This document shows, one piece after another, positions 1-60,975 of a stretch of 60,975 nt of DNA; positions within the stretch are counted from its first letter, which is position 1; each line of letters starts with the position of its first letter. Both the position numbers and the translations under genes were made by a program. The DNA comes from a virus. The stretch is from positions 1-60,975 of IMG/VR virus record IMGVR_UViG_3300019886_000001. One strand, given 5' to 3'. The notes beneath the pieces are model-generated. The model was not told where the DNA came from, ran no database searches, and saw nothing but the letters and a program-made list of their open reading frames with translations.

Positions 1-77
1 TTTGTGTCCAGGATCACACAAATTTGTTGCAACAGTTTCAGCCGGGAATTTCTGTCCGATTTTACAGAAATCTTTCG
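1..77. repeat. Terminal direct repeat closing the circle (left copy)
   Basis: These 77 bases are identical to positions 60899-60975. An exact overlap of 77 is what a de Bruijn assembler with k=77 leaves on a circular contig, so I read it as evidence for a circular or circularly permuted genome, not as a biological terminal repeat. The real genome length would be 60,898 bp. Confidence 0.9.
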
Positions 78-145
78 CAACAGTTGTTGGCACGAATTTC
101 TGTCCAACTTTATACAAATCTGTTACATAAGTTTTCAACACACCG
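1..145. repeat. 48-bp tandem hairpin repeats, left part
   Basis: Across the circle junction four imperfect units repeat with an exact 48-bp period, anchored at 60850, 60898, 60946 (=48) and 96. Each has a core like ATTTCTGTCC followed 8 bases later by a complementary arm. One unit pairs ATTTGTGT with ACACAAAT and the next pairs ATTTCTGT with ACAGAAAT, so the same base pair changes on both sides. The last unit is degenerate. No convincing gene overlaps the array. It could be an origin, a protein-binding array or a structured regulatory region. Function is unknown. Confidence 0.8.
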
Positions 146-150
146 CACAA

Positions 151-181
151 AAAAAGCTATTACAAATTAATGTAATAGCCT
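151..181 (-). terminator. Intrinsic terminator at the end of the left arm
   Basis: GCTATTACA (156-164) pairs perfectly with TGTAATAGC (171-179) over a 6-base loop. On the minus strand the stem is followed by a run of seven Ts. It lies just downstream of the last leftward gene (206-502). Confidence 0.85.
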
Positions 182-205
182 GTTTATAATGGTTAAAAAG
201 TGCCT

Positions 206-502
206 TTATACGTTCATTTGGGCGTTAATTAATCCCAAACTACGCTGTTTTATCACCTGATAATTTGTGTTAACCGGCTTCGCATCATTTTTTGGATATG
301 CGTAATTAACACAATTCGGTTCAGGCACCGCGACAATTGCCGGAACTATGGCCGGGAAATCATAATGGTAACTGTAACTGGTTGTTCCGGTGTGATAATG
401 CCCGATCCCGGACGCGGTGCAGTAAATAAATAGTGATGTGACCACAAGACAGACGTACTTTCCGACCCTGCCAATGTTTCTGAAGCTGAATAATTGTGCC
501 AT
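206..502 (-). CDS. Small membrane-anchored or exported hypothetical protein
   Basis: 98 aa, not recognised. One hydrophobic segment (about residues 14-33) suggests a signal anchor or uncleaved signal. A Tyr/His/Ser-rich stretch and a Pro/Val-rich stretch follow. It is the last gene of the left arm, before the terminator at 151-181. An envelope location is inferred from the hydrophobic segment only. Confidence 0.6.
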   Translation of the reverse strand: MAQLFSFRNIGRVGKYVCLVVTSLFIYCTASGIGHYHTGTTSYSYHYDFPAIVPAIVAVPEPNCVNYAYPKNDAKPVNTNYQVIKQRSLGLINAQMNV

Positions 503-544
503 AGTTATGTGATTTTGTTTTTAATTGAACGTAAATATAAATAC

Positions 545-901
545 TTATCTATCTGATTTAACAGAATGTTTGAAATATTTTTTAATGTCAACACCACGAA
601 CCACCACCGGCAATACTTCCCTGTAAGGTTCTACAAACTTGATTGCCCTGGGATTCATCATTTCAATTGTACCATCAGGCAGTTCAATGATGCCGTATGA
701 ATCCACTACATCAACAACATCCCTGGATTCACTTTCGTAACCCCAAGAATGAAAGAAACCTGGATGTGTAAATTCATCTTCCCACTGATTTGTTCCCGGC
801 TTTTGCTTTGCATTAGCAACACGTTCCCCTTTTGGCCATTCATTGCCCTGATCATCAACCCAAGCTATGGGGATGAATTTTTTAAATAATACTTTACGCA
901 T
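545..901 (-). CDS. Hypothetical protein
   Basis: 118 aa, soluble-looking, no recognised family. The N-terminus reads MRKVLFKKFIPIAWVDDQGN and the chain is rich in Trp, Gly and acidic residues, suggesting a compact beta fold. It belongs to the leftward run of small accessory genes at the end of the non-structural arm. Confidence 0.65.
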   Translation of the reverse strand: MRKVLFKKFIPIAWVDDQGNEWPKGERVANAKQKPGTNQWEDEFTHPGFFHSWGYESESRDVVDVVDSYGIIELPDGTIEMMNPRAIKFVEPYREVLPVVVRGVDIKKYFKHSVKSDR

Positions 902-912
902 GATGTTGTTTT

Positions 913-1113
913 TTAATTATCTGTGAAATTTTTATTAATGTGTGATTCTCTTAATGCCGTGCAAGCTGTATCCCTGAAGGCAGCTAACTTGCCAAGCATA
1001 TCTTGAACGTGTGAATCAGTAATATGGCAGTTGGTATAAATTACATCTTTGATGGCTTCATACTGATCACTCATTTGGCCGATGTAAGCCTGAAATTCTT
1101 TGTCGTTTAGCAT
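913..1113 (-). CDS. Small helical hypothetical protein
   Basis: 66 aa, predicted mostly helical, no recognised domain. Its start overlaps the end of the upstream gene by 7 bases (1107-1113), so translation is probably coupled. Confidence 0.6.
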   Translation of the reverse strand: MLNDKEFQAYIGQMSDQYEAIKDVIYTNCHITDSHVQDMLGKLAAFRDTACTALRESHINKNFTDN

Positions 1114-1346
1114 TTTGGTATGTATTTATAGTAATTATGATCCTGTGAATTGAATATAAATCTTAGATGTGGCTTTATAGTAAGCCATTGTTTACCCGAT
1201 ATGAATAGCATGCCATCCCAACCAACGCTTTTTAAACGGTGAATGGCTATTTCTTTACCTTTAAATTCATAGGCTTTAAAATAATGATCAGTATCCAACA
1301 CAAGCTTTTTGCCTTTACTGCTTTTGTATGTAATTTCTTCTTCCAT
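1107..1346 (-). CDS. Hypothetical protein
   Basis: 79 aa, basic and beta-rich by eye, unrecognised. Its ATG overlaps the stop of a 34-aa membrane peptide gene (TAATG), which supports this start. Confidence 0.6.
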   Translation of the reverse strand: MEEEITYKSSKGKKLVLDTDHYFKAYEFKGKEIAIHRLKSVGWDGMLFISGKQWLTIKPHLRFIFNSQDHNYYKYIPKC

Positions 1347-1450
1347 TATTTGAAAATCTTTTTGTAAAGCTTTTTATGCTTTAATGACTGTATGTGCAAT
1401 GCCAATACTTCAAGCACTATCAACACCACTATTATGTAATATTCCATCAT
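1346..1450 (-). CDS. 34-aa single-pass membrane peptide
   Basis: A short gene starting ATGATGGAATATTAC: MMEYYIIVV, a hydrophobic stretch to about residue 22, then a Lys-rich tail. The start overlaps the upstream stop as ATGA and the stop overlaps the downstream start as TAATG. These two junctions are the usual ones in this genome and are the main support for a real gene. Function unknown. Confidence 0.6.
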   Translation of the reverse strand: MMEYYIIVVLIVLEVLALHIQSLKHKKLYKKIFK

Positions 1451-1881
1451 AAATATTGTTCAAATTCAACCTTTAATGATTTGAGCATAGCCAATGTTGC
1501 ATGATCCTTTTCGCCTTCATCAGCAAGATGAACACGTTGGTAAGCTATAATCTTCCTTTCGATATGATCAATGCAGGCTTGGGTGCCCTTATCGTTTAAT
1601 TCAGTGACATTGGCAGGTTGTCTTTCGGGTGCAGGTCCATCCTGTAATTTGCCCCGCCAATAGAAGCTGATTATCTTTGCTTCACCGCCTGGTTTGAAAT
1701 CGGCAAGATGGTTGGAAGTATTTATTTGATACTTCTTTTGCCTATAATAAAAAGTAAGCACAACTTTTGTTTCCTTAATTTTTGCCTGAATACCATTTTT
1801 TAAAAGGATTATCTTAGCCATGTAACCGGCTTCTTGTGTTATCCGATCAAAGTTCTTTTTGTGAAATTCAGCACTATCCAT
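1447..1881 (-). CDS. Hypothetical protein
   Basis: 144 aa, unrecognised. It starts with a helical segment, has a beta-like middle with YYRQKKYQ, and ends in a helical tail. It abuts the membrane protein gene at 1882-2316 with no gap. Confidence 0.65.
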   Translation of the reverse strand: MDSAEFHKKNFDRITQEAGYMAKIILLKNGIQAKIKETKVVLTFYYRQKKYQINTSNHLADFKPGGEAKIISFYWRGKLQDGPAPERQPANVTELNDKGTQACIDHIERKIIAYQRVHLADEGEKDHATLAMLKSLKVEFEQYL

Positions 1882-2316
1882 TTATTTTTTATGCTTAGTG
1901 TTTAAAAGGATAACCACACCAACTGAAAGTATCTTGGAAGCATTAATGACTGAACCCGGCACTTTACCGATTGATTCATCATAATAATTCTTACCACCGA
2001 TATAATTTAAATTACGGTGTGCTCCAACATTATACATTGCATCAAATAGGGCATACCTTAACAGGATGTAACTAACCGGAAACTTCCAGTTCGGTTTAAC
2101 CACAAATGGAAGTGCAATTAATGAAGCATAGGAAAGGGCACACAATGCATGCCCTGATGAATACTTCATACGTGAATTTAATCCATCCCCCAAAGCACCC
2201 GCAACAACAGAAGTGGTGATCAGTGAAATTTCTAATATAGGGTGGTTTCTTCTTGTGGTATCCTGGGCACGGCAAAGCACCGGCAACAACAGGATTATGA
2301 TGATTAGCTTTCTCAT
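1882..2316 (-). CDS. Exported/integral membrane protein
   Basis: 144 aa. The N-terminus (MRKLIIIILLLPVLCRAQ) is a clear signal peptide of the Bacteroidota type, ending near the AQ dipeptide. Two or three hydrophobic segments follow, around residues 30-45, 58-75 and 125-140. The gene overlaps the next upstream gene (2313-2702, a lipoprotein) by 4 bases. A phage gene pair for an exported membrane protein and a lipoprotein suggests a role at the cell envelope, such as blocking superinfection. That role is inference. Confidence 0.7.
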   Translation of the reverse strand: MRKLIIIILLLPVLCRAQDTTRRNHPILEISLITTSVVAGALGDGLNSRMKYSSGHALCALSYASLIALPFVVKPNWKFPVSYILLRYALFDAMYNVGAHRNLNYIGGKNYYDESIGKVPGSVINASKILSVGVVILLNTKHKK

Positions 2317-2702
2317 TTTAAATCAGCTATTGGCATTTCCCAACCTATCACAATTTGATCACCAAATTCAATACCACCTGCTGAAAGGTTTTTGATCATT
2401 ATTTTGTTGGCTTCAATAGTTTGATCAGCAACCCCGCTTCTTTTGGTTAATGCAAATTCATCCCAATTGATTGAAGCCCTTACAAGTGCATAAGGTAATC
2501 CGCTTAAAGGATCAGTATAAAGGCTGTCAACCAATACCGGCTGTTTTGGTTGGTACGAACCTTTATTAAAGATGTTTCCTTTTATGTGGTATGATTTACC
2601 CACTTCAGGAACAATGTTTTCTTTCTTGCAGCTTGTTAAGTTGCTAAGACTTAGCATTGACGCAATGCATACAATGCCGAAAAAGTTTAATGGTTTTTTC
2701 AT
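2313..2702 (-). CDS. Phage-encoded lipoprotein
   Basis: 129 aa. A type II signal peptide is visible: Lys-Lys start, hydrophobic core and lipobox LTSC with Cys25, followed by Lys-Lys-Glu. The mature part is short and beta-rich. It overlaps its neighbours by 4 bases on each side (ATGA). Phage lipoproteins are known as superinfection-exclusion factors, for example T5 Llp. Whether this one acts that way is inference. Confidence 0.75.
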   Translation of the reverse strand: MKKPLNFFGIVCIASMLSLSNLTSCKKENIVPEVGKSYHIKGNIFNKGSYQPKQPVLVDSLYTDPLSGLPYALVRASINWDEFALTKRSGVADQTIEANKIMIKNLSAGGIEFGDQIVIGWEMPIADLK

Positions 2703-2797
2703 TTTAGTAAGGTTTTACGGTTTTTAATTGAATAAAAAATAATTAGGAACAACGGCAATCCGATTGCTATCATTCCAATCATGGTTTGGATTTTCAT
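2699..2797 (-). CDS. 32-aa single-pass membrane peptide
   Basis: A short gene beginning MKIQTMIGM, then a hydrophobic segment of about 17 residues and a Lys/Arg-containing tail. It ends in ATGA, overlapping the lipoprotein start, and follows the 2800-3138 gene by 2 bases. The packing and membrane pattern support it. Function unknown. Confidence 0.55.
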   Translation of the reverse strand: MKIQTMIGMIAIGLPLFLIIFYSIKNRKTLLK

Positions 2798-2799
2798 TT

Positions 2800-3138
2800 T
2801 TAAATTTTTATACAGATTTTAATTAAAGATTCTATTTGATCAACAGTTATTCCGGGCTTACAAACACCTTCAAAAAAGTATTCAACTGCACCATCAAAGC
2901 CTTGCTGATCTGTTTCAGGCAGTTCTTCAAATAGTTCAAGTGATCCTTTAAATGGAATGTGATTGTTTTTTAGTACCTGAAGGGTGGTTGTTTCAACAAC
3001 ACCCATATCAATCTTCAAGGGAAGATCATTGATCAGGCAATAAATTAATTCGGCAAGCTTACTGGAAGTCACCTTTTTTTCTGAAGCATTGATAATGCTT
3101 TTGGCCTGCTGTGAAACAGACTGTTGTGTTGATGGCAT
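2800..3138 (-). CDS. Hypothetical helical protein
   Basis: 112 aa, unrecognised, predicted alpha-helical, with Gln/Ser-rich start. It is the first gene after the promoter at 3151-3193, so it heads the left-most transcription unit that includes the lipoprotein and membrane proteins. Confidence 0.65.
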   Translation of the reverse strand: MPSTQQSVSQQAKSIINASEKKVTSSKLAELIYCLINDLPLKIDMGVVETTTLQVLKNNHIPFKGSLELFEELPETDQQGFDGAVEYFFEGVCKPGITVDQIESLIKICIKI

Positions 3139-3150
3139 TTGAAAATTGCA

Positions 3151-3193
3151 TTAAGTTCATTTCAAATGTAGAAACAATAATTCAAATTATCAA
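3151..3193 (-). promoter_or_regulatory. Bacteroidota-type promoter with GAACTTAA leader
   Basis: On the minus strand TTG (3193-3191), 20 bp, TACATTTG (3170-3163), then GAACTTAA (3158-3151) in the predicted leader. It drives the 3138 gene leftward. Confidence 0.75.
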
Positions 3194-3208
3194 TAGCCGT
3201 TTATAATT

Positions 3209-3754
3209 TTATATCATACCCAAATTTGCAGCCCGCCAAAGTACAATATCCACCAAGCTTACTTTATCCCCTGTTTCTGCTGAAATAAAATTGCACATTG
3301 TGTTGCAATCAATATAACCGTGTTCTTTGGCAATCCTTACAAGATGCCGATCAGGTTTAATGCAGTCAAATCCCAAGCTTTTAGCTGCATGGTATTTTGT
3401 TATTTTACCTAAAAACGGTATTCGTTCCAAGTATTCAACCTTATCTGATACAGATGAATATTCAGCAAAAAGCTTTTCATAGTTGGCGAACATATATTTT
3501 ATTGCATTCACCTTTCCAATATGATTGAACGCTGTTGAAATATCTTTGCCTGCATCCCTGGCTTCCCTGATCCTTTTGGCTATGATACGGCAAATTTGTT
3601 CCTTCATCCCACTATTTAATATCACCCAAACTATTTCATCCCTGAATGTTTCGGCATTATCCACCGGCTGCAAATCCCTTTGCCATCTTATTTCATGCTT
3701 ATAACCTTCCCGGATTAATTCTTTTTTTATGCGTAAATAAAGATTAGCTGTCAT
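3209..3754 (-). CDS. HhH-GPD-type DNA glycosylase-like protein
   Basis: 181 aa. The helix-hairpin-helix is seen as LERIPFLGKITKYHA (about residues 109-123), followed by KPDRHLVR, where Asp135 is in the place of the catalytic Asp of the HhH-GPD superfamily (EndoIII pattern: P-G-V-G-R-K-T then V-D-T-H). The Lys used for beta-lyase chemistry in EndoIII appears replaced by Ile, so a monofunctional glycosylase is more likely. There are no iron-sulphur cysteines at the C-terminus. The substrate is unknown. A phage that carries several DNA methyltransferases could use it in repair or to attack modified host DNA. Confidence 0.65.
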   Translation of the reverse strand: MTANLYLRIKKELIREGYKHEIRWQRDLQPVDNAETFRDEIVWVILNSGMKEQICRIIAKRIREARDAGKDISTAFNHIGKVNAIKYMFANYEKLFAEYSSVSDKVEYLERIPFLGKITKYHAAKSLGFDCIKPDRHLVRIAKEHGYIDCNTMCNFISAETGDKVSLVDIVLWRAANLGMI

Positions 3755-3944
3755 TTTCTTGTGCTTTAAATGGTTTTAGCCTGGGTGCCGGTGAATTCTT
3801 TATGATGGCTGATTTTTTCAGTTCCGGCAAAAATTCCAAGTGGTAAATTATGGTTTGAAAATTATAATTCGGTTCAGGCTTTATTTTTAAGATGCGTTCA
3901 AAAGCTTTTATATCATTCATTATTAGATTGGCCATGCCGGGCAA
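3744..3944 (-). CDS. Small hypothetical protein
   Basis: 66 aa with a basic, Pro-rich end. It overlaps both neighbours (11 bases with the glycosylase, 32 bases with the 3913 gene). A start at Met4 or Met9 would shorten the upstream overlap. No family recognised. Confidence 0.55.
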   Translation of the reverse strand: MPGMANLIMNDIKAFERILKIKPEPNYNFQTIIYHLEFLPELKKSAIIKNSPAPRLKPFKAQENDS

Positions 3945-4326
3945 TGTTCTTTAAGTCCTTTTGCTGAAGATCGGTAACATCGGGTTTTAATTTTCTCTGC
4001 AATTCATCAAAACAACCTTCAAGAAGAAGTTTCATTTCATCCACGCCAATCACCTGTTCATTAATATCAGCATTATCCAATACTTCAGCAACAAACTTCA
4101 GCAATATACCAAACTGCATTTCATAAGGTAAATCATGAAATTTAATTGTTTCAGGCATCTTTAAATTGAACCTTTTATTATAACCATAAATTGAAGGTGA
4201 AATAAAAATCTTTTCCCAATCAACTGCTTTTTTATATGCATCAATCCATGCATGGAATTTCACCATTGCACCTGGATACTTTTTAGTAATCAGGTTAAAG
4301 AAGTTTTCTTTGTTAAGGTTTTCCAT
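3913..4326 (-). CDS. Hypothetical helical protein
   Basis: 137 aa, predicted alpha-helical, unrecognised. The middle carries aromatic and acidic residues (YEMQFGILLKFVAEVLDN) and the tail is Lys/Gln-rich. It follows the 4330-4656 gene by 3 bases, in the same run. Confidence 0.65.
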   Translation of the reverse strand: MENLNKENFFNLITKKYPGAMVKFHAWIDAYKKAVDWEKIFISPSIYGYNKRFNLKMPETIKFHDLPYEMQFGILLKFVAEVLDNADINEQVIGVDEMKLLLEGCFDELQRKLKPDVTDLQQKDLKNIARHGQSNNE

Positions 4327-4329
4327 GAT

Positions 4330-4656
4330 CTATTTTGTTAAAAGTGCTTTAGCAGAATCAGCATAGGCATTGTATAGGCTATCATCAACCTTTGCGCCTT
4401 TTATCCAAATCTGTATCCTGTCTTTCACCTCGGGACCTGAATAATTCACTGCACTATCAGCATATAATGCTGATTGATGTTTATACGCTTTGGCAAGCAA
4501 GTAAAGCTGCATGCTTTTAGCAAAATTTTTATCTTCCTTTCGCCTTCTATCTAAATCAATTTTTGGTGTGAATATCCATGCAATGAATACCAGGAACACA
4601 ATTCCAATTATGGTTAGGCATACATAAGAAACAATTTTTGGGAAGTTAATTTTCAT
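4330..4656 (-). CDS. Small membrane-anchored protein
   Basis: 108 aa. One N-terminal transmembrane helix (about residues 9-30) is followed by a charged helical domain with conserved-looking Tyr and Asp-Ser pairs. There is no lipobox. It overlaps the 4646-4843 gene by 11 bases. Confidence 0.6.
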   Translation of the reverse strand: MKINFPKIVSYVCLTIIGIVFLVFIAWIFTPKIDLDRRRKEDKNFAKSMQLYLLAKAYKHQSALYADSAVNYSGPEVKDRIQIWIKGAKVDDSLYNAYADSAKALLTK

Positions 4657-4843
4657 GATTTTGGTTTTTATGGTTAATGACTATTATTTTGCCTTCAAAG
4701 TAGTATTTGGATTTGGTTCTGTCTTTCCTTCTGTAAAAAACTGTTTGATCATCCAACCTGGCTGAAAAGGATACAACCCGGCTTCTTTTATTCCAACCCA
4801 CAATAATCTTGGCACCTGGGTTATGATACTTAAATAAGAGCAT
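4646..4843 (-). CDS. Small basic hypothetical protein
   Basis: 65 aa, strongly basic and beta-rich (KRSRVVSFSARL, then FYRRKDRTKSKYYFEG). It could bind nucleic acid, but no family is recognised. Confidence 0.55.
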   Translation of the reverse strand: MLLFKYHNPGAKIIVGWNKRSRVVSFSARLDDQTVFYRRKDRTKSKYYFEGKIIVINHKNQNHEN

Positions 4844-4886
4844 GTATAAAAAGCAGTTGCCTTTTTTAAGTACGGGTTTTAATCAT

Positions 4887-5387
4887 TTAAATCTTGGCTT
4901 TGTAATCAGCATCATTCATTCTTAAAAGCATTTTTGAAGATGCATTATGAAGCAATTCAAAAGGGGTTCTTTTAAACTTATGTGCTATATGCAAAAGAAC
5001 AAATAAAAGATCAGAAGCTTCACCCATAAGATCATTTGCAACCTGATCATTAATTGCCCATTGGCCTGTATCCTTACCTTCATATTGCTTTTTGAATGCA
5101 CCAAAAGCTTCAACAAGTTCCTGATATTCTTCTTCAAGTTTATCAAAACGGGCATCAATTGTTTTTTGCCCAATACAAGTATCTGCCATGTTCATAGCTA
5201 TCTTATAAAGGGCTTCAAACGATTTATCAAATTTAACCATTGAATCCTTCAGGCAATCTTCATAACCTGCCTGATAACTGTTTTTTGCTCTCAATGCATA
5301 ACCTTCCCTGGTAACAGAAAAGAAATCCATAATGCTTGATGAATGTTTACGTGCTTTATAAGCAATACTTTGTTGATTATCGTTCAT
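4887..5387 (-). CDS. MazG-like nucleotide pyrophosphohydrolase
   Basis: 166 aa from the chosen start, all-alpha. The metal-binding pattern of the all-alpha NTP pyrophosphatases is present: EEEYQE (about 85-90) and EASDLLF (about 123-129). Such enzymes hydrolyse (d)NTPs to monophosphates and are common in phages for clearing odd nucleotides or lowering alarmones. I chose the Met at 5387, which leaves an 11-base overlap with the upstream gene. An in-frame ATG at 5450 would add 21 residues but overlap that gene by 74 bases. The specific substrate cannot be told. Confidence 0.7.
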   Translation of the reverse strand: MNDNQQSIAYKARKHSSSIMDFFSVTREGYALRAKNSYQAGYEDCLKDSMVKFDKSFEALYKIAMNMADTCIGQKTIDARFDKLEEEYQELVEAFGAFKKQYEGKDTGQWAINDQVANDLMGEASDLLFVLLHIAHKFKRTPFELLHNASSKMLLRMNDADYKAKI

Positions 5388-5694
5388 GCCTGGTTTTATA
5401 TTGTGGTAAGTTAAAAAACTCTTTAAATATTCCCTTTCTCCAATCTTCATACAAAGTCATTACGTTTTTAAAATTGTAATGCTTGCCTGTATCACTCCAA
5501 TATTTAAGATAATGTTGTTCATCCAGGGCAAAGCCCCCAATATCTTTTCCATTTTCAGAAATGATACTGATTCCACCTTCATGCCCGTAATTTTCATAAA
5601 CAAAACACTTGGTGCCTATCGGTTCATCCATGAATGATACTTTAAGTGTTACTATTGTTCCAACCTGAAACGTTGGCATATTTATTTTGCTCAT
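5377..5694 (-). CDS. Hypothetical protein
   Basis: 105 aa, unrecognised, with a beta-rich first half and aromatic C-terminal half. It has a 4-base ATGA overlap with the 5691 gene and a short overlap with the MazG-like gene, all in one run. Confidence 0.65.
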   Translation of the reverse strand: MSKINMPTFQVGTIVTLKVSFMDEPIGTKCFVYENYGHEGGISIISENGKDIGGFALDEQHYLKYWSDTGKHYNFKNVMTLYEDWRKGIFKEFFNLPQYKTRHER

Positions 5695-6014
5695 TTTATA
5701 AATTGTTTACGTCTTTTTGAACCACCTTTTGAACCGGCCTTAACATACCAGGGCTTTTGATCTTTAGCAATTTCCAAAGGTTTTATATCCTTAACATAAT
5801 TCCCGTAAAGGCTTCTTGGGTTATTTACAATTTCTTCTTTTAACCGTTGCTGATATTCTTTATAAACGTGTTCGGGTATATGGTAACTATATTCTTCAGG
5901 TTGATAGCCAAAATATAACTTTAGAAGCCTTACAATTTTTAGAATATCTAATTCAGCATCATTGCCTGAATCCAAAATATGATTTATGATATGCAACCTA
6001 TGGCAACCGTTCAT
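5691..6014 (-). CDS. Hypothetical protein with basic tail
   Basis: 107 aa, helical, ending in a Lys/Gly-rich tail (AGSKGGSKRRKQ) that may bind nucleic acid. No family recognised. ATGA-type overlaps on both sides. Confidence 0.65.
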   Translation of the reverse strand: MNGCHRLHIINHILDSGNDAELDILKIVRLLKLYFGYQPEEYSYHIPEHVYKEYQQRLKEEIVNNPRSLYGNYVKDIKPLEIAKDQKPWYVKAGSKGGSKRRKQFIK

Positions 6015-6262
6015 ACTTTTACTTTATCAGAAATTGAAACTTCACCAACCCTTCTTCCTGCACCATCATAAATTGTTTTTCCATCCCTGCCAACAGTAAA
6101 TACCAGGGCACCTTCATGATACAATCCTATCTGTTCCCAATGTTCAGCCGGTTGTTCAGTCCAATATCCATTAAAATCACGAAATGATTTAGCCTTCTTG
6201 TGCCTGGTTTTCCCGGTTGGCTTCACTTCGTAAACTATACCATAATATTTAGTTGTTTTCAT
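6011..6262 (-). CDS. Hypothetical beta-rich protein
   Basis: 83 aa, unrecognised. It is rich in Gly, Tyr and Trp, with an N-terminal TTKYYGIVYEVKPTG and a C-terminal beta-hairpin-like RRVGEV. It is packed with 4-base overlaps to both neighbours. Confidence 0.6.
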   Translation of the reverse strand: MKTTKYYGIVYEVKPTGKTRHKKAKSFRDFNGYWTEQPAEHWEQIGLYHEGALVFTVGRDGKTIYDGAGRRVGEVSISDKVKV

Positions 6263-6840
6263 TCTGTAATATTTAAATAATCCAAAGCTTTTTGAAGTTT
6301 TTCTTTTGGAATTAAACCCCTGAATGTATCAAAACGTTCAACAATTACAGGATAGCATTTCATTTGTGATCTGAATTCCGGGCCTTTCTGATCATACCGT
6401 GTATGACAGGAACAGTTTTTAACACCCAAGAATATTTTGTTTTGAAGATGTGAACCGACTTCAGGAAACGAATCTTTATTTTTTTCCAGGATGTGTGCAG
6501 TCATACACCTACGTTCCCAAGCATTATAAGCATCCAACAATTCCCCACATTCTTCACATCTTGAAGGGAACACCAAAGCCTGGGATGCAAAATAAATGTT
6601 CAATTCAGCTTTGGTTTTCTTTTCATCAGGTGTTAATGATTTGGCTTTGGAAGAAAGCCCGGCATACACTGGCTTAACTGGATTCAGTTCTGATTTTTTA
6701 ACTTCAATCCCACCTTCCAACCGTTCAGGTTTATCATAGATCAGAACATTGCCAAATTGCTTTTCAATCTCAACATACCAGGTTGAACCCTGATATATTA
6801 CTTCAGTACCACGTTTAAGTTTACCTGATGTTCTATTCAT
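6259..6840 (-). CDS. Putative HNH-like nuclease or zinc protein
   Basis: 193 aa. The N-terminal third looks like a small beta barrel. After it come CEECG, then ERRCMTAHILEK, and later VKNCSCHTRYD. The order C-x2-C, a His-containing segment, an Asn-Lys and a C-x-C-H segment resembles a zinc-bound HNH endonuclease. The fit is by eye and weak, since a clear HNH catalytic triad cannot be assigned. A zinc-binding regulator is the alternative. Confidence 0.5.
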   Translation of the reverse strand: MNRTSGKLKRGTEVIYQGSTWYVEIEKQFGNVLIYDKPERLEGGIEVKKSELNPVKPVYAGLSSKAKSLTPDEKKTKAELNIYFASQALVFPSRCEECGELLDAYNAWERRCMTAHILEKNKDSFPEVGSHLQNKIFLGVKNCSCHTRYDQKGPEFRSQMKCYPVIVERFDTFRGLIPKEKLQKALDYLNITE

Positions 6841-7055
6841 AAATCCTCAACCTTAGTTATTATATTATAATGTTCGGGTGTATCTTCAAATTCAAACCCA
6901 TCAATGCAGCCCTTTAAAAGAAATCTATTATTATCCATGAAGTCTATACTTATAACCTCACATTTTTGATCATCACCGGCATTGTATCGATGAACTATAT
7001 CACCTTTTCGTTTACCATATTTTCTTGTACGGTTTTCATTTTCAAATTTCTTCAT
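6837..7055 (-). CDS. Small hypothetical protein
   Basis: 72 aa with a basic N-terminus (RTRKYGKRKGD) and a beta-rich rest. Unrecognised. It has 4-base overlaps with both neighbours. Confidence 0.6.
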   Translation of the reverse strand: MKKFENENRTRKYGKRKGDIVHRYNAGDDQKCEVISIDFMDNNRFLLKGCIDGFEFEDTPEHYNIITKVEDL

Positions 7056-7474
7056 GCTTCAGCCATTTGTTCTGAATGTTCCCGTGCAGGTTCATCAGGG
7101 TTAAGTGTATAGATGTGCTTCTTTTCGGCACGTAGTTTTTTAATCAAATTCATTACCCTATGGCAATCTTCTTCTTCAAGATACAGGCAGGCATGAATAA
7201 CACCTTCTATTCGATTTACCTGTTCTTCAGCAATATCAAGTTGTATCCCTTTGGATTTGAGATCATCACCAAGCATATCAACAAATTTGCAGGTTCTTGC
7301 TTCATGGCATAATGTGGCGTTCTTTTTTGTTGTTTCACCCTTTACAGTGGTATCATACATTTCAGATAACCCAAGCAGATATTCAGCAAGCATTCGGGCT
7401 GAAATATAACTGCCTGTCATCCAGTGAAACCGTTCCAATGCAGCTTCATATTTTTTTTCTTCAGTATTTTCCAT
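7052..7474 (-). CDS. Hypothetical helical protein
   Basis: 140 aa, predicted helical throughout, acidic, with two Cys and two His in the middle. Unrecognised. It follows the 7477-7683 zinc-ribbon-like gene by two bases. Confidence 0.65.
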   Translation of the reverse strand: MENTEEKKYEAALERFHWMTGSYISARMLAEYLLGLSEMYDTTVKGETTKKNATLCHEARTCKFVDMLGDDLKSKGIQLDIAEEQVNRIEGVIHACLYLEEEDCHRVMNLIKKLRAEKKHIYTLNPDEPAREHSEQMAEA

Positions 7475-7476
7475 GA

Positions 7477-7683
7477 TTAAACCCTTCTATATTGGCCCAA
7501 CATATCCGCTTCAAAATCATTCCTATTGACAACGTGCCGGGATAAAACAACCGATTCAGTAACATAATGTATGCTGATATGATCTTCAACAGTTTTTATG
7601 CATTGATCACTTTGGCATACTACTATTTCCGGGTTTCCTGTTACTACAACAGAAGAACCACAAATTATGCATGATGAAATCAT
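7477..7683 (-). CDS. Small zinc-ribbon-like protein
   Basis: 68 aa. CIICG near residue 5 and CQSDQC near residue 23 form a C-x2-C ... C-x4-C set, which could hold one zinc. Target unknown. The start overlaps the stop of a 38-aa membrane peptide (ATGA). Confidence 0.6.
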   Translation of the reverse strand: MISSCIICGSSVVVTGNPEIVVCQSDQCIKTVEDHISIHYVTESVVLSRHVVNRNDFEADMLGQYRRV

Positions 7684-7796
7684 ATCTTTTTGCGTTTCAT
7701 CCAGTTATCAACACTATCATCAACTGTTGTGGAATTTGGATTGTTGGTTTGCTTATGTACCCATAGCATAACCCCTAATAGAATGATTAAAGCCAT
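7680..7796 (-). CDS. 38-aa membrane peptide
   Basis: Begins MALIILLGVMLWVHKQ, one short hydrophobic helix, then a polar Asn/Asp tail ending in KRKKI. The stop overlaps the next start as ATGA. It is the first gene after the promoter at 7809-7851. Function unknown. Confidence 0.6.
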   Translation of the reverse strand: MALIILLGVMLWVHKQTNNPNSTTVDDSVDNWMKRKKI

Positions 7797-7808
7797 AATG
7801 AATTGTTT

Positions 7809-7851
7809 TTAAGTTCGGTATGAAAGTATAAATAAGCATTGATAATTGCAA
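7809..7851 (-). promoter_or_regulatory. Bacteroidota-type promoter with GAACTTAA leader
   Basis: Minus strand: TTG (7851-7849), 18 bp, TATACTTT (7830-7823), then GAACTTAA (7816-7809). The spacer shares ATTATCAATG with the promoter at 19409-19451. It serves the leftward run from 7796. Confidence 0.7.
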
Positions 7852-7855
7852 GCGA

Positions 7856-8575
7856 TTAATCAAATAAAGTATAAACACCTTTTTCCACCCTTAAAAAGTA
7901 TTTCTGAAGCTTTTGGCGAACCTTTGCCTGGTAATGGTTATTGTGCTTCAGCTTATCGGGTGCAATGCGTTCAACCATTTCATAAATATCATTCAGGCTT
8001 CCTTTGCCGTTCAGTTTGATCAGGGATATGGTAACAACACTTTTCCAATCCGGGCTTTGGGTAATGGTGATCACCGGCATAGCGTTCACCAAAACATGCT
8101 TCCCTTCAATTCCACTTTCGGCCAATGCATCAACATTGTTTTCACCGTATGCAATCAGAACAGAAGGTGCACCACCATTGAAATGCCCGGCAATGCCTTT
8201 GACAGTATAGAAAGTTATCCTGCCTTTAATAAATAGCATGCTCATACAGAACGGGAACACATGCTGCTGAAAGGCAACCGTTTCAGTACGGGCAAAGGTT
8301 AATGCAATACCGTTGGCATGCTGTGCAATTTTCTTCAGCCATTTGATCATTTCGCTTCCATACGGTGGGTTCATCCACACCCGGCCATTCCAGGGCAACA
8401 GAAGCCCGTTATCATTTACAGTGTAATGTTCTTTGGCTGTATTCCAGGGACGGTTGATAGGGCTGCAAGGGTCCAAATCGAATTCACCCAATGAACGAAT
8501 TATGGAAGGTGGTGTTAACCATTCATCAGTTCGCATTACTGAACTTTCATGATGCTTTGTTGCTTTCTTTGGCAT
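7856..8575 (-). CDS. Phage Dam-type adenine N6 methyltransferase with winged-helix-like tail
   Basis: 239 aa. The N-terminal domain matches the phage Dam family: DEWLTPPSI near residue 17, FDLDPCSP near 32, and the catalytic motif NPPY at 69-72, followed by FARTET. The enzyme would transfer a methyl group from SAM to adenine N6. After about residue 175 there is an extra region (NDIYEMVERIAPDK, then VRQKLQKYFLRV) that looks like a winged-helix domain and may contact DNA. It is one of two adenine methyltransferases within 2 kb. Confidence 0.85.
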   Translation of the reverse strand: MPKKATKHHESSVMRTDEWLTPPSIIRSLGEFDLDPCSPINRPWNTAKEHYTVNDNGLLLPWNGRVWMNPPYGSEMIKWLKKIAQHANGIALTFARTETVAFQQHVFPFCMSMLFIKGRITFYTVKGIAGHFNGGAPSVLIAYGENNVDALAESGIEGKHVLVNAMPVITITQSPDWKSVVTISLIKLNGKGSLNDIYEMVERIAPDKLKHNNHYQAKVRQKLQKYFLRVEKGVYTLFD

Positions 8576-8576
8576 A

Positions 8577-8732
8577 TTAAAATAATTCTAATTGTTTATT
8601 AACTGGCTGAAGCTTTTGGTTTTTTATGGTTTTCTTAACTGATTGCCTGATAACTTCCTGAAGTGTTTTAAGATTATGCTTTTTTGCATATTCGTATTCT
8701 TCCCTTTTGATACGAAAAAATTCTTCAAGCAT
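8577..8732 (-). CDS. 51-aa charged helical protein
   Basis: A short gene, MLEEFFRIKREEYEYAKK..., strongly charged and helical, ending in LELF. The start overlaps the upstream methyltransferase stop as TAATG and the stop is one base short of the next ATG. It fills the only gap between the two methyltransferase genes. It may be a DNA-binding or accessory peptide, but function is unknown. Confidence 0.6.
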   Translation of the reverse strand: MLEEFFRIKREEYEYAKKHNLKTLQEVIRQSVKKTIKNQKLQPVNKQLELF

Positions 8733-9553
8733 TAAAATAACTTGTGTTGATATTTACAATTCGGGCTTATCCAAAGTGTTTCAATTCTTTTGATTGAACC
8801 CTTACCACCTGAAGCAACAGATGTTTTAGTTGCTTTCTGCCAACCTGTAAGCATATCATTATACAGGGTGTTATCATAACCGCTTAATACCACCATCCCT
8901 TCTAAAAGTGCCAATGACTTCAATAGCTTCACGTGCTGATCAGTATTCATTTCAAACTTGTAAATATTGGTGCTTTCCCCGGCATACCTGGTTTCAAGCT
9001 TATAGGGTGGATCAAGGTAATGCAGGGTTTTGGGCGTATCATGCTGTTTTATGACTTCAATAGCTTCACGGTTTTCAATCACCACACCCTTCATCCGTTC
9101 AATTATTGCTTCCAGGGATCTTGGGAAATTATTCCAATCATGTGCAGGTGTGGTTCCGGCCCGGTTGCTGTTGGCCCTGAATCCTGTTTTTTGTGTTGAT
9201 TGTATGCCTGAAGCAAAACCCATGAAAGAACGTATCAATGTTTTCCGGGCCAATTCAAAAGGATCACAATCAGCTATTTCATAGGATTGTTTGTATTCGG
9301 TGCTTGAATATGGTGTTAACTCCAAGAATCTGATTAGTTCCGGACCTGATTCACGTACAACCCTGAACAGATTCACCACTTCATCATCCAAATCATTGTA
9401 CACTTCACAATAGCTTCTTTTCTTTTGAAGAAGCACTGAAGCTGCACCGCCAAAAGCTTCAGTGTAAATACGGTGATCGGGGAAATGGCTGATAATCCAG
9501 GGTGCAAGCATCCACTTACCACCATGATAACGTAATATTGGCCGTGTTACCAT
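8732..9553 (-). CDS. DNA adenine methyltransferase, D12 class
   Basis: 273 aa. Motif X-like YHGGKWMLAP (9-18), the SAM-binding TEAFGGAAS (31-39) and the catalytic LDPPYK (DPPY 181-184) are in the order of the D12/DpnM family, whose members often modify GATC. The target site here cannot be told from sequence alone. It stands next to a nuclease (9555) and a second adenine methyltransferase, so it may protect phage DNA from host restriction. Confidence 0.9.
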   Translation of the reverse strand: MVTRPILRYHGGKWMLAPWIISHFPDHRIYTEAFGGAASVLLQKKRSYCEVYNDLDDEVVNLFRVVRESGPELIRFLELTPYSSTEYKQSYEIADCDPFELARKTLIRSFMGFASGIQSTQKTGFRANSNRAGTTPAHDWNNFPRSLEAIIERMKGVVIENREAIEVIKQHDTPKTLHYLDPPYKLETRYAGESTNIYKFEMNTDQHVKLLKSLALLEGMVVLSGYDNTLYNDMLTGWQKATKTSVASGGKGSIKRIETLWISPNCKYQHKLF

Positions 9554-9554
9554 T

Positions 9555-10055
9555 TTAGAAAGCCAACTTCCTTTCCATCAAATAAGGTGTTATCTGAATC
9601 ATAAACGTATGCCAATCAGAAAATACAAATGATATTCCCCCGGCTTTCTTGATAATGTTTATTCGGTTTATTTGCCCTTCTGACAAGCTATCCTTACCTG
9701 TCTTTACTTCAATTTCTATCAGGTGCCCGGCAATATGATCATTGCCATTGTAAGGAAGAACAATGCCTGATATATCCAGTATGCTTTCTTTGATATTGCC
9801 TTTCTTAAAGTGAATTTCAACCTTATCATATTCAAAAATCTGTTCATCATCATTTGAATCCTGATACTTGAATTCAGCTTTTTCCCGTGTTATCCTGGGG
9901 GATGGAAAGTTATTTGAGCGGTGAACATGAAACTGTTGTGTTTCATTCATCCAATCAATTACCTTTCGGGTTAAATCGGTGGTGATCTTCCTGGAAGCCC
10001 GCATTTTATCAGCCCGGCTTAACTCTTTTGATGTTCCAAATAAATCTTCAGCCAT
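9555..10055 (-). CDS. PD-(D/E)XK nuclease-like protein (VRR-NUC type)
   Basis: 166 aa from the chosen start MAEDLFG. The C-terminal half has a nuclease core: GIVLPYNGN, then LIEIEVKTGKDSLSEGQ with the E-x-K motif, then a segment GGISFVFSDW, as in VRR-NUC proteins that cut branched DNA. An ATG at 10112 would extend it by 19 residues into the upstream gene, so I prefer 10055, which leaves a 10-base gap. It could resolve junctions or act with the adjacent methyltransferases. Confidence 0.65.
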   Translation of the reverse strand: MAEDLFGTSKELSRADKMRASRKITTDLTRKVIDWMNETQQFHVHRSNNFPSPRITREKAEFKYQDSNDDEQIFEYDKVEIHFKKGNIKESILDISGIVLPYNGNDHIAGHLIEIEVKTGKDSLSEGQINRINIIKKAGGISFVFSDWHTFMIQITPYLMERKLAF

Positions 10056-10065
10056 TTTTCGTTTA

Positions 10066-10917
10066 TTAAATGTGACAATCACAAGGTTTAAAAATCTTAT
10101 CTTCAGAAACACCCAATCGTTTTAATGCCCGGCCAAACTTTATTTTATTCTGATTTTCATTTGGTTTAACCCCAAGTGCTTTAATTTGGCAATATAAAGG
10201 CATCAGTTCACGTAATGTTATGGCAGTCTTAACACCCTTAACGGTTATGGTATGAATAGTATAATCAACTTCATCTTCCATCAATATCGCCTTTCTGTAT
10301 GTTTCAATATCTGTACAATAAACTACATACCAATGAAGCAACCCTGCTTTTAAGCAGCCTATGCAATTAGCATGTTCCCATATTTCATAAGTTAATGGTG
10401 GTGTGATACCAACCTGAAGTGTTGAAGTGTATTTATTATCGGGCCAATTAAAATTTGGATAGGCTGTTACAAAACCCTTTGCAGCCCAAAATGATGAACG
10501 CCTTACAACCCTTTTCTTTTCTTTTTTATTAAAACCATAATATATTATGCAATTATGATCTGCATGATTATTTTCAAGATATTTTATAAAGGGTTTGGTT
10601 TTAAGCCTGGATGTGCAAATGTGATCACCTTTTGGTGTAGTCATTTGTCCTTCACTGATACATATATCGAATTGATCAGGAATTAATTCATCATCCAAAA
10701 TATCTTTAAAGTTTGCATAAGTTATTGGTAAACCTAAAAAATCTGCAACCTCTTTCTTAAACCTTTTAATGTCTGCAACCTCTTTCTTATTGTTGATATT
10801 ATGGTTCACCAAAATCATATTTTCAGTTCCATATTTGGCAGCAACATTCAATGCTGTAACCGCTGATTCATGCCCACCTGAAAAGCAAAGTATATGCTTC
10901 GTATTTTCGTTTATCAT
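10066..10917 (-). CDS. PAPS-reductase-like PP-loop protein
   Basis: 283 aa. The PP-loop CFSGGHESA (11-19) matches the SGGxxS signature of the adenine nucleotide alpha-hydrolase / PAPS reductase superfamily. A C-x2-C pair in NCIGCLKAGLLHWY lies about two thirds along. Related proteins reduce phosphoadenosine phosphosulfate or, as in DndC, insert sulphur into DNA. No other Dnd genes are present. It sits 4 bases from the ATPase/methyltransferase chimera and in a DNA-modification cluster, so a DNA-linked role is possible but unproven. Confidence 0.75.
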   Translation of the reverse strand: MINENTKHILCFSGGHESAVTALNVAAKYGTENMILVNHNINNKKEVADIKRFKKEVADFLGLPITYANFKDILDDELIPDQFDICISEGQMTTPKGDHICTSRLKTKPFIKYLENNHADHNCIIYYGFNKKEKKRVVRRSSFWAAKGFVTAYPNFNWPDNKYTSTLQVGITPPLTYEIWEHANCIGCLKAGLLHWYVVYCTDIETYRKAILMEDEVDYTIHTITVKGVKTAITLRELMPLYCQIKALGVKPNENQNKIKFGRALKRLGVSEDKIFKPCDCHI

Positions 10918-10921
10918 TCTA

Positions 10922-11848
10922 CTAATTTAAGCTTTGGATACACATATCAGTTAACCATTCAACAACAGGGGGCGTTACTGCATTGCCACATTGTTTGACC
11001 TGGTTCTTTATACTGCCTAAAATTTTATAATCCCTATCGAAAGCCATTGCAAGCTTAATTTCCATTTCATTGAGCATTCTATAATAGCAATCTTCAATGT
11101 TGGGGGAATTATAATTTGTGATCATCAGCCGTTCTTTTGTTGTAACTGAACCCGTTGGTTCTGTTATATGGTTCGTGCAAAAGCTACCACCGTAAAAGGA
11201 ACTGATGAATGAATTGAAGGCTTCTGTTGTAAGCAACCCACTTGAACCAACCGTTGTTTGTGAATGCAAAGCTTCAAATATGGCTTTGGCAATTTCCTGG
11301 GAACGCTGATTGATCAAAGTGAATCCCAATCCTTTATTCCGGCCAATCCTTGCCATGCGTTCTAACTGGCTGTAAACTTTAAATAAGCCTGGATTAAGCT
11401 TTTGGGGGCAATATTCAGCAGCTTCTTCAATAAATATGTGCCTTAATGTTTTATTGAACTGCATGATGTATTCAATGCAATCAGCCACAATTTTAATTTC
11501 TTTGGCTTTGGATTCCACTTCAGAAAGATCAAAGATGATGGAAACGTTTTCCTTCATGGCAGCTTCCAAAATCTTGATGGCATTAAGTTCTGTTAATTCA
11601 AGATCAGGCTTGGCACCACCGGCAACAACTATTGGGAAACCAGGCTTATCACCTTTGCCATATCTTAAATTATGCCATACACCTGAAGGATCAAATACAA
11701 CTATTGGAACACCATCTGACATTAAATCTTCAGCAGTTTTAGTTGCAGTGTGGGTTTTGCCTGAACCCCTGATGCCAATACAACTGTTACCCTGGTTGGC
11801 ATACACGTTGCTTTCAATGGCAAAATCTTCTGATAATTGAATTGCCAT
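10922..11848 (-). CDS. Chimera: HerA/DUF87-like ATPase fused to C-terminal cytosine-C5 methyltransferase fragment
   Basis: 308 aa. Residues 1 to about 190 are a P-loop ATPase of the HerA/FtsK type: Walker A GIRGSGKT (25-32), Walker B HIFIEEAAE (137-145), then GLGFTLINQRSQE as seen near the sensor. From about 205 the chain switches to the end of a C5 cytosine methyltransferase: EPTGSVTTKER in the target-recognition part, then YYRMLNEMEIKLAMAF and KQCGNAVTPPVVEWL, which are motifs IX-X. The SAM-binding motif I and catalytic PC motif IV are missing, so it cannot methylate alone. The join lies near 11230-11280. It may be a deletion fusion, an assembly artefact, or a functional ATPase with a DNA-recognition tail. 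Confidence 0.8.
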   Translation of the reverse strand: MAIQLSEDFAIESNVYANQGNSCIGIRGSGKTHTATKTAEDLMSDGVPIVVFDPSGVWHNLRYGKGDKPGFPIVVAGGAKPDLELTELNAIKILEAAMKENVSIIFDLSEVESKAKEIKIVADCIEYIMQFNKTLRHIFIEEAAEYCPQKLNPGLFKVYSQLERMARIGRNKGLGFTLINQRSQEIAKAIFEALHSQTTVGSSGLLTTEAFNSFISSFYGGSFCTNHITEPTGSVTTKERLMITNYNSPNIEDCYYRMLNEMEIKLAMAFDRDYKILGSIKNQVKQCGNAVTPPVVEWLTDMCIQSLN

Positions 11849-11851
11849 AGC

Positions 11852-12073
11852 TTAAAGTGTTTCCCTTACTTTCTTAATATCACCTTCCAGTTTTTCCAGG
11901 CCAACTTTAATTTTGGATTTATCATCATCAGTAAGCCCGGTTTTTTTATCCTTTTCATTTGTGCCCTTCCCGGTAAACCGATGGTTTATGCCTGATTCCG
12001 GTTTGATACCTGCATAATCAATCAGGAAAGTTTTTCTTTTAACCACATCGAATACATCGTTTAAATTTTGCAT
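11852..12073 (-). CDS. Small basic/charged hypothetical protein
   Basis: 73 aa, highly charged and Lys-rich, ending in a likely coiled coil (KVGLEKLEGDIKKVRE). Unrecognised. It is separated from the upstream ATPase by a terminator hairpin at 12102-12124, so its expression may depend on read-through or its own start. Confidence 0.55.
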   Translation of the reverse strand: MQNLNDVFDVVKRKTFLIDYAGIKPESGINHRFTGKGTNEKDKKTGLTDDDKSKIKVGLEKLEGDIKKVRETL

Positions 12074-12101
12074 ATCTTAATTAGTTTAGTCTTTTACCAC
12101 C

Positions 12102-12124
12102 AAAAGCCGGGTATTACCCCGGCC
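12102..12124 (-). terminator. Intrinsic terminator-like hairpin
   Basis: GCCGGG (12106-12111) pairs with CCCGGC (12118-12123), with TTTT following on the minus strand. It lies downstream of the SMC-like ATPase. The T tract is short, so termination may be partial. Confidence 0.6.
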
Positions 12125-12155
12125 ATTAGTCATTATGAATTAGAATTATTGAGTT

Positions 12156-13412
12156 TTACTTTATATCTTCCAAAAGTTCATACCTTATTTCACCGGCTTC
12201 CCTATCAGGAATTTCAATCAGCAATTGCAAATCTTCCTGTTCAGCCCATTTTTCAATTTCGGCCAATGAAACTTTATCCAAGAATGATGCATCAAAATGA
12301 AGTGTGCGTAATTCCCCTATTTCCATCAATGCAAGCTTCAGGGCAACAATGTAAATTGCTGATGATGATAGTTGTTCCCTGGAAACTGGAAGTCCGTTAA
12401 ACAGGATGCCATCATCTGAAAATTCAAATCCTTCAGGCATGTTGGCTTCCCTGATCATTTCCATTTTTTCACCTTCGATACCCTTAACAACTTTATCCTT
12501 CGCTTTGGCTTCCTGATCTAATTTGATAAGGTCCTGATGCTTTTCACGGGCACCATTATTCTTAGTGATCAATGCGTTCCTATCATGGGCTTCCTGAAGT
12601 TCTTTTGACACATCAAAGTGATATTGATCATCTTTCTTCTTGTTTTCATCAGCAGCAAGCCATTGATCAGAATTAACCAACCTTTTATCAATATCCTTAT
12701 TATCAGTTTCAAGCTTTTTGATTTGGGCCTGAAGGCTTTTAATGATGCCTTCATTATCGCTTTTCTGCTTTTCCAGGCTTTTTTTAAGTTCTTCAGCCTT
12801 GTTGTATTTATCGTTATGGCTATCAATAGCCCAAAGCTTTTGTTGGATTGGAACAACATCAATCAATTCAGTTGGAAGCTTTTCATCCACTGGAATCAGC
12901 CCGGCTTTGGCTTCCTTCAGTTTATTGTTCGCCAATGTGCGTTCATCATAGGCAAGTTTGTAACGGTTATCAATAAGGGTGAAATCCAGGCCAACCAAAT
13001 CAGATAACATTTTACGCTGTTTTTGCGGTGTGGATGTAAGGAATATATCAATGTTGAACGTGCCGGGAAAGAAGCGATCCATAATTTCTTTGGTTACAGA
13101 AGTTCTTATTTCCTTACCTGATGGATCGTTGTAGATGTAAATCAGCCGTTCACCTTTGGCTGTTTTATTGTCAAACTCCCATATCAATTGTTCCCCGGTG
13201 GTAAGTTCAAAGGTTTGGAATCCTTCACTTTCACCTTCCTTTAAGATGATGCTTGGCTTGATACCCCGGAAACGATCAGGCAGGCTTTTCAGGAAGCTTG
13301 ATTTACCTGAATTGTTCTTGCCGGTAATTATTGCGGTTGAACCATTGAAATCTGCTGTAAAATCAGCTAATGCCTTCAGGTTTTTGACTGTGTTTTTTTT
13401 AATTTTTGTCAT
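12156..13412 (-). CDS. SMC/RecF-like AAA ATPase
   Basis: 418 aa. Walker A GKNNSGKSS lies at about 32-40 within AIITGKNNSGKSSFLK. A long charged coiled coil spans about 150-310. The C-terminal end has SREQLSSSAIYIVALKLAL, resembling the signature motif, and FDASFLD in the place of Walker B. The layout is that of small SbcC/RecF/gp46-type ATPases that act with nucleases in DNA ends processing. No SbcD-type partner is seen beside it. It lies 10 bases from the 13423 gene. Confidence 0.75.
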   Translation of the reverse strand: MTKIKKNTVKNLKALADFTADFNGSTAIITGKNNSGKSSFLKSLPDRFRGIKPSIILKEGESEGFQTFELTTGEQLIWEFDNKTAKGERLIYIYNDPSGKEIRTSVTKEIMDRFFPGTFNIDIFLTSTPQKQRKMLSDLVGLDFTLIDNRYKLAYDERTLANNKLKEAKAGLIPVDEKLPTELIDVVPIQQKLWAIDSHNDKYNKAEELKKSLEKQKSDNEGIIKSLQAQIKKLETDNKDIDKRLVNSDQWLAADENKKKDDQYHFDVSKELQEAHDRNALITKNNGAREKHQDLIKLDQEAKAKDKVVKGIEGEKMEMIREANMPEGFEFSDDGILFNGLPVSREQLSSSAIYIVALKLALMEIGELRTLHFDASFLDKVSLAEIEKWAEQEDLQLLIEIPDREAGEIRYELLEDIK

Positions 13413-13422
13413 TGGATTAATT

Positions 13423-13716
13423 TTAAATTAAGTTGTACCATTCCATTTCTTTCACAATGGTTGCCCGGAATGGAAAGGCAGTTTGTGGTATTTGACTAAT
13501 AATATCTATTAACACATTTGAGCCGGTAAATATCACCCGTTTTGCACCATCGACTTCAATTTGCAGATGCAAGCATTTTGCATCCCGTTTACCGTATTTA
13601 CTATCCTCAACCCTATAATCATAAACAGCTATTTGCTTATCAAGTACTTCATTTATAGCTATTTTTTCACCACTTAAATTTTTTGATTTGATTCCTAATT
13701 CTTTAAAGTCTTTCAT
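13423..13716 (-). CDS. Hypothetical beta-rich phage protein downstream of the DGR reverse transcriptase
   Basis: 97 aa. The pattern KIAINEVLDKQIAVYDYRV, then KCLHLQIEVDGAKRV and VIFTGSNVL, suggests an OB-like or other small beta fold. From memory, similar ~100-aa proteins occur in Bacteroidota and Firmicutes phages, function unknown. Its start lies inside the end of the reverse transcriptase gene (14 bases), so the two are translationally linked. It is not a recognisable Avd. Confidence 0.65.
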   Translation of the reverse strand: MKDFKELGIKSKNLSGEKIAINEVLDKQIAVYDYRVEDSKYGKRDAKCLHLQIEVDGAKRVIFTGSNVLIDIISQIPQTAFPFRATIVKEMEWYNLI

Positions 13717-14662
13717 TTAATAATTTTTTCTGTAGGTGGATACTGTTACAATGCTTGGCCCAACCCTGATAAGATGCTATGGATGGCTTATTTTTACGCC
13801 TGGCAATCATACGGGCAAAAGCCTTCTTAATTGATTTTCGTAATAATATGTGAGTGTGATAGAAACGGTATCCTACAAAATCTATGCTTCTTGCTTCAAC
13901 CGGGAACACTTGATAATTGTGTTTGACTTCCAGGCTTAGATTCAGTGTTAAATATTCACTTATATCTGCAAGTAATTGATGTAAATAAGGTTTATTATCG
14001 GATAGAAAAACTAAATCATCGGCGTACCTGAAATAGTATTTAACCTTCTTGGTTTCTTTAATCCAGTGATCAAAGTATGTTAAATAAAAATTAGCAAAGT
14101 ATTGTGATAAGTAATTTCCAATTGGAACGCCTTCAGCACTATCAATAATTTCATCCAACAGGTGTAAAAGATCATTATCCTTTAATTTTCTTCTTAGCAG
14201 TTGTTTCAGAATTGGGTGCTTGATGCTTGGGTAAAACTTTTTTATATCAAGTTTAAGGCAATAGGTTGTGCCTGGTATATCTCTTAAAGCTTTCTGTAAT
14301 GCTTCTTTGGCTGCATGGATGCCTTTTCCTTTGATGCAACTGTATGTATCTGCTGTGAACACTGAAACAAAGATTGGTTCAAGTTTATTCATTATAGCAT
14401 GATGCATTATTCGATCAGGAAAGTAAGGCAATCTGTAAACCAACCGTTCTTTTTTCTCAAATATTTTGAATGTTGAATATTCAGAAGTTTTGTATTGGTT
14501 ATTGGCTAATAGATTGTGAAGGTTTAGGATATTATTTTCAGCATTACGATCATGAAGTATAACACCATATTGGGTTCTTTTGCCTTTCCTGGCAATACTA
14601 TCTGCCAACTTCAGGTTTTCGATACTAATAATATCCTGATATAAATTGTTCAATCTTTTCAT
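13703..14662 (-). CDS. Reverse transcriptase of a diversity-generating retroelement
   Basis: 319 aa. The palm motifs are in order: LDIKKFYPSI (138-147, catalytic Asp139), VPIGNYLSQYFAN (179-191) and FRYADDLVFL (211-220, YADD). The SQ in motif 4, in place of the SP usual in other bacterial RTs, is a recognised mark of DGR enzymes. It would copy the template RNA at 14777-14844 with errors at adenines and replace the variable repeats at 14984-15051 and 15382-15449. There is no maturase, endonuclease or retron msr/msd-like structure nearby. It is the last DGR part in the order targets, template, RT. Confidence 0.95.
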   Translation of the reverse strand: MKRLNNLYQDIISIENLKLADSIARKGKRTQYGVILHDRNAENNILNLHNLLANNQYKTSEYSTFKIFEKKERLVYRLPYFPDRIMHHAIMNKLEPIFVSVFTADTYSCIKGKGIHAAKEALQKALRDIPGTTYCLKLDIKKFYPSIKHPILKQLLRRKLKDNDLLHLLDEIIDSAEGVPIGNYLSQYFANFYLTYFDHWIKETKKVKYYFRYADDLVFLSDNKPYLHQLLADISEYLTLNLSLEVKHNYQVFPVEARSIDFVGYRFYHTHILLRKSIKKAFARMIARRKNKPSIASYQGWAKHCNSIHLQKKLLNERL

Positions 14663-14776
14663 TTTTAGCCTTATGGTTATAGGGATTTTTCGCTTTATCA
14701 GCTACTAAAACCCTTTTATTTATTGTCTTTTTTTGCCAAGTGGCAAGGTCTATACTGCTATTAAGATCATACCATT

Positions 14777-14844
14777 GGTGCGCACTGACATTCGTATTCG
14801 TATTCCAATTATCGTAATTCGAGTTCGAGAAGCTGGGACCCGAA
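14777..14844 (-). ncRNA. DGR template repeat (TR)
   Basis: 68 bp on the minus strand, starting TTCGGGTCCCAGC and ending GTGCGCACC. Aligned without gaps to the two variable repeats, it differs only at its own adenines: 13 of 19 in VR1, 11 of 19 in VR2, and none of the other 49 bases. Twelve of the adenines sit in six AAY codons, which become NNY and never give a stop. The mature RNA probably extends into the flanks (14663-14881), but its ends cannot be seen. An open frame (14625-14858) passes through it; I do not call it a gene. Confidence 0.95.
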
Positions 14845-14881
14845 GAACCCGTCAACACATACAGTATACAACCCTTTGTTT

Positions 14882-15286
14882 TTATTCTTCTGAAATTTTC
14901 GGTTCGATCAGCAAAACATCTTTATGCAAATCCATGAAGTTCATTCCAAAAAAATCAGAATCTTCTTCAGTCAAAAATTCGAGGCGCGCACCGACATCCG
15001 TACGCGTACACCAACAATCGTAAGTCGAGAGCGAGAAGCCGGGACCCGAAGTTTTATCTGTTAAATCCCATACAGGAAAATAACCCCACTGTTTACCAGG
15101 TATCCTTACTTTTCCCTCATTTATGGCCTCTGCTATGATTAGCCTTTTTATTGATGAATGGGTATATTTTTGAAGCCATTCGGGAAGCTTTGAAACTTCC
15201 GGCAAAATAGCAATGGGATCATACCCACGTAAAACACATGCTTCTTCAAAAGCCTTGTTTGAATCTGTTGTTGTAAGATTTTTCAT
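14882..15286 (-). CDS. DGR-diversified target protein 1
   Basis: 134 aa. A helical N-terminal part (to about residue 60) is followed by WGYFPVWDL, then the variable region SGPGFSLSTYDCWCTRTDVG at about 79-100, then GARLEF and a 30-residue tail. It is a paralogue of target 2: both have W-x-P or W-x-F segments, SGPGFS, YD-x-W, VGARL and a similar tail. The fold is probably C-type-lectin-like as in other DGR targets, which is inference. It has no signal peptide and no tail-fibre domain, so it should act in the cytoplasm or be a separate ligand binder. Two Cys were created by mutagenesis. Confidence 0.9.
   Translation of the reverse strand: MKNLTTTDSNKAFEEACVLRGYDPIAILPEVSKLPEWLQKYTHSSIKRLIIAEAINEGKVRIPGKQWGYFPVWDLTDKTSGPGFSLSTYDCWCTRTDVGARLEFLTEEDSDFFGMNFMDLHKDVLLIEPKISEE
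14984..15051 (-). repeat. DGR variable repeat VR1
   Basis: 68 bp, gap-free match to the TR. 13 differences, all at TR adenines: ten inside the six AAY codons (now Leu, Thr, Cys, Cys, Arg, Asp) and three A-to-G changes at TR positions 11, 59 and 66. The reading frame matches VR2. Confidence 0.95.
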
Positions 15287-15295
15287 TTGTTTTGT

Positions 15296-15745
15296 TTATT
15301 TTATAATTACCATAAAGGGTTTGTATATTTCGGGGAAAGTGTTACCGGCATAGATGGCTAATTCAGATGATTTAAAAGAAAGGCGCGCACCGACACACGT
15401 AAACGTATTCCAATGATCGTAAGCCGAGTGCGAGAAGCCGGGACCCGAATCTCTATTAAAGTAAGGTGTGTACCATGTTTTTGATGGATCAAGTTCTTCA
15501 CCTTCCTTCAGTTCGTTCAATGCCCTGGAAATTAATTTCATGCGTTTATAGGCAGCTTCATCTTCTGTATCATTTTCAATCCTTCTGATAAAGGCTTCCA
15601 TTGTTACGTTCTGATCTTCCAAAACATCTTCAAAGGTTTTGATGCGTTCAGTAACTTTTACAGAATACTTTTTGATCTTCTGAATCTGTTCAGGCGTTAG
15701 GGTGATCTCAATATCATCCCCGTTGATGTTGATAATTGTTTTCAT
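15296..15745 (-). CDS. DGR-diversified target protein 2
   Basis: 149 aa. A charged helical N-terminus (to about 85) leads to TWYTPYFNRD, the variable region SGPGFSHSAYDHWNTFTCVG (about 100-119), then ARLSFKSSELAIYAGNTF and a short hydrophobic tail. From memory, this RL-x-F-KS ... YAG-x-x-F pattern is common in small unexplained proteins of Bacteroidota gut phages and prophages. It lies 9 bases upstream of target 1 and shares its C-terminal half, so one is probably a duplicate of the other. Ligand unknown. Confidence 0.9.
   Translation of the reverse strand: MKTIININGDDIEITLTPEQIQKIKKYSVKVTERIKTFEDVLEDQNVTMEAFIRRIENDTEDEAAYKRMKLISRALNELKEGEELDPSKTWYTPYFNRDSGPGFSHSAYDHWNTFTCVGARLSFKSSELAIYAGNTFPEIYKPFMVIIK
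15382..15449 (-). repeat. DGR variable repeat VR2
   Basis: 68 bp, gap-free match to the TR. 11 differences, all at TR adenines. The six AAY codons now encode His, Ala, His, Asn (unchanged), Phe and Cys. The same three outer A-to-G changes as in VR1 are present. Confidence 0.95.
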
Positions 15746-15756
15746 TTATTGTTTAT

Positions 15757-15936
15757 TTAATTTATAGATAAGAATTTATTGATCATTATTACAGCTTTTG
15801 CAATTTGTAAAATTGGATATACCGGCTTCAGCCTGGTTTTGCAACGCGGATATTTTTTCCTGAATTCTTTTATAGGGCAATTGTAAATATCTATCCATTG
15901 ATCTGTTGATTTTTGGTAACGCTGATATTCTTCCAT
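15757..15936 (-). CDS. 59-aa protein upstream of the DGR targets
   Basis: A short gene starting MEEYQRYQKSTDQWIDIY, basic and helical, with two Cys. The start overlaps the stop of the 15936-16229 gene as TAATG. It lies 11 bases before target 2 in the same run. It could be a DGR accessory factor but does not resemble the four-helix Avd. Confidence 0.6.
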   Translation of the reverse strand: MEEYQRYQKSTDQWIDIYNCPIKEFRKKYPRCKTRLKPVYPILQIAKAVIMINKFLSIN

Positions 15937-16229
15937 TATCCTAATTCTTGTTGAAGTTGAGTAAGCCTTTCAGATACGTTACCCCAAAAGTTTATTTTCC
16001 TGTCAATTTCAGGAATAACCAATACACGTATGGTATGGGTTACTTTGCAAAACTTTACTTCCAGGCTTAGTTGTAACCTGAATATTAAATCTTCAGCCTG
16101 CTTTACAGTTTCTTCAATGCGATAGGTTTGGTGCGTGTAAACACATTCATTAATATCAACATTTAAATTTTTGAAGATCGGGAAGGCTTTATAAAAAGTT
16201 TCAATGTGTGGATGTACGGGTGTTTGCAT
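15936..16229 (-). CDS. Hypothetical protein heading the DGR operon
   Basis: 97 aa, mixed helix and strand (about 30 residues helical before and after a beta core with VLVIPEID). No family recognised. It is the first gene after the strong promoter at 16242-16283, so this promoter should drive it, the 59-aa gene, both targets, TR and RT. Confidence 0.6.
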   Translation of the reverse strand: MQTPVHPHIETFYKAFPIFKNLNVDINECVYTHQTYRIEETVKQAEDLIFRLQLSLEVKFCKVTHTIRVLVIPEIDRKINFWGNVSERLTQLQQELG

Positions 16230-16241
16230 TATGAAAAGTTA

Positions 16242-16283
16242 TTAAGTTCGATTCAAATATAAACAAACATTTATAATTATCAA
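16242..16283 (-). promoter_or_regulatory. Strong Bacteroidota-type promoter driving the DGR run
   Basis: Minus strand: TTG (16283-16281), 19 bp, TATATTTG (16261-16254), then GAACTTAA (16249-16242). It is the closest match in the window to the Bacteroidota consensus. Confidence 0.85.
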
Positions 16284-16292
16284 TAGCTGTTT

Positions 16293-16330
16293 ATAAAAAT
16301 AAATCCCGGCAACCTTTCGGCCCCGGGATC
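16293..16330 (-). terminator. Intrinsic terminator before the DGR promoter
   Basis: ATCCCGG (16303-16309) pairs with CCGGGAT (16323-16329), with an inner C/G-rich hairpin and a T-rich run on the minus strand. It ends the run from 18.7 kb and isolates the DGR unit. Confidence 0.8.
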
Positions 16331-16350
16331 TTCATATTTGGTTAACAGCA

Positions 16351-16707
16351 TTAGGCAGCTATAAGCTTTCGATGTTGGTTAAGTTCTTTTACAAACTTAT
16401 CCCTTGTTGTGGCTATCAGCATAGCCCTGGTATCCAGTTTCTTTATTGCGTAATCCATCAATAAATCAAACACGTATTCAGTTCTGATTTGCTTGGTTGC
16501 AATGTAAAAGAAGGTTTTACCATCATCAAAAATCCTTTTATTTACATACATGGCTTTCTGAATGGTGATGATCTTTCCGTTCAGCCTTAGTTCAATGGTT
16601 TCTAAATTATTGGAGATAACAATTTCATCACTGTTCAAATCGTATGATAGAATAGTTTTCCCGTTAATATCGGGCTTCAGGCCATATATAATGGTTCGGA
16701 ATGACAT
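16351..16707 (-). CDS. Hypothetical protein
   Basis: 118 aa, beta-rich first half and helical second half with Lys/Arg residues near the end. Unrecognised. It is the last gene before the terminator at 16293-16330. Confidence 0.6.
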   Translation of the reverse strand: MSFRTIIYGLKPDINGKTILSYDLNSDEIVISNNLETIELRLNGKIITIQKAMYVNKRIFDDGKTFFYIATKQIRTEYVFDLLMDYAIKKLDTRAMLIATTRDKFVKELNQHRKLIAA

Positions 16708-16768
16708 TGCCTTGTGTGGAAATCATAGTTACAAATGTAATTACAATTATCGTACCAAACAAACCAGG

Positions 16769-17242
16769 CTATTTTTCAGGGAGTTCAACAGGCTTTACCT
16801 TCTTGTATTTACCGTTCAATGCCTCATTAATGTTATCCAATAAGCCTTTATACTCTTTTTCACGTTCTTCTTCACCCATTAATTTGAAATTGGGTATCAT
16901 GTGTTCATAGGCTTCCTGAAGCTTCAGCAGGAACCACTTTATGATTCCTTTATCATAGCCGGTTCCTTTATCAAACATAATTTCAATAGGTGATCTTCCA
17001 TTGAAGTGTGCTGTTATCTTTTTGGTAAGATGCTGAATTATACCAATTGCAAAATCCACTTCAACAAATGCCTGAAAAGCCCGTGCCTGGGGTGATAATG
17101 ATTTTAAAAAATCTTCTGATTCTTTCTTTTCGCGTCTATCATTTTCTTCCTTCTGAACCACTTTGATATGTTCAAGGTTTCCGAATTCAGGCTTTTGGCC
17201 ATTGATTAAATTCTTCATACTTCCCTTATATGATGTTTTCAT
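16769..17242 (-). CDS. Hypothetical charged protein
   Basis: 157 aa, helical with a strongly charged N-terminal third (QKEENDRREKKESEDF). Unrecognised. It overlaps the 17226 gene by 17 bases and lies in the replication gene group. Confidence 0.6.
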   Translation of the reverse strand: MKTSYKGSMKNLINGQKPEFGNLEHIKVVQKEENDRREKKESEDFLKSLSPQARAFQAFVEVDFAIGIIQHLTKKITAHFNGRSPIEIMFDKGTGYDKGIIKWFLLKLQEAYEHMIPNFKLMGEEEREKEYKGLLDNINEALNGKYKKVKPVELPEK

Positions 17243-18053
17243 TGGGTGTGATCATATCATTAAGGTCCATATCCATATCATCCATATCTTTAAATAACAT
17301 ATTCAAGGCTATCTTCTTGGCTTCAGTAAAGAAAAATGGATGCTCTTTATCTTTTCTTATTTCCTCAACCAACCTTTTTTTCCTGGCCCTTTCATCCATT
17401 GTGCCTGATCGTGAAGTTGCAGCTTTGAACACATTGTGCCGGGCCTGTTTCCAAATTTCGTCTTTCTGATCATCAGTGAAGCTTACTATTCCACCATAAC
17501 CAACCAGGGAATGCAATATGGTATTGCCATAATCATTATAAAATTTGTTTGCCTTGTAGAACTCATAGGCATTCAGAACATTTTGCCGTTTCATCTTGGC
17601 AATTTCTTCTTCAGAAGGTTTGGTTTTTTCTTCCAATAGCAGTGAACCAAAGTATTGTTTGGCAGCTTGTGCCCGGCTATCTGATGCCATGTAAGCCCGT
17701 ATGCCGGTTACAAACAATGAAAGGCTTGGGATGTAAATTTTATCAATAGGGATGAATTCACCCATTGCGGTTTTATGGATAGCAAGCCCAATTTCTTCAA
17801 GCCTGATGCCTGGGAACACACGCAATACTTCAGCATGCAGTTCATTGATCAGAAAAGTTAAATCTTCTTTGGCTGATTGTTTCCCCAATGATAGGAAGGC
17901 TTTCACCACTGCAACCTTAATGGTATTTCTTAAAGCAAGGTGGTTGGCATTCTTGGCTATTATTCCGGCCAATCCTTCAACTTCATTTCGTGCTATTGGT
18001 GCAGGAAGGGTTTCATTTTTGATTAAGGCAAGTTGGCTGTTTTCTTCTTCCAT
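17226..18053 (-). CDS. Hypothetical replication-region protein
   Basis: 275 aa. Helical, with AEVLRVFPGIRLEEIGLAIH in the middle and an acidic Asp/Met-rich end (KDMDDMDMDLNDM). It sits two bases after the winged-helix initiator-like gene, as replisome-loader genes often do. A helicase-loader-like role is inferred from position only. No P-loop is visible. Confidence 0.6.
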   Translation of the reverse strand: MEEENSQLALIKNETLPAPIARNEVEGLAGIIAKNANHLALRNTIKVAVVKAFLSLGKQSAKEDLTFLINELHAEVLRVFPGIRLEEIGLAIHKTAMGEFIPIDKIYIPSLSLFVTGIRAYMASDSRAQAAKQYFGSLLLEEKTKPSEEEIAKMKRQNVLNAYEFYKANKFYNDYGNTILHSLVGYGGIVSFTDDQKDEIWKQARHNVFKAATSRSGTMDERARKKRLVEEIRKDKEHPFFFTEAKKIALNMLFKDMDDMDMDLNDMITPNENII

Positions 18054-18055
18054 AG

Positions 18056-18718
18056 TTAAATATCTGCAAAATTATTAATCATATCGGCAACACCATTTAT
18101 TGCTTTTGTTTTTTTATCCTTTTTATTATCATCCCTTACAAAGTTTTGTGCTGCTGCCTGCCAATCTTTCATTTTGTTCCGGCCAACCATCCACCCTTTT
18201 GATTTATAGAAGTTGTAAAATTTAACGGCATCATCATCTTTTTTTAACAGCCTGAAGTATTCCTGAACTTCTTCAATATTAGGAATTTTAAATTTCTTCA
18301 TTATATCACTATCATTATTGTTAAATAATGATGTATTGGTACTATCAGTGTTATTACTGGCGGGTTTGCCGTTACCGGGAAAGCCGTTACCGGGTTCACC
18401 GTCGCGGGAAATCCGCAATGGCTCAATTCTTAATGTAAGGATCATCCCTTTAAACTGCTTGGTTTCAGGGTCACGTATGGGGGTTGAAGATAGATACCCG
18501 TATTTTTCCAGTTCTTTGAAAGCTGCATTCATGCTATCCTTACCATCAGAACAGTTTTTAACTATTTCAGTCTTATAAACCTTCCAATCTTCAGGCAGTG
18601 AAAACAAATAGGAATATAATCCTTTAGCCTTTAATGAAAGATTTTTATCCTTTAAAGCTGTTTTTGGTACTTGGGCAAAGTTTAATTCAAGCCGTTCCCT
18701 TATGATGTATTCGGACAT
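18056..18718 (-). CDS. Winged-helix replication-initiator-like protein
   Basis: 220 aa. The N-terminus (FAQVPKTALKDKNLSLKAKG, then LYSYLFSLPEDWK, ELEKYGYLSS) is the helix-turn-helix domain found in phage replisome organisers and DnaD-related proteins. A Ser/Asn/Gly-rich linker (about 105-135) leads to a C-terminal helical domain (EVQEYFRLLKKD ... MVGRNKMKDWQAA) resembling DnaD-type tails. The protein would bind the phage origin and load the host helicase. The binding site is not evident; the 48-bp repeats are one candidate. Confidence 0.7.
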   Translation of the reverse strand: MSEYIIRERLELNFAQVPKTALKDKNLSLKAKGLYSYLFSLPEDWKVYKTEIVKNCSDGKDSMNAAFKELEKYGYLSSTPIRDPETKQFKGMILTLRIEPLRISRDGEPGNGFPGNGKPASNNTDSTNTSLFNNNDSDIMKKFKIPNIEEVQEYFRLLKKDDDAVKFYNFYKSKGWMVGRNKMKDWQAAAQNFVRDDNKKDKKTKAINGVADMINNFADI

Positions 18719-18763
18719 TCAATAGTTTAGTTTGGGCAATAAATGTAAATCAAAAAAGTGCGA

Positions 18764-19069
18764 TCATACCAATTCAGGTTTCAACACTTCTTTGTTGATA
18801 TGTTCTTCGATGTTAGCAATGGGTGGTAATAACTCCCTGAAGTATTGAAGCGGAAACATACGTTCAAAAATTACTGTTGCAATAATAATATCGGGTGCAA
18901 TAACTTCTTCCAAATAAACACCATCAGTAATAATTGCCACAATATCAAAAGGGGTTGAAATTATCGTTCCCTTTTTTATAATTTTTCTTATTGTATATGG
19001 TGTTTTTAATTTCACGAATTCTTCAAATCCTGAATTATTTATGCACTCAACTAATGATTGATTTTGCAT
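18764..19069 (-). CDS. Hypothetical protein
   Basis: 101 aa, with several hydrophobic strands (TIISTPFDIVAIITDGVY). It may be a small beta fold and is not clearly membrane-bound. No family recognised. Confidence 0.55.
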   Translation of the reverse strand: MQNQSLVECINNSGFEEFVKLKTPYTIRKIIKKGTIISTPFDIVAIITDGVYLEEVIAPDIIIATVIFERMFPLQYFRELLPPIANIEEHINKEVLKPELV

Positions 19070-19169
19070 GATTTTTACGATTTAGTTATTTTACTGAAAG
19101 AATTATTATCTGCATTTTTAAGTAGGATACAGTCACCTAAAACTAAAGTGTCTTAAATCGCTTAAAAAG

Positions 19170-19397
19170 CTATTTAGCGTACAAAATAATAGTGCCCTGT
19201 TTTCGGTATTTTATGACGTATTTTTCAACTGCATCATCCCCTTGAAATGTTAAAATTTTGTTCAGCAATTTTGTAGCATTCTTTTCGCCAATATATTTGT
19301 GAAGTGACCATGCACCCACTGAAAAACGCCTTTTATTATTGAACAATTTTTTGTCACGTGGAACAAAGGTGATTCTGAAGGTTTGATTAATTTTCAT
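19170..19397 (-). CDS. Small basic protein
   Basis: 75 aa from the Met at 19397. A longer start at 19451 would place codons inside the promoter at 19409-19451, so the shorter one is used. The chain is basic (VPRDKKLFNNKRRFS) and mixed alpha/beta. Function unknown. Confidence 0.55.
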   Translation of the reverse strand: MKINQTFRITFVPRDKKLFNNKRRFSVGAWSLHKYIGEKNATKLLNKILTFQGDDAVEKYVIKYRKQGTIILYAK

Positions 19398-19408
19398 ATT
19401 GATTGTTT

Positions 19409-19451
19409 TTAAGTTCACAACTAAAGTATAAACAATCATTGATAATTCCAA
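19409..19451 (-). promoter_or_regulatory. Bacteroidota-type promoter with GAACTTAA leader
   Basis: Minus strand: TTG (19451-19449), 18 bp, TATACTTT (19430-19423), then GAACTTAA (19416-19409). It shares ATTATCAATGATTG in the spacer with other members of the family. Confidence 0.7.
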
Positions 19452-19452
19452 A

Positions 19453-19920
19453 TCAATATCTTAAATCAGTGAAATGAATTATGCATGGGTTATCAATTGG
19501 TTTTCTGAACCAATCAAAGAAATCCTGCATGCTTAACCCATCGTTCTTAACTAATTCACAGGCATCAATATTTCTTCTTTCAAATTCATCTTCCTTTATC
19601 CAGGCACCAATTCCTTTTGTTTTTCCCAACCGATCAACAAATAAATCCAATGGCTGAATACCAACTTCGCCCTTCCCGAACACTGCAAGTTCAGTTTGCT
19701 TGCTGTAATACGGCTTATCAATCCATTCCCTAACAGAAAGAATTGCTTCACCCCGGTTGATAGCATCAATCCTGGGTTTCCAAAAAGCATAATTTCCCCT
19801 TATAGTGTGCCGTTTATCAAGGTGGTAAACCTTTGGGCCGAAATCAGTATTTTGTCCTTTACGTGGATGATATGAAGGAAACCTTTTTGAAAGGGTGATA
19901 ACGTAGGTTTTAATTTTCAT
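19453..19920 (-). CDS. ASCH/PUA-like domain protein
   Basis: 155 aa. The segment TIRGNYAFWKPRIDAINRG, followed by AILSVREWIDKPYYSKQ, resembles the ASCH domain core (R-x-x-y-x-x-W ... G-x-x-x-x-S-l-R-x-W). ASCH proteins bind RNA or modified nucleotides. It overlaps the PolX-like gene by 4 bases. The assignment rests on pattern only. Confidence 0.5.
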   Translation of the reverse strand: MKIKTYVITLSKRFPSYHPRKGQNTDFGPKVYHLDKRHTIRGNYAFWKPRIDAINRGEAILSVREWIDKPYYSKQTELAVFGKGEVGIQPLDLFVDRLGKTKGIGAWIKEDEFERRNIDACELVKNDGLSMQDFFDWFRKPIDNPCIIHFTDLRY

Positions 19921-20510
19921 AGGTTTCTTAATTCAGGGCCGATGTGTTCCAATCCAAGCCATTGATAAAATTCTGTTTCTGTTTGCCAATTAGGGGGCGT
20001 GTTGGTTTTATTGCGAACACATTCCCATTTTGATTTTCCATCAGGCTGCTTATGTTCAATACAATCTTCAACCCTTCTTAAACCGCAATTAGAACCAACC
20101 CATCCCTTTCTTCGCCAAGCTGCTGCAATTACTTTATGTGCATAATCTGCACTCCCTGTTCTTATAACATATTGACGTATAAAATCTTCTACATCAGGGA
20201 TGAATAAATCCAGGTTGATGCCTTCAGGAAGAACTATCTTCAGGTATTTACCATAAGGTGTTCCCTTTTCGATTGTTCCCAATGCTTCAACAGCCCGGAC
20301 AAATCCAATCTGCACACCATATATAGGTGTTTTATTCATGAAAAGATCAGTGTTGTATGTAATATCAAACTTTGGAAGGCAAACTATTTCAATATCTTTT
20401 ATTTCAGGCTTCTTTCTTCTTATTGAACCGGCAATGTGAAGCCTGGTTGTGAATGGTTCTATTTTGGTGCAAGCTGCAACAGCTATTGCACGGGCTTGTG
20501 ATAATTCCAT
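19917..20510 (-). CDS. DNA polymerase X-family-like nucleotidyltransferase
   Basis: 197 aa. AGSIRRKKPEIKDIEIVCLP (about 27-46) matches the GS-x-RR ... D-x-D/E signature, with DIE in place of DID. NLDLFIPDVEDF supplies the third acidic position, and IRTGSADYAHKVIAA matches the TGS ... motif of the thumb. This is the palm of a PolX-type repair polymerase without an HhH lyase domain, so it is a compact version. Function in gap filling or end modification is inference. Confidence 0.7.
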   Translation of the reverse strand: MELSQARAIAVAACTKIEPFTTRLHIAGSIRRKKPEIKDIEIVCLPKFDITYNTDLFMNKTPIYGVQIGFVRAVEALGTIEKGTPYGKYLKIVLPEGINLDLFIPDVEDFIRQYVIRTGSADYAHKVIAAAWRRKGWVGSNCGLRRVEDCIEHKQPDGKSKWECVRNKTNTPPNWQTETEFYQWLGLEHIGPELRNL

Positions 20511-20512
20511 AG

Positions 20513-20830
20513 TTAAAATATATCTATGCCATAATCCAACAAACCGAAAACAAAATCCTGAAGTTCGCCCGGCTGTTTTATGGCTTCAGCTTTTGCAGTT
20601 AAATTTTCCAAATCTTTTTCCTCAAATGAAAAGCAAGGTGCATTGATGTGATAAATTATGTATTCCTTTATAAAGTTGAATTCATCATCATCATTCAGGC
20701 CATCATCTATTTTAAAATACAGGTCCCTTACTGAAGTATCCTGCCAATGGTGGTTTTCGGGTTGTAGTGGTGCACCGCCTGGATACAAGGTGTTTCCAAA
20801 CATCTTAGGTGCAGTTAATAATTCTTTCAT
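20513..20830 (-). CDS. Hypothetical protein
   Basis: 105 aa, acidic (DDGLNDDDEFNF), unrecognised. Its start is downstream of the terminator at 20850-20883 and the leader GAACTTAA at 20843-20850, so it opens a new run. Confidence 0.55.
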   Translation of the reverse strand: MKELLTAPKMFGNTLYPGGAPLQPENHHWQDTSVRDLYFKIDDGLNDDDEFNFIKEYIIYHINAPCFSFEEKDLENLTAKAEAIKQPGELQDFVFGLLDYGIDIF

Positions 20831-20849
20831 GAAAATTAGTTATTAAGTT

Positions 20850-20883
20850 CAAAACAAACCAGGCACCCCTTTGGGCACCTGGA
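20850..20883 (-). terminator. Intrinsic terminator
   Basis: On the minus strand CCAGGTGCCC pairs with the GGTGCCTGG arm through two G-U pairs, then TTTGTTTTG. GAACTTAA follows at once (20850-20843), so the terminator abuts the next unit's leader. Confidence 0.65.
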
Positions 20884-20894
20884 TAAATAATGTG

Positions 20895-21554
20895 TTAAGC
20901 TGTAACCGGCTTATCTTTCTTGCTTGGCTTTTTTCCTGGTTTTATATCGGGCATTGGCTTTTGCTCAATGGGTGCATCAATCTTGAAAGATGGCATTTCC
21001 CGATCTTCAAAAGGAATTGTCATTTGATCAGTTTTGTAAGCCAACCATTCTTTGGCCTCAATGATCAGGGCTTCCAGGTGGATTTGTGCGAAATCAATTA
21101 ATGGATAATTCCATGCACCATCAGTTGCTTTCAAGGTTGAAAATGAAGGGCATGATATTTTTTGTTTTACACCATCAGGTGTGGTGATGATACCGTTTAT
21201 TTTGAACTTGCTATAATCGGTTTTTGTGGTAATGATCACTGACGTAACTTCAACATTTTTATATCTATCATCATCAAGATAAATATTGTCGGTGAAGAAC
21301 GCATTGTTTTCCAGTGTGATCAGTTTATCCAACCTATCATTGGGTTCAGTTAATCCCAACCGAACTAACAAGTGAACCTTCATCACTTCCATTGCATCAT
21401 TGAAATGCCGATGCCTGGCAAAATCGCTGCTTCGCGGTGTTTCTTCATTAATTACTTCATTATGATCACGCGGTTTGAACCGTTCTTTGAACATAACCTT
21501 TGTTCTTTTACCCATGAAATAAATCCCCTGGATGTTTTTTTTAATTGATGCCAT
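20895..21554 (-). CDS. Hypothetical protein, recombination region
   Basis: 219 aa. Beta-rich middle with TSVIITTKTDYSKFKINGII, Lys/Pro-rich tail (KPGKKPSKKDKP). A later Met (residue 14, MGKRTKVMF) is a possible start. The basic tail and location suggest nucleic-acid binding, which is unproven. Confidence 0.6.
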   Translation of the reverse strand: MASIKKNIQGIYFMGKRTKVMFKERFKPRDHNEVINEETPRSSDFARHRHFNDAMEVMKVHLLVRLGLTEPNDRLDKLITLENNAFFTDNIYLDDDRYKNVEVTSVIITTKTDYSKFKINGIITTPDGVKQKISCPSFSTLKATDGAWNYPLIDFAQIHLEALIIEAKEWLAYKTDQMTIPFEDREMPSFKIDAPIEQKPMPDIKPGKKPSKKDKPVTA

Positions 21555-21589
21555 AAACTGTTGTTTTTAATATAAATTAATAGAAATTG

Positions 21590-22396
21590 TTATTTTTTGG
21601 TTTTAATAATGGTTTTGGCATCACCTGTATGATCATAGCAGTAATAATTACCACTATCAAGACTTTGGGTGTATGGTTGATGTGCTCTTATTGACTTCAT
21701 GCATACAGCACACTTGCCAATGACTGTTTTATCAACTTCATCAACAGGCAGCTTGTTGAAAGCCTTATTCATTAAATCTTCAGTTGAACGAATAATTATA
21801 TCATTGATAAGCTGATACTTTTTATCCAATAAAAACTTTTGGGGTGATGGTTCTGATCCACCGAATATTGCACCATAAATGCCGGAACTAATTGCTTTCA
21901 GTATTCCAAACCTTTGATCAGCTTCAGTAAATAATGTTTCACCATGGATCTGTTCACTTGGAAATGGGGGAATATCTTTTTGCCTGTTCAACCTGGCTGT
22001 TCTAAGCCCGTTCACGGCTTTATTGGTTTCAGTGAGGTTATCCCTTATTTCCCCAAGTGTTTTTGTAATGGCTGCAATATCTGTTGCGTAATCGGGAAGA
22101 ATAGGGGTGTGCATGGTTTTCTTATTCATGTGAAGTAAAAAATCCAAAACTTTCAATGCTAATTCTTTATCGGGCCAAACATCAGGATCACCCAACCATT
22201 CCCATCTTGTTGTGCTTACCTTTTTGATCATCCCAAGTTTTTCAATTGCTTTGGGTGCAGTCTTGTTAATGGAAAAGTTGATAGCAATTTCGGATAGGGA
22301 AACCTGGCATTGATATGGAAGGGCATTTTCTTTTACTGAATAAAGAAAATCAATGTATTTAGTGATAGTCTTTTCAGGTACGGGCTTTTCTCTCAT
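21590..22396 (-). CDS. Hypothetical protein with C-terminal zinc site
   Basis: 268 aa. A helix-turn-helix-like N-terminus (VSLSEIAINFSINKTAPKAI) is followed by a coiled middle and a terminal zinc site, CAVCMKSIRAHQPY then YYCYDH. It is the first gene after the promoter-like site at 22409-22428. It could be a DNA-binding regulator; no family recognised. Confidence 0.6.
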   Translation of the reverse strand: MREKPVPEKTITKYIDFLYSVKENALPYQCQVSLSEIAINFSINKTAPKAIEKLGMIKKVSTTRWEWLGDPDVWPDKELALKVLDFLLHMNKKTMHTPILPDYATDIAAITKTLGEIRDNLTETNKAVNGLRTARLNRQKDIPPFPSEQIHGETLFTEADQRFGILKAISSGIYGAIFGGSEPSPQKFLLDKKYQLINDIIIRSTEDLMNKAFNKLPVDEVDKTVIGKCAVCMKSIRAHQPYTQSLDSGNYYCYDHTGDAKTIIKTKK

Positions 22397-22408
22397 TTTG
22401 AAACACTA

Positions 22409-22428
22409 TTAAGTTCGGTTCAAATGTA
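22409..22428 (-). promoter_or_regulatory. Promoter-like -7 box with GAACTTAA leader
   Basis: Minus strand: TACATTTG (22428-22421) then GAACTTAA (22416-22409). A TTG at normal distance is not clear (the nearest is 25 bp away). Confidence 0.55.
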
Positions 22429-22429
22429 A

Positions 22430-22846
22430 TTATTTAGATGTTATCCTTACATCCAAAAACCTTGCATTTATTTCACTAACTGGAAACACATTATTTTGAA
22501 TTAGTTCTATCAATAAAGCTGCATGCAGTGTTGCCATAGATGTGTATTTAATATGATGATAATCCATCCACTTATGATAATGTGATAATGATGGCATCAA
22601 ACAACCGGCATGATCCATACGCATCATCTTTGCAATTTCAGAAACGGTGAATGCAGCAAATGTTTCAATCACAACACTTTTGCTCATTGCATGCCCTGAA
22701 TTAAAGTGAATCTGTAATCTTTGAGTTGCACAACCGGGTAATGGATTAAGTTTTTCCCAATACCATGTGCTTTGTTCTTGTTGGATACCTAATTGCTTTA
22801 AGATCATTGCCTGTTCCATAGAACAAACCTGTTCTGATATATTCAT
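22430..22846 (-). CDS. Hypothetical protein
   Basis: 138 aa, helical, with several Cys and His (MDHAGCLMPSLSHYHKW), unrecognised. Overlaps the 22843 gene by 4 bases. Confidence 0.6.
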   Translation of the reverse strand: MNISEQVCSMEQAMILKQLGIQQEQSTWYWEKLNPLPGCATQRLQIHFNSGHAMSKSVVIETFAAFTVSEIAKMMRMDHAGCLMPSLSHYHKWMDYHHIKYTSMATLHAALLIELIQNNVFPVSEINARFLDVRITSK

Positions 22847-23046
22847 TTTTTCTCTTTATAAAATTCTTCAACCTTGTTTTGAAAGTTGCACCCAAGCCAA
22901 AAGAAGTTTGCAGCATCTTCAGTTTCCAGGCACCAAGAATTGCCCCTTTTATCCAACACTGAAGCTTTGATTTTAAAATGGATGCAGATTGTCTTAATGC
23001 ATTCTTCACTTAAATTGGGCGAAAATGTTAATATGGCATGTATCAT
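22843..23046 (-). CDS. Small hypothetical protein
   Basis: 67 aa with a mixed fold and a basic C-terminus. It has 4-base overlaps with both neighbours (ATGA). Unrecognised. Confidence 0.6.
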   Translation of the reverse strand: MIHAILTFSPNLSEECIKTICIHFKIKASVLDKRGNSWCLETEDAANFFWLGCNFQNKVEEFYKEKK

Positions 23047-23273
23047 GATTTTATTTTTTTGATTTGGCCGGTTTCTTCATCAATGCCACAAATAAGCAAG
23101 CCTGATGGAAGAATGGTTTCCTTCAGCTTACCATCAACCATTATATTGATGGTGTGACCTTTGATCACAAAGGCAATATCAGCTTTCGGTACTTCATATT
23201 TATAGGCAAAAAACCTTTGCATCTTGTCTAAGCAGGATGCAAGGTTTTGAATATTGGTTAGATAAAACTTCAT
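23043..23273 (-). CDS. Small hypothetical protein
   Basis: 76 aa, beta-rich (ADIAFVIKGHTINIMVDGK), unrecognised. It shares one base with the exonuclease gene stop, so it is probably co-translated with the recombination pair. Confidence 0.6.
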   Translation of the reverse strand: MKFYLTNIQNLASCLDKMQRFFAYKYEVPKADIAFVIKGHTINIMVDGKLKETILPSGLLICGIDEETGQIKKIKS

Positions 23274-24082
23274 TATGATCTTATCATGCTGTTCAGGTGC
23301 AGCCGGGCACTGATGGCAGTGGATTCCAGTGAATCCAATTCGGTTAACACATCATCCCGCTTAACTATGAATTCATAAACCCGTTCCTTCAGTGCAATAT
23401 CATAGGTCCAATCACCAAGATTGGTTTCAAAATCGTATTGAATTTTGTGGGTTTTAAGGTGAAGAAGGAATTCGGCCATGTTAAAGATCATTGCCCGTTC
23501 AACTTCCAGGCATTTTGATTTGTATTCAGGATCATCTTCAGCCGGTAATCCTAATGCGTAATACACCCTTTTCTTTTCTTCAACAATCATGTGTGGTGGT
23601 GCATTAACCAGGCAGTGTGCAGTTCGCCATTCCTTTACATTGGGAATCAGGTGCATGTAACACGTATCCTGCCAAAGATATTCTTTCTTCAGCTTATCAA
23701 ACACGGTTGGCATGGTGAACACATCCCAAGCACATTTTACATCAACACCAATTTCGCTTTTCATTATTTCGATATTATCAGTAATATCAGGTTCGCCCGT
23801 TATGATGGTGCTGTTAAGCCGTTCTTCGTTTTTGTGGAACACCTTTTTGTGTAATCGGCAATACAGGGTAATGGCTTCTTCTTCCTGAAGCTTTCCTTTT
23901 TCGATGTACTTAGAACCAATTTCCTTTTTCCGGCTATGCTTTTCTTCAGCATAAATTTCACGTAAATAGGTTTTGGTGGTTGCTGAAAGTTCACCGCTTG
24001 CTTTATCGGCACTTGATTTTGGATCGGTTTTCAGCTTATGCCAAGCTGATGCATGGAACAAATAATTGTCAAAGGTTTTCAT
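23273..24082 (-). CDS. PD-(D/E)XK recombination exonuclease (YqaJ/lambda-exo-like)
   Basis: 269 aa. GKLQEEEAITLYCRLHKK supplies the first acidic residues. ITGEPDI (about 94-100) and IGVDVKCAW (about 113) supply the catalytic D and D-x-K. WQDTCYMHL follows in the place of the Q-x-x-x-Y motif of viral recombinases. Such enzymes resect one DNA strand and hand ssDNA to the annealase made by the next gene upstream (24089-24760), 6 bases away. Confidence 0.75.
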   Translation of the reverse strand: MKTFDNYLFHASAWHKLKTDPKSSADKASGELSATTKTYLREIYAEEKHSRKKEIGSKYIEKGKLQEEEAITLYCRLHKKVFHKNEERLNSTIITGEPDITDNIEIMKSEIGVDVKCAWDVFTMPTVFDKLKKEYLWQDTCYMHLIPNVKEWRTAHCLVNAPPHMIVEEKKRVYYALGLPAEDDPEYKSKCLEVERAMIFNMAEFLLHLKTHKIQYDFETNLGDWTYDIALKERVYEFIVKRDDVLTELDSLESTAISARLHLNSMIRS

Positions 24083-24088
24083 TTGGAT

Positions 24089-24760
24089 TTAATTTTTGAA
24101 TGATTTTAATTTAGCAGAAATAAGTAATTGTATATCGCCTGAATTCGGCAAGGTAGATTGAAGTTTAAGTAAATCTTCAGCATTTTCACAATCGTTAATC
24201 ATCAGGAAGTAACGGTTGTTTTCATTTGTCTTTTTGCGATCTTTCCGTTGTTCCTGCAAATCCTTTCCCCTGGTTGTGAAAACTTTATCTTCATCTTTGT
24301 TCAGGTCCCGGCCAAACCTTTTGCAAAACTTGCCTGCATTTTTAAATGCTTCAGCAGCAGAAAGTGGGATGGCAAGCTTTTCTTCATTTGCCCTTACTGC
24401 TTTAGTGCTTCCCTTGAATTCACCTTGTTGGATAACATTGATTGGGGCGAACCCAACACCATCATAAGTTAACCATTCCTTTAAAATCGGGTGAAACACT
24501 TTCCATGCAACACGGCAAAGGGAACCTTCATTGAACGGGCTTACTTCATAGATGATCTTTTGAACCAGGCCATCAAAGGCATTTGATAATTCCACTGCAA
24601 GAATACCATACGGGATATATTGGTAGCTTCTTTTATTTCCTGCATCATCAATTTCATCTTCCAAAATAACAGTGATCAGGTTATCAGCATTAGGTTCTTC
24701 TTCAAGAAGTTTATTGAACTTTTTCAGGGCTTCTTTAAATTGTGGTGTGGTTTCGTACAT
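24089..24760 (-). CDS. Sak/Rad52-like single-strand annealing protein
   Basis: 223 aa. AIPLSAAEAFKNAGKFCKRF followed by GRDLN is the recognisable core of the Sak/Rad52-22 annealases, together with the preceding Trp-Lys-Val-Phe strand. A charged tail (DLQEQRKDRKKTNENN) follows. It forms a recombination pair with the adjacent exonuclease. Confidence 0.75.
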   Translation of the reverse strand: MYETTPQFKEALKKFNKLLEEEPNADNLITVILEDEIDDAGNKRSYQYIPYGILAVELSNAFDGLVQKIIYEVSPFNEGSLCRVAWKVFHPILKEWLTYDGVGFAPINVIQQGEFKGSTKAVRANEEKLAIPLSAAEAFKNAGKFCKRFGRDLNKDEDKVFTTRGKDLQEQRKDRKKTNENNRYFLMINDCENAEDLLKLQSTLPNSGDIQLLISAKLKSFKN

Positions 24761-24778
24761 TATATAATTGGTTAAAGA

Positions 24779-24922
24779 TTATTTTCGGTTCCTGATCTTA
24801 TCATTTTCCTGCTTAATGTACAACATCCAGTTTTCAAAACGTAGCTGCCATGTTGCTGGATCTGATTTTTTAAGCCAACCTTCAGGAATTACAGGCTGAT
24901 TTGTTGCTTTAATTTTTTGCAT
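24779..24922 (-). CDS. 47-aa hypothetical protein
   Basis: Starts MQKIKATNQPVIPEGWLKK and has a Trp-rich helix (WQLRFENWMLYIKQE) and a basic end. It is upstream of the annealase by 18 bases. Not recognised. The rest of the gap (24923-25025) holds only a short weak hairpin (CCCC ... GGGG near 24979) and a GAACTTAA leader at 25016-25023. Confidence 0.55.
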   Translation of the reverse strand: MQKIKATNQPVIPEGWLKKSDPATWQLRFENWMLYIKQENDKIRNRK

Positions 24923-25025
24923 TGGATTTAATTAATTAGTTTTACGGCTTAATTAACAATTCTCATTTGTTAAATGCCCCAACCTTGGGGTACTAAGCAT
25001 ATTGAAAAACTGTTATTAAGTTCAG

Positions 25026-25250
25026 TCAAGCCCCGGATGAAAGTCTTGGGCTTTGCTTTTTTATACCCACCGGCCAAACACTTCTATATGGAAATCCGTC
25101 ACTATTCAAAATTTGATAGTACCCACAAGTTGGGCATACCCTGCATGCATTCATTTTATAAAGGCTTGATGTAACACATGCCGGGCAAAGCATGCCGGGC
25201 ATTCTTATTAAAAGATGATCAGTCATTGATTCGGGTTCAGTTTCTTTCAT
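25026..25250 (-). CDS. Small zinc-ribbon protein
   Basis: 74 aa. LCPACVTSSLY and VCPTCGYYQ form two C-x2-C pairs in a zinc-ribbon arrangement. Role unknown. It overlaps the 25247 gene by 4 bases. Confidence 0.65.
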   Translation of the reverse strand: MKETEPESMTDHLLIRMPGMLCPACVTSSLYKMNACRVCPTCGYYQILNSDGFPYRSVWPVGIKKQSPRLSSGA

Positions 25251-25462
25251 AATTTATCTGCTATTTGTTGAAGGGCAACTTTTTGAACCATCTTACTTAA
25301 AACCGTACCTGAAATTACAATATATCTGTCAATATCAGTATTTAATATGGCTTCATCCAAAAGGATTTGATAAGTATCAATTTCATCTGCAAGCCCTGCA
25401 ATTACCTTACCCAATGAAATACTGTATGTTTCAGCATCAATGGTTCTTCTTCCTTCAGCCAT
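25247..25462 (-). CDS. Small helical protein
   Basis: 71 aa, helical and hydrophobic-patterned, with no membrane helix. Unrecognised. It follows the 25464 gene closely. Confidence 0.55.
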   Translation of the reverse strand: MAEGRRTIDAETYSISLGKVIAGLADEIDTYQILLDEAILNTDIDRYIVISGTVLSKMVQKVALQQIADKL

Positions 25463-25463
25463 T

Positions 25464-25961
25464 TTATTGATGATCTAATTTGTTCAGTGCTAAACCCGCA
25501 TCAATTAAAAAATCAACATCGGCATGTATTTTATAAAGTTCTTCAATCACTGCCAAATTATTGAATCTTAAACCGTGACTTTCAAATTGTTTTTCTTTAT
25601 AGGAATAGGAAAATGTATGCCCGGTGCCTGTATATATCATTTCAACTGCCAAATCATCATGAAATTCAATGCTTGGAATAAATTGTGGCATCATGTTCAA
25701 CATCGGTGGTGTTGTTTGGTGCAACCCCTGCATCAATATTGAAAACCATTGTGCTTTTGTTAATTGTGATAATGGAATAAGCAAAGGCTTAATTCTATGC
25801 AGATCGAAATAGTTAATATCATCTTTATCTTCATAGAAGATCAATCCCGGCATTCCTGCAACTATGGCAACCATTGTGCCGGGACAAACTGTTTCAGGAT
25901 CTTTAAATTCAAGATCGTACGGTAAATAGTGTGCTATTTGATTAAGCTGAATTGTTTGCAT
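25464..25961 (-). CDS. Hypothetical protein, first gene of the non-structural arm
   Basis: 165 aa, rich in aromatic and hydrophobic residues, beta-rich start (YDLEFKDPETVCPGTMVAIV), unrecognised. It lies right after the promoter at 25975-26017. Confidence 0.65.
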   Translation of the reverse strand: MQTIQLNQIAHYLPYDLEFKDPETVCPGTMVAIVAGMPGLIFYEDKDDINYFDLHRIKPLLIPLSQLTKAQWFSILMQGLHQTTPPMLNMMPQFIPSIEFHDDLAVEMIYTGTGHTFSYSYKEKQFESHGLRFNNLAVIEELYKIHADVDFLIDAGLALNKLDHQ

Positions 25962-25974
25962 ACATGAAAAGTTA

Positions 25975-26017
25975 TTAAGTTCGGATATAAAAGTATAAAT
26001 GATTATTGATAATACAA
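25975..26017 (-). promoter_or_regulatory. Promoter of the non-structural arm
   Basis: Minus strand: TTG (26017-26015), 17 bp, TATACTTT (25997-25990), then GAACTTAA (25982-25975). It lies just past the late terminator at 26028-26061. Confidence 0.75.
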
Positions 26018-26027
26018 ATTATTGTTC

Positions 26028-26061
26028 ATAAAAAAACCGATGCAGCTTATTACATCGGTTT
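26028..26061 (-). terminator. Late-operon intrinsic terminator
   Basis: AAACCGATG (26034-26042) pairs with CATCGGTTT (26053-26061), with a run of Ts on the minus strand. It closes the lysis and structural run. Confidence 0.85.
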
Positions 26062-26080
26062 CAATTATCCTGTTTTGGGA

Positions 26081-26614
26081 TTATATCTTGGGCTTGAATC
26101 TTAGGTAAAGCCAAATTATCAGTATGATCAGCAACACCCCACCTATTGCATAAGGCACCCAACCGTAGGATGGCTTACTTACTACATCCTTACTTTTGCT
26201 TTTAACATGGGTGCTATCCTTTTTCGTTTCAAGTGACTGATCAGAAGATGAATCTGCAACATGCTTCTTTTCGGTGGTGGTGGTGGTATCCTTCTGAACC
26301 TTATTTTTTTTATTCTTGATAACCACCTTTGCAGCTTCACCCGTGAATGAACCATCTTTATTAATGGTTATTGTCTTACCAGGTGCCGGTGTAATTTCGG
26401 TTTCAACCGTCCCTGAATCAGTTTTGGTGGTGATCGTTTTTGTTTCAACCGTGCCGGTGTCCTTATGGGTGCTAACTGCCTGGGTTGATTTGGTTGATTC
26501 TATAACCCTTGTGCTATCAGTTTGCTTTATTAATACGTGCCTTGCCTTGCACCCGTTCAAAATAAATAATGCCGTACAAAGGATTAAAACCGGGAATAAC
26601 TTGAAGTGTTTCAT
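26081..26614 (-). CDS. Putative unimolecular spanin (u-spanin)
   Basis: 177 aa. A lipoprotein signal peptide with Cys22 after ILNG is followed by a long polar Thr/Lys/Ser-rich linker (about 35-150). A single C-terminal transmembrane helix (VPYAIGGVLLIILIIWL) ends the chain. An outer-membrane lipid anchor and an inner-membrane anchor on one chain is the layout of u-spanins such as T1 gp11, which fuse the two membranes at the end of lysis. It overlaps the holin-like gene by 4 bases. The family link is by topology, not sequence identity. Confidence 0.7.
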   Translation of the reverse strand: MKHFKLFPVLILCTALFILNGCKARHVLIKQTDSTRVIESTKSTQAVSTHKDTGTVETKTITTKTDSGTVETEITPAPGKTITINKDGSFTGEAAKVVIKNKKNKVQKDTTTTTEKKHVADSSSDQSLETKKDSTHVKSKSKDVVSKPSYGWVPYAIGGVLLIILIIWLYLRFKPKI

Positions 26615-26868
26615 TGTTGTGGGGGATTTGAATTTGGTGTTGCAGGTGTGTTTTGGGCTGCATTCAATGCATTGGAAATGGTTTCATCCTTTTTAGCAGA
26701 TTGATTGCTACTATCATAGTAATATTTCACTATCAAGGTTAACAGAACGACACAACTGTCATGCAGTGCCGGAACGTTTGCCATCAGCCATAATAACCCG
26801 ACTATTAAAGGAATTGCCAAGAAGTTTTTAAATGCAAAGCATTTTATGTATTCAAAAAAATCTTTCAT
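26611..26868 (-). CDS. Holin-like membrane protein
   Basis: 85 aa. Two hydrophobic segments (about 16-33 and 39-52) and a polar Asn/Pro/Ala-rich C-terminus fit a small holin. It is placed between the endolysin and the spanin-like gene, overlapping each by 4 bases. The product would make inner-membrane holes to release the endolysin. Confidence 0.7.
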   Translation of the reverse strand: MKDFFEYIKCFAFKNFLAIPLIVGLLWLMANVPALHDSCVVLLTLIVKYYYDSSNQSAKKDETISNALNAAQNTPATPNSNPPQQ

Positions 26869-27344
26869 AATTCTGATTTGTCTAAAAGTATGTACCCAAT
26901 TATTTTGGGATCGTTTATCTGCCTGGTTTTCCTGAACACCCCGATTCCTTCACGGCTCCCATTATCGTTTGTGTTGCCTTCGATGGTGTGAATGATGCCC
27001 TGATCAGGGAACACCCCGGTAACAATGCCCGTGTGTCCTTCACCCCCGCCAAAATCCATGATGAATATTGAACCCTGCACTGGATGATCTAAGTGTGTAC
27101 CCCGGCCTGAATGCCATTCATCCAACACCCCCCCGGTTTGTTTTAAAGGATTGGTTACAGCCAATTTTAGTGCAGCTTGCTTTGCACACCAATAAACAAA
27201 TGACATACACCAAGAATAACCCTTACCAAGTCCGACTGAAGCAAGATATTTTTCAACGGCCGGCCCATCATTATGCCCGGTTGCTTCCCTTACTCCAATT
27301 TGGCTTCCTGCCTGGTTGATTAATTCACTTTCTAATGCTTCCAT
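26865..27344 (-). CDS. CHAP-type endolysin
   Basis: 159 aa. The catalytic Cys46 lies in YSWCMSFVYWCAK and His104 in GEGHTGIVTGV, with a following IEGNTND, as in the C-H-E/N triad of CHAP peptidoglycan amidases and endopeptidases. The start segment SQIGVREATGHNDG is typical of this class. No signal peptide, so release should need the holin. Confidence 0.85.
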   Translation of the reverse strand: MEALESELINQAGSQIGVREATGHNDGPAVEKYLASVGLGKGYSWCMSFVYWCAKQAALKLAVTNPLKQTGGVLDEWHSGRGTHLDHPVQGSIFIMDFGGGEGHTGIVTGVFPDQGIIHTIEGNTNDNGSREGIGVFRKTRQINDPKIIGYILLDKSEL

Positions 27345-27357
27345 GATATGTTTTTAG

Positions 27358-27774
27358 TTATTTAATTCCCGAAAGATACATATTGCCAAAACGATCTTTG
27401 CGTTCTGTCACACCAATAATTCCATCCCCGGTGATCATTCCAGTTCCTAACTGCTTGAAGTGCTTCATCCGTTCTTCTATCAGCATAAAATGTGCTTCTG
27501 ATTGCTTGTTGGAGTTATCAATTTTGTTGTTCATCAGGATATTATTGATGCTATCGTTTTTAGCCTGATCCTTTATCAGATGATTCAGTTCAATAAGTTG
27601 AATTTTTACATCATTATTGGAATCATGATCTTTGGCTTTACCCAAAAACCACCATGATATAATTGAAGCAATAACGCATATTATCACAATCCCCTGCTTA
27701 ACATTGATGTTGGCAGACAACCTTTCTATATTCTTCACGCTTTCGTGTTGTGCTATTATTTCTTCCCGGCTCAT
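27358..27774 (-). CDS. Membrane protein of the lysis region
   Basis: 138 aa. A charged N-terminus, one strong transmembrane helix (GIVIICVIASIISWWFLG, about 28-46) and a periplasmic-type helical tail. It may be a lysis regulator or antiholin; this is inferred from position only. Confidence 0.6.
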   Translation of the reverse strand: MSREEIIAQHESVKNIERLSANINVKQGIVIICVIASIISWWFLGKAKDHDSNNDVKIQLIELNHLIKDQAKNDSINNILMNNKIDNSNKQSEAHFMLIEERMKHFKQLGTGMITGDGIIGVTERKDRFGNMYLSGIK

Positions 27775-27805
27775 TAGAATATTTTCGCTTTATAAAATTA
27801 ATAAT

Positions 27806-29608
27806 TTATGGATTAGTTAATGCAAAACCATTTGAATTAAGTGTTGCAGGTCCAGTTAGGGTGTATGTTCCTTTAACAGATACGTTGCCTAACAGTTTCT
27901 TGGCACCTGAACCTTGAAGTGTTAAGTTTTTGTAACCCGGAGTTGGATCACCCGGAACCTTAATATCCTGGTTGCCTGCAAGCCCGTAAATCCATGTGTT
28001 TGTTGCCTGGTTGCAATACAGTTTACCAAGTGTTGCCATTGGTGCAGTTGCATTTTGATAATTTAAGAGGCCCCGATGATCTAAAATAGAATTGGCATTG
28101 TTACCATCAATTGTGCCTGTTAAAGTAAGTACATTAGTAAGCAACCCGGCAAACGTAACCGTTATAGCACCTGATATTATTATGTTATTCACTATGGTAA
28201 ACCCTGTCCAAATTACATTTTGGTTGTTTGTTGAAAACGTGATATTTCCAGTGCCAAAATTAAGAAGTGTGGCATTTATAGCATTTGCCGTTAAACCGCC
28301 TCTGAATTCAATTGTTGGATTGCCCCCCGAAAAGTCAGATATACCACCATTGTCAAAGTTTACTAATCCAACAAATATCAATGCCCCGGCACCTGTTTTG
28401 GAAATTTTACCATTATTACCACTTAATGTTGTTCCTGTAACAGTGAGATTAAATGTACTGCATTCAAGTATACATCCTGTTCCACCGCTATTATTGTTTA
28501 AAGTTCCGGCAATAGTTGTGTTTCCTGCCAAAGTTTTTGTTCCAACGCCAAATAATGTAATGCTTTGAAAAGATGTATATGGTAAAGTATAGCTTCCTGT
28601 TATTAAAAATTCCAATGTGCTTGAAGCACCATGCATGTAGTTATAAATGCCTGTACTCATAATGTTACCCATTACGGTTGTACTGTTGTACCTGATTATG
28701 CCATCATTATTCAATGTTGATAAAGAAGATAACCCTGTAATGGTGGTGGTGAAATTCATCCTTCCATTATTTGTTAAAGTTATCCCGGCTGCAATAGTTG
28801 TTGTACCTGTAAATGATATGTATGAATTACTGCTGAATGCCTGGTTATTGGTGGTAAATTTAATATTACCAGTGCCCATAACGATAGATGTTGAATTATC
28901 AGTTGCCCAACCGTTTTGAAATTCAATATCACCATTACCTGAAAAGTTAAATGTTGCACCATTATTGGTGGTTTGAGGACCTTTAAAAAGGGTATATCCT
29001 GTTGAACCTAATCTTCTTATTGTGCTTGCAGAAACGCCGTTGTTACTTACAATAGCATTACCATTGACAGTAAAATCAAATGTGCTTAAATCAAGTGTGC
29101 CGTTTGATGAATTGAATGCATTGCCTATTGTAGTATTGGCAGCTAAGAAGCGAAGCCCTGAACCTGATATGGTAAGGTTGTAATAATTTACAGGTGCAAG
29201 AAGCTGATCACCATTCCATGCATAAGTTACCCTGGAAACACCTGCAATAAAATTCGGGAAAACATTATAATAGCTATTCAGAAGAAGTGAAACATCCGAA
29301 CCTGAAAAATCTAATGTTCCCGTTGCCTGTAATGTTCCATTGATGGTTAATGTCCGGGTTGTCATTCCATCAACCTTTAGTGTACCCCCAACAATTAGTT
29401 GGTTTAGAGCAACGGATGTATCAAGTGTGACAACATGATTGATATACACGTTGTCACCTGGTTGTGGTGAAGTATGGATGTGCTTATCCAGGCCGGGTGA
29501 AATCCAAATATTCGGATCACTCCAATTGCCATCATTAAGTGTGTACCAAGTATTGAATCTTCTTGTTACGAATACATTAAAATGAACCTGGTTAATCGGA
29601 TATTCCAT
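27806..29608 (-). CDS. Beta-helix tail spike-like protein
   Basis: 600 aa. An N-terminal segment (NTWYTLNDGNWSDPNIW) leads to long repeats of short Thr/Asn/Gly-rich strands such as TLTINGTLQATGTLDFSG and TTIAGTLNNNSGGTG, typical of a right-handed beta-helix or G8-like stack. There is no signal peptide. It follows the fibre genes in the late run, so a virion spike with receptor or glycan binding is likely. No catalytic residues could be assigned. Confidence 0.7.
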   Translation of the reverse strand: MEYPINQVHFNVFVTRRFNTWYTLNDGNWSDPNIWISPGLDKHIHTSPQPGDNVYINHVVTLDTSVALNQLIVGGTLKVDGMTTRTLTINGTLQATGTLDFSGSDVSLLLNSYYNVFPNFIAGVSRVTYAWNGDQLLAPVNYYNLTISGSGLRFLAANTTIGNAFNSSNGTLDLSTFDFTVNGNAIVSNNGVSASTIRRLGSTGYTLFKGPQTTNNGATFNFSGNGDIEFQNGWATDNSTSIVMGTGNIKFTTNNQAFSSNSYISFTGTTTIAAGITLTNNGRMNFTTTITGLSSLSTLNNDGIIRYNSTTVMGNIMSTGIYNYMHGASSTLEFLITGSYTLPYTSFQSITLFGVGTKTLAGNTTIAGTLNNNSGGTGCILECSTFNLTVTGTTLSGNNGKISKTGAGALIFVGLVNFDNGGISDFSGGNPTIEFRGGLTANAINATLLNFGTGNITFSTNNQNVIWTGFTIVNNIIISGAITVTFAGLLTNVLTLTGTIDGNNANSILDHRGLLNYQNATAPMATLGKLYCNQATNTWIYGLAGNQDIKVPGDPTPGYKNLTLQGSGAKKLLGNVSVKGTYTLTGPATLNSNGFALTNP

Positions 29609-29612
29609 TTTC

Positions 29613-30047
29613 TTAAAAGTCCCTACGTTTTACCCTGATATAAACATCAGCCGTTAAAGCTGCTTTGTTGCGTACATAGATTGATATTGCTGTTTCCAGG
29701 CCAATGATTCTGTTGCCTGCAAGATCAATATCAAATAATTGCGGTGCAAGTGCAGCCAATGATGCCAAAGGTACAACACCATTATTACCTGCATTTATTG
29801 GAATAGCAATTTGGCATACGTTATTTTCAACCGTTGCATTTGATCCTGTTGCACAAATGATAATATCAAAATTCCTGATGTTAATTCCATCAAGACTTCT
29901 GAAAAGTATATCAGTTACAGCACTTGCATGTGAAGCCCCGGTGCATATCAGCGTATCAGTATTGATTGATAAACCTGAAGCAAGCTTTGTTGCAACCAGG
30001 TTACAGGTAAGGGTTGCAAAACTTTTGGTATTTGATGAAGAATCCAT
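29613..30047 (-). CDS. Virion-associated hypothetical protein
   Basis: 144 aa. Ser/Ala/Thr-rich, beta-rich (ISIYVRNKAALTADVYIRVK). It lies between the fibre and the spike with no gap or a one-base overlap. It may be a fibre partner or adaptor. Unrecognised. Confidence 0.6.
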   Translation of the reverse strand: MDSSSNTKSFATLTCNLVATKLASGLSINTDTLICTGASHASAVTDILFRSLDGINIRNFDIIICATGSNATVENNVCQIAIPINAGNNGVVPLASLAALAPQLFDIDLAGNRIIGLETAISIYVRNKAALTADVYIRVKRRDF

Positions 30048-31945
30048 TATAGTGTTGTTTGAAAGAAGTTATATGAAATTTGGGTTGTTGCTGTTGCTGT
30101 ATCCACATAAGCAGTTGTTGCAAGCTTTGTACTATTATCGTTTGCTGATGGTGTTGGTGCGGTCGGTGTGCCGGTGAATGCAGGTGATACGGTGTATCTT
30201 GTATCTAATGCTGATAAAGGCAAATCATCAGAAACAACATACCATATACCGCTTTTATAGAGTAATAAAAGCCCCTGGTTAACCAAAGGCAACGTTAATG
30301 ATGTTGAACCACCCGCTTTATTGAACACATCAGAACCACCGGCATTGATAGTAACAATGTTTGTTCCACCCTGTATAATATGCTTTATACCAATTTGGGA
30401 CTGATCAGCAGGTGTAGTTGGTAAAGTAATTACTATAGCCCCGGATGTGGTATTAACAGGAACAAAATCATTTACTGCTGCATTGTAATTGGCTGTCTTA
30501 ACTGCTGTTGGATTCAGTGCAACCACTATATGGTTCAGATTCCATTCCAGTTTTTCCAAACCTGTTAAAATGGTATCAGATGAAGAAAGGTTTCCCCCTG
30601 AAGTTGATGAATACCCGGTTAAAGGTCCACCGGCAAAGAATAAACCAGTGATTTGTGCCTGAAGCTTGCCAATAGCAACAAGAATTGAATCTGCTGCTGT
30701 AACTGCTGCTGCACTGCCAAAGCTTATGCCTGCTAATAACGTAGCAAGTACCCTGGCTGTTGTGAAGTAAAGATTTGATCCTTCAGTAAGATCAGCAGTT
30801 GTTTTTGTGGCAAGATCAGTATTGAATAAGGAAGTGTGGTAATACTTATTGGTTGAACCTTCGCCAATATCATCAGTATCAAGAACAACGGCACCCACTT
30901 GTGAATTCACACTGGATACTGCACCCGAACCACTGCTTAATATCCAAGCAGTATCATTAACATCCCAAATATAGGTTTGGGCATCAACACCAATACCGGC
31001 ATCAACCGTTGCATAATCCCCGGCAACACCTGTTGGGAAAGCTGCCTGCAACGCTGAAAGGCTTGCAAAATATCCTTTATAATGTTCAGATAATGCAGCA
31101 AGTTTGGATTTTTCAGCAGATGTATAGTTTTCATCTGATAGTTGTTTGCCAACAACCTTATCAACCTTTGTGCCTAATGCAGTATTTAATGCAGTATTAT
31201 CAGTGGGATCACCTGCAAGTTCAGAAAATTCAATATCACCCCATTCTGTATTTTGATCGGTGTTATCAATTTTCTTTAATGCTTGTGCTGTTGTACCACC
31301 ATCAGGAACGCCCGGACCTATTGGGCCAACCAGGGTGAAACCCGTTCCCCAAACCCCTGCTGCTTTCGGGCCAAAGATGGCTATGGTTGCAGAATTAATA
31401 TAGAAGTCACCGTTTACACCAATGAAGTTTGAAGGGTTTGATGTGCCGTGTAAAACCGTATTGCCGTTTGTTCCATTAGTACCATTGGCACCGGCTGTTC
31501 CCTGGGGGCCTTGTGGACCTGTTGCCATGCTGAACACTTGTGTCCAAGCACCTGAAGCTTTTTGATAGAAGATACCTGTTAAAGTATCGATGTAGCTATC
31601 ACCGTTCTTTCCAGTGCCGGAACTTGGAACGCTTGTGCCGTAAAGCATTGTTCCATCACCGGCCGGGTTGAATGTATAAGCAACCGCCCAAACACCACCT
31701 GCTTTTTGATAGAAGGCAACACTATTGGTTTTGAAAAACACATCACCATTATCACCATCAGTATTTTGTGGAACAACAGTGCCGAATGTGAATTTTGCGC
31801 CAACAGATATGGAAGCTGTTACCAGGGCAACCAATAAATCAAAATCGAATTTAAGGTTAGCACCTGCATGAACCAATACACCTAAATCAGCCCCCAATAC
31901 CTGGGATGCTGCGGGTAACTGGCTTATTTTTTTATCTGTTGCCAT
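30047..31945 (-). CDS. Tail fibre with collagen-like segment
   Basis: 632 aa. The N-terminus (MATDKKISQLPAASQVLGAD) is typical of phage fibre attachment domains. It is followed by repeated G-N-G-D-x-Y/F blocks, then a short collagen-like stretch (GPQGPQGTAGANGTNGTNGN). Beta-rich receptor-binding parts and the end LATTAYVDTATATT follow, as in many siphovirus fibres. It shares one base with its neighbours. This gene is not a DGR target. Confidence 0.85.
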   Translation of the reverse strand: MATDKKISQLPAASQVLGADLGVLVHAGANLKFDFDLLVALVTASISVGAKFTFGTVVPQNTDGDNGDVFFKTNSVAFYQKAGGVWAVAYTFNPAGDGTMLYGTSVPSSGTGKNGDSYIDTLTGIFYQKASGAWTQVFSMATGPQGPQGTAGANGTNGTNGNTVLHGTSNPSNFIGVNGDFYINSATIAIFGPKAAGVWGTGFTLVGPIGPGVPDGGTTAQALKKIDNTDQNTEWGDIEFSELAGDPTDNTALNTALGTKVDKVVGKQLSDENYTSAEKSKLAALSEHYKGYFASLSALQAAFPTGVAGDYATVDAGIGVDAQTYIWDVNDTAWILSSGSGAVSSVNSQVGAVVLDTDDIGEGSTNKYYHTSLFNTDLATKTTADLTEGSNLYFTTARVLATLLAGISFGSAAAVTAADSILVAIGKLQAQITGLFFAGGPLTGYSSTSGGNLSSSDTILTGLEKLEWNLNHIVVALNPTAVKTANYNAAVNDFVPVNTTSGAIVITLPTTPADQSQIGIKHIIQGGTNIVTINAGGSDVFNKAGGSTSLTLPLVNQGLLLLYKSGIWYVVSDDLPLSALDTRYTVSPAFTGTPTAPTPSANDNSTKLATTAYVDTATATTQISYNFFQTTL

Positions 31946-32823
31946 TAAATTAAGCCCCCTATGTTAAAGAAATCACCATCATAACCACCGAAACCATTTC
32001 CACCATTTGGATAATTGAATTGTGTTTTATCAATCTGCCTGATTCTTGGGCCTGCCTGCCTGGATGTAGCGTTTTTCTGATTCATCATCCATTTTGTAAA
32101 GTCCTTTCTATGATCATACAGATATTTTATTACTTCATTTGCATGTGCATTGGCAACACTTCTTTGCTGTTGTACCAATTTTACGGTATCAGATACACTT
32201 AATGCTGTTGCATTATCATGTATTTTTGTAACCGGGCCTGTTGCTGTATACCTTACTGCATCCGCTTCAATGAACCGGGCAAAGGTATTATAAACCAACA
32301 TTGGGATCATACCTTCATAAAATATATCATTACCCCGATTATCCACATATTCAACCCCGTTATACAGGTCCATAAATGCTTGTGGGGTATCAGGAAGAAA
32401 TACCAGGTCGGGACTTAATGAAAGTACGGTGAACAATGCACCTGGAAGATCAGCACACGTAAATGTGTCGTTCACTTCAAACTGCACACCGATGTTTTTA
32501 ATAACAACGGCTGTTACCAATCCCCCGGCAACCACAAATGATGCTATTGCCTGCACACCTTCGCCTGTTGTAACAATATTTTTATTGGTATATGTTCCAT
32601 CTGCTGCTGAAGTTGCAGGTGTGGTGATGGCAACCGTGCCAATGCCCGAATTTGAGCACCATTTTATAAACTGATAATACAGTGGATGCCCAAAGAATGG
32701 TTTCAAATCAAGATCCTGCATCTTCCTGATGAATACAGTAAGTCTTTTATCCTTTACGTTTATGGAAATATCTTCATATTCACTGAACGTACCGGCATTT
32801 ATGGTGTGTATCTGATTAGGCAT
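31945..32823 (-). CDS. Head-tail connector-like protein
   Basis: 292 aa. The core (KDKRLTVFIRKMQDLDLKPF ... GMIPMLVYNTFARFIEAD ... HANEVIKYLYDHRKDF) looks like the helical connector proteins encoded after portal genes. A beta-rich block (about 63-135, TTPATSAADGTYTNKN ... DLPGALFTVLSL) seems to be an inserted domain. Its start overlaps the portal gene by 8 bases. Confidence 0.65.
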   Translation of the reverse strand: MPNQIHTINAGTFSEYEDISINVKDKRLTVFIRKMQDLDLKPFFGHPLYYQFIKWCSNSGIGTVAITTPATSAADGTYTNKNIVTTGEGVQAIASFVVAGGLVTAVVIKNIGVQFEVNDTFTCADLPGALFTVLSLSPDLVFLPDTPQAFMDLYNGVEYVDNRGNDIFYEGMIPMLVYNTFARFIEADAVRYTATGPVTKIHDNATALSVSDTVKLVQQQRSVANAHANEVIKYLYDHRKDFTKWMMNQKNATSRQAGPRIRQIDKTQFNYPNGGNGFGGYDGDFFNIGGLI

Positions 32824-34201
32824 TTTCTTCAGGGATTAATGGTTTGTTAGGATCAGGTATTGGTGGTGTGCCCGGTGCCGGTGCAACTGGCTTCATTTTT
32901 TCCATTTCTTCATCCGATGGAACAATTGCAATTGCATCCGCTTCACTGAAGCCATACGCATACATCAAAGCTGCTACTTTATTGGCAGCAGGTATTGGTG
33001 TAATCAAAAGTTCATTGATGTTTTGCCCGGCAACTTTACCAATGGCATCTTCAGCAATGCTTTCAGGGATTGGTTCAATGTTAAGTTGCTCAATTGAAAT
33101 AGGCTGTGTGAAGTTCTTCAGCAGTTCGGCCAACGCTTCAACAATTTCCAAGCGATCTATGGCCGTGTTATCATTGAATTCCCTGATGGCTTCTTTCTTT
33201 TCGCTTCCAGGATCACTTAACCCGGCTTTCTGATTGCTTGTGCTAACCAGGGCTTGTGGAACGGAAAAACCTTTGATTATCCTGGCTTCAACAGATGCTT
33301 CAGTGGATTCAAACAACTTATCATTGTTTTGAATAGAATAGGGCTTGAATTCAGGCTTATCTTCATCATCTTCATATTCGATAACGATAATTTTTTGAGC
33401 ACTTTTTGCCCCCTGGAATTTGCCCAAATCCTTTTCAAGCTGTGATGGTGTGTTTGCACTTGGGTATGTACCTGAATCAGCATTTGAATTATCGGCTTCT
33501 TCCCTACGTGAACGCATGAACAACATTGTTGAAGGCAGGAAGCCGGTTGTTACTTCCCGGTTATTGAAAACCTTTATCCCGGCTTCAGTTTCAAAATCTT
33601 CCCAAACGCTATCAGCTTCAATTAGTGGGTAAACATCAATTTCAGGATTGAAGTAATATAGTTGGCCCAAATAATTATTCCATCCACCACCATCAATGAT
33701 TTGCTGTTTGATCACTTTAGGATCAGGATTGTAAGGATCTAAACATTTGATTCTTGACTTGGTGATGTTCTTCCAGGTTCTACGGCCCCAATCAGGGTAA
33801 AGCATGAACTTACCCGTGTTAACAGGATTATCAGTATCACCCATCCTGATGTTTTCAAATGAAACATAGTTAAGTTCCACCACCTTATAATTGGCATTGT
33901 AGTTTACATGAATGCCAAAGGCCCTGAACAATGCTTTATCCCGGCCAATGGCAATTCGTAATTTATTAAGGGTTAATCCTGAACGATTGATAACCAATTT
34001 ACCTGTTTCATCATCTTCAAACTTTTGCCCGGCAATGAACTTGGCACGTTTGTTCCAACAGTCTTTTGCAGTCGGGCTTTGGCCAACCAATTCAAGCATC
34101 CTTTGTGGGTATGCATTGTCATAGTCATAATTCAGTATACCCCAACCCTGGTTTGGCCGAACAAAAATCCTGGGTTCAATTTGTGGTAAATAGGTTTTCA
34201 T
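32816..34201 (-). CDS. Portal protein
   Basis: 461 aa, which is the usual size. Features: NDKLFESTEASVEARIIKGF then SVPQALVSTSNQKAGLSDP, which match the stem and crown layout of portal proteins, and a Pro-rich tail (PGTPPIPDPNKPLIP). It makes the dodecameric ring through which DNA enters. In this genome it lies after the capsid genes, not before them. Confidence 0.75.
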   Translation of the reverse strand: MKTYLPQIEPRIFVRPNQGWGILNYDYDNAYPQRMLELVGQSPTAKDCWNKRAKFIAGQKFEDDETGKLVINRSGLTLNKLRIAIGRDKALFRAFGIHVNYNANYKVVELNYVSFENIRMGDTDNPVNTGKFMLYPDWGRRTWKNITKSRIKCLDPYNPDPKVIKQQIIDGGGWNNYLGQLYYFNPEIDVYPLIEADSVWEDFETEAGIKVFNNREVTTGFLPSTMLFMRSRREEADNSNADSGTYPSANTPSQLEKDLGKFQGAKSAQKIIVIEYEDDEDKPEFKPYSIQNNDKLFESTEASVEARIIKGFSVPQALVSTSNQKAGLSDPGSEKKEAIREFNDNTAIDRLEIVEALAELLKNFTQPISIEQLNIEPIPESIAEDAIGKVAGQNINELLITPIPAANKVAALMYAYGFSEADAIAIVPSDEEMEKMKPVAPAPGTPPIPDPNKPLIPEENA

Positions 34202-34210
34202 CAGGTCGGA

Positions 34211-34552
34211 TTATGGAAGTTTATCAAAAAGTACTTTTACGTGGGGATAGTTTTTAATGTAAGCTGCTGCATTTTCATCAGTAAGGTTATCATTATTGAA
34301 AAGCTTATCCCCTTGTACAAATTGGTGGTTGCCTGGCTTCAGGATATATTTCTTTTCTGAATAGGAAGCATTCCCGGCTTCTATTTCCAATTTGCGAAGT
34401 ACTTTCCTTAGATCGGTGATTGCCCTGGCTTCACACTTGGGGCAATCTTCAATATCCTTTGAGTAATAAAGGGAATATAATTCCTTTAATTTGGTCTTAT
34501 CCCGCTTTGAAGGGTCCAACCAATCTTCCAAAAACTGTTTCAGTTCTTCCAT
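34211..34552 (-). CDS. Hypothetical protein before the portal
   Basis: 113 aa with a charged helical first part, a C-x2-C pair (CPKCEARAI) and an acidic end. Unrecognised. The terminator at 34571-34600 lies just before its start. Confidence 0.6.
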   Translation of the reverse strand: MEELKQFLEDWLDPSKRDKTKLKELYSLYYSKDIEDCPKCEARAITDLRKVLRKLEIEAGNASYSEKKYILKPGNHQFVQGDKLFNNDNLTDENAAAYIKNYPHVKVLFDKLP

Positions 34553-34570
34553 GATTTTTTAGTTTAAAAT

Positions 34571-34600
34571 AAAAAAGGGTGGGATTTTATTTCCCACCCC
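34571..34600 (-). terminator. Intrinsic terminator after the 34.6-35.2 kb gene
   Basis: GGGTGGGA (34577-34584) pairs with TCCCACCC (34592-34599), then TTTTTT on the minus strand. It may limit transcription past the capsid genes and adjust the amount of portal made. Confidence 0.85.
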
Positions 34601-34626
34601 TAAATTAAGTTTAATTTTCTGAAGCT

Positions 34627-35211
34627 TTATGCAGCCGGTATACAAAGTGCTTCCAATGCTGCCAAAGTGAGTGCGTATGTGCCCGGTGATCCTATGGAAA
34701 CACAACGTGGTAACATTGGCTCCCTTAGTTTTGGCCGGTTGGTTAACTTCATGTTATACCCACCACCAAAGTTATCATCAGATGCATTACGTTCACTTCC
34801 ATCATCCATTAAGCCGTTCACACAACCAAATAGTTCAAAGATGGAATCACCGTCACGGTAATTATTAACAGCTATGGCCTGAAGGTTGGCATTACCCATT
34901 GCCTGAATTTGAGTTTTTATATCACTGGATATACCTGCAATGTTAAAATCAATTTCTTCAGTATAACGGGAACCAACGCTTGTACGAACGCTTTTTGAAA
35001 TAGTATTGAAGCTGTTATTGGTGCCCAAATACTTATACATTAACGATGTACCCACACGGGTAATGGCTGTAATCAACAATGGATTGCCTGAATCGAAAGT
35101 GAATGTGAAATCACCCATGTTGAACAGGTAAAGTACATCATCAACGCCTTGTGCAATAGGATCATTGGCACAAATATCAAACCCATCGGATATTTTATCA
35201 CATAATGGCAT
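34627..35211 (-). CDS. Abundant virion protein candidate (tail tube-like)
   Basis: 194 aa. Beta-rich with short strands (GDFTFTFDSGNPLLITAITR), a Gly-rich loop (DDNFGGGYNM) and a hydrophobic end. It lies between the major capsid gene and a strong terminator, where an abundant product is expected. Tail tube or cement protein are both possible. Unproven. Confidence 0.55.
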   Translation of the reverse strand: MPLCDKISDGFDICANDPIAQGVDDVLYLFNMGDFTFTFDSGNPLLITAITRVGTSLMYKYLGTNNSFNTISKSVRTSVGSRYTEEIDFNIAGISSDIKTQIQAMGNANLQAIAVNNYRDGDSIFELFGCVNGLMDDGSERNASDDNFGGGYNMKLTNRPKLREPMLPRCVSIGSPGTYALTLAALEALCIPAA

Positions 35212-35232
35212 GGTTTGTTTCTCCTTTACTGA

Positions 35233-36456
35233 TTAAAATGATAAATAAAATAATTCGTTTCCGAACTTAAAGTTCACGGCTGCTTTCATACGAGCCTTCA
35301 TACGAACCACATCATCATTGGTATACGGTTTAAGGTAAACAGTTGATAAGGACGATTCATCACCTAATAAATCCACACCCAAGAATAGGTTGGAAGCACG
35401 GGCACCCAACAGGGTATTTGCCTGCCAATGGTTCATGATCTGTAACGGCATGCCCAAATAATCCATTTTCTTAACATCGGTGAACGCATTCAGTACATTC
35501 ACTGCTTTTTCAGCTTGTGCCTGTGCGTATGCGTATGCTACGTGGAAAGGGATCATCAGGTTAAAATCATCCTGGGTACGATCAGCAGGATCAAGTTGAG
35601 CATAAACCCATTTCAACACCTGAAGCACGTTGCTTGCATTGATGAAGGTTAAGGTTGCAGCAGTTGCAGCCGAACCGCCAAAAGTTGCAGCTAAACGGGT
35701 GTTAACATCGTTATAGTTACGGATTAACTTGATATGGGTAGCGTCAATAACCTGGATGAAATAAGAGGTTGGAACAACTGCATTCAATAATGCAATACTT
35801 CCACCGCCTGTTGTTTCAGTCAAGGCACCTGCTGTAACCTGAACGGTAACAACATCACCATCCTGATATTTGGTTGAATCAGCCACAAGAACAATACCTG
35901 TTGTTGCGATAGCAGTAACCACTTCAGAAGTGTTTGCTTTACCTGCCAGGTGTACTTTAAAAGGACTTGTTGCAGCAGCTATTGAAGGCAACAGACCTGG
36001 GAAAGCAGCAGTAAATGTTGCTTCCTTAGTTGCACCTTTACCCAACCAATACAAACGGTCGTTTGCAATTTGGATTTTGGTTAAATAACGATTAACCATG
36101 TGATCAGAAAGATCAACAACACCTTCGTAATCTGCAAATGAACCTGGTTTAATGGATTGGCTTTCCCATGATTGGATAAGCTTATCCCACTGTTCCTGTT
36201 TCATGAACTCATACACAACCGGGTCAAGGTAGCTTTCATTCTGCAATGCAGTAGTACCCTGATCATTGAACACCCCGGAAGGGTCCTGAAATTTCACTTC
36301 ATCATCAGCATCTAATAGAATCTTACGCGCCTTTACATCAGTAAGAACGGTAATTAAACCCCTGGTTACGGTATCAGCCTCTAATAGAGTTGAAGCCATA
36401 AAACCGGCTAATGCTGCACCGGCATAGGTGTTGTTTGAAAAAGTAAATTGTGCCAT
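35233..36456 (-). CDS. Major capsid protein
   Basis: 407 aa. It lies straight after the protease gene and has an N-terminal segment (MAQFTFSNNTYAGAALAGFM), a long beta/alpha middle and the end MKAAVNFKFGNELFYLSF. Size, place and composition fit a HK97-fold capsid protein. About residues 170-270 may hold an inserted beta domain (VTAIATTGIVLVADSTKYQD). Confidence 0.75.
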   Translation of the reverse strand: MAQFTFSNNTYAGAALAGFMASTLLEADTVTRGLITVLTDVKARKILLDADDEVKFQDPSGVFNDQGTTALQNESYLDPVVYEFMKQEQWDKLIQSWESQSIKPGSFADYEGVVDLSDHMVNRYLTKIQIANDRLYWLGKGATKEATFTAAFPGLLPSIAAATSPFKVHLAGKANTSEVVTAIATTGIVLVADSTKYQDGDVVTVQVTAGALTETTGGGSIALLNAVVPTSYFIQVIDATHIKLIRNYNDVNTRLAATFGGSAATAATLTFINASNVLQVLKWVYAQLDPADRTQDDFNLMIPFHVAYAYAQAQAEKAVNVLNAFTDVKKMDYLGMPLQIMNHWQANTLLGARASNLFLGVDLLGDESSLSTVYLKPYTNDDVVRMKARMKAAVNFKFGNELFYLSF

Positions 36457-36485
36457 TGGATTTTATAGTTTTCTTTAATTAGAGG

Positions 36486-37814
36486 TTAAACAGTTTTAAT
36501 GCCCTTGTTTTTCACTGCTTGCATAGCAGCATTGGCAGCAAGGGAACCTTCAGCCGGTTGTTTGATGTTAGACTTATCACCTGCAACAACAGTCCGTGTT
36601 TGGCGGGTTTGGTTTTCAGGTTTGTAAGTCGAAAGGATTTGATCCTTCACTTCATCTTCTGTAAGTTTCACGGCTGCGTTACTTACTTTCAACTGATCCC
36701 TTAATTCCAGAATCATAGCAGCTTTTTCACCATCTGCTTTAGTAACTTCAGCAAGCTTTTTGATAGTTGCGTTCATTACCTTTTTGGTGCCAACAGATTT
36801 TTTCAGTTGGATGCCGTGCTGATTCAGAACGTTTTTAACGGGTTCAGCTTTATTTTCAGCATCAAGTTCATCATCATCCATTTCATCATCATCTGCTGCA
36901 TTTGCAACACCTGCAATGTTTTCAATAGCACCATTCTTTACAGACATAGTGACTTTTTTATTGGAAGCTGAATCTTCAACTTCAATATCATCATCATTCA
37001 TGGCTGTTTCCAATTCGGCTGAATTAAAAACCTTTGTACCTTTAACCAGGTTACCAACAAAGAAAATATCACCTTTATTGGTGGTTAATTTGTTAGTTGA
37101 CAGCTTGAAAAAGTTCATTACTTTGGCAAGCGCACCATCATTTTTGTTTACGATGGCTTCAATTTCTTCTTTTGTCATTTCGTTTTCAATTTGTGCCGTT
37201 TCAGGCTGCTTAACTAATATGTGATTTATTACTTGTTTGTACTTTAAGGGTGCAGTTGCAATTCTGTTAAGAACCACTGCTGCATTTTTAACAGGTTCAC
37301 CGGCTTCTTCAGCATAATCTTCAACATCGGTGCAGAATTTCAGGGCCAATGCTTCTTCAGCAGATAACCAGGTGGTGTTATTAACCATTTCGGTTACTTT
37401 CTCAATATCAAGCCCGGTAACATCAGCCCAAATTGCAATTACGTTATCAGTGCACTTTTGAACCATTGAAGAATCAGTGATTAGTGATTTTGAATCACCG
37501 GCTGTTACTATACTTGCCGGGTGAATCATCAGTAATGAATACTTAGACATTGTACGCTTGCTGCCTGCTGCAAACACGGTTGCTGCTGCTGATCCTGCAA
37601 CAGATATACAGATGGTGTGAACATTACCTGCATACTTTTTCAGAAGATCATAAAGGGCAACTGCATCAAAGTGGGAACCACCAAGTGAAGAAATATCAAT
37701 TTCAATATCATCACCACTTGCACATTCCAACTGCCAACGGATAAATTCCAGTGACATACTTCCAGTGCCTATGCAATCGTATTCAGTATCGAAAAGAGAT
37801 ATTTTGAAAGCCAT
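36486..37814 (-). CDS. ClpP-like capsid maturation protease with scaffold-like tail
   Basis: 442 aa. The N-terminal domain (about 1-165) is ClpP-like: GGSHFDAVALYDLL, then the nucleophile Ser75 in VAGSAAATVFAAG and the His98 in LLMIHPAS. The C-terminal part (about 215-442) is charged and helical (ADDDEMDDDELDAENK) and looks like a scaffold that is cut by the protease. Protease-scaffold fusions are known next to capsid genes. Confidence 0.85.
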   Translation of the reverse strand: MAFKISLFDTEYDCIGTGSMSLEFIRWQLECASGDDIEIDISSLGGSHFDAVALYDLLKKYAGNVHTICISVAGSAAATVFAAGSKRTMSKYSLLMIHPASIVTAGDSKSLITDSSMVQKCTDNVIAIWADVTGLDIEKVTEMVNNTTWLSAEEALALKFCTDVEDYAEEAGEPVKNAAVVLNRIATAPLKYKQVINHILVKQPETAQIENEMTKEEIEAIVNKNDGALAKVMNFFKLSTNKLTTNKGDIFFVGNLVKGTKVFNSAELETAMNDDDIEVEDSASNKKVTMSVKNGAIENIAGVANAADDDEMDDDELDAENKAEPVKNVLNQHGIQLKKSVGTKKVMNATIKKLAEVTKADGEKAAMILELRDQLKVSNAAVKLTEDEVKDQILSTYKPENQTRQTRTVVAGDKSNIKQPAEGSLAANAAMQAVKNKGIKTV

Positions 37815-37839
37815 GTGAAATGGTTTGATTTTGTTGGCA

Positions 37840-37847
37840 TAAAGATA
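37840..37847 (-). promoter_or_regulatory. TATCTTTA promoter box before the protease gene
   Basis: TATCTTTA on the minus strand, about 26 bases before the protease start. The same box occurs at 50315-50322, 58861-58868 and 59589-59596. Except at 58861, no TTG is seen at the usual distance. Confidence 0.5.
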
Positions 37848-37891
37848 CCATCACAAAATATTATTCTTTTTCACACTTTAATATGTGTAGG

Positions 37892-38131
37892 TTATTTGGT
37901 TGTAGGTTTAAATCTGTTCACTGCTTTATCAATGGTGTTATAGTGCAGCTTCCATTTATAGCTTGCTTCAATCATGGCTTTGTGCTTGCTTATTTTCCGA
38001 ACCTCTACCTGGGTGATCACCCATAGATAAATATCCCGATATTGAAAAGCGGTTGCACTTACAAACCCGGCTTTAAATAAGCCCTGCATTATTTCATCAT
38101 CATAAAGAACCGCCCGTACTTTATCAGTCAT
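37892..38131 (-). CDS. Small protein downstream of the tape measure
   Basis: 79 aa, basic and helical. It follows the tape-measure gene by 6 bases. Unrecognised; it may be a virion or tail-tip part. Confidence 0.55.
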   Translation of the reverse strand: MTDKVRAVLYDDEIMQGLFKAGFVSATAFQYRDIYLWVITQVEVRKISKHKAMIEASYKWKLHYNTIDKAVNRFKPTTK

Positions 38132-38137
38132 TGTGGA

Positions 38138-41100
38138 TTATAGGTTTACCCGGTTTACTGTTTTAGCTTTAATAGATTGCTGATTATTAATATCCTTCAC
38201 ATCCACAACAACAGGCGGGAAGTTATTGATCAGGGAAAATGCAATGCTGTTGGCCAAGTTTTGTGTGCCTTCTTGTGGTTGGGCATAATAGCGGTTTGAA
38301 TTACCACCATCAGTTACTATACCACCAATAGCATATCCCCGGCCTGGATTCCGGGTGCTGAAGTCGCGCCCCCCGTATCTTACATTGATAGCACTTACCA
38401 GGTTACGCGCCCATGGATCTTTCATTGCTTCAGAAACAACCACCGCTTCACCTGATCTTAGTTGTGCATTCACGTTATCATGCCTGCTGTAACCAGGAAG
38501 CAAAGCACCCCGGCCATCCGATTTGTGGAAACCACCAGTTGCGTATGCAGGTGGTTTTTGTGAAGCGATCACACCAATTTCTGCTGCACCTGTTGCTGCT
38601 GCCAATGCCATCAGTGGAATGATAGGTGAAGCCTTCAGGATTGACATTGCTGTTTCAATAGCAGCTTTTGCCAATGATAATTTTTGATCTGCTTTAAATT
38701 CCTTCACCTTTTCCTGACCTTCCAACTTCCTGTATTTATCATTGATGGAAATCTTTTGTGCTGAAGTAAGGCTTGAATTGGCAAGTTCCCTGTCTTTATC
38801 TTTTCCAAGCTGCACTTCACGGGTTTGTGCCTGGGATTTAAGGCTATTGGAAAATATGCTGAAAGCTGCATTGGTTGCTACCTGGCTAAACTGAAGAATC
38901 ATATCCATTTTAGCATGTTCATTCTGTTGGGTCAAATCAAAATCAGCAGCTAAATATGCTTTTTCCATTTCCAGTTTGGCAGCATCAGTTAAACCCTTTT
39001 GGGAAACTTCAGCATTATATTCATCCAATAACTGCTGATGTTTAGCGGATTGTTCATCAGCATTGAAAGGGTTATTCTTACCACCGGCAATTCCCTTCTT
39101 TGCCTGGGCATCGAATATGGCCGTCTTATCCTGGAAGGCAAGTTGCTGATCATAGGCTTGCTTATTGATTTGATCAATCTTCCTGTTGGTTTCTTTGGTT
39201 AACTCAACCCGTTTATCAGAATTATTTCCCAACAAAGCCAACTGTTCATTCAGGGTTGTTTTTAATGCCTGAATTTCGTTATCAGAATATTTGGTTTTAG
39301 TGGATGTAAGTTCTTCATTTAGCTTCCTGATGTTATCCTGTAACTGCTGATTTTCAATATCAAGCTGTAATGTTCTTTGGGCTTTATCATTATTGGCAGC
39401 AGCAATTTCCCTTTTCTGCACATCTTCAATACCGGCAATGTGTATTGCTTTTAATTCCAGGGCACCTTTTTGTGCTTCCTGCACCATCACCTTGTTGTGC
39501 TCAACCAATAACTGTTCAGTAGCAATGTATTGTTCAGCCTGCAATTGTGCGATAGTGCCCAACCCTGTTGATACGCCTTTGCTTGCTGCTGCACGTACCT
39601 TCCCTGATTTGGAAGTGTTGGCAAGCTGCCTTTGCTTTTCAACAAACTGTTCCTGCTTGAAAATTAACTGCCTGTAATGTTCATTAGTGGTGGAAAGTTC
39701 TTTACCGAAAGCTTCTTGTTGGAATGCTAATGTACGGCTGATGCTTGCAACCTTTTCACTGGCTGATTGGGCTGTTTCTTCTTTGATCTTCTGAATCAAG
39801 GCAAGTTCTTTTTCTGCTGCCTGTTCAGCCTTCATATCAATGGCATCCAAACGGTTTTGCGCCCGTTCTTTTACAGTAACAAATTCCCGTTCAGCTTGGG
39901 TTTGTTTCAATTGTGCATTTGCTATTGCCTGAATATCAGTACCGGCACCTTCTTTATTCCGCAAACCTTTTGTTTTATCCAGGTATGCAGCAGTTTCAAT
40001 ACCGGCTTTAAGCATTCGGGTGGTGCCGGTGACTTCATCTTTGATCAGCATGCCGGTTTTCATTATGGCATCCCGTTCTTCTTCAGAAAATTTACGGGCA
40101 TTTGTAGCTTGTAACACTACCAATTCATACTGTTTATCAGCAAGTTCTTTATTGCCCTTGTACTTATCAGTGGCTATTTTCTGTATTTCATCAAAGTATT
40201 GCTTTTCTTGTGCCGGTGTATTGCGCCTGTTACGCATCTTCAACTGAAGTTCGGCAATCTGTTCATCCGCTTTGGCATCATCAACAAGATCCTGAACAAT
40301 AGCCCGGTTCAAATCCTGCATTGCTGCTGTTAATTTCTTAGCTTCAGAATACGCCTTACTCATATCATCAGCCAATTGACCGAACCCAACACCTTCGCCC
40401 AAGTCGGACATAAAAGCACTGAAGGCTGCACCCACACCTGACATTTGTTGTTTCAGGGCTTCAGCATTAGGTGTTAACTTAGCGAACCATCCGACTATTG
40501 CAACAATACCCACCACAATAGCAGCAATGGCAGCGATCATGCCGATCATACCGGCTGATAATCCGGCAATACCTTCTTCAGCAGCAGGTGCAGCAGCAGC
40601 AATTGATTGAGTACTTTCAGCAGCTTCAGCACCTTTCACTGAAAACTGTTCAACACCTTTGGCAGCATCCCCAAACTTTGAAGGCATGTAACCCATTGTT
40701 TGGTTTAACTTCGCTGAAGCATCATTGCTTTTGTTCATGGCATTTGGCAGGAAGCCAAATCCTTTTACAACGGTGGTGATGGCCGTGTTGAACCTTTGGA
40801 AGCCTGGTATGGCATCCCCTAATGAACTAAATGCATTCTTAAATGCTTCTTCATAGTTACCTACATTCCTGTAAGTTTGGCCAATCTGCTTTTCCTGGGT
40901 TTTAAGCTTGGTGGTTAAATCATCAATGGTTTTGCCAAGTGCAAGGGTGCTTTGTGCTGTTTTGCCTTCTTCCAGGCTTAGTTTAGCATATTGGGCTGTT
41001 AATACCGAAAGCAACGCCCGGTTTTGCTGAAGGGAATTATTTTCAGCATTTGTTGCTTTGGTGATGTTATCAATCTGCTTGTTGGCATCCTTTATTTCGG

Positions 41101-41290
41101 CTTTAGTAAGCCTGATTTGGGATTGAAGGCCAACATATTCTGCTGTATTCTGCTTATTGGCAGATGAAAGCTTGAATTGCTTTGCAAGAAGTTCATCCAG
41201 GGTGCTATTCAACCCGGTAACATCTGTTTTTAATTGAGTTTGTTTAAGTTTAACATCAATTAAAATCTTTTTGGTTATATCATCTGCCAT
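38138..41290 (-). CDS. Tail tape-measure protein
   Basis: 1050 aa, the longest gene here. It has long coiled-coil stretches (about 30-140 and 450-850), a Gly/Ala/Ile-rich hydrophobic segment (GMIGMIAAIAAIVVGIVAIV, about 245-270) and a second near 895. The end (PPAYATGGFHKSDGRGALLP ... AQLRSGEAVVVSE) is typical of tape-measure proteins. At the usual ~0.15 nm per residue the tail would be about 155-160 nm long (inference). Confidence 0.9.
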   Translation of the reverse strand: MADDITKKILIDVKLKQTQLKTDVTGLNSTLDELLAKQFKLSSANKQNTAEYVGLQSQIRLTKAEIKDANKQIDNITKATNAENNSLQQNRALLSVLTAQYAKLSLEEGKTAQSTLALGKTIDDLTTKLKTQEKQIGQTYRNVGNYEEAFKNAFSSLGDAIPGFQRFNTAITTVVKGFGFLPNAMNKSNDASAKLNQTMGYMPSKFGDAAKGVEQFSVKGAEAAESTQSIAAAAPAAEEGIAGLSAGMIGMIAAIAAIVVGIVAIVGWFAKLTPNAEALKQQMSGVGAAFSAFMSDLGEGVGFGQLADDMSKAYSEAKKLTAAMQDLNRAIVQDLVDDAKADEQIAELQLKMRNRRNTPAQEKQYFDEIQKIATDKYKGNKELADKQYELVVLQATNARKFSEEERDAIMKTGMLIKDEVTGTTRMLKAGIETAAYLDKTKGLRNKEGAGTDIQAIANAQLKQTQAEREFVTVKERAQNRLDAIDMKAEQAAEKELALIQKIKEETAQSASEKVASISRTLAFQQEAFGKELSTTNEHYRQLIFKQEQFVEKQRQLANTSKSGKVRAAASKGVSTGLGTIAQLQAEQYIATEQLLVEHNKVMVQEAQKGALELKAIHIAGIEDVQKREIAAANNDKAQRTLQLDIENQQLQDNIRKLNEELTSTKTKYSDNEIQALKTTLNEQLALLGNNSDKRVELTKETNRKIDQINKQAYDQQLAFQDKTAIFDAQAKKGIAGGKNNPFNADEQSAKHQQLLDEYNAEVSQKGLTDAAKLEMEKAYLAADFDLTQQNEHAKMDMILQFSQVATNAAFSIFSNSLKSQAQTREVQLGKDKDRELANSSLTSAQKISINDKYRKLEGQEKVKEFKADQKLSLAKAAIETAMSILKASPIIPLMALAAATGAAEIGVIASQKPPAYATGGFHKSDGRGALLPGYSRHDNVNAQLRSGEAVVVSEAMKDPWARNLVSAINVRYGGRDFSTRNPGRGYAIGGIVTDGGNSNRYYAQPQEGTQNLANSIAFSLINNFPPVVVDVKDINNQQSIKAKTVNRVNL

Positions 41291-41296
41291 TGCTAT

Positions 41297-41327
41297 GAAA
41301 TGTAAATATGTTATATTCGCACTTCAA
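41297..41327 (-). promoter_or_regulatory. Promoter before the tape-measure gene
   Basis: Minus strand: TTG (41327-41325), 20 bp, TACATTTC (41304-41297), ending 7 bases before the ATG at 41290. The last base of the box differs from the consensus. Confidence 0.55.
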
Positions 41328-41344
41328 AGGTTTATAATTGGTTG

Positions 41345-41388
41345 ATGCCGGTTTAGCTATCCCATAAGTTAACCGGCATTATTTTTTC
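41345..41388 (+). terminator. Plus-oriented hairpin with T tract
   Basis: ATGCCGGTT (41345-41353) pairs with AACCGGCAT (41371-41379), followed on the plus strand by TATTTTTT. No plus-strand gene precedes it. On the minus strand it lacks a T run. It may stop antisense transcription or act as a spacer. Confidence 0.5.
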
Positions 41389-41406
41389 CTGTAAAAATAT
41401 AATATT

Positions 41407-43521
41407 TTATCCCAACTTGACTAAAGTTACTTTCGTTGGCACATTGGGTTGCCAAGCTTCAATGTTATTGATGTAGTAATAAGCATTATCCTGTTCCAAA
41501 TAAACTGGAATCAGTAAATCCAAATCCTTTATATCCTGTTCTGATAGTAAAAAATACCTGGTTGGTTTTTTGGTGTCTTTAAGTATCTGCATCAGTTCAG
41601 AATAGTTCATCAATTTGAGATCATCCCACATTAATGAATGTTCACCACCTGTTTTGAAGAAATACGGGCAATCCACCACATCATTCACGAATATATTGTG
41701 ATCAGGATCGTTTAAATCACCATCAGGATCATCAGTAAAATGAATTGTTTTGCCCAATTTTAGTAAATCAACCTTGTTTGAAATCAAAATTCTTGGGGCA
41801 ACACTTATACTGAAATCATTACTGCCTGTTGTGGGATCGATCATCTGCACCAATGCAGTAACACCACCTACAAACGGACGGTTAAGGCTTGCACCAAACA
41901 TACTTACTATTAGTTCAGCCGGGTATGGTGATAGGGTTTTATCATTGATCACTATTTTTGACCAACCATATCTTGGGGGAATGATAGAAGGCCCTGCATT
42001 CGGATCAACCTGGTATTCCAGGTAATTCACTTGTGCGTAATTATCACTTAACTTATATTCAACATCCTTTCCCTGGTTAAGACATTTGGAAGTCCAATTA
42101 TATGCTTTACCAATGTTGCTTACAATATCCTTCAGGGATGCAAAGTTGATTGTTTTGGAATAAACATCTGTTTGGCAGATGATGCCGAAACGCTGAAGGG
42201 TATCTTTCAGTAAGTCTTTTTGTGATGTGTCGGGAAATATCTTTTCACACTGCACGGTTTGGCCGAAAAGAACATCCTGGTTGTTCGCCTTGATAGTCAA
42301 TTCTGCACCGGCCTTCATACTGAACTGTGAACCTGTATAACCTTTAAAATCATACTCTATCTTAATCTTACCATTAACCGGCAAATCAGTTTGGAATCCA
42401 AGTGTTTGATTTAAAATAGTGGTATAACCAAATTGGGTGGGTAATGATCCTGCAAAAATACGGGTTGGGTTATTGGTTAAATCATAAGTGATACCTGCAA
42501 GCACCACTTCACCATTTATTGGGTCAATGTAGACAATGTTTATATCCAGTGATGAACCATAGGTGCTATCTATGTGCCCCAAAAAGAATAATTCAGGTAT
42601 TTTTAATGAAATATTCACCCCCAATACCTGATTTACGGTGTAAACCCCGGTGCCAACGTTATAAAAATTGCTTGGATTGCTTATTATGTTATTGAAAATA
42701 AGTGTTGGCCTGGGGAATGGTTGGGATGCATTAGGGTGTGTTATGTTCAGATTTTGGCCCAATGATGCAACAACACCCTTTTCATCAGGCTGATTTTGAT
42801 AATCCACACCGTGTTCCCATGATCCATTGCTGAATTGTGCGATCAGTAACGGGTATAATGGGTTTTTAAGTAGTGATCCTTTCGCCAAATAGCCGGTTGA
42901 TTTGACAAGAAGATCAATTGCTGTTTTGATGAAGAAGCCGGGACGCATTGAATGCACATCAATGGGTAATGTGAAATCATCACTGAACAATCCGTAATCA
43001 ACAAGTGGGTAAATCCATCCACCTATGCCGTTATTGCCGGAACTGGCTGTATTCTTTTGGCTCCCTGCTGCATTCTGAAGATTCCAAACATGATCATAAG
43101 GTTTCCATACCAGGGTTTGACCGTAATTACTGTATTGGCTTGTGCTATCACCCATATCTGCCAATTGACCGCCCAATAAATCAAAGAAATCAACATTACC
43201 TGATAGAAGTGTCAGTGCAATTTGCTGTTCGTTGCTTGCATTCACTTCAGCAAAGGCATTTGCAAATACTTCAACCCCGTTTCTTATATACCGGCCATCA
43301 AGTTTTCCGTATACTTCCCTTTGGCACATCTGAATATCATCAGGAAAGCCAAATATTCTTCTGTTATTTTGTGTATTTGGGATTTTAAATTGGTTGGAAG
43401 TGTTGCCCTGTTGATTTTGAACATCACCCAAATCATTTATCTGAAAGGTTAAACCTATAAGACTATCATTATCTAAATCACATCTTTGATCGTTAATGAA
43501 TAGTTGCTGATCTTGTGTCAT
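41407..43521 (-). CDS. Large tail protein, distal tail or baseplate candidate
   Basis: 704 aa, beta-rich. The start FINDQRCDLDNDSLIGLTFQ and later segments such as QFKIPNTQNNRRIFGF, PYDHVWNLQNAAGSQKNTAS and KDTLQRFGIICQTDVYSKTI suggest a multidomain tail-tip protein. It directly precedes the tape-measure gene in the run. No enzyme motif seen. Confidence 0.65.
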   Translation of the reverse strand: MTQDQQLFINDQRCDLDNDSLIGLTFQINDLGDVQNQQGNTSNQFKIPNTQNNRRIFGFPDDIQMCQREVYGKLDGRYIRNGVEVFANAFAEVNASNEQQIALTLLSGNVDFFDLLGGQLADMGDSTSQYSNYGQTLVWKPYDHVWNLQNAAGSQKNTASSGNNGIGGWIYPLVDYGLFSDDFTLPIDVHSMRPGFFIKTAIDLLVKSTGYLAKGSLLKNPLYPLLIAQFSNGSWEHGVDYQNQPDEKGVVASLGQNLNITHPNASQPFPRPTLIFNNIISNPSNFYNVGTGVYTVNQVLGVNISLKIPELFFLGHIDSTYGSSLDINIVYIDPINGEVVLAGITYDLTNNPTRIFAGSLPTQFGYTTILNQTLGFQTDLPVNGKIKIEYDFKGYTGSQFSMKAGAELTIKANNQDVLFGQTVQCEKIFPDTSQKDLLKDTLQRFGIICQTDVYSKTINFASLKDIVSNIGKAYNWTSKCLNQGKDVEYKLSDNYAQVNYLEYQVDPNAGPSIIPPRYGWSKIVINDKTLSPYPAELIVSMFGASLNRPFVGGVTALVQMIDPTTGSNDFSISVAPRILISNKVDLLKLGKTIHFTDDPDGDLNDPDHNIFVNDVVDCPYFFKTGGEHSLMWDDLKLMNYSELMQILKDTKKPTRYFLLSEQDIKDLDLLIPVYLEQDNAYYYINNIEAWQPNVPTKVTLVKLG

Positions 43522-43547
43522 AAAAAAGGGGGCCGTTTATGCCCCCT
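43522..43547 (-). terminator. Intrinsic terminator just before the 704-aa tail gene
   Basis: GGGGGC (43528-43533) pairs with GCCCCC (43541-43546), then TTTTTT on the minus strand, and the ATG of the next gene follows at once (43521). It probably separates transcription of the 43576 gene from the tail gene, with read-through supplying the latter. Confidence 0.85.
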
Positions 43548-43575
43548 AAAATTAATAATTAAAATCAGTATCCGA

Positions 43576-44040
43576 TTATGCTTCAGCAATCGGGAATTCG
43601 TGAACATCACCAACCTTCACACCTTGTGTTACCAGGTCGGGTTCATCAATCAAATCCTGTTCGGTCACTTCGCGTTCTTCAAGCCCGGCTTCCTTCAGTG
43701 CAGCAATGCGTTTATCATTTGCTTCCTGTTCTTCAGTAGCCTTTTTTTCAGCAGCTTCACGTTCTTTTTTCTGTTTAGCTGTTTCCGGCTTCTTAGGTGA
43801 TGAATTATCATCATCTGAATTACCACCATTGGGTTCAAAACCAGGTGTTTGCTTAATACTGCCAAGTCCCCCGGCTGTTGAAGCATTCTGATTGCCTGTT
43901 TTGTCGTAATCGAAAAGATCATTCATTCCATCTGAACCGAATTTTGAAATGTGGGTAACGCCTGATTGAAGTGCTGTTGCTTCATCTTTTGTAAGGTGCA
44001 CACCTTGTTTTACCAGGTCTGCATAAGTTAATTTTGCCAT
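43576..44040 (-). CDS. Charged low-complexity virion or scaffold-like protein
   Basis: 154 aa. A structured start (AKLTYADLVKQGVHLTKDE), a Gly/Asn-rich linker and a Lys/Glu/Ala-rich helix (PETAKQKKEREAAEKKA). It precedes a strong terminator, so it may be made in excess, as a scaffold, head decoration or tail accessory. Unrecognised. Confidence 0.55.
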   Translation of the reverse strand: MAKLTYADLVKQGVHLTKDEATALQSGVTHISKFGSDGMNDLFDYDKTGNQNASTAGGLGSIKQTPGFEPNGGNSDDDNSSPKKPETAKQKKEREAAEKKATEEQEANDKRIAALKEAGLEEREVTEQDLIDEPDLVTQGVKVGDVHEFPIAEA

Positions 44041-44070
44041 TGTTGATTTGTTTTTATGTAAAGTTATTGA

Positions 44071-44436
44071 TTAAAAAAAGCATTTACTTAATTCGGTGTG
44101 CTTGTCTTTCCCAAATAGAATTTCAAGCACCGGCACTTCATTACCTGGGATCACCTTTAAATCCCTTGACATTAGCAGGTGTTTTGATCCATCCACGCCC
44201 CGGACCCTTCCCATGTAGTAATATTCACAATAGTTCGGTTTGCCCTGGGATTCAAACAACCTGAAGTCTACCCGGCCAATATCAACTTTAGCTGCACGGT
44301 ATAAACAGAAACGCATTAAGGTTTGATGAAGAACTTCTTCTTCTTTGCAGGCAACCCACTTTAAAAACTCTTTAATGATCGGGTTGTTTTCGTTATTTTC
44401 ACCAAGATTGTTTGATGCAATTGTTAGTTTACTCAT
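44071..44436 (-). CDS. Hypothetical protein
   Basis: 121 aa with a basic helical first half (FCLYRAAKVDIGRVDFRLFE) and a strand-rich second half. It overlaps the 44429 gene by 8 bases. Confidence 0.6.
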   Translation of the reverse strand: MSKLTIASNNLGENNENNPIIKEFLKWVACKEEEVLHQTLMRFCLYRAAKVDIGRVDFRLFESQGKPNYCEYYYMGRVRGVDGSKHLLMSRDLKVIPGNEVPVLEILFGKDKHTELSKCFF

Positions 44437-44800
44437 TAGTGCTTGGTGGTGTGGTGAAGTAATCTATGAATTTCACAAGCTGATCATCTGAAAACTTCAG
44501 TCGGTGTTCCAACAGTTCTGTTTTACCGGCCTGCATATCAACCTTCCTGGTATTGATTCCTTTCTTTTCAATTTCATCATTAAGTACTGATAGAAATAAT
44601 CTACCCAATGAACCAGGAAGTTCCAAGAATGGCTTCATTGGTTCAAAACTCCCTATTGGGGGCCTATGTTCTGTTTCTGTCAAAACACCATCTGTAAAAT
44701 GATAAAATATTTTGCCACCTGGGAATGTTTTAACAAAAAATATCTTAATTCTATCATATTCCCTTTCATCATCTATGTAAATTTTTACTTCGCTTTCCAT
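44429..44800 (-). CDS. Hypothetical protein
   Basis: 123 aa, charged (MESEVKIYIDDEREYDRIKI), mixed alpha/beta, ending in a short helical domain. Unrecognised. It lies between the DHH phosphoesterase and the 44071 gene. Confidence 0.6.
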   Translation of the reverse strand: MESEVKIYIDDEREYDRIKIFFVKTFPGGKIFYHFTDGVLTETEHRPPIGSFEPMKPFLELPGSLGRLFLSVLNDEIEKKGINTRKVDMQAGKTELLEHRLKFSDDQLVKFIDYFTTPPSTNE

Positions 44801-44802
44801 AT

Positions 44803-45672
44803 TTATTGCTTTAAAAAATCAGGGAATTCAGTTGTTGTAAACCCGGCTGCTGATGCATGCCCACCACCACCATATCTTTTGGCTATGACTGAACAATCCA
44901 CATCAGGGTTCCCACTGTAAAGAGATACCACCCAATTAATGCCATCAAATTTAAAGGGAACCATAAGATCATATTTCATTGGATCAAATACGCTATCAAA
45001 AGCCATGCTTCCAAACCCGGCACCGTTGCAGGCAATACCTTCCAAGCCATCAACCACAACATCAAAGCTGCTTTTCATGATCTGCTTATCCATATTGATC
45101 TGATACTGTAAGGCTATTTTACCCTGTTCGATTATGGTATCAATAATTGCCGGTGATCCATTCAGTAAACCAGGTGTAACCTTGATAGGATTATCAACAC
45201 CCATTGCCTTCATTCCATATTGGAAGGGCAACACTAACTTATTCCAATTGCTTTTGTTTTCATCCCGCCAAGTATCATATTGCCCGATCAGGGAAACAGC
45301 ATCAGGCATTGGTTCATCAGGAAACAGGTAATTCCAAGTTATTTCACATGCAGCTATGCCCTGCTGAAGAACTGCTTTGAAGTATTCAGCCTGCACCGGG
45401 TTATCTGTCTTGAATTTATTGTAATCTTCAATGGCTGATTTGTGGTGATCAATCCAGGTTAATTGCCTGCCTGTATACAATGCCAATTTTGCCATATCTT
45501 CAGGCAGTATGGAAACATCAACCATGATCACCGGCTGATTCCTGGGAATCTGATCATACGGTATGGGTTGGCCATAATCGTAACCTATCAGGATACAATC
45601 AGGATATTTTTTGTTTACGATAGCACCCGAATAATAGCCATCAAGATCCCGGGAATGATAAATGCAATACAT
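44803..45672 (-). CDS. DHH-family phosphoesterase
   Basis: 289 aa. YHSRDLDGYYSG (5-16) gives motif I, VDVS (51-54) motif II, IDHHKSA (74-80) the DHH motif, and GGGGHASAAGF near 275 the DHHA1 substrate-binding motif. Proteins with this layout (NrnA, RecJ-like, cyclic-dinucleotide phosphodiesterases) cleave short oligonucleotides, ssDNA or cyclic dinucleotides. It is placed inside the structural gene run. A role in removing host second messengers such as c-di-AMP or CBASS signals is possible but unproven. Confidence 0.85.
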   Translation of the reverse strand: MYCIYHSRDLDGYYSGAIVNKKYPDCILIGYDYGQPIPYDQIPRNQPVIMVDVSILPEDMAKLALYTGRQLTWIDHHKSAIEDYNKFKTDNPVQAEYFKAVLQQGIAACEITWNYLFPDEPMPDAVSLIGQYDTWRDENKSNWNKLVLPFQYGMKAMGVDNPIKVTPGLLNGSPAIIDTIIEQGKIALQYQINMDKQIMKSSFDVVVDGLEGIACNGAGFGSMAFDSVFDPMKYDLMVPFKFDGINWVVSLYSGNPDVDCSVIAKRYGGGGHASAAGFTTTEFPDFLKQ

Positions 45673-45673
45673 T

Positions 45674-46006
45674 TTATTTAGGGTTTATAGTTTGTTTGCT
45701 CTTTTCTTGCTTCATCATTTCTTCCATACGTGCCTGAAAGCCTAATCTTTTTTTAGGTTCATTTGCATGCACGTTGTTTCTCAAAGTATGTTTCAGGTTC
45801 TTATTATCAGCTTTTTTTAATATTAAATAAGATATATAAATGCCTGCTATAACCAACAGATAAATTGCTGTTACAATCCATAGTGGTGAAAGTACCCAAA
45901 TCCATGACCGGGTGATAACCTTGCATATCTTTAGTACAATAAATGTGATGGTTAAAGCCCCGGTAAATCCTATGCCGGAACTGGAAGATGATGATGAATT
46001 TGCCAT
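45674..46006 (-). CDS. Membrane protein with two transmembrane helices
   Basis: 110 aa. Ser-rich start, hydrophobic segments at about 14-30 and 36-60, then a basic tail (RMEEMMKQEKSKQ). Next to the DHH enzyme by one base. Function unknown. Confidence 0.6.
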   Translation of the reverse strand: MANSSSSSSSGIGFTGALTITFIVLKICKVITRSWIWVLSPLWIVTAIYLLVIAGIYISYLILKKADNKNLKHTLRNNVHANEPKKRLGFQARMEEMMKQEKSKQTINPK

Positions 46007-46011
46007 TTAGT

Positions 46012-46446
46012 TTAAGATTTTTTAGTTTGAAATATTGTTGATGGTGTTGTGATTCTTTCGGGTGGATAATTACCAACTGCTCTATGTACATCAGATAATG
46101 CACGTTTTAAATAAATGATTTGATCATCAAGCCGTTTCACCCTGGTTCGGGCATTGTCGCATTCTTTTGAATAAATTACATAATCATCCATGCTTGCAGT
46201 CCGTTTCATTTTCTCCAAATAGATGAAGAATACATTTTTCCAATGTGCATGTTCAGCATTAAGCCTCATAAGTTGTTCTTGAAAGCTGATTGAATCAGGT
46301 TGTGGGATTGGTGCCGGTGGTGGTGGTGCAGTTTGTGTTCCACCTGGCTTTTCTTCCCATTTTGGCAGTCTTAATATAATTGTAATTATACATATAACCA
46401 CTACCATGTATATAAAACATTCAAGGTTGCTTGGTGGATTAATCAT
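46012..46446 (-). CDS. Membrane-anchored protein with coiled tail
   Basis: 144 aa from the Met at 46446. A longer start at 46464 adds six residues but overlaps the upstream gene more. One transmembrane helix (CFIYMVVVICIITIILRL) is followed by a Pro-rich linker and a helical coiled tail. It could be an Rz-like or signalling protein. Unrecognised. Confidence 0.6.
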   Translation of the reverse strand: MINPPSNLECFIYMVVVICIITIILRLPKWEEKPGGTQTAPPPPAPIPQPDSISFQEQLMRLNAEHAHWKNVFFIYLEKMKRTASMDDYVIYSKECDNARTRVKRLDDQIIYLKRALSDVHRAVGNYPPERITTPSTIFQTKKS

Positions 46447-46723
46447 TGGGTTCCCCTTCTTCATTAAAAGTAAATACTGCCATCGGTTGAAAACGGTGCC
46501 CCAATGTACGAATCATTACGGGCCTGCCTGCAAGGAAGGCTTCAATATCTTCTTTGTTTGGCAACCATCCTGTTAAAACATACTCAACAATACAGGGATC
46601 ACCTTCAGCATCAACCGCTTCCATTGCACCACGAAAGGCAGTTATTGGAAAGCAATCTTCATCCTTCATGCTTTCAGGCTTGGATAGGGTTAAATTATAC
46701 CCCGGTAAATCTATGCACCTCAT
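46439..46723 (-). CDS. Hypothetical protein
   Basis: 94 aa, mixed alpha/beta, acidic (EGDPCIVEYVLTGWLPNKED). It overlaps neighbours by a few bases. Unrecognised. Confidence 0.6.
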   Translation of the reverse strand: MRCIDLPGYNLTLSKPESMKDEDCFPITAFRGAMEAVDAEGDPCIVEYVLTGWLPNKEDIEAFLAGRPVMIRTLGHRFQPMAVFTFNEEGEPND

Positions 46724-47127
46724 TTGAACCTGGTTTTTAAGTACATCCGAATCATTCTATATTTGAAATACCATCTTACAACCCACCTTCTGTGAAGCCA
46801 ATCATGCTGATCCATCAGAAGCAAATACTTTTTGTTCAGGTCCAGGTGTTCTTGCTTCCAAAGTTTGGATATACCCTTTTGTTCATTAAGTTTGAACTGT
46901 AATGATTTAACCAATTCCCTATTAGGGTTCAGTTCCAATTCCCATTCATTCTTCCAATTAAGGGTGAAAATAATATCATCACATTCTACTTTGGCACTGG
47001 AATCAGATATTCGATTGACCGGAACCATGCTTGGTGGTATAATAACCCTTCTTTCACGGCTTCTTTCTTCATTTGGATTGGGAAGTGTATCCATCACTTG
47101 ACGCAAAGCGGTTGCAGTTAGTTTCAT
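46720..47127 (-). CDS. Hypothetical charged protein
   Basis: 135 aa, with coiled/helical and basic tail (KKYLLLMDQHDWLHRRWV). It starts just downstream of the promoter-like site at 47141-47160. Unrecognised. Confidence 0.6.
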   Translation of the reverse strand: MKLTATALRQVMDTLPNPNEERSRERRVIIPPSMVPVNRISDSSAKVECDDIIFTLNWKNEWELELNPNRELVKSLQFKLNEQKGISKLWKQEHLDLNKKYLLLMDQHDWLHRRWVVRWYFKYRMIRMYLKTRFK

Positions 47128-47140
47128 ATTGAAATGTTTT

Positions 47141-47160
47141 TTAAGTTCATTTCAAAGATA
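47141..47160 (-). promoter_or_regulatory. Promoter box with GAACTTAA leader
   Basis: Minus strand: TATCTTTG (47160-47153), an exact TAnnTTTG, then GAACTTAA (47148-47141), 14 bases before the ATG at 47127. The -33 is weak. Confidence 0.6.
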
Positions 47161-47176
47161 GAAGATATTTATTGAA

Positions 47177-47213
47177 ATAAAAAAAGTCAATAACCTTGAT
47201 GATCATTGACTTT
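47177..47213 (-). terminator. Intrinsic terminator of the candidate small RNA
   Basis: AAGTCAAT (47184-47191) pairs with ATTGACTT (47205-47212), then a T run on the minus strand. Confidence 0.75.
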
Positions 47214-47275
47214 GCAACATTGCACTATTGATTGCGGTTGCTAATACCGGGGGTGTTCCGCTTTCGCCTTACCAT
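47177..47275 (-). ncRNA. Candidate phage small RNA
   Basis: Between two terminators lies a unit with a perfect TATATTTG box (47285-47278) and no good gene. A transcript from about 47272 to 47177 would be about 95 nt, with a GCGG ... CCGC stem and a terminator stem. A 16-codon ATG frame (47275-47225, MVRRKRNTPG...) exists, but its ATG is at the predicted transcript start, so translation is doubtful. Identity as a regulatory RNA is inference. Confidence 0.4.
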
Positions 47276-47288
47276 TACAAATATAAAA

Positions 47289-47319
47289 TAAAAAAGCCCT
47301 GCGAGCGAATCAGGGCCTT
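47289..47319 (-). terminator. Intrinsic terminator after the 50-aa gene
   Basis: GCCCTG (47296-47301) pairs with CAGGGC (47311-47316), then TTTTTT on the minus strand. It ends the run that includes the 47529-49643 tail gene. Confidence 0.8.
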
Positions 47320-47351
47320 TCCATAGATCATTGATGTAGACCGCACCAACG

Positions 47352-47504
47352 CTATTGATACAAACTTAAATATAAATCTTCTGATAGGCTAATCAAAACA
47401 CCATCAACTTTAAATATCCAATTACCCTTTTGATGCCTTACAGTATATCCCCGGCCCAAATGCTCAAAGAATGTTGTTTTTAATTTATAAGCTTCTGTAA
47501 TCAT
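47352..47504 (-). CDS. 50-aa protein
   Basis: Starts MITEAYKLKTTFFEHLGRG, followed by short strands (YTVRHQKGNWIFKVDGV) and SEDLYLSLYQ. It looks like a small beta fold of a real gene, 24 bases after the 704-aa virion gene and just before a terminator. Unrecognised. Confidence 0.6.
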   Translation of the reverse strand: MITEAYKLKTTFFEHLGRGYTVRHQKGNWIFKVDGVLISLSEDLYLSLYQ

Positions 47505-47528
47505 TTTAATTTTCTGCTTTTTTTATGT

Positions 47529-49643
47529 TTATTGTGTTTGAATGTTCTTTGATGGCATATTGAAGGTAAGTGCAAATTCATATTGCCCCAAGTTAGTTTC
47601 ATATTCAGCAAATGATGCAGTATTAACAATAACCGTTTGCCATTTCAAAGGGTTTTGGCCGGTAAGTATCTGCACTTTCGGGCTGAACTTCATGGATTGG
47701 CAACCCTTAATATCATCAACAGACATATCCACTGCATGCACCTGAACCTTTTCTGAAGCTGATTTGCTGATCACATCTTCAATGGATTGTTCGTTTTCCC
47801 AATCATCAACATACCTGGTTATAAGTTGGGCATTCTGCACATCCAGGTTGTGTTCCTGATTGAAGATGAACCTGTAATAATTCCATGATCCTGTTAAGCC
47901 TATCCACCGCAAATACACGCTGTTATAATCACAATTTTTATCTATCCTGACTATCTGATCAGAAACCACCTGTTGTGGATTGCCCCCCGAATTATCATAG
48001 AAGATGCCTATCTTGATAAAGTAAACATCATCAGCAAAATCATTATCTATCAATAGCCGGTTCAGGCCAACGTGTTCAACAATTGGGGTATTGAAAAATG
48101 ACTGTTCACCAATAATGAACTTGCTGCCATCTTCATTAAGTATGTAACTGCTATCTTCATTTAACAGGAATGTTGTGATGGATGATCCACCCCCGATAAC
48201 TTCACGGTTAATATCCAATAAGGTTATTTTTGAATACAACTGCCTGCCTGCAACCTTTTCACTATAAATAAATGAAAGATCAAAAGGGAATGTTAAGCTG
48301 TATACAGGTTCTTTGAATTCAGTAATCCATTTTGCAGATCGATTTGTAAAAGGAACGTATTCAATTAGATTACCCCCCCACTTATCACCAAGCTGCCTGG
48401 CTGTAAACACTACATAAAAAGGATCTTCCAACGGTATGAAGTCGCTTGTGTGCCCGGTGTTCCCATCAGCATCAATGGTTCCATCTTCCCAATGTTCAGC
48501 GTATGCGATCTGATAAGATGCAGAAAGGTTGGAATCCCGAAAGTTTATTTCAGTGTAATCACTATCATCTTTTATCTGAAGCAATGATTGCATGAAGTTT
48601 TTGAAATCAGCCTTAACCAACCCGGTTGCATCTGCACTGTTCTTTGATATTAAGGTTTTACCAGGTTGCCCGGTGATCGGATCATTGAATGTTATTTGAG
48701 TATAGATTTTATAGTACGGCTTCATGGTATCTGAATTCATGAACCCGGTGGTGGTGGTACTCCAAACCACATCACATGAAACACTGGATATGGTTGCAGC
48801 CAATACTTTGAACACCCCCGTATAAACATCAGTATTGATGTACACGTAAATTGCAATACCATTAACCCCGGCTGCTTTTTGTGTTGCAATGGCATTAACC
48901 AAAATTGTTAAATCACCATTGATGTTGAAAGTAACCCCGTGTATAGTGCGCAATGGCTGCACATCAGAATATAGTGATGCACTGGCAACTTCATAATCCT
49001 TTCGCTGATATTGAAACACAATAGGGTTGAAGGCAGCATTCCACCGGGAACGGCTCCCACCTATGTTTACGGATGGATCTTTTACAAGAAGGTTGGCAGT
49101 TGTTTGAATAGTTACCTGGCCATTAACAGCACAACCAATCGGGTTGGCATCCCTTAACCATACAGTTTTAACACCACCTGATAAGCCGGTGAATGTTTTT
49201 GAAGATTGGAAGGTGATGTTATCCAGGGAATATTCAATTGGCCCATAACTGGATGTGGCATTTACTGTAAGCACTGCATCATTGGCACCAATAAATGATT
49301 CATTGGTATTTTCAAATGATCTTAATACTAAGTCACACTGATTAACAGGTGGTGCCGGATCGGGTGCTTCTGATTGTGATGTGATCCTGAAGGATGTATT
49401 TACACCATGTGAGGGGTTTGTATCCCGAATAACACCTGTCCAAATTCCAGTCCATTGACCAGGTATTGTTGTTGTACCCGGTGTATCCACACCATTCAAG
49501 GTGATCACATAAGTAACAACAATATTATCACCGTTTACAGGATTGCCCGTTGCAGGATCAATAACAGAAATCCTTACTTGGCCAACAGTTTGTGTGCCTG
49601 ATTGGAAAGTATTTGAATAGTCAATAATTGCAAGCTTTGCCAT
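47529..49643 (-). CDS. Large virion protein, beta-rich
   Basis: 704 aa. The start (AIIDYSNTFQSGTQTVGQVR, ISVIDPATGNPVNGDNIVV) looks Ig-like, then a long beta-rich chain with repeated motifs such as LLNEDSSYILNEDGSKFIIG. It shares one base with the 49643-50104 gene. It may be a tail sheath-like, tube-tip or baseplate protein. The family is not recognised. Confidence 0.6.
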   Translation of the reverse strand: MAKLAIIDYSNTFQSGTQTVGQVRISVIDPATGNPVNGDNIVVTYVITLNGVDTPGTTTIPGQWTGIWTGVIRDTNPSHGVNTSFRITSQSEAPDPAPPVNQCDLVLRSFENTNESFIGANDAVLTVNATSSYGPIEYSLDNITFQSSKTFTGLSGGVKTVWLRDANPIGCAVNGQVTIQTTANLLVKDPSVNIGGSRSRWNAAFNPIVFQYQRKDYEVASASLYSDVQPLRTIHGVTFNINGDLTILVNAIATQKAAGVNGIAIYVYINTDVYTGVFKVLAATISSVSCDVVWSTTTTGFMNSDTMKPYYKIYTQITFNDPITGQPGKTLISKNSADATGLVKADFKNFMQSLLQIKDDSDYTEINFRDSNLSASYQIAYAEHWEDGTIDADGNTGHTSDFIPLEDPFYVVFTARQLGDKWGGNLIEYVPFTNRSAKWITEFKEPVYSLTFPFDLSFIYSEKVAGRQLYSKITLLDINREVIGGGSSITTFLLNEDSSYILNEDGSKFIIGEQSFFNTPIVEHVGLNRLLIDNDFADDVYFIKIGIFYDNSGGNPQQVVSDQIVRIDKNCDYNSVYLRWIGLTGSWNYYRFIFNQEHNLDVQNAQLITRYVDDWENEQSIEDVISKSASEKVQVHAVDMSVDDIKGCQSMKFSPKVQILTGQNPLKWQTVIVNTASFAEYETNLGQYEFALTFNMPSKNIQTQ

Positions 49644-50104
49644 TATGCTGTTTGTTCTTGTGGAATGTAAATTGAATTGGATATTTCAACCTGGAATAAT
49701 TCAGCCATGATACTTAATTGCTTAGTCATTACCCGATCAACATTTTCTTCTGATAGTGGAACATCAATGATGCCCGGTGTGCCTGGGTATCCATGTTCAT
49801 GTATATGCTTGGCTATGATGTAGGAAAGCTTCACATCAATTCCTTTGGCTTCACACCACACGGCAATTTCTTCCCTTAATGTGGGATCACCGGCCGGTGT
49901 GCCTGGCTTGGTTGGCTTCCTGCCTTCCTGCAATGCGTATATCCACCACGGCCCGGTTAATTGTGCTTCATCATTGGTTGCAGTTACTTCCAGTTTCCTT
50001 TCAGTGCTTCCAGTGGCAACGCGGTTGGATAGGGCAAAGGATTTGATTAGATCAATCCTAAGTTCGGATACCACTTGCAACAACTGTTTTTGAACGTTTG
50101 CCAT
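49643..50104 (-). CDS. HK97 gp10-like tail/head completion protein
   Basis: 153 aa. The middle (GPWWIYALQEGRKPTKPGTP ... LSYIIAKHIHEHGYPG) matches the size and pattern of HK97-gp10/tail-completion proteins. It would lie at the head-tail joint. It is one base from the 50105 gene. Confidence 0.6.
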   Translation of the reverse strand: MANVQKQLLQVVSELRIDLIKSFALSNRVATGSTERKLEVTATNDEAQLTGPWWIYALQEGRKPTKPGTPAGDPTLREEIAVWCEAKGIDVKLSYIIAKHIHEHGYPGTPGIIDVPLSEENVDRVMTKQLSIMAELFQVEISNSIYIPQEQTA

Positions 50105-50305
50105 TTAGTTTGCTGAAAAATGCTTGTGAACCATTCTTGTTTTATCACCTGGATGTACGGGATCTGCCAACACCTGTTTAACGCTCTTATCAGGAATGAT
50201 ATTCCTAACATGCTTCAAGTATGTTATTGGAAGGTTATAAAGCTGCCAATGAAGCTGAAGCCTGATAAATGGTTTTGTAACAAGTTTGGTTGCCCGATCA
50301 TCCAT
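50105..50305 (-). CDS. Small virion protein
   Basis: 66 aa from the Met at 50305. An earlier ATG at 50353 lies inside the terminator hairpin of 50335-50370 and is rejected. The chain is basic/hydrophobic (LVTKPFIRLQLHWQLYN), unrecognised. A TATCTTTA box lies at 50315-50322, giving a very short leader. Confidence 0.6.
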   Translation of the reverse strand: MDDRATKLVTKPFIRLQLHWQLYNLPITYLKHVRNIIPDKSVKQVLADPVHPGDKTRMVHKHFSAN

Positions 50306-50334
50306 GATTGGGTATAAAGATAAATTAAAGTTTA

Positions 50335-50370
50335 ATAAAAAAAGCCCTACCATTTTTAGTGGTAAGGCTT
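50335..50370 (-). terminator. Intrinsic terminator between head/tail gene groups
   Basis: AAGCCCTACCA (50342-50352) pairs with TGGTAAGGCTT (50360-50370) with one mismatch, then a long T run on the minus strand. It ends the run from terS. Confidence 0.85.
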
Positions 50371-50437
50371 TCTGAAAAAATAAGTATTTGCGCTTATTGG
50401 ATATAAAGAACGAACCACTAAGGGTTGATCAAATGTA

Positions 50438-50974
50438 CTAAAAACAAAGTTTCTTATTATAAAATGTTTTCAGGTCCATGGTAAGGATACGGCCATAAAG
50501 ATTTACATCATCCTTATTGAATATTGGTTTAGTCTTGGATGCATCACCAACGTTTACTTCAAACAGCTTCCTACCAACATTATCTTTGGCCTTGCATAGC
50601 CTGATCAGGAATTCATTTATTAGATCGGTAAGCTGCACATCCAGTACTTCACACTGTTCAGTGTTAGTGCCCAATTCAATTTTATAACCAAAGAATAAGA
50701 AGATGCTGAAGGTGTTATTGATTGAATAATTGTTGGTGTACTCATTACCAACACCCTGCAATGAATACATGAACACCACCGGGTTCAGTACATTTTCAAT
50801 AACAGGTGGGGAAATAGGTGTTGGCCCCGGTGTAATCTTGACGGTTGATAATTCAACATCATCAATCTTCACGTTCAATTCGGCTTCAGTGCCGTAAATA
50901 AATGCAGGTGGGATTGCTGAACCCGAACCAACCATGCTTACTACAATAGCCTGAATTTCTGCTTTTAATGCCAT
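50438..50974 (-). CDS. Virion or tail completion protein
   Basis: 178 aa. Beta-rich first half (GTEAELNVKIDDVELSTVK), then SLQGVGNEYTNNYSINNTFS and a helical segment (DVQLTDLINEFLIRLCKAK). The size and place fit a tail-terminator-like or completion protein. Its stop/start overlaps the 50974 gene by one base. Confidence 0.55.
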   Translation of the reverse strand: MALKAEIQAIVVSMVGSGSAIPPAFIYGTEAELNVKIDDVELSTVKITPGPTPISPPVIENVLNPVVFMYSLQGVGNEYTNNYSINNTFSIFLFFGYKIELGTNTEQCEVLDVQLTDLINEFLIRLCKAKDNVGRKLFEVNVGDASKTKPIFNKDDVNLYGRILTMDLKTFYNKKLCF

Positions 50975-51276
50975 TATACGGTGTGATTCATTTTTAATAA
51001 TCTACCTGAATAGTATCTTCTATAACCATGAAGGTATGAATTGTGAACTAATATTTTACCGTTAATCTTTTCACCCCAAATTTTACCTTTCTTAATATCC
51101 ATCCTTAAAGTGGATAAAGACCTGTTAAAAAGTTTTGAAAGTTCCTTTAATGAATAACAGTTTTTAAAGTGCAAATGACCAATGGCATCCTGAACCATTT
51201 TCATTTCATGATCATGGTTTTGCGGTGCTTCACCAATAACATTGTATTCAATTCCATCAATTATTTTCGTTGCCAT
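50974..51276 (-). CDS. Helix-turn-helix DNA-binding protein
   Basis: 100 aa. YSLKELSKLFNRSLSTLRMD followed by IKKGKIWGEKINGKILV is a MerR/excisionase-like HTH and wing. It is placed between structural genes. It may regulate late transcription or packaging. Unproven. Confidence 0.65.
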   Translation of the reverse strand: MATKIIDGIEYNVIGEAPQNHDHEMKMVQDAIGHLHFKNCYSLKELSKLFNRSLSTLRMDIKKGKIWGEKINGKILVHNSYLHGYRRYYSGRLLKMNHTV

Positions 51277-51545
51277 TACTGTAAAGTTGCTTGATTGCTT
51301 CTTTCCTTATTGCCGTTATCAACTTCAATTTCAGAAATCTTTTTTAACACACGTTGCTTCTGTAAATATATTTGATTTTTCTGAATAAAGTTAGTGTTGG
51401 CATTATACTTCAATGTGAGTTCATCCCTTTCAGCAAGCAGCAGTTCATATTCTGATTTTTCGGGTGCAGCTTCAGCGATCACTTCAGGCTGTTCCTTCAC
51501 TGCCTGGTTGATTCGGTTTTTACGGTTACGGTTTCTTTTTCCCAT
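51276..51545 (-). CDS. Coiled-coil basic protein
   Basis: 89 aa. Basic start (MGKRNRNRKNRINQAVKEQ), then a helical coil (SEYELLLAERDELTLKY). Its ATG overlaps the stop of the frameshifted 52374 gene (TAATG), supporting that frame. Confidence 0.6.
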   Translation of the reverse strand: MGKRNRNRKNRINQAVKEQPEVIAEAAPEKSEYELLLAERDELTLKYNANTNFIQKNQIYLQKQRVLKKISEIEVDNGNKERSNQATLQ

Positions 51546-52374
51546 TATGAATTTTCTTTAATCATTAATTTCTGATAACGTTTTTGGTATTCGGCTTCAA
51601 CCTTATTTAATCGCAATTTAGTTAATACCAACGAATAAGGCATAGCCATTATTTCATACCACTTGGTGAGATCACCACCGGCTAAACTATTTACCGTATT
51701 GTAGTACCCGAATATTTCAAACTTCTTAATGCCTGCTTTTTTCTCAATTGCTGTTTGAACACTTGATAATAACTTACTTTCGGTTTCAATAAGTTGGGAT
51801 AATTTAAAAAAAAAAACGTTGCAATTGGTAAAGCCTGGGTGATAGGCAGCTTCACCACTTCTGATTCAAAGGCTTCAGCTTCATATTCATTGTAAGGCTT
51901 TTTTGTTGCAGGGCAAAAGAAGTATTGGGCTAAAACCCTTGCTGCTGATTTAAGTGATGGCTTAAAGTTTAACTGCCAATCTTCTTCACCAAAGAACTTT
52001 TGACATTCGTTTATTTCTTCAGCAATAATATCCCGGCAATTCAGGTAAGCCCCGGCCGGTTCCACTGAAAGGTTGGACATTACAGGGATTGTTCTTCCCA
52101 TCAGCTTAACTTCTTTTGGGATGGTTGCCTGTTCCTGATACACATACTGTATCTGATGTGTGAGGCTTAATACGTGTTCATGGAATTGCTGAAAATCATC
52201 AATGTTACGCACATTGTAAAGCTGTTCACCCAACCCTGATAATACACCGATCACCTGCACTTCAGAAAGATCAGCATCCAGGCCAATCAGCATACCAAGT
52301 GTTATTTCTTCAAGGGTGGATGGTATGCTTACTTTTAGTTTACCGTCTGTTGTTTTAAGTATCTTGCTAATCAT
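51545..52374 (-). CDS. Structural-region gene read through a T11 frameshift site
   Basis: Two frames make this gene. The 0 frame from 52374 (start MISKILKTTDGKLKVSI) ends at 51691 after the T11 run at 51806-51816. A -1 shift on T-TTT-TTA gives LIETESKLLSSVQTAIEKK and a plausible helical end to a TAA at 51547-51545, which overlaps the next ATG. Without the shift 51546-51690 would be noncoding, which is odd in this packed genome. It may be programmed frameshifting, as in tail assembly chaperones (total about 276 aa), slippage by RNA polymerase, or a sequencing error in the homopolymer. Confidence 0.75.
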
Positions 52375-52754
52375 AATTTAGGGAAGTGCATTTTTGAATC
52401 CATAGTTAGTTGTTCTTTAAGTTCTACTTCGCTGATACCTGAAATTTGTAAAGGTTCCTGATTGATTGGCAATACTTCAAATGTTATTTCTTCAGCATCA
52501 TAGTTTGATTCAATCACAATAAATCGGTAATCATTATACTGTTTTGAACCAAGACATTTTTCTATCTGTTCAACCATTGTTGGATTCATGCCATCTTCTT
52601 CACTTATTGGGTCCAGGCATGGCACCCGTACAACTATCAATGGCTTTGGCATCTTCTTATCCCTTCGGGCATCAATGATAACATTACGAATAACATCTAC
52701 AATTACCAACACTACTAAAATGGCAATAACACTGAATGGATCTAAATTGTGCAT
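52371..52754 (-). CDS. Protein with N-terminal membrane helix
   Basis: 127 aa. A hydrophobic segment (PFSVIAILVVLVIVDVI) at about 6-25 is followed by a basic region and an acidic tail. Overlaps neighbours by 4 and 13 bases. Unrecognised. Confidence 0.6.
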   Translation of the reverse strand: MHNLDPFSVIAILVVLVIVDVIRNVIIDARRDKKMPKPLIVVRVPCLDPISEEDGMNPTMVEQIEKCLGSKQYNDYRFIVIESNYDAEEITFEVLPINQEPLQISGISEVELKEQLTMDSKMHFPKL

Positions 52755-53053
52755 GATGGTTTGTTTTGAATAGTTTGTTTTTTTATTGGGCTAAAAAGCA
52801 ATGTATCATAATATATTCGTTCTGATGCTTCAGATGTAACGGATGCAAACCTTATTATTTCGCACTTTAATAAATCAGCATGTAAACCAAATTCACTGAC
52901 AAAATAAGCATATTGTTCATCCTGATTTGGCCATTTTAAATAAGGTAAAAGATTATTTAAATCCACCACATCTACAATGATAGTATCCATTGATTGGATA
53001 GTATTTATTTTCACTTCACCGCTTATAAGATCAGTTAATTTATATTCAGCCAT
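52742..53053 (-). CDS. Hypothetical protein
   Basis: 103 aa with mixed alpha/beta composition (MDTIIVDVVDLNNLLPYLKW). One base shared with the 53053 gene. Unrecognised. Confidence 0.6.
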   Translation of the reverse strand: MAEYKLTDLISGEVKINTIQSMDTIIVDVVDLNNLLPYLKWPNQDEQYAYFVSEFGLHADLLKCEIIRFASVTSEASERIYYDTLLFSPIKKQTIQNKPSCTI

Positions 53054-53310
53054 TAAAGTATATCCCCCCTTCTAAAACTCATATCAAGCAACACTTCCAA
53101 CTTTCTGAAGTTACGTTGCATTTCCCGGTGGTGCATAAAATCAGAATAGGTTACATGATATTCAGAACTTCTTTGTGCAACAAGCACTTGATATTCCAGG
53201 CTGTAAAATTTGGTGATGGCAGCAAATATGATTAGGTACAATTCATAATCCCCTTTAAGCATTGCCCAATCAAATAAAGCAAGCAGGTTTTGGAAGTTAG
53301 GGATTGGCAT
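53053..53310 (-). CDS. Small helical protein
   Basis: 85 aa, aromatic and helical (LIIFAAITKFYSLEYQVLVA). It lies right after the promoter at 53322-53364. Confidence 0.6.
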   Translation of the reverse strand: MPIPNFQNLLALFDWAMLKGDYELYLIIFAAITKFYSLEYQVLVAQRSSEYHVTYSDFMHHREMQRNFRKLEVLLDMSFRRGDIL

Positions 53311-53321
53311 TGTGATGATTA

Positions 53322-53364
53322 TTAAGTTCGATCAAATGTAATGTTTATGCAACGTAATTTGCAA
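53322..53364 (-). promoter_or_regulatory. Bacteroidota-type promoter with GAACTTAA leader
   Basis: Minus strand: TTG (53364-53362), 21 bp, TACATTTG (53340-53333), then GAACTTAA (53329-53322). It restarts transcription after terL. Confidence 0.75.
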
Positions 53365-53605
53365 CTGTATTTATCATTTCTTCTTTCAACTGCTTGTACA
53401 TATCCTGAAGCTGCACTTTGGAAAACTTACCAATATTTATTTCCCTTACATTCCAGTGATCTTTGCCCAACCAGGTGCAGGAAGTCTTTATGAACTTATG
53501 GCCCGGCCGTGCTTTCTTCCCATTGAAATAATAATGTGACTTGAACTTTACCCGGCTTGCAATGTTAAGTGTTTTGCCCAATGAATCTGATGATATACTT
53601 CCCAT
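53345..53605 (-). CDS. Small basic protein after terL
   Basis: 86 aa, basic with FKSHYYFNGKKARPGHKF, then a helical end. It lies 4 bases after terL and its end overlaps the next promoter. It may be a packaging accessory. Unrecognised. Confidence 0.6.
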   Translation of the reverse strand: MGSISSDSLGKTLNIASRVKFKSHYYFNGKKARPGHKFIKTSCTWLGKDHWNVREINIGKFSKVQLQDMYKQLKEEMINTVANYVA

Positions 53606-53609
53606 AATT

Positions 53610-54839
53610 TTAACTGATCATACTGTTTATTACATCCCCAAAGCCTTCAGGCATTTCACGGTGTGGTAACCTGGATTTTGGTGTGCCGGTTGATTTGATC
53701 TTCAGCTTATTCAAAGCTACATAACGTAACGGATCAATCAAGTGGTTAAAGGTCCCGATTGGTTCATTAAGTGTTTTGCCGGTTCTGTCTTTTTTCCAAA
53801 TGTATTTCCCTAATTCCATACGTAGGTGAATACTTTTACGGGTAACATTTATTCGGTAACGCTTAACAATATCAATCCCATTCTTCACACTATCAGCACC
53901 TTTTTTGGCTTCTTTTGTATTCCATCCCAACCGCTTTAATTCTTCAATACTCTTAGGTTCGGCACTATCACAAATTATTTCAATGTTTTTGCTTATCCCA
54001 AGATCCTTTAAATGATCACTTATATCAGGATTTGTTAACCCCTTTTTGTAAATCAGTTCATTCAACCATAGTTCACCATTTTGCATGTAGACTTCTAAAC
54101 ACCCGGTTTCATCATTGGTAAATCCAAAGTCAAGGCCCAAAGCAATCAGCTTGGCATCAATAGGTATATCAGCACAAATGAACCAATTCTTTATGATTAG
54201 GCCATCAATCTTTCCAGTTAGCCCCCGTGCGTAAACTTTCCATAATTCAATATCTTCATGAATAAGCCGTTCAATGCTTTCATGCATATCATCACTTATG
54301 AATGGGTTGGTTCGGTGATCACTGATAAAATTATCCACTGAAGGATAAACCTTTGGGTTGTTCAACACCTGTTCATGCACCCAAAATGATGCTGAAGGAT
54401 TGTAATCCAGGAAGGTTTGCATTTCGGTTCTTCTTTGAAGCTGCTGAAATATGGGATAATCTATACCATTGGCTTCATTGATAAACAGGTAATCCCTTTT
54501 ACCTGATCGGGCATCCTGTTCATTGTCGTAACTTTTAAATTCAATTATGCTACCATTATGGAATATCAGTTGCCTATCAGTTTTATTGTAATTTTTGATT
54601 TGGGTTTGTAAGATCGGTGAAGATTTGATTATTCTTCCCATATCACTAATTGGGCCTGATTTTAGATTCGGTACATCCTGGCCAACAACTGTTATTCTTA
54701 GATCGGATGTTTCAACAGCATGGCTTGCCAACACCTGAAGGATACTGTAAGTCTTTCCCGACCAGGTTCCCCCCTGGTTGTTTACAATCTTGGCAATTGA
54801 ATTTCGGTTTGCTTCAAATACAATGGATGCTTCAAACAT
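53610..54839 (-). CDS. terL: Terminase large subunit
   Basis: 409 aa. Walker A is GGTWSGKT (23-30), Walker B YLFINEANG (about 110-118), and the nuclease begins LGLDFGFTND, with IICDSAEPKSIEEL and NHLIDPLRYVAL. It is the ATP motor and DNA-cutting nuclease of packaging. It shares one base with terS. No intein or fusion. Confidence 0.95.
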   Translation of the reverse strand: MFEASIVFEANRNSIAKIVNNQGGTWSGKTYSILQVLASHAVETSDLRITVVGQDVPNLKSGPISDMGRIIKSSPILQTQIKNYNKTDRQLIFHNGSIIEFKSYDNEQDARSGKRDYLFINEANGIDYPIFQQLQRRTEMQTFLDYNPSASFWVHEQVLNNPKVYPSVDNFISDHRTNPFISDDMHESIERLIHEDIELWKVYARGLTGKIDGLIIKNWFICADIPIDAKLIALGLDFGFTNDETGCLEVYMQNGELWLNELIYKKGLTNPDISDHLKDLGISKNIEIICDSAEPKSIEELKRLGWNTKEAKKGADSVKNGIDIVKRYRINVTRKSIHLRMELGKYIWKKDRTGKTLNEPIGTFNHLIDPLRYVALNKLKIKSTGTPKSRLPHREMPEGFGDVINSMIS

Positions 54840-55285
54840 TATTTTTCCCTGGGTTCATCTTCTGTTAATCCTTCTTCAATTATAATATCCTTTTCGGATG
54901 TGTGCAGGGATATTTTGCCGGTGGAATGAATGATGCTGATTGTTGGGTTGATGCGTTCCCCTTCTGAAGTCATATCAATTTCTTGTTTTGGTGCACCATA
55001 CCCTGAATCCATCAGTAGCTTGTAAGATTGGTTATCACCATCAATGGCTTTCTTCACCTGAACCAAAGTCATGACTTCTTCCATTGTCATTTTCTTAGGC
55101 ATCTTGGGCGCAATTTTTCTTAAATCAAGTTCTTTATCATCAGGTAGCGTTGCAAGCATTCCCAATACCCTTCTTGCAATAGTGTTCCTATTTAACGCAC
55201 CTTTTGGCTTCCCTTTCGGGTTCCCTGATTCCCCCGGCTTGAATGGTGTTGCCCCTTTTGGTATTTCCCCTTCTACAAATGGCAT
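54839..55285 (-). CDS. terS: Terminase small subunit-like (DUF5681 type)
   Basis: 148 aa. The start PFKPGESGNPKGKPKGALNR is the usual DUF5681 motif of phage small terminases, then helices and an acidic tail. It would bind DNA and load TerL. Its leader (55286-55340) has phased TTACTG motifs. Confidence 0.75.
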   Translation of the reverse strand: MPFVEGEIPKGATPFKPGESGNPKGKPKGALNRNTIARRVLGMLATLPDDKELDLRKIAPKMPKKMTMEEVMTLVQVKKAIDGDNQSYKLLMDSGYGAPKQEIDMTSEGERINPTISIIHSTGKISLHTSEKDIIIEEGLTEDEPREK

Positions 55286-55291
55286 AAATCT

Positions 55292-55338
55292 TTACTGTTA
55301 TGTTACTGTAAGCTGTTAAAGTTATTACTGCTTATTAC
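55292..55338. promoter_or_regulatory. Phased TTACTG motifs and shared 14-bp element upstream of terS
   Basis: TTACTG occurs at 55292, 55303 and 55325, so spacing is in steps of 11 bp, with a degenerate copy near 55314. TTACTGCTTATTAC at 55325-55338 recurs exactly at 60819-60832. They are between the -7 box and the terS ATG. An operator or a packaging (pac) site are both possible. Confidence 0.6.
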
Positions 55339-55340
55339 CT

Positions 55341-55372
55341 CAAATCTACATATTGAAGCGCAATAAATGCAA
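55341..55372 (-). promoter_or_regulatory. terS promoter
   Basis: Minus strand: TTG (55372-55370), 21 bp, TAGATTTG (55348-55341). It drives the long leftward structural run. Confidence 0.75.
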
Positions 55373-55434
55373 ATACGTTATATTATTCTATTGAAATGGT
55401 GTTTTTTGGAATAAGATTTGGCTTATTCTATTAT

Positions 55435-55479
55435 TTGGAATTGGTATAAATGATTGTTTATATTTGCTGTTGAACTTAA
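55435..55479 (+). promoter_or_regulatory. Plus-strand promoter with GAACTTAA leader
   Basis: TTG (55435-55437), 21 bp, TATATTTG (55459-55466), then GAACTTAA (55472-55479). It is divergent from terS and drives the five-gene plus cluster. Confidence 0.8.
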
Positions 55480-55491
55480 TACTTTTCAATT

Positions 55492-55736
55492 ATGTATAAA
55501 CATTACAAAAAGCTTATAGGCTTTCAATTCATTACCATCACTGAAGATCAGTTTAAACAGGAAAAGACATTCAGCAAGCTACATTCGGTGTGGGTGCCGT
55601 TATGCTTCATGAAGAAACTGATACAATCGTTTTGCTTCCTGTTGAGCATATCAGATATGCTTATGTTCCTACATCGGAAACGGTTAAAGCTTTTTTACAT
55701 GATCACTATGTTAATAATCCAAAAAAGAAATCATGA
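55492..55736 (+). pseudogene. Frameshifted small gene heading the plus cluster
   Basis: Frame 1 from 55492 starts MYKHYKKLIGFQFITITEDQ and then loses sense. A -1 shift at GAAAAG (55561-55566) gives DIQQATFGVGAVMLHEETDT and a good end, whose TGA overlaps the next ATG as ATGA. The total would be about 81 aa. Either one A is missing in the sequence or the gene is broken or shifts naturally. Function unknown. Confidence 0.65.
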
Positions 55737-56002
55737 TGGAATATAGAATATTGGAATCAAAAGGCTTCTTTACCATTCAGGTAAAAGAGATCATCACCAA
55801 AACTTCAGGCTTCCTTTGGTGGAAAAAATCAGAACAGGTTGAACAATGGGTATGTGCTGATGAACTTGGTTATCCATACCATTTTTATAGTTATCCCCGG
55901 CTTAATATTTTTAGACCTATGAAGTCATTTGGCACACTGGAAGCTGCCAATGCCCGTATCAAAGTTTTACTTTCACCACCTGTAATTCACTATCCATCAT
56001 GA
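55733..56002 (+). CDS. Hypothetical protein
   Basis: 89 aa with Trp-rich strand (SGFLWWKKSEQVEQWVCADE). It overlaps neighbours by 4 bases. Unrecognised. Confidence 0.65.
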   Translation: MMEYRILESKGFFTIQVKEIITKTSGFLWWKKSEQVEQWVCADELGYPYHFYSYPRLNIFRPMKSFGTLEAANARIKVLLSPPVIHYPS

Positions 56003-56466
56003 ACAAATTCCAAAAAGAAAAACTGAAGGCTTTAAATAAGCTTTACCGGGAACGTGCCTATCTTGGGCATAAAGCACACCATTTATCTGTTAACAGACTC
56101 CCCAAAATGCGTTCATCCAAACGGATTAAGCACGGTATCATGCAACTGTTTAACCTGGCTATCAAATACGAATCCCTTACTTTTCAAATGCTTGCTGTTG
56201 CAGCCCAACCAATGCCTAATAAATTTCCAAAGGGTGGTTCATGCTCTGAAGTTATGATCACTGATCTTCCTATTCATTGCGATCCACACCGGGCACCCGA
56301 ACAGGTTATTATGATCAACCCAAATACCAAACTACCAAAACGTGTTGCCATCATTGGTGGTGGTATGAGCACCGGCAAAACGGCTGCAATTCTTTCACAC
56401 AATAATGGTATTCATATAGCTGAAAGCCTTGCTGAAGTAATGCGTAAACGTTTTAAATCTGAATAA
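55999..56466 (+). CDS. Hypothetical protein with P-loop-like motif
   Basis: 155 aa. Basic helical start (FQKEKLKALNKLYRERAYLG) and VAIIGGGMSTGKTAAI near residue 117, which resembles a Walker A loop but lies near the end, with no Walker B. It may be a small nucleotide or DNA binder. Confidence 0.6.
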   Translation: MNKFQKEKLKALNKLYRERAYLGHKAHHLSVNRLPKMRSSKRIKHGIMQLFNLAIKYESLTFQMLAVAAQPMPNKFPKGGSCSEVMITDLPIHCDPHRAPEQVIMINPNTKLPKRVAIIGGGMSTGKTAAILSHNNGIHIAESLAEVMRKRFKSE

Positions 56467-56467
56467 T

Positions 56468-56704
56468 ATGCCCGGAATAACTAAACTGGAAGCTATAGAA
56501 CAATTTTGTGCCAAGCTGCAAACTGAACTGATTGCCGGGCTTGAAGAAGGAAGAACAGTTGTTGTTGATGTGATGCACCTGAAGAACGATCTGATCAGTT
56601 CCGGCATTATAAAAGTTTCAATTACTTTACCCATGGATCTTGAAGGTGGGTTTATTGCCCTGGAAGCCGATGCAGATAATTTTAAATTTCATAAAGACTT
56701 TTGA
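56468..56704 (+). CDS. Hypothetical protein
   Basis: 78 aa, mixed fold (VVVDVMHLKNDLISSGIIKV), unrecognised. It directly precedes the 56705 gene. Confidence 0.6.
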   Translation: MPGITKLEAIEQFCAKLQTELIAGLEEGRTVVVDVMHLKNDLISSGIIKVSITLPMDLEGGFIALEADADNFKFHKDF

Positions 56705-56926
56705 ATGAAATCATTTAGCGTTTGGAGTGAAGGCTATGCAGCAACAGGTGAAAGTTCACCGGCTGAATTTCTTGGAGTATTTGAAGGGAAGAACTTTAAG
56801 GATGCCTGTTATAATGCTTTAGTAAAATTGGAATGGGATTTATCATACTACAATTCCAAATCAAATTCTTATTGGGCTTGTAGGTTTTACGACAATGAAA
56901 TCGATGCACGTAAAAATTTCGGATAG
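56705..56926 (+). CDS. Hypothetical protein
   Basis: 73 aa, aromatic-rich (KSFSVWSEGYAATGESSPAE), last gene of the plus cluster. A terminator follows at 57013-57050. Confidence 0.6.
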   Translation: MKSFSVWSEGYAATGESSPAEFLGVFEGKNFKDACYNALVKLEWDLSYYNSKSNSYWACRFYDNEIDARKNFG

Positions 56927-57012
56927 GCAATTCAGCCCCTACAATTAATTATTTTCATTCCGGCATACAATGCCATCATTTACATGCCGTTCATAACAGG
57001 CACCAAAGAAAG

Positions 57013-57050
57013 AAGCCCTTTAGCGTTTAAACTAAAGGGCTTTGTTATTT
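57013..57050 (+). terminator. Terminator of the plus cluster
   Basis: GCCCTTTAG (57015-57023) pairs with CTAAAGGGC (57032-57040), followed by TTTGTTATTT on the plus strand. It faces the convergent leftward run ending at 57049. Confidence 0.85.
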
Positions 57051-57228
57051 ACCTTTTTGCGGTGATCTGTTTCTTCAGCCTTTCGTATTCCTGGGCTTTC
57101 TGAAATTCCCAACCGGCTGCTGAATGATATGCCGGTGCATTTTTGGGCCAAGTAACCTGCTGACTTAATAGTTTCATACTTGATAGAATTAAATTTTTTG
57201 ACTTTTGAATCGTTTGTTGTGCTGTCAT
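57049..57228 (-). CDS. 59-aa hypothetical protein
   Basis: Starts MTAQQTIQKSKNLILSSMKL, helical, then SAAGWEFQKAQEYERLKKQ. It lies at the end of the run from 58.4 kb. Unrecognised. Confidence 0.55.
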   Translation of the reverse strand: MTAQQTIQKSKNLILSSMKLLSQQVTWPKNAPAYHSAAGWEFQKAQEYERLKKQITAKR

Positions 57229-57276
57229 GATCTTGTTTTTGGTTCTTTTACGGATAACTGTATTGAAAGGTTACAA

Positions 57277-57471
57277 TTATTTTAAAATTTTTAATGTGGT
57301 TGAATCAAACCAACATAATGTATATGGTGGTGCAGGTAAATCCATCATATCTTTACCAAAAATTGGAACAAATGTAATATTCAGATACTTCCTGCCAGTT
57401 TTGAAATATATCCTGTATTTACGTCTTACATGCCCAATTCTTCCATTACCATTAATTACAAATGTGCTCAT
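57277..57471 (-). CDS. Small basic protein
   Basis: 64 aa, basic and beta-like (GRIGHVRRKYRIYFKTGRKY). It follows the XRE regulator by one base. The opposite strand also has an open frame, which I reject because it is not in a packed run. Confidence 0.55.
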   Translation of the reverse strand: MSTFVINGNGRIGHVRRKYRIYFKTGRKYLNITFVPIFGKDMMDLPAPPYTLCWFDSTTLKILK

Positions 57472-57472
57472 A

Positions 57473-57706
57473 TTATGCTAATGATATTTTAAGGTTTAAA
57501 GTAATTGCGATCTTGATATATAAATCAATTTCGGTTGAATACTGGCCAAGTTCAATCTTGCTGATTGTTCCGGCTGTTGTGCCTATGGCTTCACCCACTT
57601 GCTGCAAGGTAAGGTTGGCAGCTTTGCGTGTTTCCTTCAATTTGGCACCCAATTGTTTGCGGTATTCAAGAACGTATTCCTGATCAATGTTTGTTTGCTT
57701 TGGCAT
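57473..57706 (-). CDS. XRE-family helix-turn-helix regulator
   Basis: 77 aa. KETRKAANLTLQQVGEAIGT then TAGTISKIELGQYSTEIDL is a Cro/CI-like HTH. Short repressors of this kind bind operators as dimers. The operator is unknown. No integrase is nearby, so it need not control lysogeny. Confidence 0.85.
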   Translation of the reverse strand: MPKQTNIDQEYVLEYRKQLGAKLKETRKAANLTLQQVGEAIGTTAGTISKIELGQYSTEIDLYIKIAITLNLKISLA

Positions 57707-57708
57707 GG

Positions 57709-57993
57709 CTATTTTTTGAAAAGTTTGTTAATCTGTTTTTCTGTAAGTGCTAAGTAGTAATCCCCCTGCATGTTGTATGAATAAAAAGTAACATGGCAGT
57801 TGGCAAATTGTCTGTATGGGAATTCACCCTTTTTGGCTGATGCACCAATCGATATTGAAGTAATTGATATTTGATTTTTTAAAAGGAATTTCAAGAACTT
57901 ATCCTTAGTTACGGTTATCAGTTTTTCAACATCCTTCCTATTGTCCACCGGCTGACATGGTAATAAATCAGCCTGAATTTCCGTGCATCTCAT
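57709..57993 (-). CDS. Hypothetical protein
   Basis: 94 aa with mixed alpha/beta pattern (FLKFLLKNQISITSISIGAS). It overlaps the 57990 gene by 4 bases. Unrecognised. Confidence 0.6.
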   Translation of the reverse strand: MRCTEIQADLLPCQPVDNRKDVEKLITVTKDKFLKFLLKNQISITSISIGASAKKGEFPYRQFANCHVTFYSYNMQGDYYLALTEKQINKLFKK

Positions 57994-58361
57994 ATCATCC
58001 TTCCCGTTTTCATGTAAGCTTCATGTTGCATGTTGCTATACTGTTCTTCACAAAAAGACTTCAAATCGAATTCAGGATCATCAGGAATGGTTTTACCACT
58101 GACTAATGTTATCTGCCTAATGATGGCAAAGGCACCATCCACATCACCTTCAATATCGAAATCAACCAATGCTTCAACTTCAGCACCGTTCACGGTAACT
58201 GTTGTTTTTAACTGATTGATGTTTTCTATGGATACATTGAAGGTATTTGGAACCCGACTGCTTAAAATTTCTTTTGCCTGGGTTTCATCTTCAGCATCAA
58301 GAAAGGTAATTTTTGTTGGCCCAAGCAAGTTAGCCTGATAGCAAATTCTAAATGTGTTCAT
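57990..58361 (-). CDS. Hypothetical protein
   Basis: 123 aa, beta-rich first half (TFLDAEDETQAKEILSSRV), unrecognised. A terminator at 58382-58407 lies just before it. Confidence 0.6.
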   Translation of the reverse strand: MNTFRICYQANLLGPTKITFLDAEDETQAKEILSSRVPNTFNVSIENINQLKTTVTVNGAEVEALVDFDIEGDVDGAFAIIRQITLVSGKTIPDDPEFDLKSFCEEQYSNMQHEAYMKTGRMI

Positions 58362-58381
58362 GATAATTGGTTTTATACCAC

Positions 58382-58407
58382 CAAAAGCCCGCGTGTTAGG
58401 CGGGCTG
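58382..58407 (-). terminator. Intrinsic terminator after the 58.4-58.7 kb gene
   Basis: AGCCCGC (58386-58392) pairs with GCGGGCT (58400-58406), followed by TTTTGG on the minus strand. Confidence 0.75.
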
Positions 58408-58428
58408 ATGTTTAGAATAAATTAGGTT

Positions 58429-58668
58429 TTATCTTGGATCAAAAACAGAAATGTTTTTATCACCACCTTGCATTGTATATCCCTTACCGACCCAAACACG
58501 ACCGTTATATGAAATGTAATGTGTTTGATTGCCATTATCATCAAATATTTCACCGTTTGGCCATTTACTTGCACCCTGACCGCTTTTATCCCTTAGATCA
58601 CAAAATATTTTAGATGCTTCTTCAATTGTAGAAACCTGATAGGTTTTCTTTTTTAATATTAGTTTCAT
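58429..58668 (-). CDS. Hypothetical protein
   Basis: 79 aa, with a Trp/Gly/Asp/Asn-rich region (EIFDDNGNQTHYISYNGRVW). It follows the 58674 gene by 5 bases. Unrecognised. Confidence 0.6.
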   Translation of the reverse strand: MKLILKKKTYQVSTIEEASKIFCDLRDKSGQGASKWPNGEIFDDNGNQTHYISYNGRVWVGKGYTMQGGDKNISVFDPR

Positions 58669-58673
58669 GATGA

Positions 58674-58811
58674 TTAGTATTTAGGTAAGTGACCAAAAGT
58701 TAAATAACAGATTATAGCCGGGATAGCTATAACGATCAATACTAATCCTAATTGGGAATTGCTTGCTGAACCACTGAAGGTTGCCTGGAAAGCTGTTGTT
58801 AAATTTTTCAT
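58674..58811 (-). CDS. 45-aa single-pass membrane peptide
   Basis: Start at 58811 (MKNLTTAFQATFSG); an earlier ATG at 58940 lies in the terminator at 58913-58950 and upstream of the promoter. A hydrophobic helix (LGLVLIVIAIPAIICYLTF) follows. It resembles small membrane effectors, function unknown. Confidence 0.6.
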   Translation of the reverse strand: MKNLTTAFQATFSGSASNSQLGLVLIVIAIPAIICYLTFGHLPKY

Positions 58812-58860
58812 ATTGTTCTTGCAGAGTTTTAAAAGCTGCACCGCTTTTTTAATGTTGATA

Positions 58861-58891
58861 TAAAGATATGTATAATTATTATCCCGCGCAA
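58861..58891 (-). promoter_or_regulatory. Promoter of the 58.8-58.4 kb pair
   Basis: Minus strand: TTG (58891-58889), 20 bp, TATCTTTA (58868-58861). Confidence 0.65.
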
Positions 58892-58912
58892 ATTTATTTG
58901 AAAATAATTTAA

Positions 58913-58950
58913 ATAAAAAAACCACCATAAGCTTTTGCACTTATGATGGC
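58913..58950 (-). terminator. Intrinsic terminator after the 59.0-59.5 kb gene
   Basis: A ten-base stem with one G-U pair (58922-58931 with 58940-58949), then TTTTTT on the minus strand. Confidence 0.8.
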
Positions 58951-58987
58951 CTCACAACATTTCAAATTTTAATCCGTATCAAATATA

Positions 58988-59551
58988 CTATTCTTCAAGC
59001 CATTCAACAATAGCATTGTTATTATCCCAACCTGGTTCTTTGCCGTCCGATCTCCAACTTTTTGTTTTTTTAAAGTAGGTGTATTGGTGAATTTGACCTT
59101 CAGAATCTTTAGTATAAACCTTTACACCATCATGTGGCATACCTTCTGTTACATTAATCCACTTCCCGCGTAATACTTTTGATTTGGTTCTTAACCCTTC
59201 AAAGAAGCCTTCAATCAATTTGTAATCATCATCTGTTCCATTCTTACCAACCATTTGATAAGCTGCCTGTTTCATCAGGTTGATGTTTTCATCGGGATTG
59301 ATGGAATCCCTTTCATCATCATACTGCCAATTGTACCCGGCCGGGTTTTGTGAAATGTGAACAACTGAAGTTCGATCCTGCATAGCCCCGCAATCAGGAA
59401 TGATTTTAAGGTTTACACATACCGGTCCCCAAATACGGGTGATAATAGCAGGAATGGGATCATGATTGTGGTTTGACTTTGCGATTGCATCATCAGGGTT
59501 TGGGGTGAACAACACTATGCTGCCAACCCTGGGTTGTTTTGGGTAATTCAT
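58988..59551 (-). CDS. Hypothetical protein
   Basis: 187 aa. Start (YPKQPRVGSIVLFTPNPDD) and end (GQIHQYTYFKKTKSWRSDGK) suggest a beta barrel plus small domain. It has its own terminator and a TATCTTTA box (59589-59596). Unrecognised. Confidence 0.65.
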   Translation of the reverse strand: MNYPKQPRVGSIVLFTPNPDDAIAKSNHNHDPIPAIITRIWGPVCVNLKIIPDCGAMQDRTSVVHISQNPAGYNWQYDDERDSINPDENINLMKQAAYQMVGKNGTDDDYKLIEGFFEGLRTKSKVLRGKWINVTEGMPHDGVKVYTKDSEGQIHQYTYFKKTKSWRSDGKEPGWDNNNAIVEWLEE

Positions 59552-59638
59552 AAATTGTAAAGTTTTAAAGATGTAAAATTGTAAAGCATAAAGATATACT
59601 GCTGAAGCGTGACATTTTACACATCAAAATTTAGGCAA

Positions 59639-59667
59639 CAAAAAAGCCCGGCTATTAACCAGGCTTC
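59639..59667 (-). terminator. Terminator of the secreted beta-helix gene
   Basis: AAGCCCGG (59644-59651) pairs with CCAGGCTT (59659-59666) with one G-U pair, then TTTTTT on the minus strand. Confidence 0.8.
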
Positions 59668-59688
59668 CAAATAATTTTAATTCTGCTA

Positions 59689-60798
59689 TTATAAATGATA
59701 GGTGATCATCACAGCAGGCAAAACATTTGCTGTTAAAGTCTTATCAAAAGTATTGTTTATTCGTTTTATACCGTTGGGATTAGCAGATCCACCAAACCAA
59801 AATAAAACCTCTCCCCCTGGGAAATTAGTGCCTGTTTTACCATTCAGGTTAATCCAATTTATTTTATTGTTACTGATAGTGACATTTGTTTTGCTTCCTA
59901 AAGCAACTATGCCATCATGTGCAACAGAACTTTTAATAAGGCTTACACCGATATTTGAATCAATCAACACGTTGGTATGCGTACCACCGTTATATGTATT
60001 AGCCTGGATGAATGCAGCACCATTGTTAACACCAGTGTTTTTAACAACATCAATGTTTAAACCATTATCTAATGTAATACCCGCGCCTGTTCCTAAATTA
60101 AATCCGTCAACAATCATCCCTCCCCTGATCTTATTTCCACTAACCAAAAAATGGCTTGCTGAAGTACCCGAACAATTAACCAGGTTGATTATATCATGTG
60201 GGTTTACACAAACGCCCGGAACGTTTTCAATAATATTATCCTTTACTTCGTTACCGGCACCTGTTACACTTTCAAATCTGATGGCATGGGCAAAATCACC
60301 TAAGTATATTTTAGGTTCGTAAAGGTTTAATAATTGATTAGAATTTACTTTTATGTTAGTTCCACCTTTTACCCTGAAAAAGTTACAGTACATCGTACCA
60401 AAGTTAAAAGTGGCTGTAACGTTGGTGCAATTATTGAAAGTAACAGCATAAGCATTTGTTCCTTTACCACCGTTAAAAGTGCATAGGTTAACCACTATGT
60501 TAGTGCAGTTATTGAAAACCAATGATTTACCTGTTATCGTTTTTGATACTAAGGTTATATTGCTTTGATTATTATACGTCAATACCTGAAGTTCAGGTCC
60601 ACCCGGATTTTTACCATCACCCGGTTGAGTAACAACAGGTGGAACATACTTTTTAATAACACTATCAACTGTTGTTGTAGTGGTTTTTACTACGGTATCC
60701 AGGTTTGCTTTTACTTGTCGCGTAACGCTGACTGTTGTTTGACCGAATGTGGAAATGGCAACTGCCATACACATCAAAAAGGTTAAGAGTTTTTTCAT
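59689..60798 (-). CDS. Secreted beta-helix protein
   Basis: 369 aa. MKKLLTFLMCMAVAISTFGQ is a clear Sec signal peptide. A Thr/Val/Pro-rich linker follows to about residue 70. The rest has repeated N-x-T/V-N strands (SLVFNNCTNIVVNLCTFNGG, VTFNNCTNVTATFNF) of a right-handed parallel beta-helix, like pectate-lyase or bacterial surface proteins. A phage product with its own signal would act in the periplasm or outside the infected cell. It could be a moron or a depolymerase-like protein. No active site is assigned. Confidence 0.75.
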   Translation of the reverse strand: MKKLLTFLMCMAVAISTFGQTTVSVTRQVKANLDTVVKTTTTTVDSVIKKYVPPVVTQPGDGKNPGGPELQVLTYNNQSNITLVSKTITGKSLVFNNCTNIVVNLCTFNGGKGTNAYAVTFNNCTNVTATFNFGTMYCNFFRVKGGTNIKVNSNQLLNLYEPKIYLGDFAHAIRFESVTGAGNEVKDNIIENVPGVCVNPHDIINLVNCSGTSASHFLVSGNKIRGGMIVDGFNLGTGAGITLDNGLNIDVVKNTGVNNGAAFIQANTYNGGTHTNVLIDSNIGVSLIKSSVAHDGIVALGSKTNVTISNNKINWINLNGKTGTNFPGGEVLFWFGGSANPNGIKRINNTFDKTLTANVLPAVMITYHL

Positions 60799-60818
60799 GC
60801 TGTTTTTAATTAAGTGAT

Positions 60819-60845
60819 TTACTGCTTATTACTGCATCAAAGCTA
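60819..60845 (-). promoter_or_regulatory. Promoter and shared element of the secreted beta-helix gene
   Basis: Minus strand: TAGCTTTG (60845-60838), an exact -7 match, with TTG 23 bp upstream. GTAATAAGCAGTAA (60832-60819) follows, identical to the element after the terS -7 box. Confidence 0.65.
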
Positions 60846-60849
60846 TAAA

Positions 60850-60975
60850 ATTTCTGTCCAACTTTATACAAATCTGTTACAACGGTTGTGCCCAAAGATT
60901 TGTGTCCAGGATCACACAAATTTGTTGCAACAGTTTCAGCCGGGAATTTCTGTCCGATTTTACAGAAATCTTTCG
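60850..60975. repeat. 48-bp tandem hairpin repeats, right part
   Basis: First units of the 48-bp array that continues at position 1 after circle closure. The first unit overlaps the predicted promoter of the secreted beta-helix gene, whose -7 box lies at 60838-60845, so the array may also influence that gene. Confidence 0.8.
60899..60975. repeat. Terminal direct repeat closing the circle (right copy)
   Basis: Exact copy of positions 1-77; see the left copy. Joining the ends places the 48-bp tandem repeats of 60850-60975 next to those of 1-145. Confidence 0.9.

Follow-up and report, generated by a model that had tools for sequence, protein, structure and literature searches.

A diversity-generating retroelement with one template, two small targets and a candidate accessory gene in a viral genome

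In the diversity-generating retroelement (DGR) of the Bordetella phage BPP-1, a template repeat (TR) lies upstream of the gene for an error-prone reverse transcriptase (RT), an RNA in the spacer between them recruits the complex of RT and the accessory protein Avd (PMC12875486), and variation in the variable repeat (VR), at the end of a single tail protein, is restricted to template adenines. The tentaclin DGRs nd4 and nd12 serve two target genes from one TR, the targets being receptor-binding C-lectin proteins and the cassettes including Avd (PMC10743442). The DGR of the Bacteroides phage p00 (hankyphage), whose activity has been demonstrated by experiment (PMC12135933), diversifies a large C-lectin-bearing tail protein and has a spacer of the Rfam RT-3 type; an ORF of this phage was proposed to be Avd solely on the basis of its size and isoelectric point (PMC6199706). 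According to PMC7290462, roughly one DGR in four lacks an accessory gene.

The cassette described here lies in a window of 60,975 nucleotides, the entire viral record IMGVR_UViG_3300019886_000001. It resembles the BPP-1 element in its type of RT, the placement of TR, the spacer RNA and the adenine-restricted variation, but it lacks bAvd, encoding instead a putatively OB-like protein that overlaps the RT stop, and where BPP-1 has a single tail protein ending in its VR, it has two small targets whose VR is internal, with about 30 residues after it. As in nd4 and nd12, one TR serves two target genes. The closest annotated phage RTs are those of crAss-like (lineage 3) phages, with 60% identity to that of cr55_1, and the cr55_1 spacer matches our RNA model, although cr55_1 and LMMB have large tail targets and no recognisable accessory gene. 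In the Bacteroides phages BI-TP1 and LoVEphage the same accessory family adjoins the RT and a remote target (record positions 62208-62792) is homologous to the window targets (phrog_11581), but their second target, beside the RT, is an Mtd-like tail protein, whereas both window targets are small and adjacent. The hankyphage RT contains the accessory family, phrog_19665, as a fused domain (residues 327-433), whereas in the window it is a separate gene. We hold with considerable confidence that a DGR of working type with an accessory partner, carried by a tailed phage of Bacteroidota, best explains the locus as a whole.

One template and two variable repeats

The cassette is encoded on the minus strand in the order target gene 2 with VR2, target gene 1 with VR1, TR and RT, followed by the accessory gene. 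The TR (14777-14844) spans 68 bp and contains 19 adenines, and both VR1 (14983-15050) and VR2 (15382-15449) align with it over the full 68 bp without gaps. VR1 differs from the TR at 13 positions and VR2 at 11, every one of them a TR adenine, and neither differs at any of the 49 other positions (hypergeometric p = 9e-10 for VR1 and 5e-8 for VR2 for such a placement by chance). The window cassette is a genuine DGR with one template and two variable repeats, as an initial annotation had proposed. The TR and VR2 coordinates given there were correct; VR1 had been placed at 14984-15051, a register in which no alignment exists, and its true span starts one base earlier. No further VR was found beyond these two in the whole 60,975-base record.

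The RT gene (13703-14662, minus strand) encodes 319 residues that matched the profile of phrog_1423 (E = 7e-117), and the DGR-type SQ motif and YADD box previously ascribed to it were both found, the former (GxxxSQ) as GVPIGNYLSQ at residues 178-187 and the latter at residues 213-216. Its assignment as a defence RT (Drt/retron) was rejected, all such matches falling below the cut-off. An ORF that spans the TR (14625-14858) was likewise rejected as a gene, a comparable reading frame being present in just 8 of the 80 relatives described below. Elsewhere in the window, the structural half contains large ORFs at 27806-29608, 38138-41290 and 47529-49643 (600, 1050 and 704 aa) with no PHROG match.

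A search of viral contigs with the RT yielded 80 relatives at 69-75% identity, and a search of genomes yielded 80 loci, mostly in Bacteroidota (Flavobacterium, Pedobacter, Chryseobacterium, Niastella and others). The arrangement of the repeats recurred in 75 of the 80 viral loci: the TR lay some 180 bp ahead of the RT, and VRs stood at about -375 and -780 from the RT on contigs long enough to include them; in the remaining five, fewer than 350 bases were present upstream of the RT. Some elements had three or four VRs. In L124, L128, L033, L060 and L118 the extra VRs lay several kb from the RT, with up to four VRs per TR.

The target proteins and their genomic setting

Target gene 1 (14882-15286, minus strand) encodes 134 residues and contains VR1, and target gene 2 (15296-15745, minus strand) encodes 149 residues, contains VR2 and belongs to phrog_11581, a family of unknown function. 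Homologues of target gene 1 were found in 72 and of target gene 2 in 71 of the 80 relatives, and in nearly all of them both targets measured 120-165 aa, with some 30 conserved residues after the VR; the usual position of the VR in a DGR target is C-terminal (PMC8144416). Neither target matched a Pfam family. In the structural model the N-terminal part was helical with confidence and the VR part was of low confidence and unresolved, and assignment of a fold by structure search was given up when no PDB match emerged.

The targets may be small virion decoration or adhesin subunits, with the cassette switching host range as in BPP-1. This proposal concerns target function and is compatible with our overall explanation; we regard it as possible but on balance doubtful. 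Tail proteins make up the majority of viral DGR targets (PMC8144416), and in BI-TP1 a single TR serves both the Mtd-like tail protein and the homologue of the window targets, which is encoded far from the RT, matches the TR over 113 bp with 15 mismatches at adenines and none elsewhere, and has a tail-protein family match at its VR. Against it, the genes around the cassette in the window and its relatives encode DNA methyltransferases, helicases and proteins of replication and recombination, and no tail family appeared among the 25 commonest neighbour families. A strongly hydrophobic stretch was present in just 13 of 271 members of the target family, and in none of these was it N-terminal. Moreover, the phage L062 carries a separate Avd-type DGR whose 751-aa target, with a terminal VR, looks more like a tail adhesin. 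Gene position and this two-DGR phage lead us to favour non-virion targets.

Some further features of these regions may be recorded. Downstream of the DGR, at 10066-10917 and 7856-9553, the window encodes a PAPS-reductase-like protein (phrog_424) and apparent DNA methylases, and the remote target of BI-TP1 is flanked by neighbours that resemble them. In both L083 (7869-8453) and BI-TP1 (L184, PQ571265) the remote target is annotated as a hypothetical protein and matches, with 15 mismatches over 113 bp that are all at adenines, a TR that lies beside the RT at the opposite extremity of the record. In Bacuni F1 (L187, 7549-8223) a DUF1566 fimbrial-tip-like protein is encoded between DNA polymerase and methyltransferase genes; it is presumably the distant VR1 target of PMC8143477 and another early-region target.

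A candidate accessory gene linked to the RT

When all ORFs around the RT were clustered across the 80 relatives, just four coding elements were widely conserved: the two targets, the RT and an ORF of 97-103 aa. This last element, at 13423-13716 on the minus strand of the window, encodes 97 residues, overlaps the RT stop by 14 bp and matched phrog_19665, a family of unknown function (E = 1.4e-7). The cassette had previously been delimited at 13703-15745; its identification as a DGR stands, but the conserved gene extends it to 13423. That earlier reading is incomplete, having missed both this gene and the structured spacer RNA and not having asked what the targets are.

The ORF adjoined the RT in 79 of the 80 relatives, with its first 14 nt typically lying within the 3' end of the RT gene, and was retained beside the RT where the targets are of other types. 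Its position is otherwise variable. Profile comparison, and phrog_19665 itself, placed a homologue between target and TR in Bacteroidales phages, the slot that Avd occupies in BPP-1; in others it is a second gene downstream of the RT, and in L107, L168, L179, L183 and hankyphage it forms the C-terminal domain of the RT itself, although L107 is a metagenome-assembled genome in which an indel error could have produced the fusion. The C-terminus of the hankyphage RT (L185, 3023-4327) matched phrog_19665 at E = 3e-18. Mapped onto a tree of 60 RTs, the various arrangements required 12 changes, with at least two origins of the RT fusion, hankyphage included. The association extended beyond the 80 relatives. 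The archaeal virus vir525 has the gene, and among 395 genomes of one class it occurred in six, in all six within or beside a DGR RT. A phage database search returned 29 records; 23 matches fell within genes annotated as RTs or in records without annotation, and the other six were in LoVEphage-type records, of which BI-TP1, the one inspected, has the gene beside its RT. A single-sequence scan of a collection gave one match, a fused RT.

We asked whether the protein is an Avd homologue and rejected this, as none of 45 members matched PF05635 or PF22296 and a true bAvd had no significant match to the accessory profile; nor did the accessory protein match any Pfam or NCBIfam family. No bAvd (PF22296) was found in the window record or in 18 of 19 relatives, in a search that recovered the positive control Bacuni F1. 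The sole exception was L062 (record G015), which has two DGR RTs, in two complete DGRs at 3859-5276 and 34348-35356. In one of them bAvd lies immediately upstream of the RT, and the other, of the window type, has the accessory gene and two small targets. Each RT within this one genome thus keeps an accessory of its own, bAvd in one case and the phrog_19665 gene in the other.

AlphaFold2 applied to the 45 accessory sequences predicted a domain (pLDDT 87) with the order strand-strand-strand-helix-strand-strand. Foldseek matches in the PDB were weak (best E = 0.03), and several OB-fold domains appeared among the first 50; these include entries that we take to be OB folds, namely a RuvB-like insertion, a MetRS-related protein, Teb1, HIN and RPA70. 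Since the assignment draws on the order of secondary structure and on weak matches, we treat an OB-like fold as a lead.

The window element could also be an ordinary DGR in which the 97-aa gene is an unrelated, co-transcribed passenger and the RT works alone, as is assumed for Avd-less lineage-3 DGRs. Lineage-3 elements such as crAssphage LMMB have indeed been described without an accessory gene (PMC7290462), and DGRs with related RTs in crAss cr55_1, LMMB, Perkons and Termititenax have no recognisable member of the family, so that the accessory is not universal. In cr55_1 and LMMB the ORFs that follow the RT were considered as candidates and rejected as unrelated. Linkage in 79 of 80 loci, the alternative positions around the RT and the fusion to divergent RTs, including an experimentally active one, would nonetheless be unexpected of a passenger, which we therefore consider improbable. 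It is the repeated fusion that ties the candidate to the RT, and on these grounds of linkage we propose the 97-aa protein as a candidate for the accessory role in DGRs that lack Avd.

Boundary sites, spacer RNA and activity in relatives

We aligned 225 TR/VR pairs of relatives on a conserved Gly-x-Arg of the target. On the 3' side, TR adenines were G in the VR in 214 of 214 cases at the Gly codon and 205 of 205 at the Arg codon, as would fit an IMH/IMH* distinction between the 3' ends of VR and TR; on the 5' side, adenine sites were G in 140 of 143 and 118 of 120 cases, one of these sites being a mostly silent third position. At core TR adenines all four bases were found in the VRs. For VRs of the same element, agreement at changed sites was 0.81-0.96 at the ends and 0.47 at first and second codon positions of the core. 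We read the fixed sites as a distinction of the IMH*/IMH type rather than as products of mutagenesis. In the window, both VRs have G at TR positions 11, 59 and 66 (1-based; codons AGC, AGT and CAC). Sites of this class are always or nearly always G in relatives, so these three are not counted as mutagenised. The mutable core thus comprises 16 adenines, 10 of them changed in VR1 and 8 in VR2; the initial annotation had correctly counted 13 and 11 changes among 19 adenines, but three in each VR are fixed A-to-G boundary sites. The six AAY codons from which it estimated a diversity of 15^6 are present in the TR, but that figure covers AAY codons only, and single adenines in TAC, GAT and ACG codons vary among relatives as well. 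The four such adenines of the window are unchanged in both VRs (0 of 8). Striking at first sight, this proves no more than weakly unusual (about 1%), since retention of these codons in relatives is high (44-62%).

The spacer between TR and RT (14662-14750, minus strand) is a covarying structured RNA, as seen in an alignment of 83 sequences. The alignment supported eleven base pairs; 95.6% of the cells were paired, double changes occupied 199 cells where shuffles gave 48.6, and all slid controls collapsed. The spacer scored above the gathering threshold of Rfam RT-17 (RF03020), and above that of RT-18 too. The RNA model also had matches immediately ahead of the RT in DGRs from other groups, crAss cr55_1 included, which had played no part in its construction. 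By analogy with BPP-1, the window spacer may recruit the RT and its partner.

Comparison of closely related elements showed that the family is active in nature. Between L032 and L093 the RT, TR and 110-bp flanks are identical, and the VRs differ at 11 of 20 and 10 of 20 adenines and at none of 116 non-adenine sites. Across four non-redundant near-identical pairs, VR differences fell on 86 of 183 adenines and 1 of 471 other sites (p = 2e-54), in line with the earlier expectation that variation would be confined to sites facing TR adenines. Such changes beside a constant TR imply recent activity; no second isolate with the same TR or VR was found in the viral contigs, so this activity is seen in relatives of the window phage. 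A fossil cassette, with VRs that diverged long ago and an RT now inactive, is very improbable, for although a single genome of the window phage is known, its RT motifs and spacer RNA are intact, neither VR has a non-adenine mismatch and relatives have been active recently.

In the working DGR that we favour, an RNA that includes the TR and, as RT-17 RNA, the folded spacer would be transcribed and copied by the RT, which would misincorporate opposite adenines, and the cDNA would replace the core of VR1 or VR2. The residue sets of the two small paralogous targets would be reshuffled independently. The fixed TR-A/VR-G sites would bound the rewritten core and distinguish template from target ends, and the 97-aa OB-like protein, as partner of the RT, may do the job of the missing Avd by binding the RT, the spacer RNA or the cDNA.

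The combination of accessory gene, spacer RNA and target type represents a variant beyond the published descriptions with which we compared it, though the accessory gene itself may have been mentioned earlier. More tentatively, and at somewhat less than even confidence, we suggest that phrog_19665 is an OB-like domain that takes the place of Avd, acting with the RT and spacer RNA of the RT-17/RT-18 type, in many Avd-less DGRs of Bacteroidota phages and in an archaeal virus; the small, probably non-virion, replication-linked targets of this cassette type would point to a use beyond recognition of the host by the tail. Rfam RT-17 gains a likely identity as a DGR spacer RNA. Small targets whose genes lie apart from those for tails would also broaden the range of proteins that phages are seen to diversify. 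Of greatest value is the proposed partner in the role left vacant by Avd, which gives many of the Avd-less DGRs in this RT group a specific candidate.
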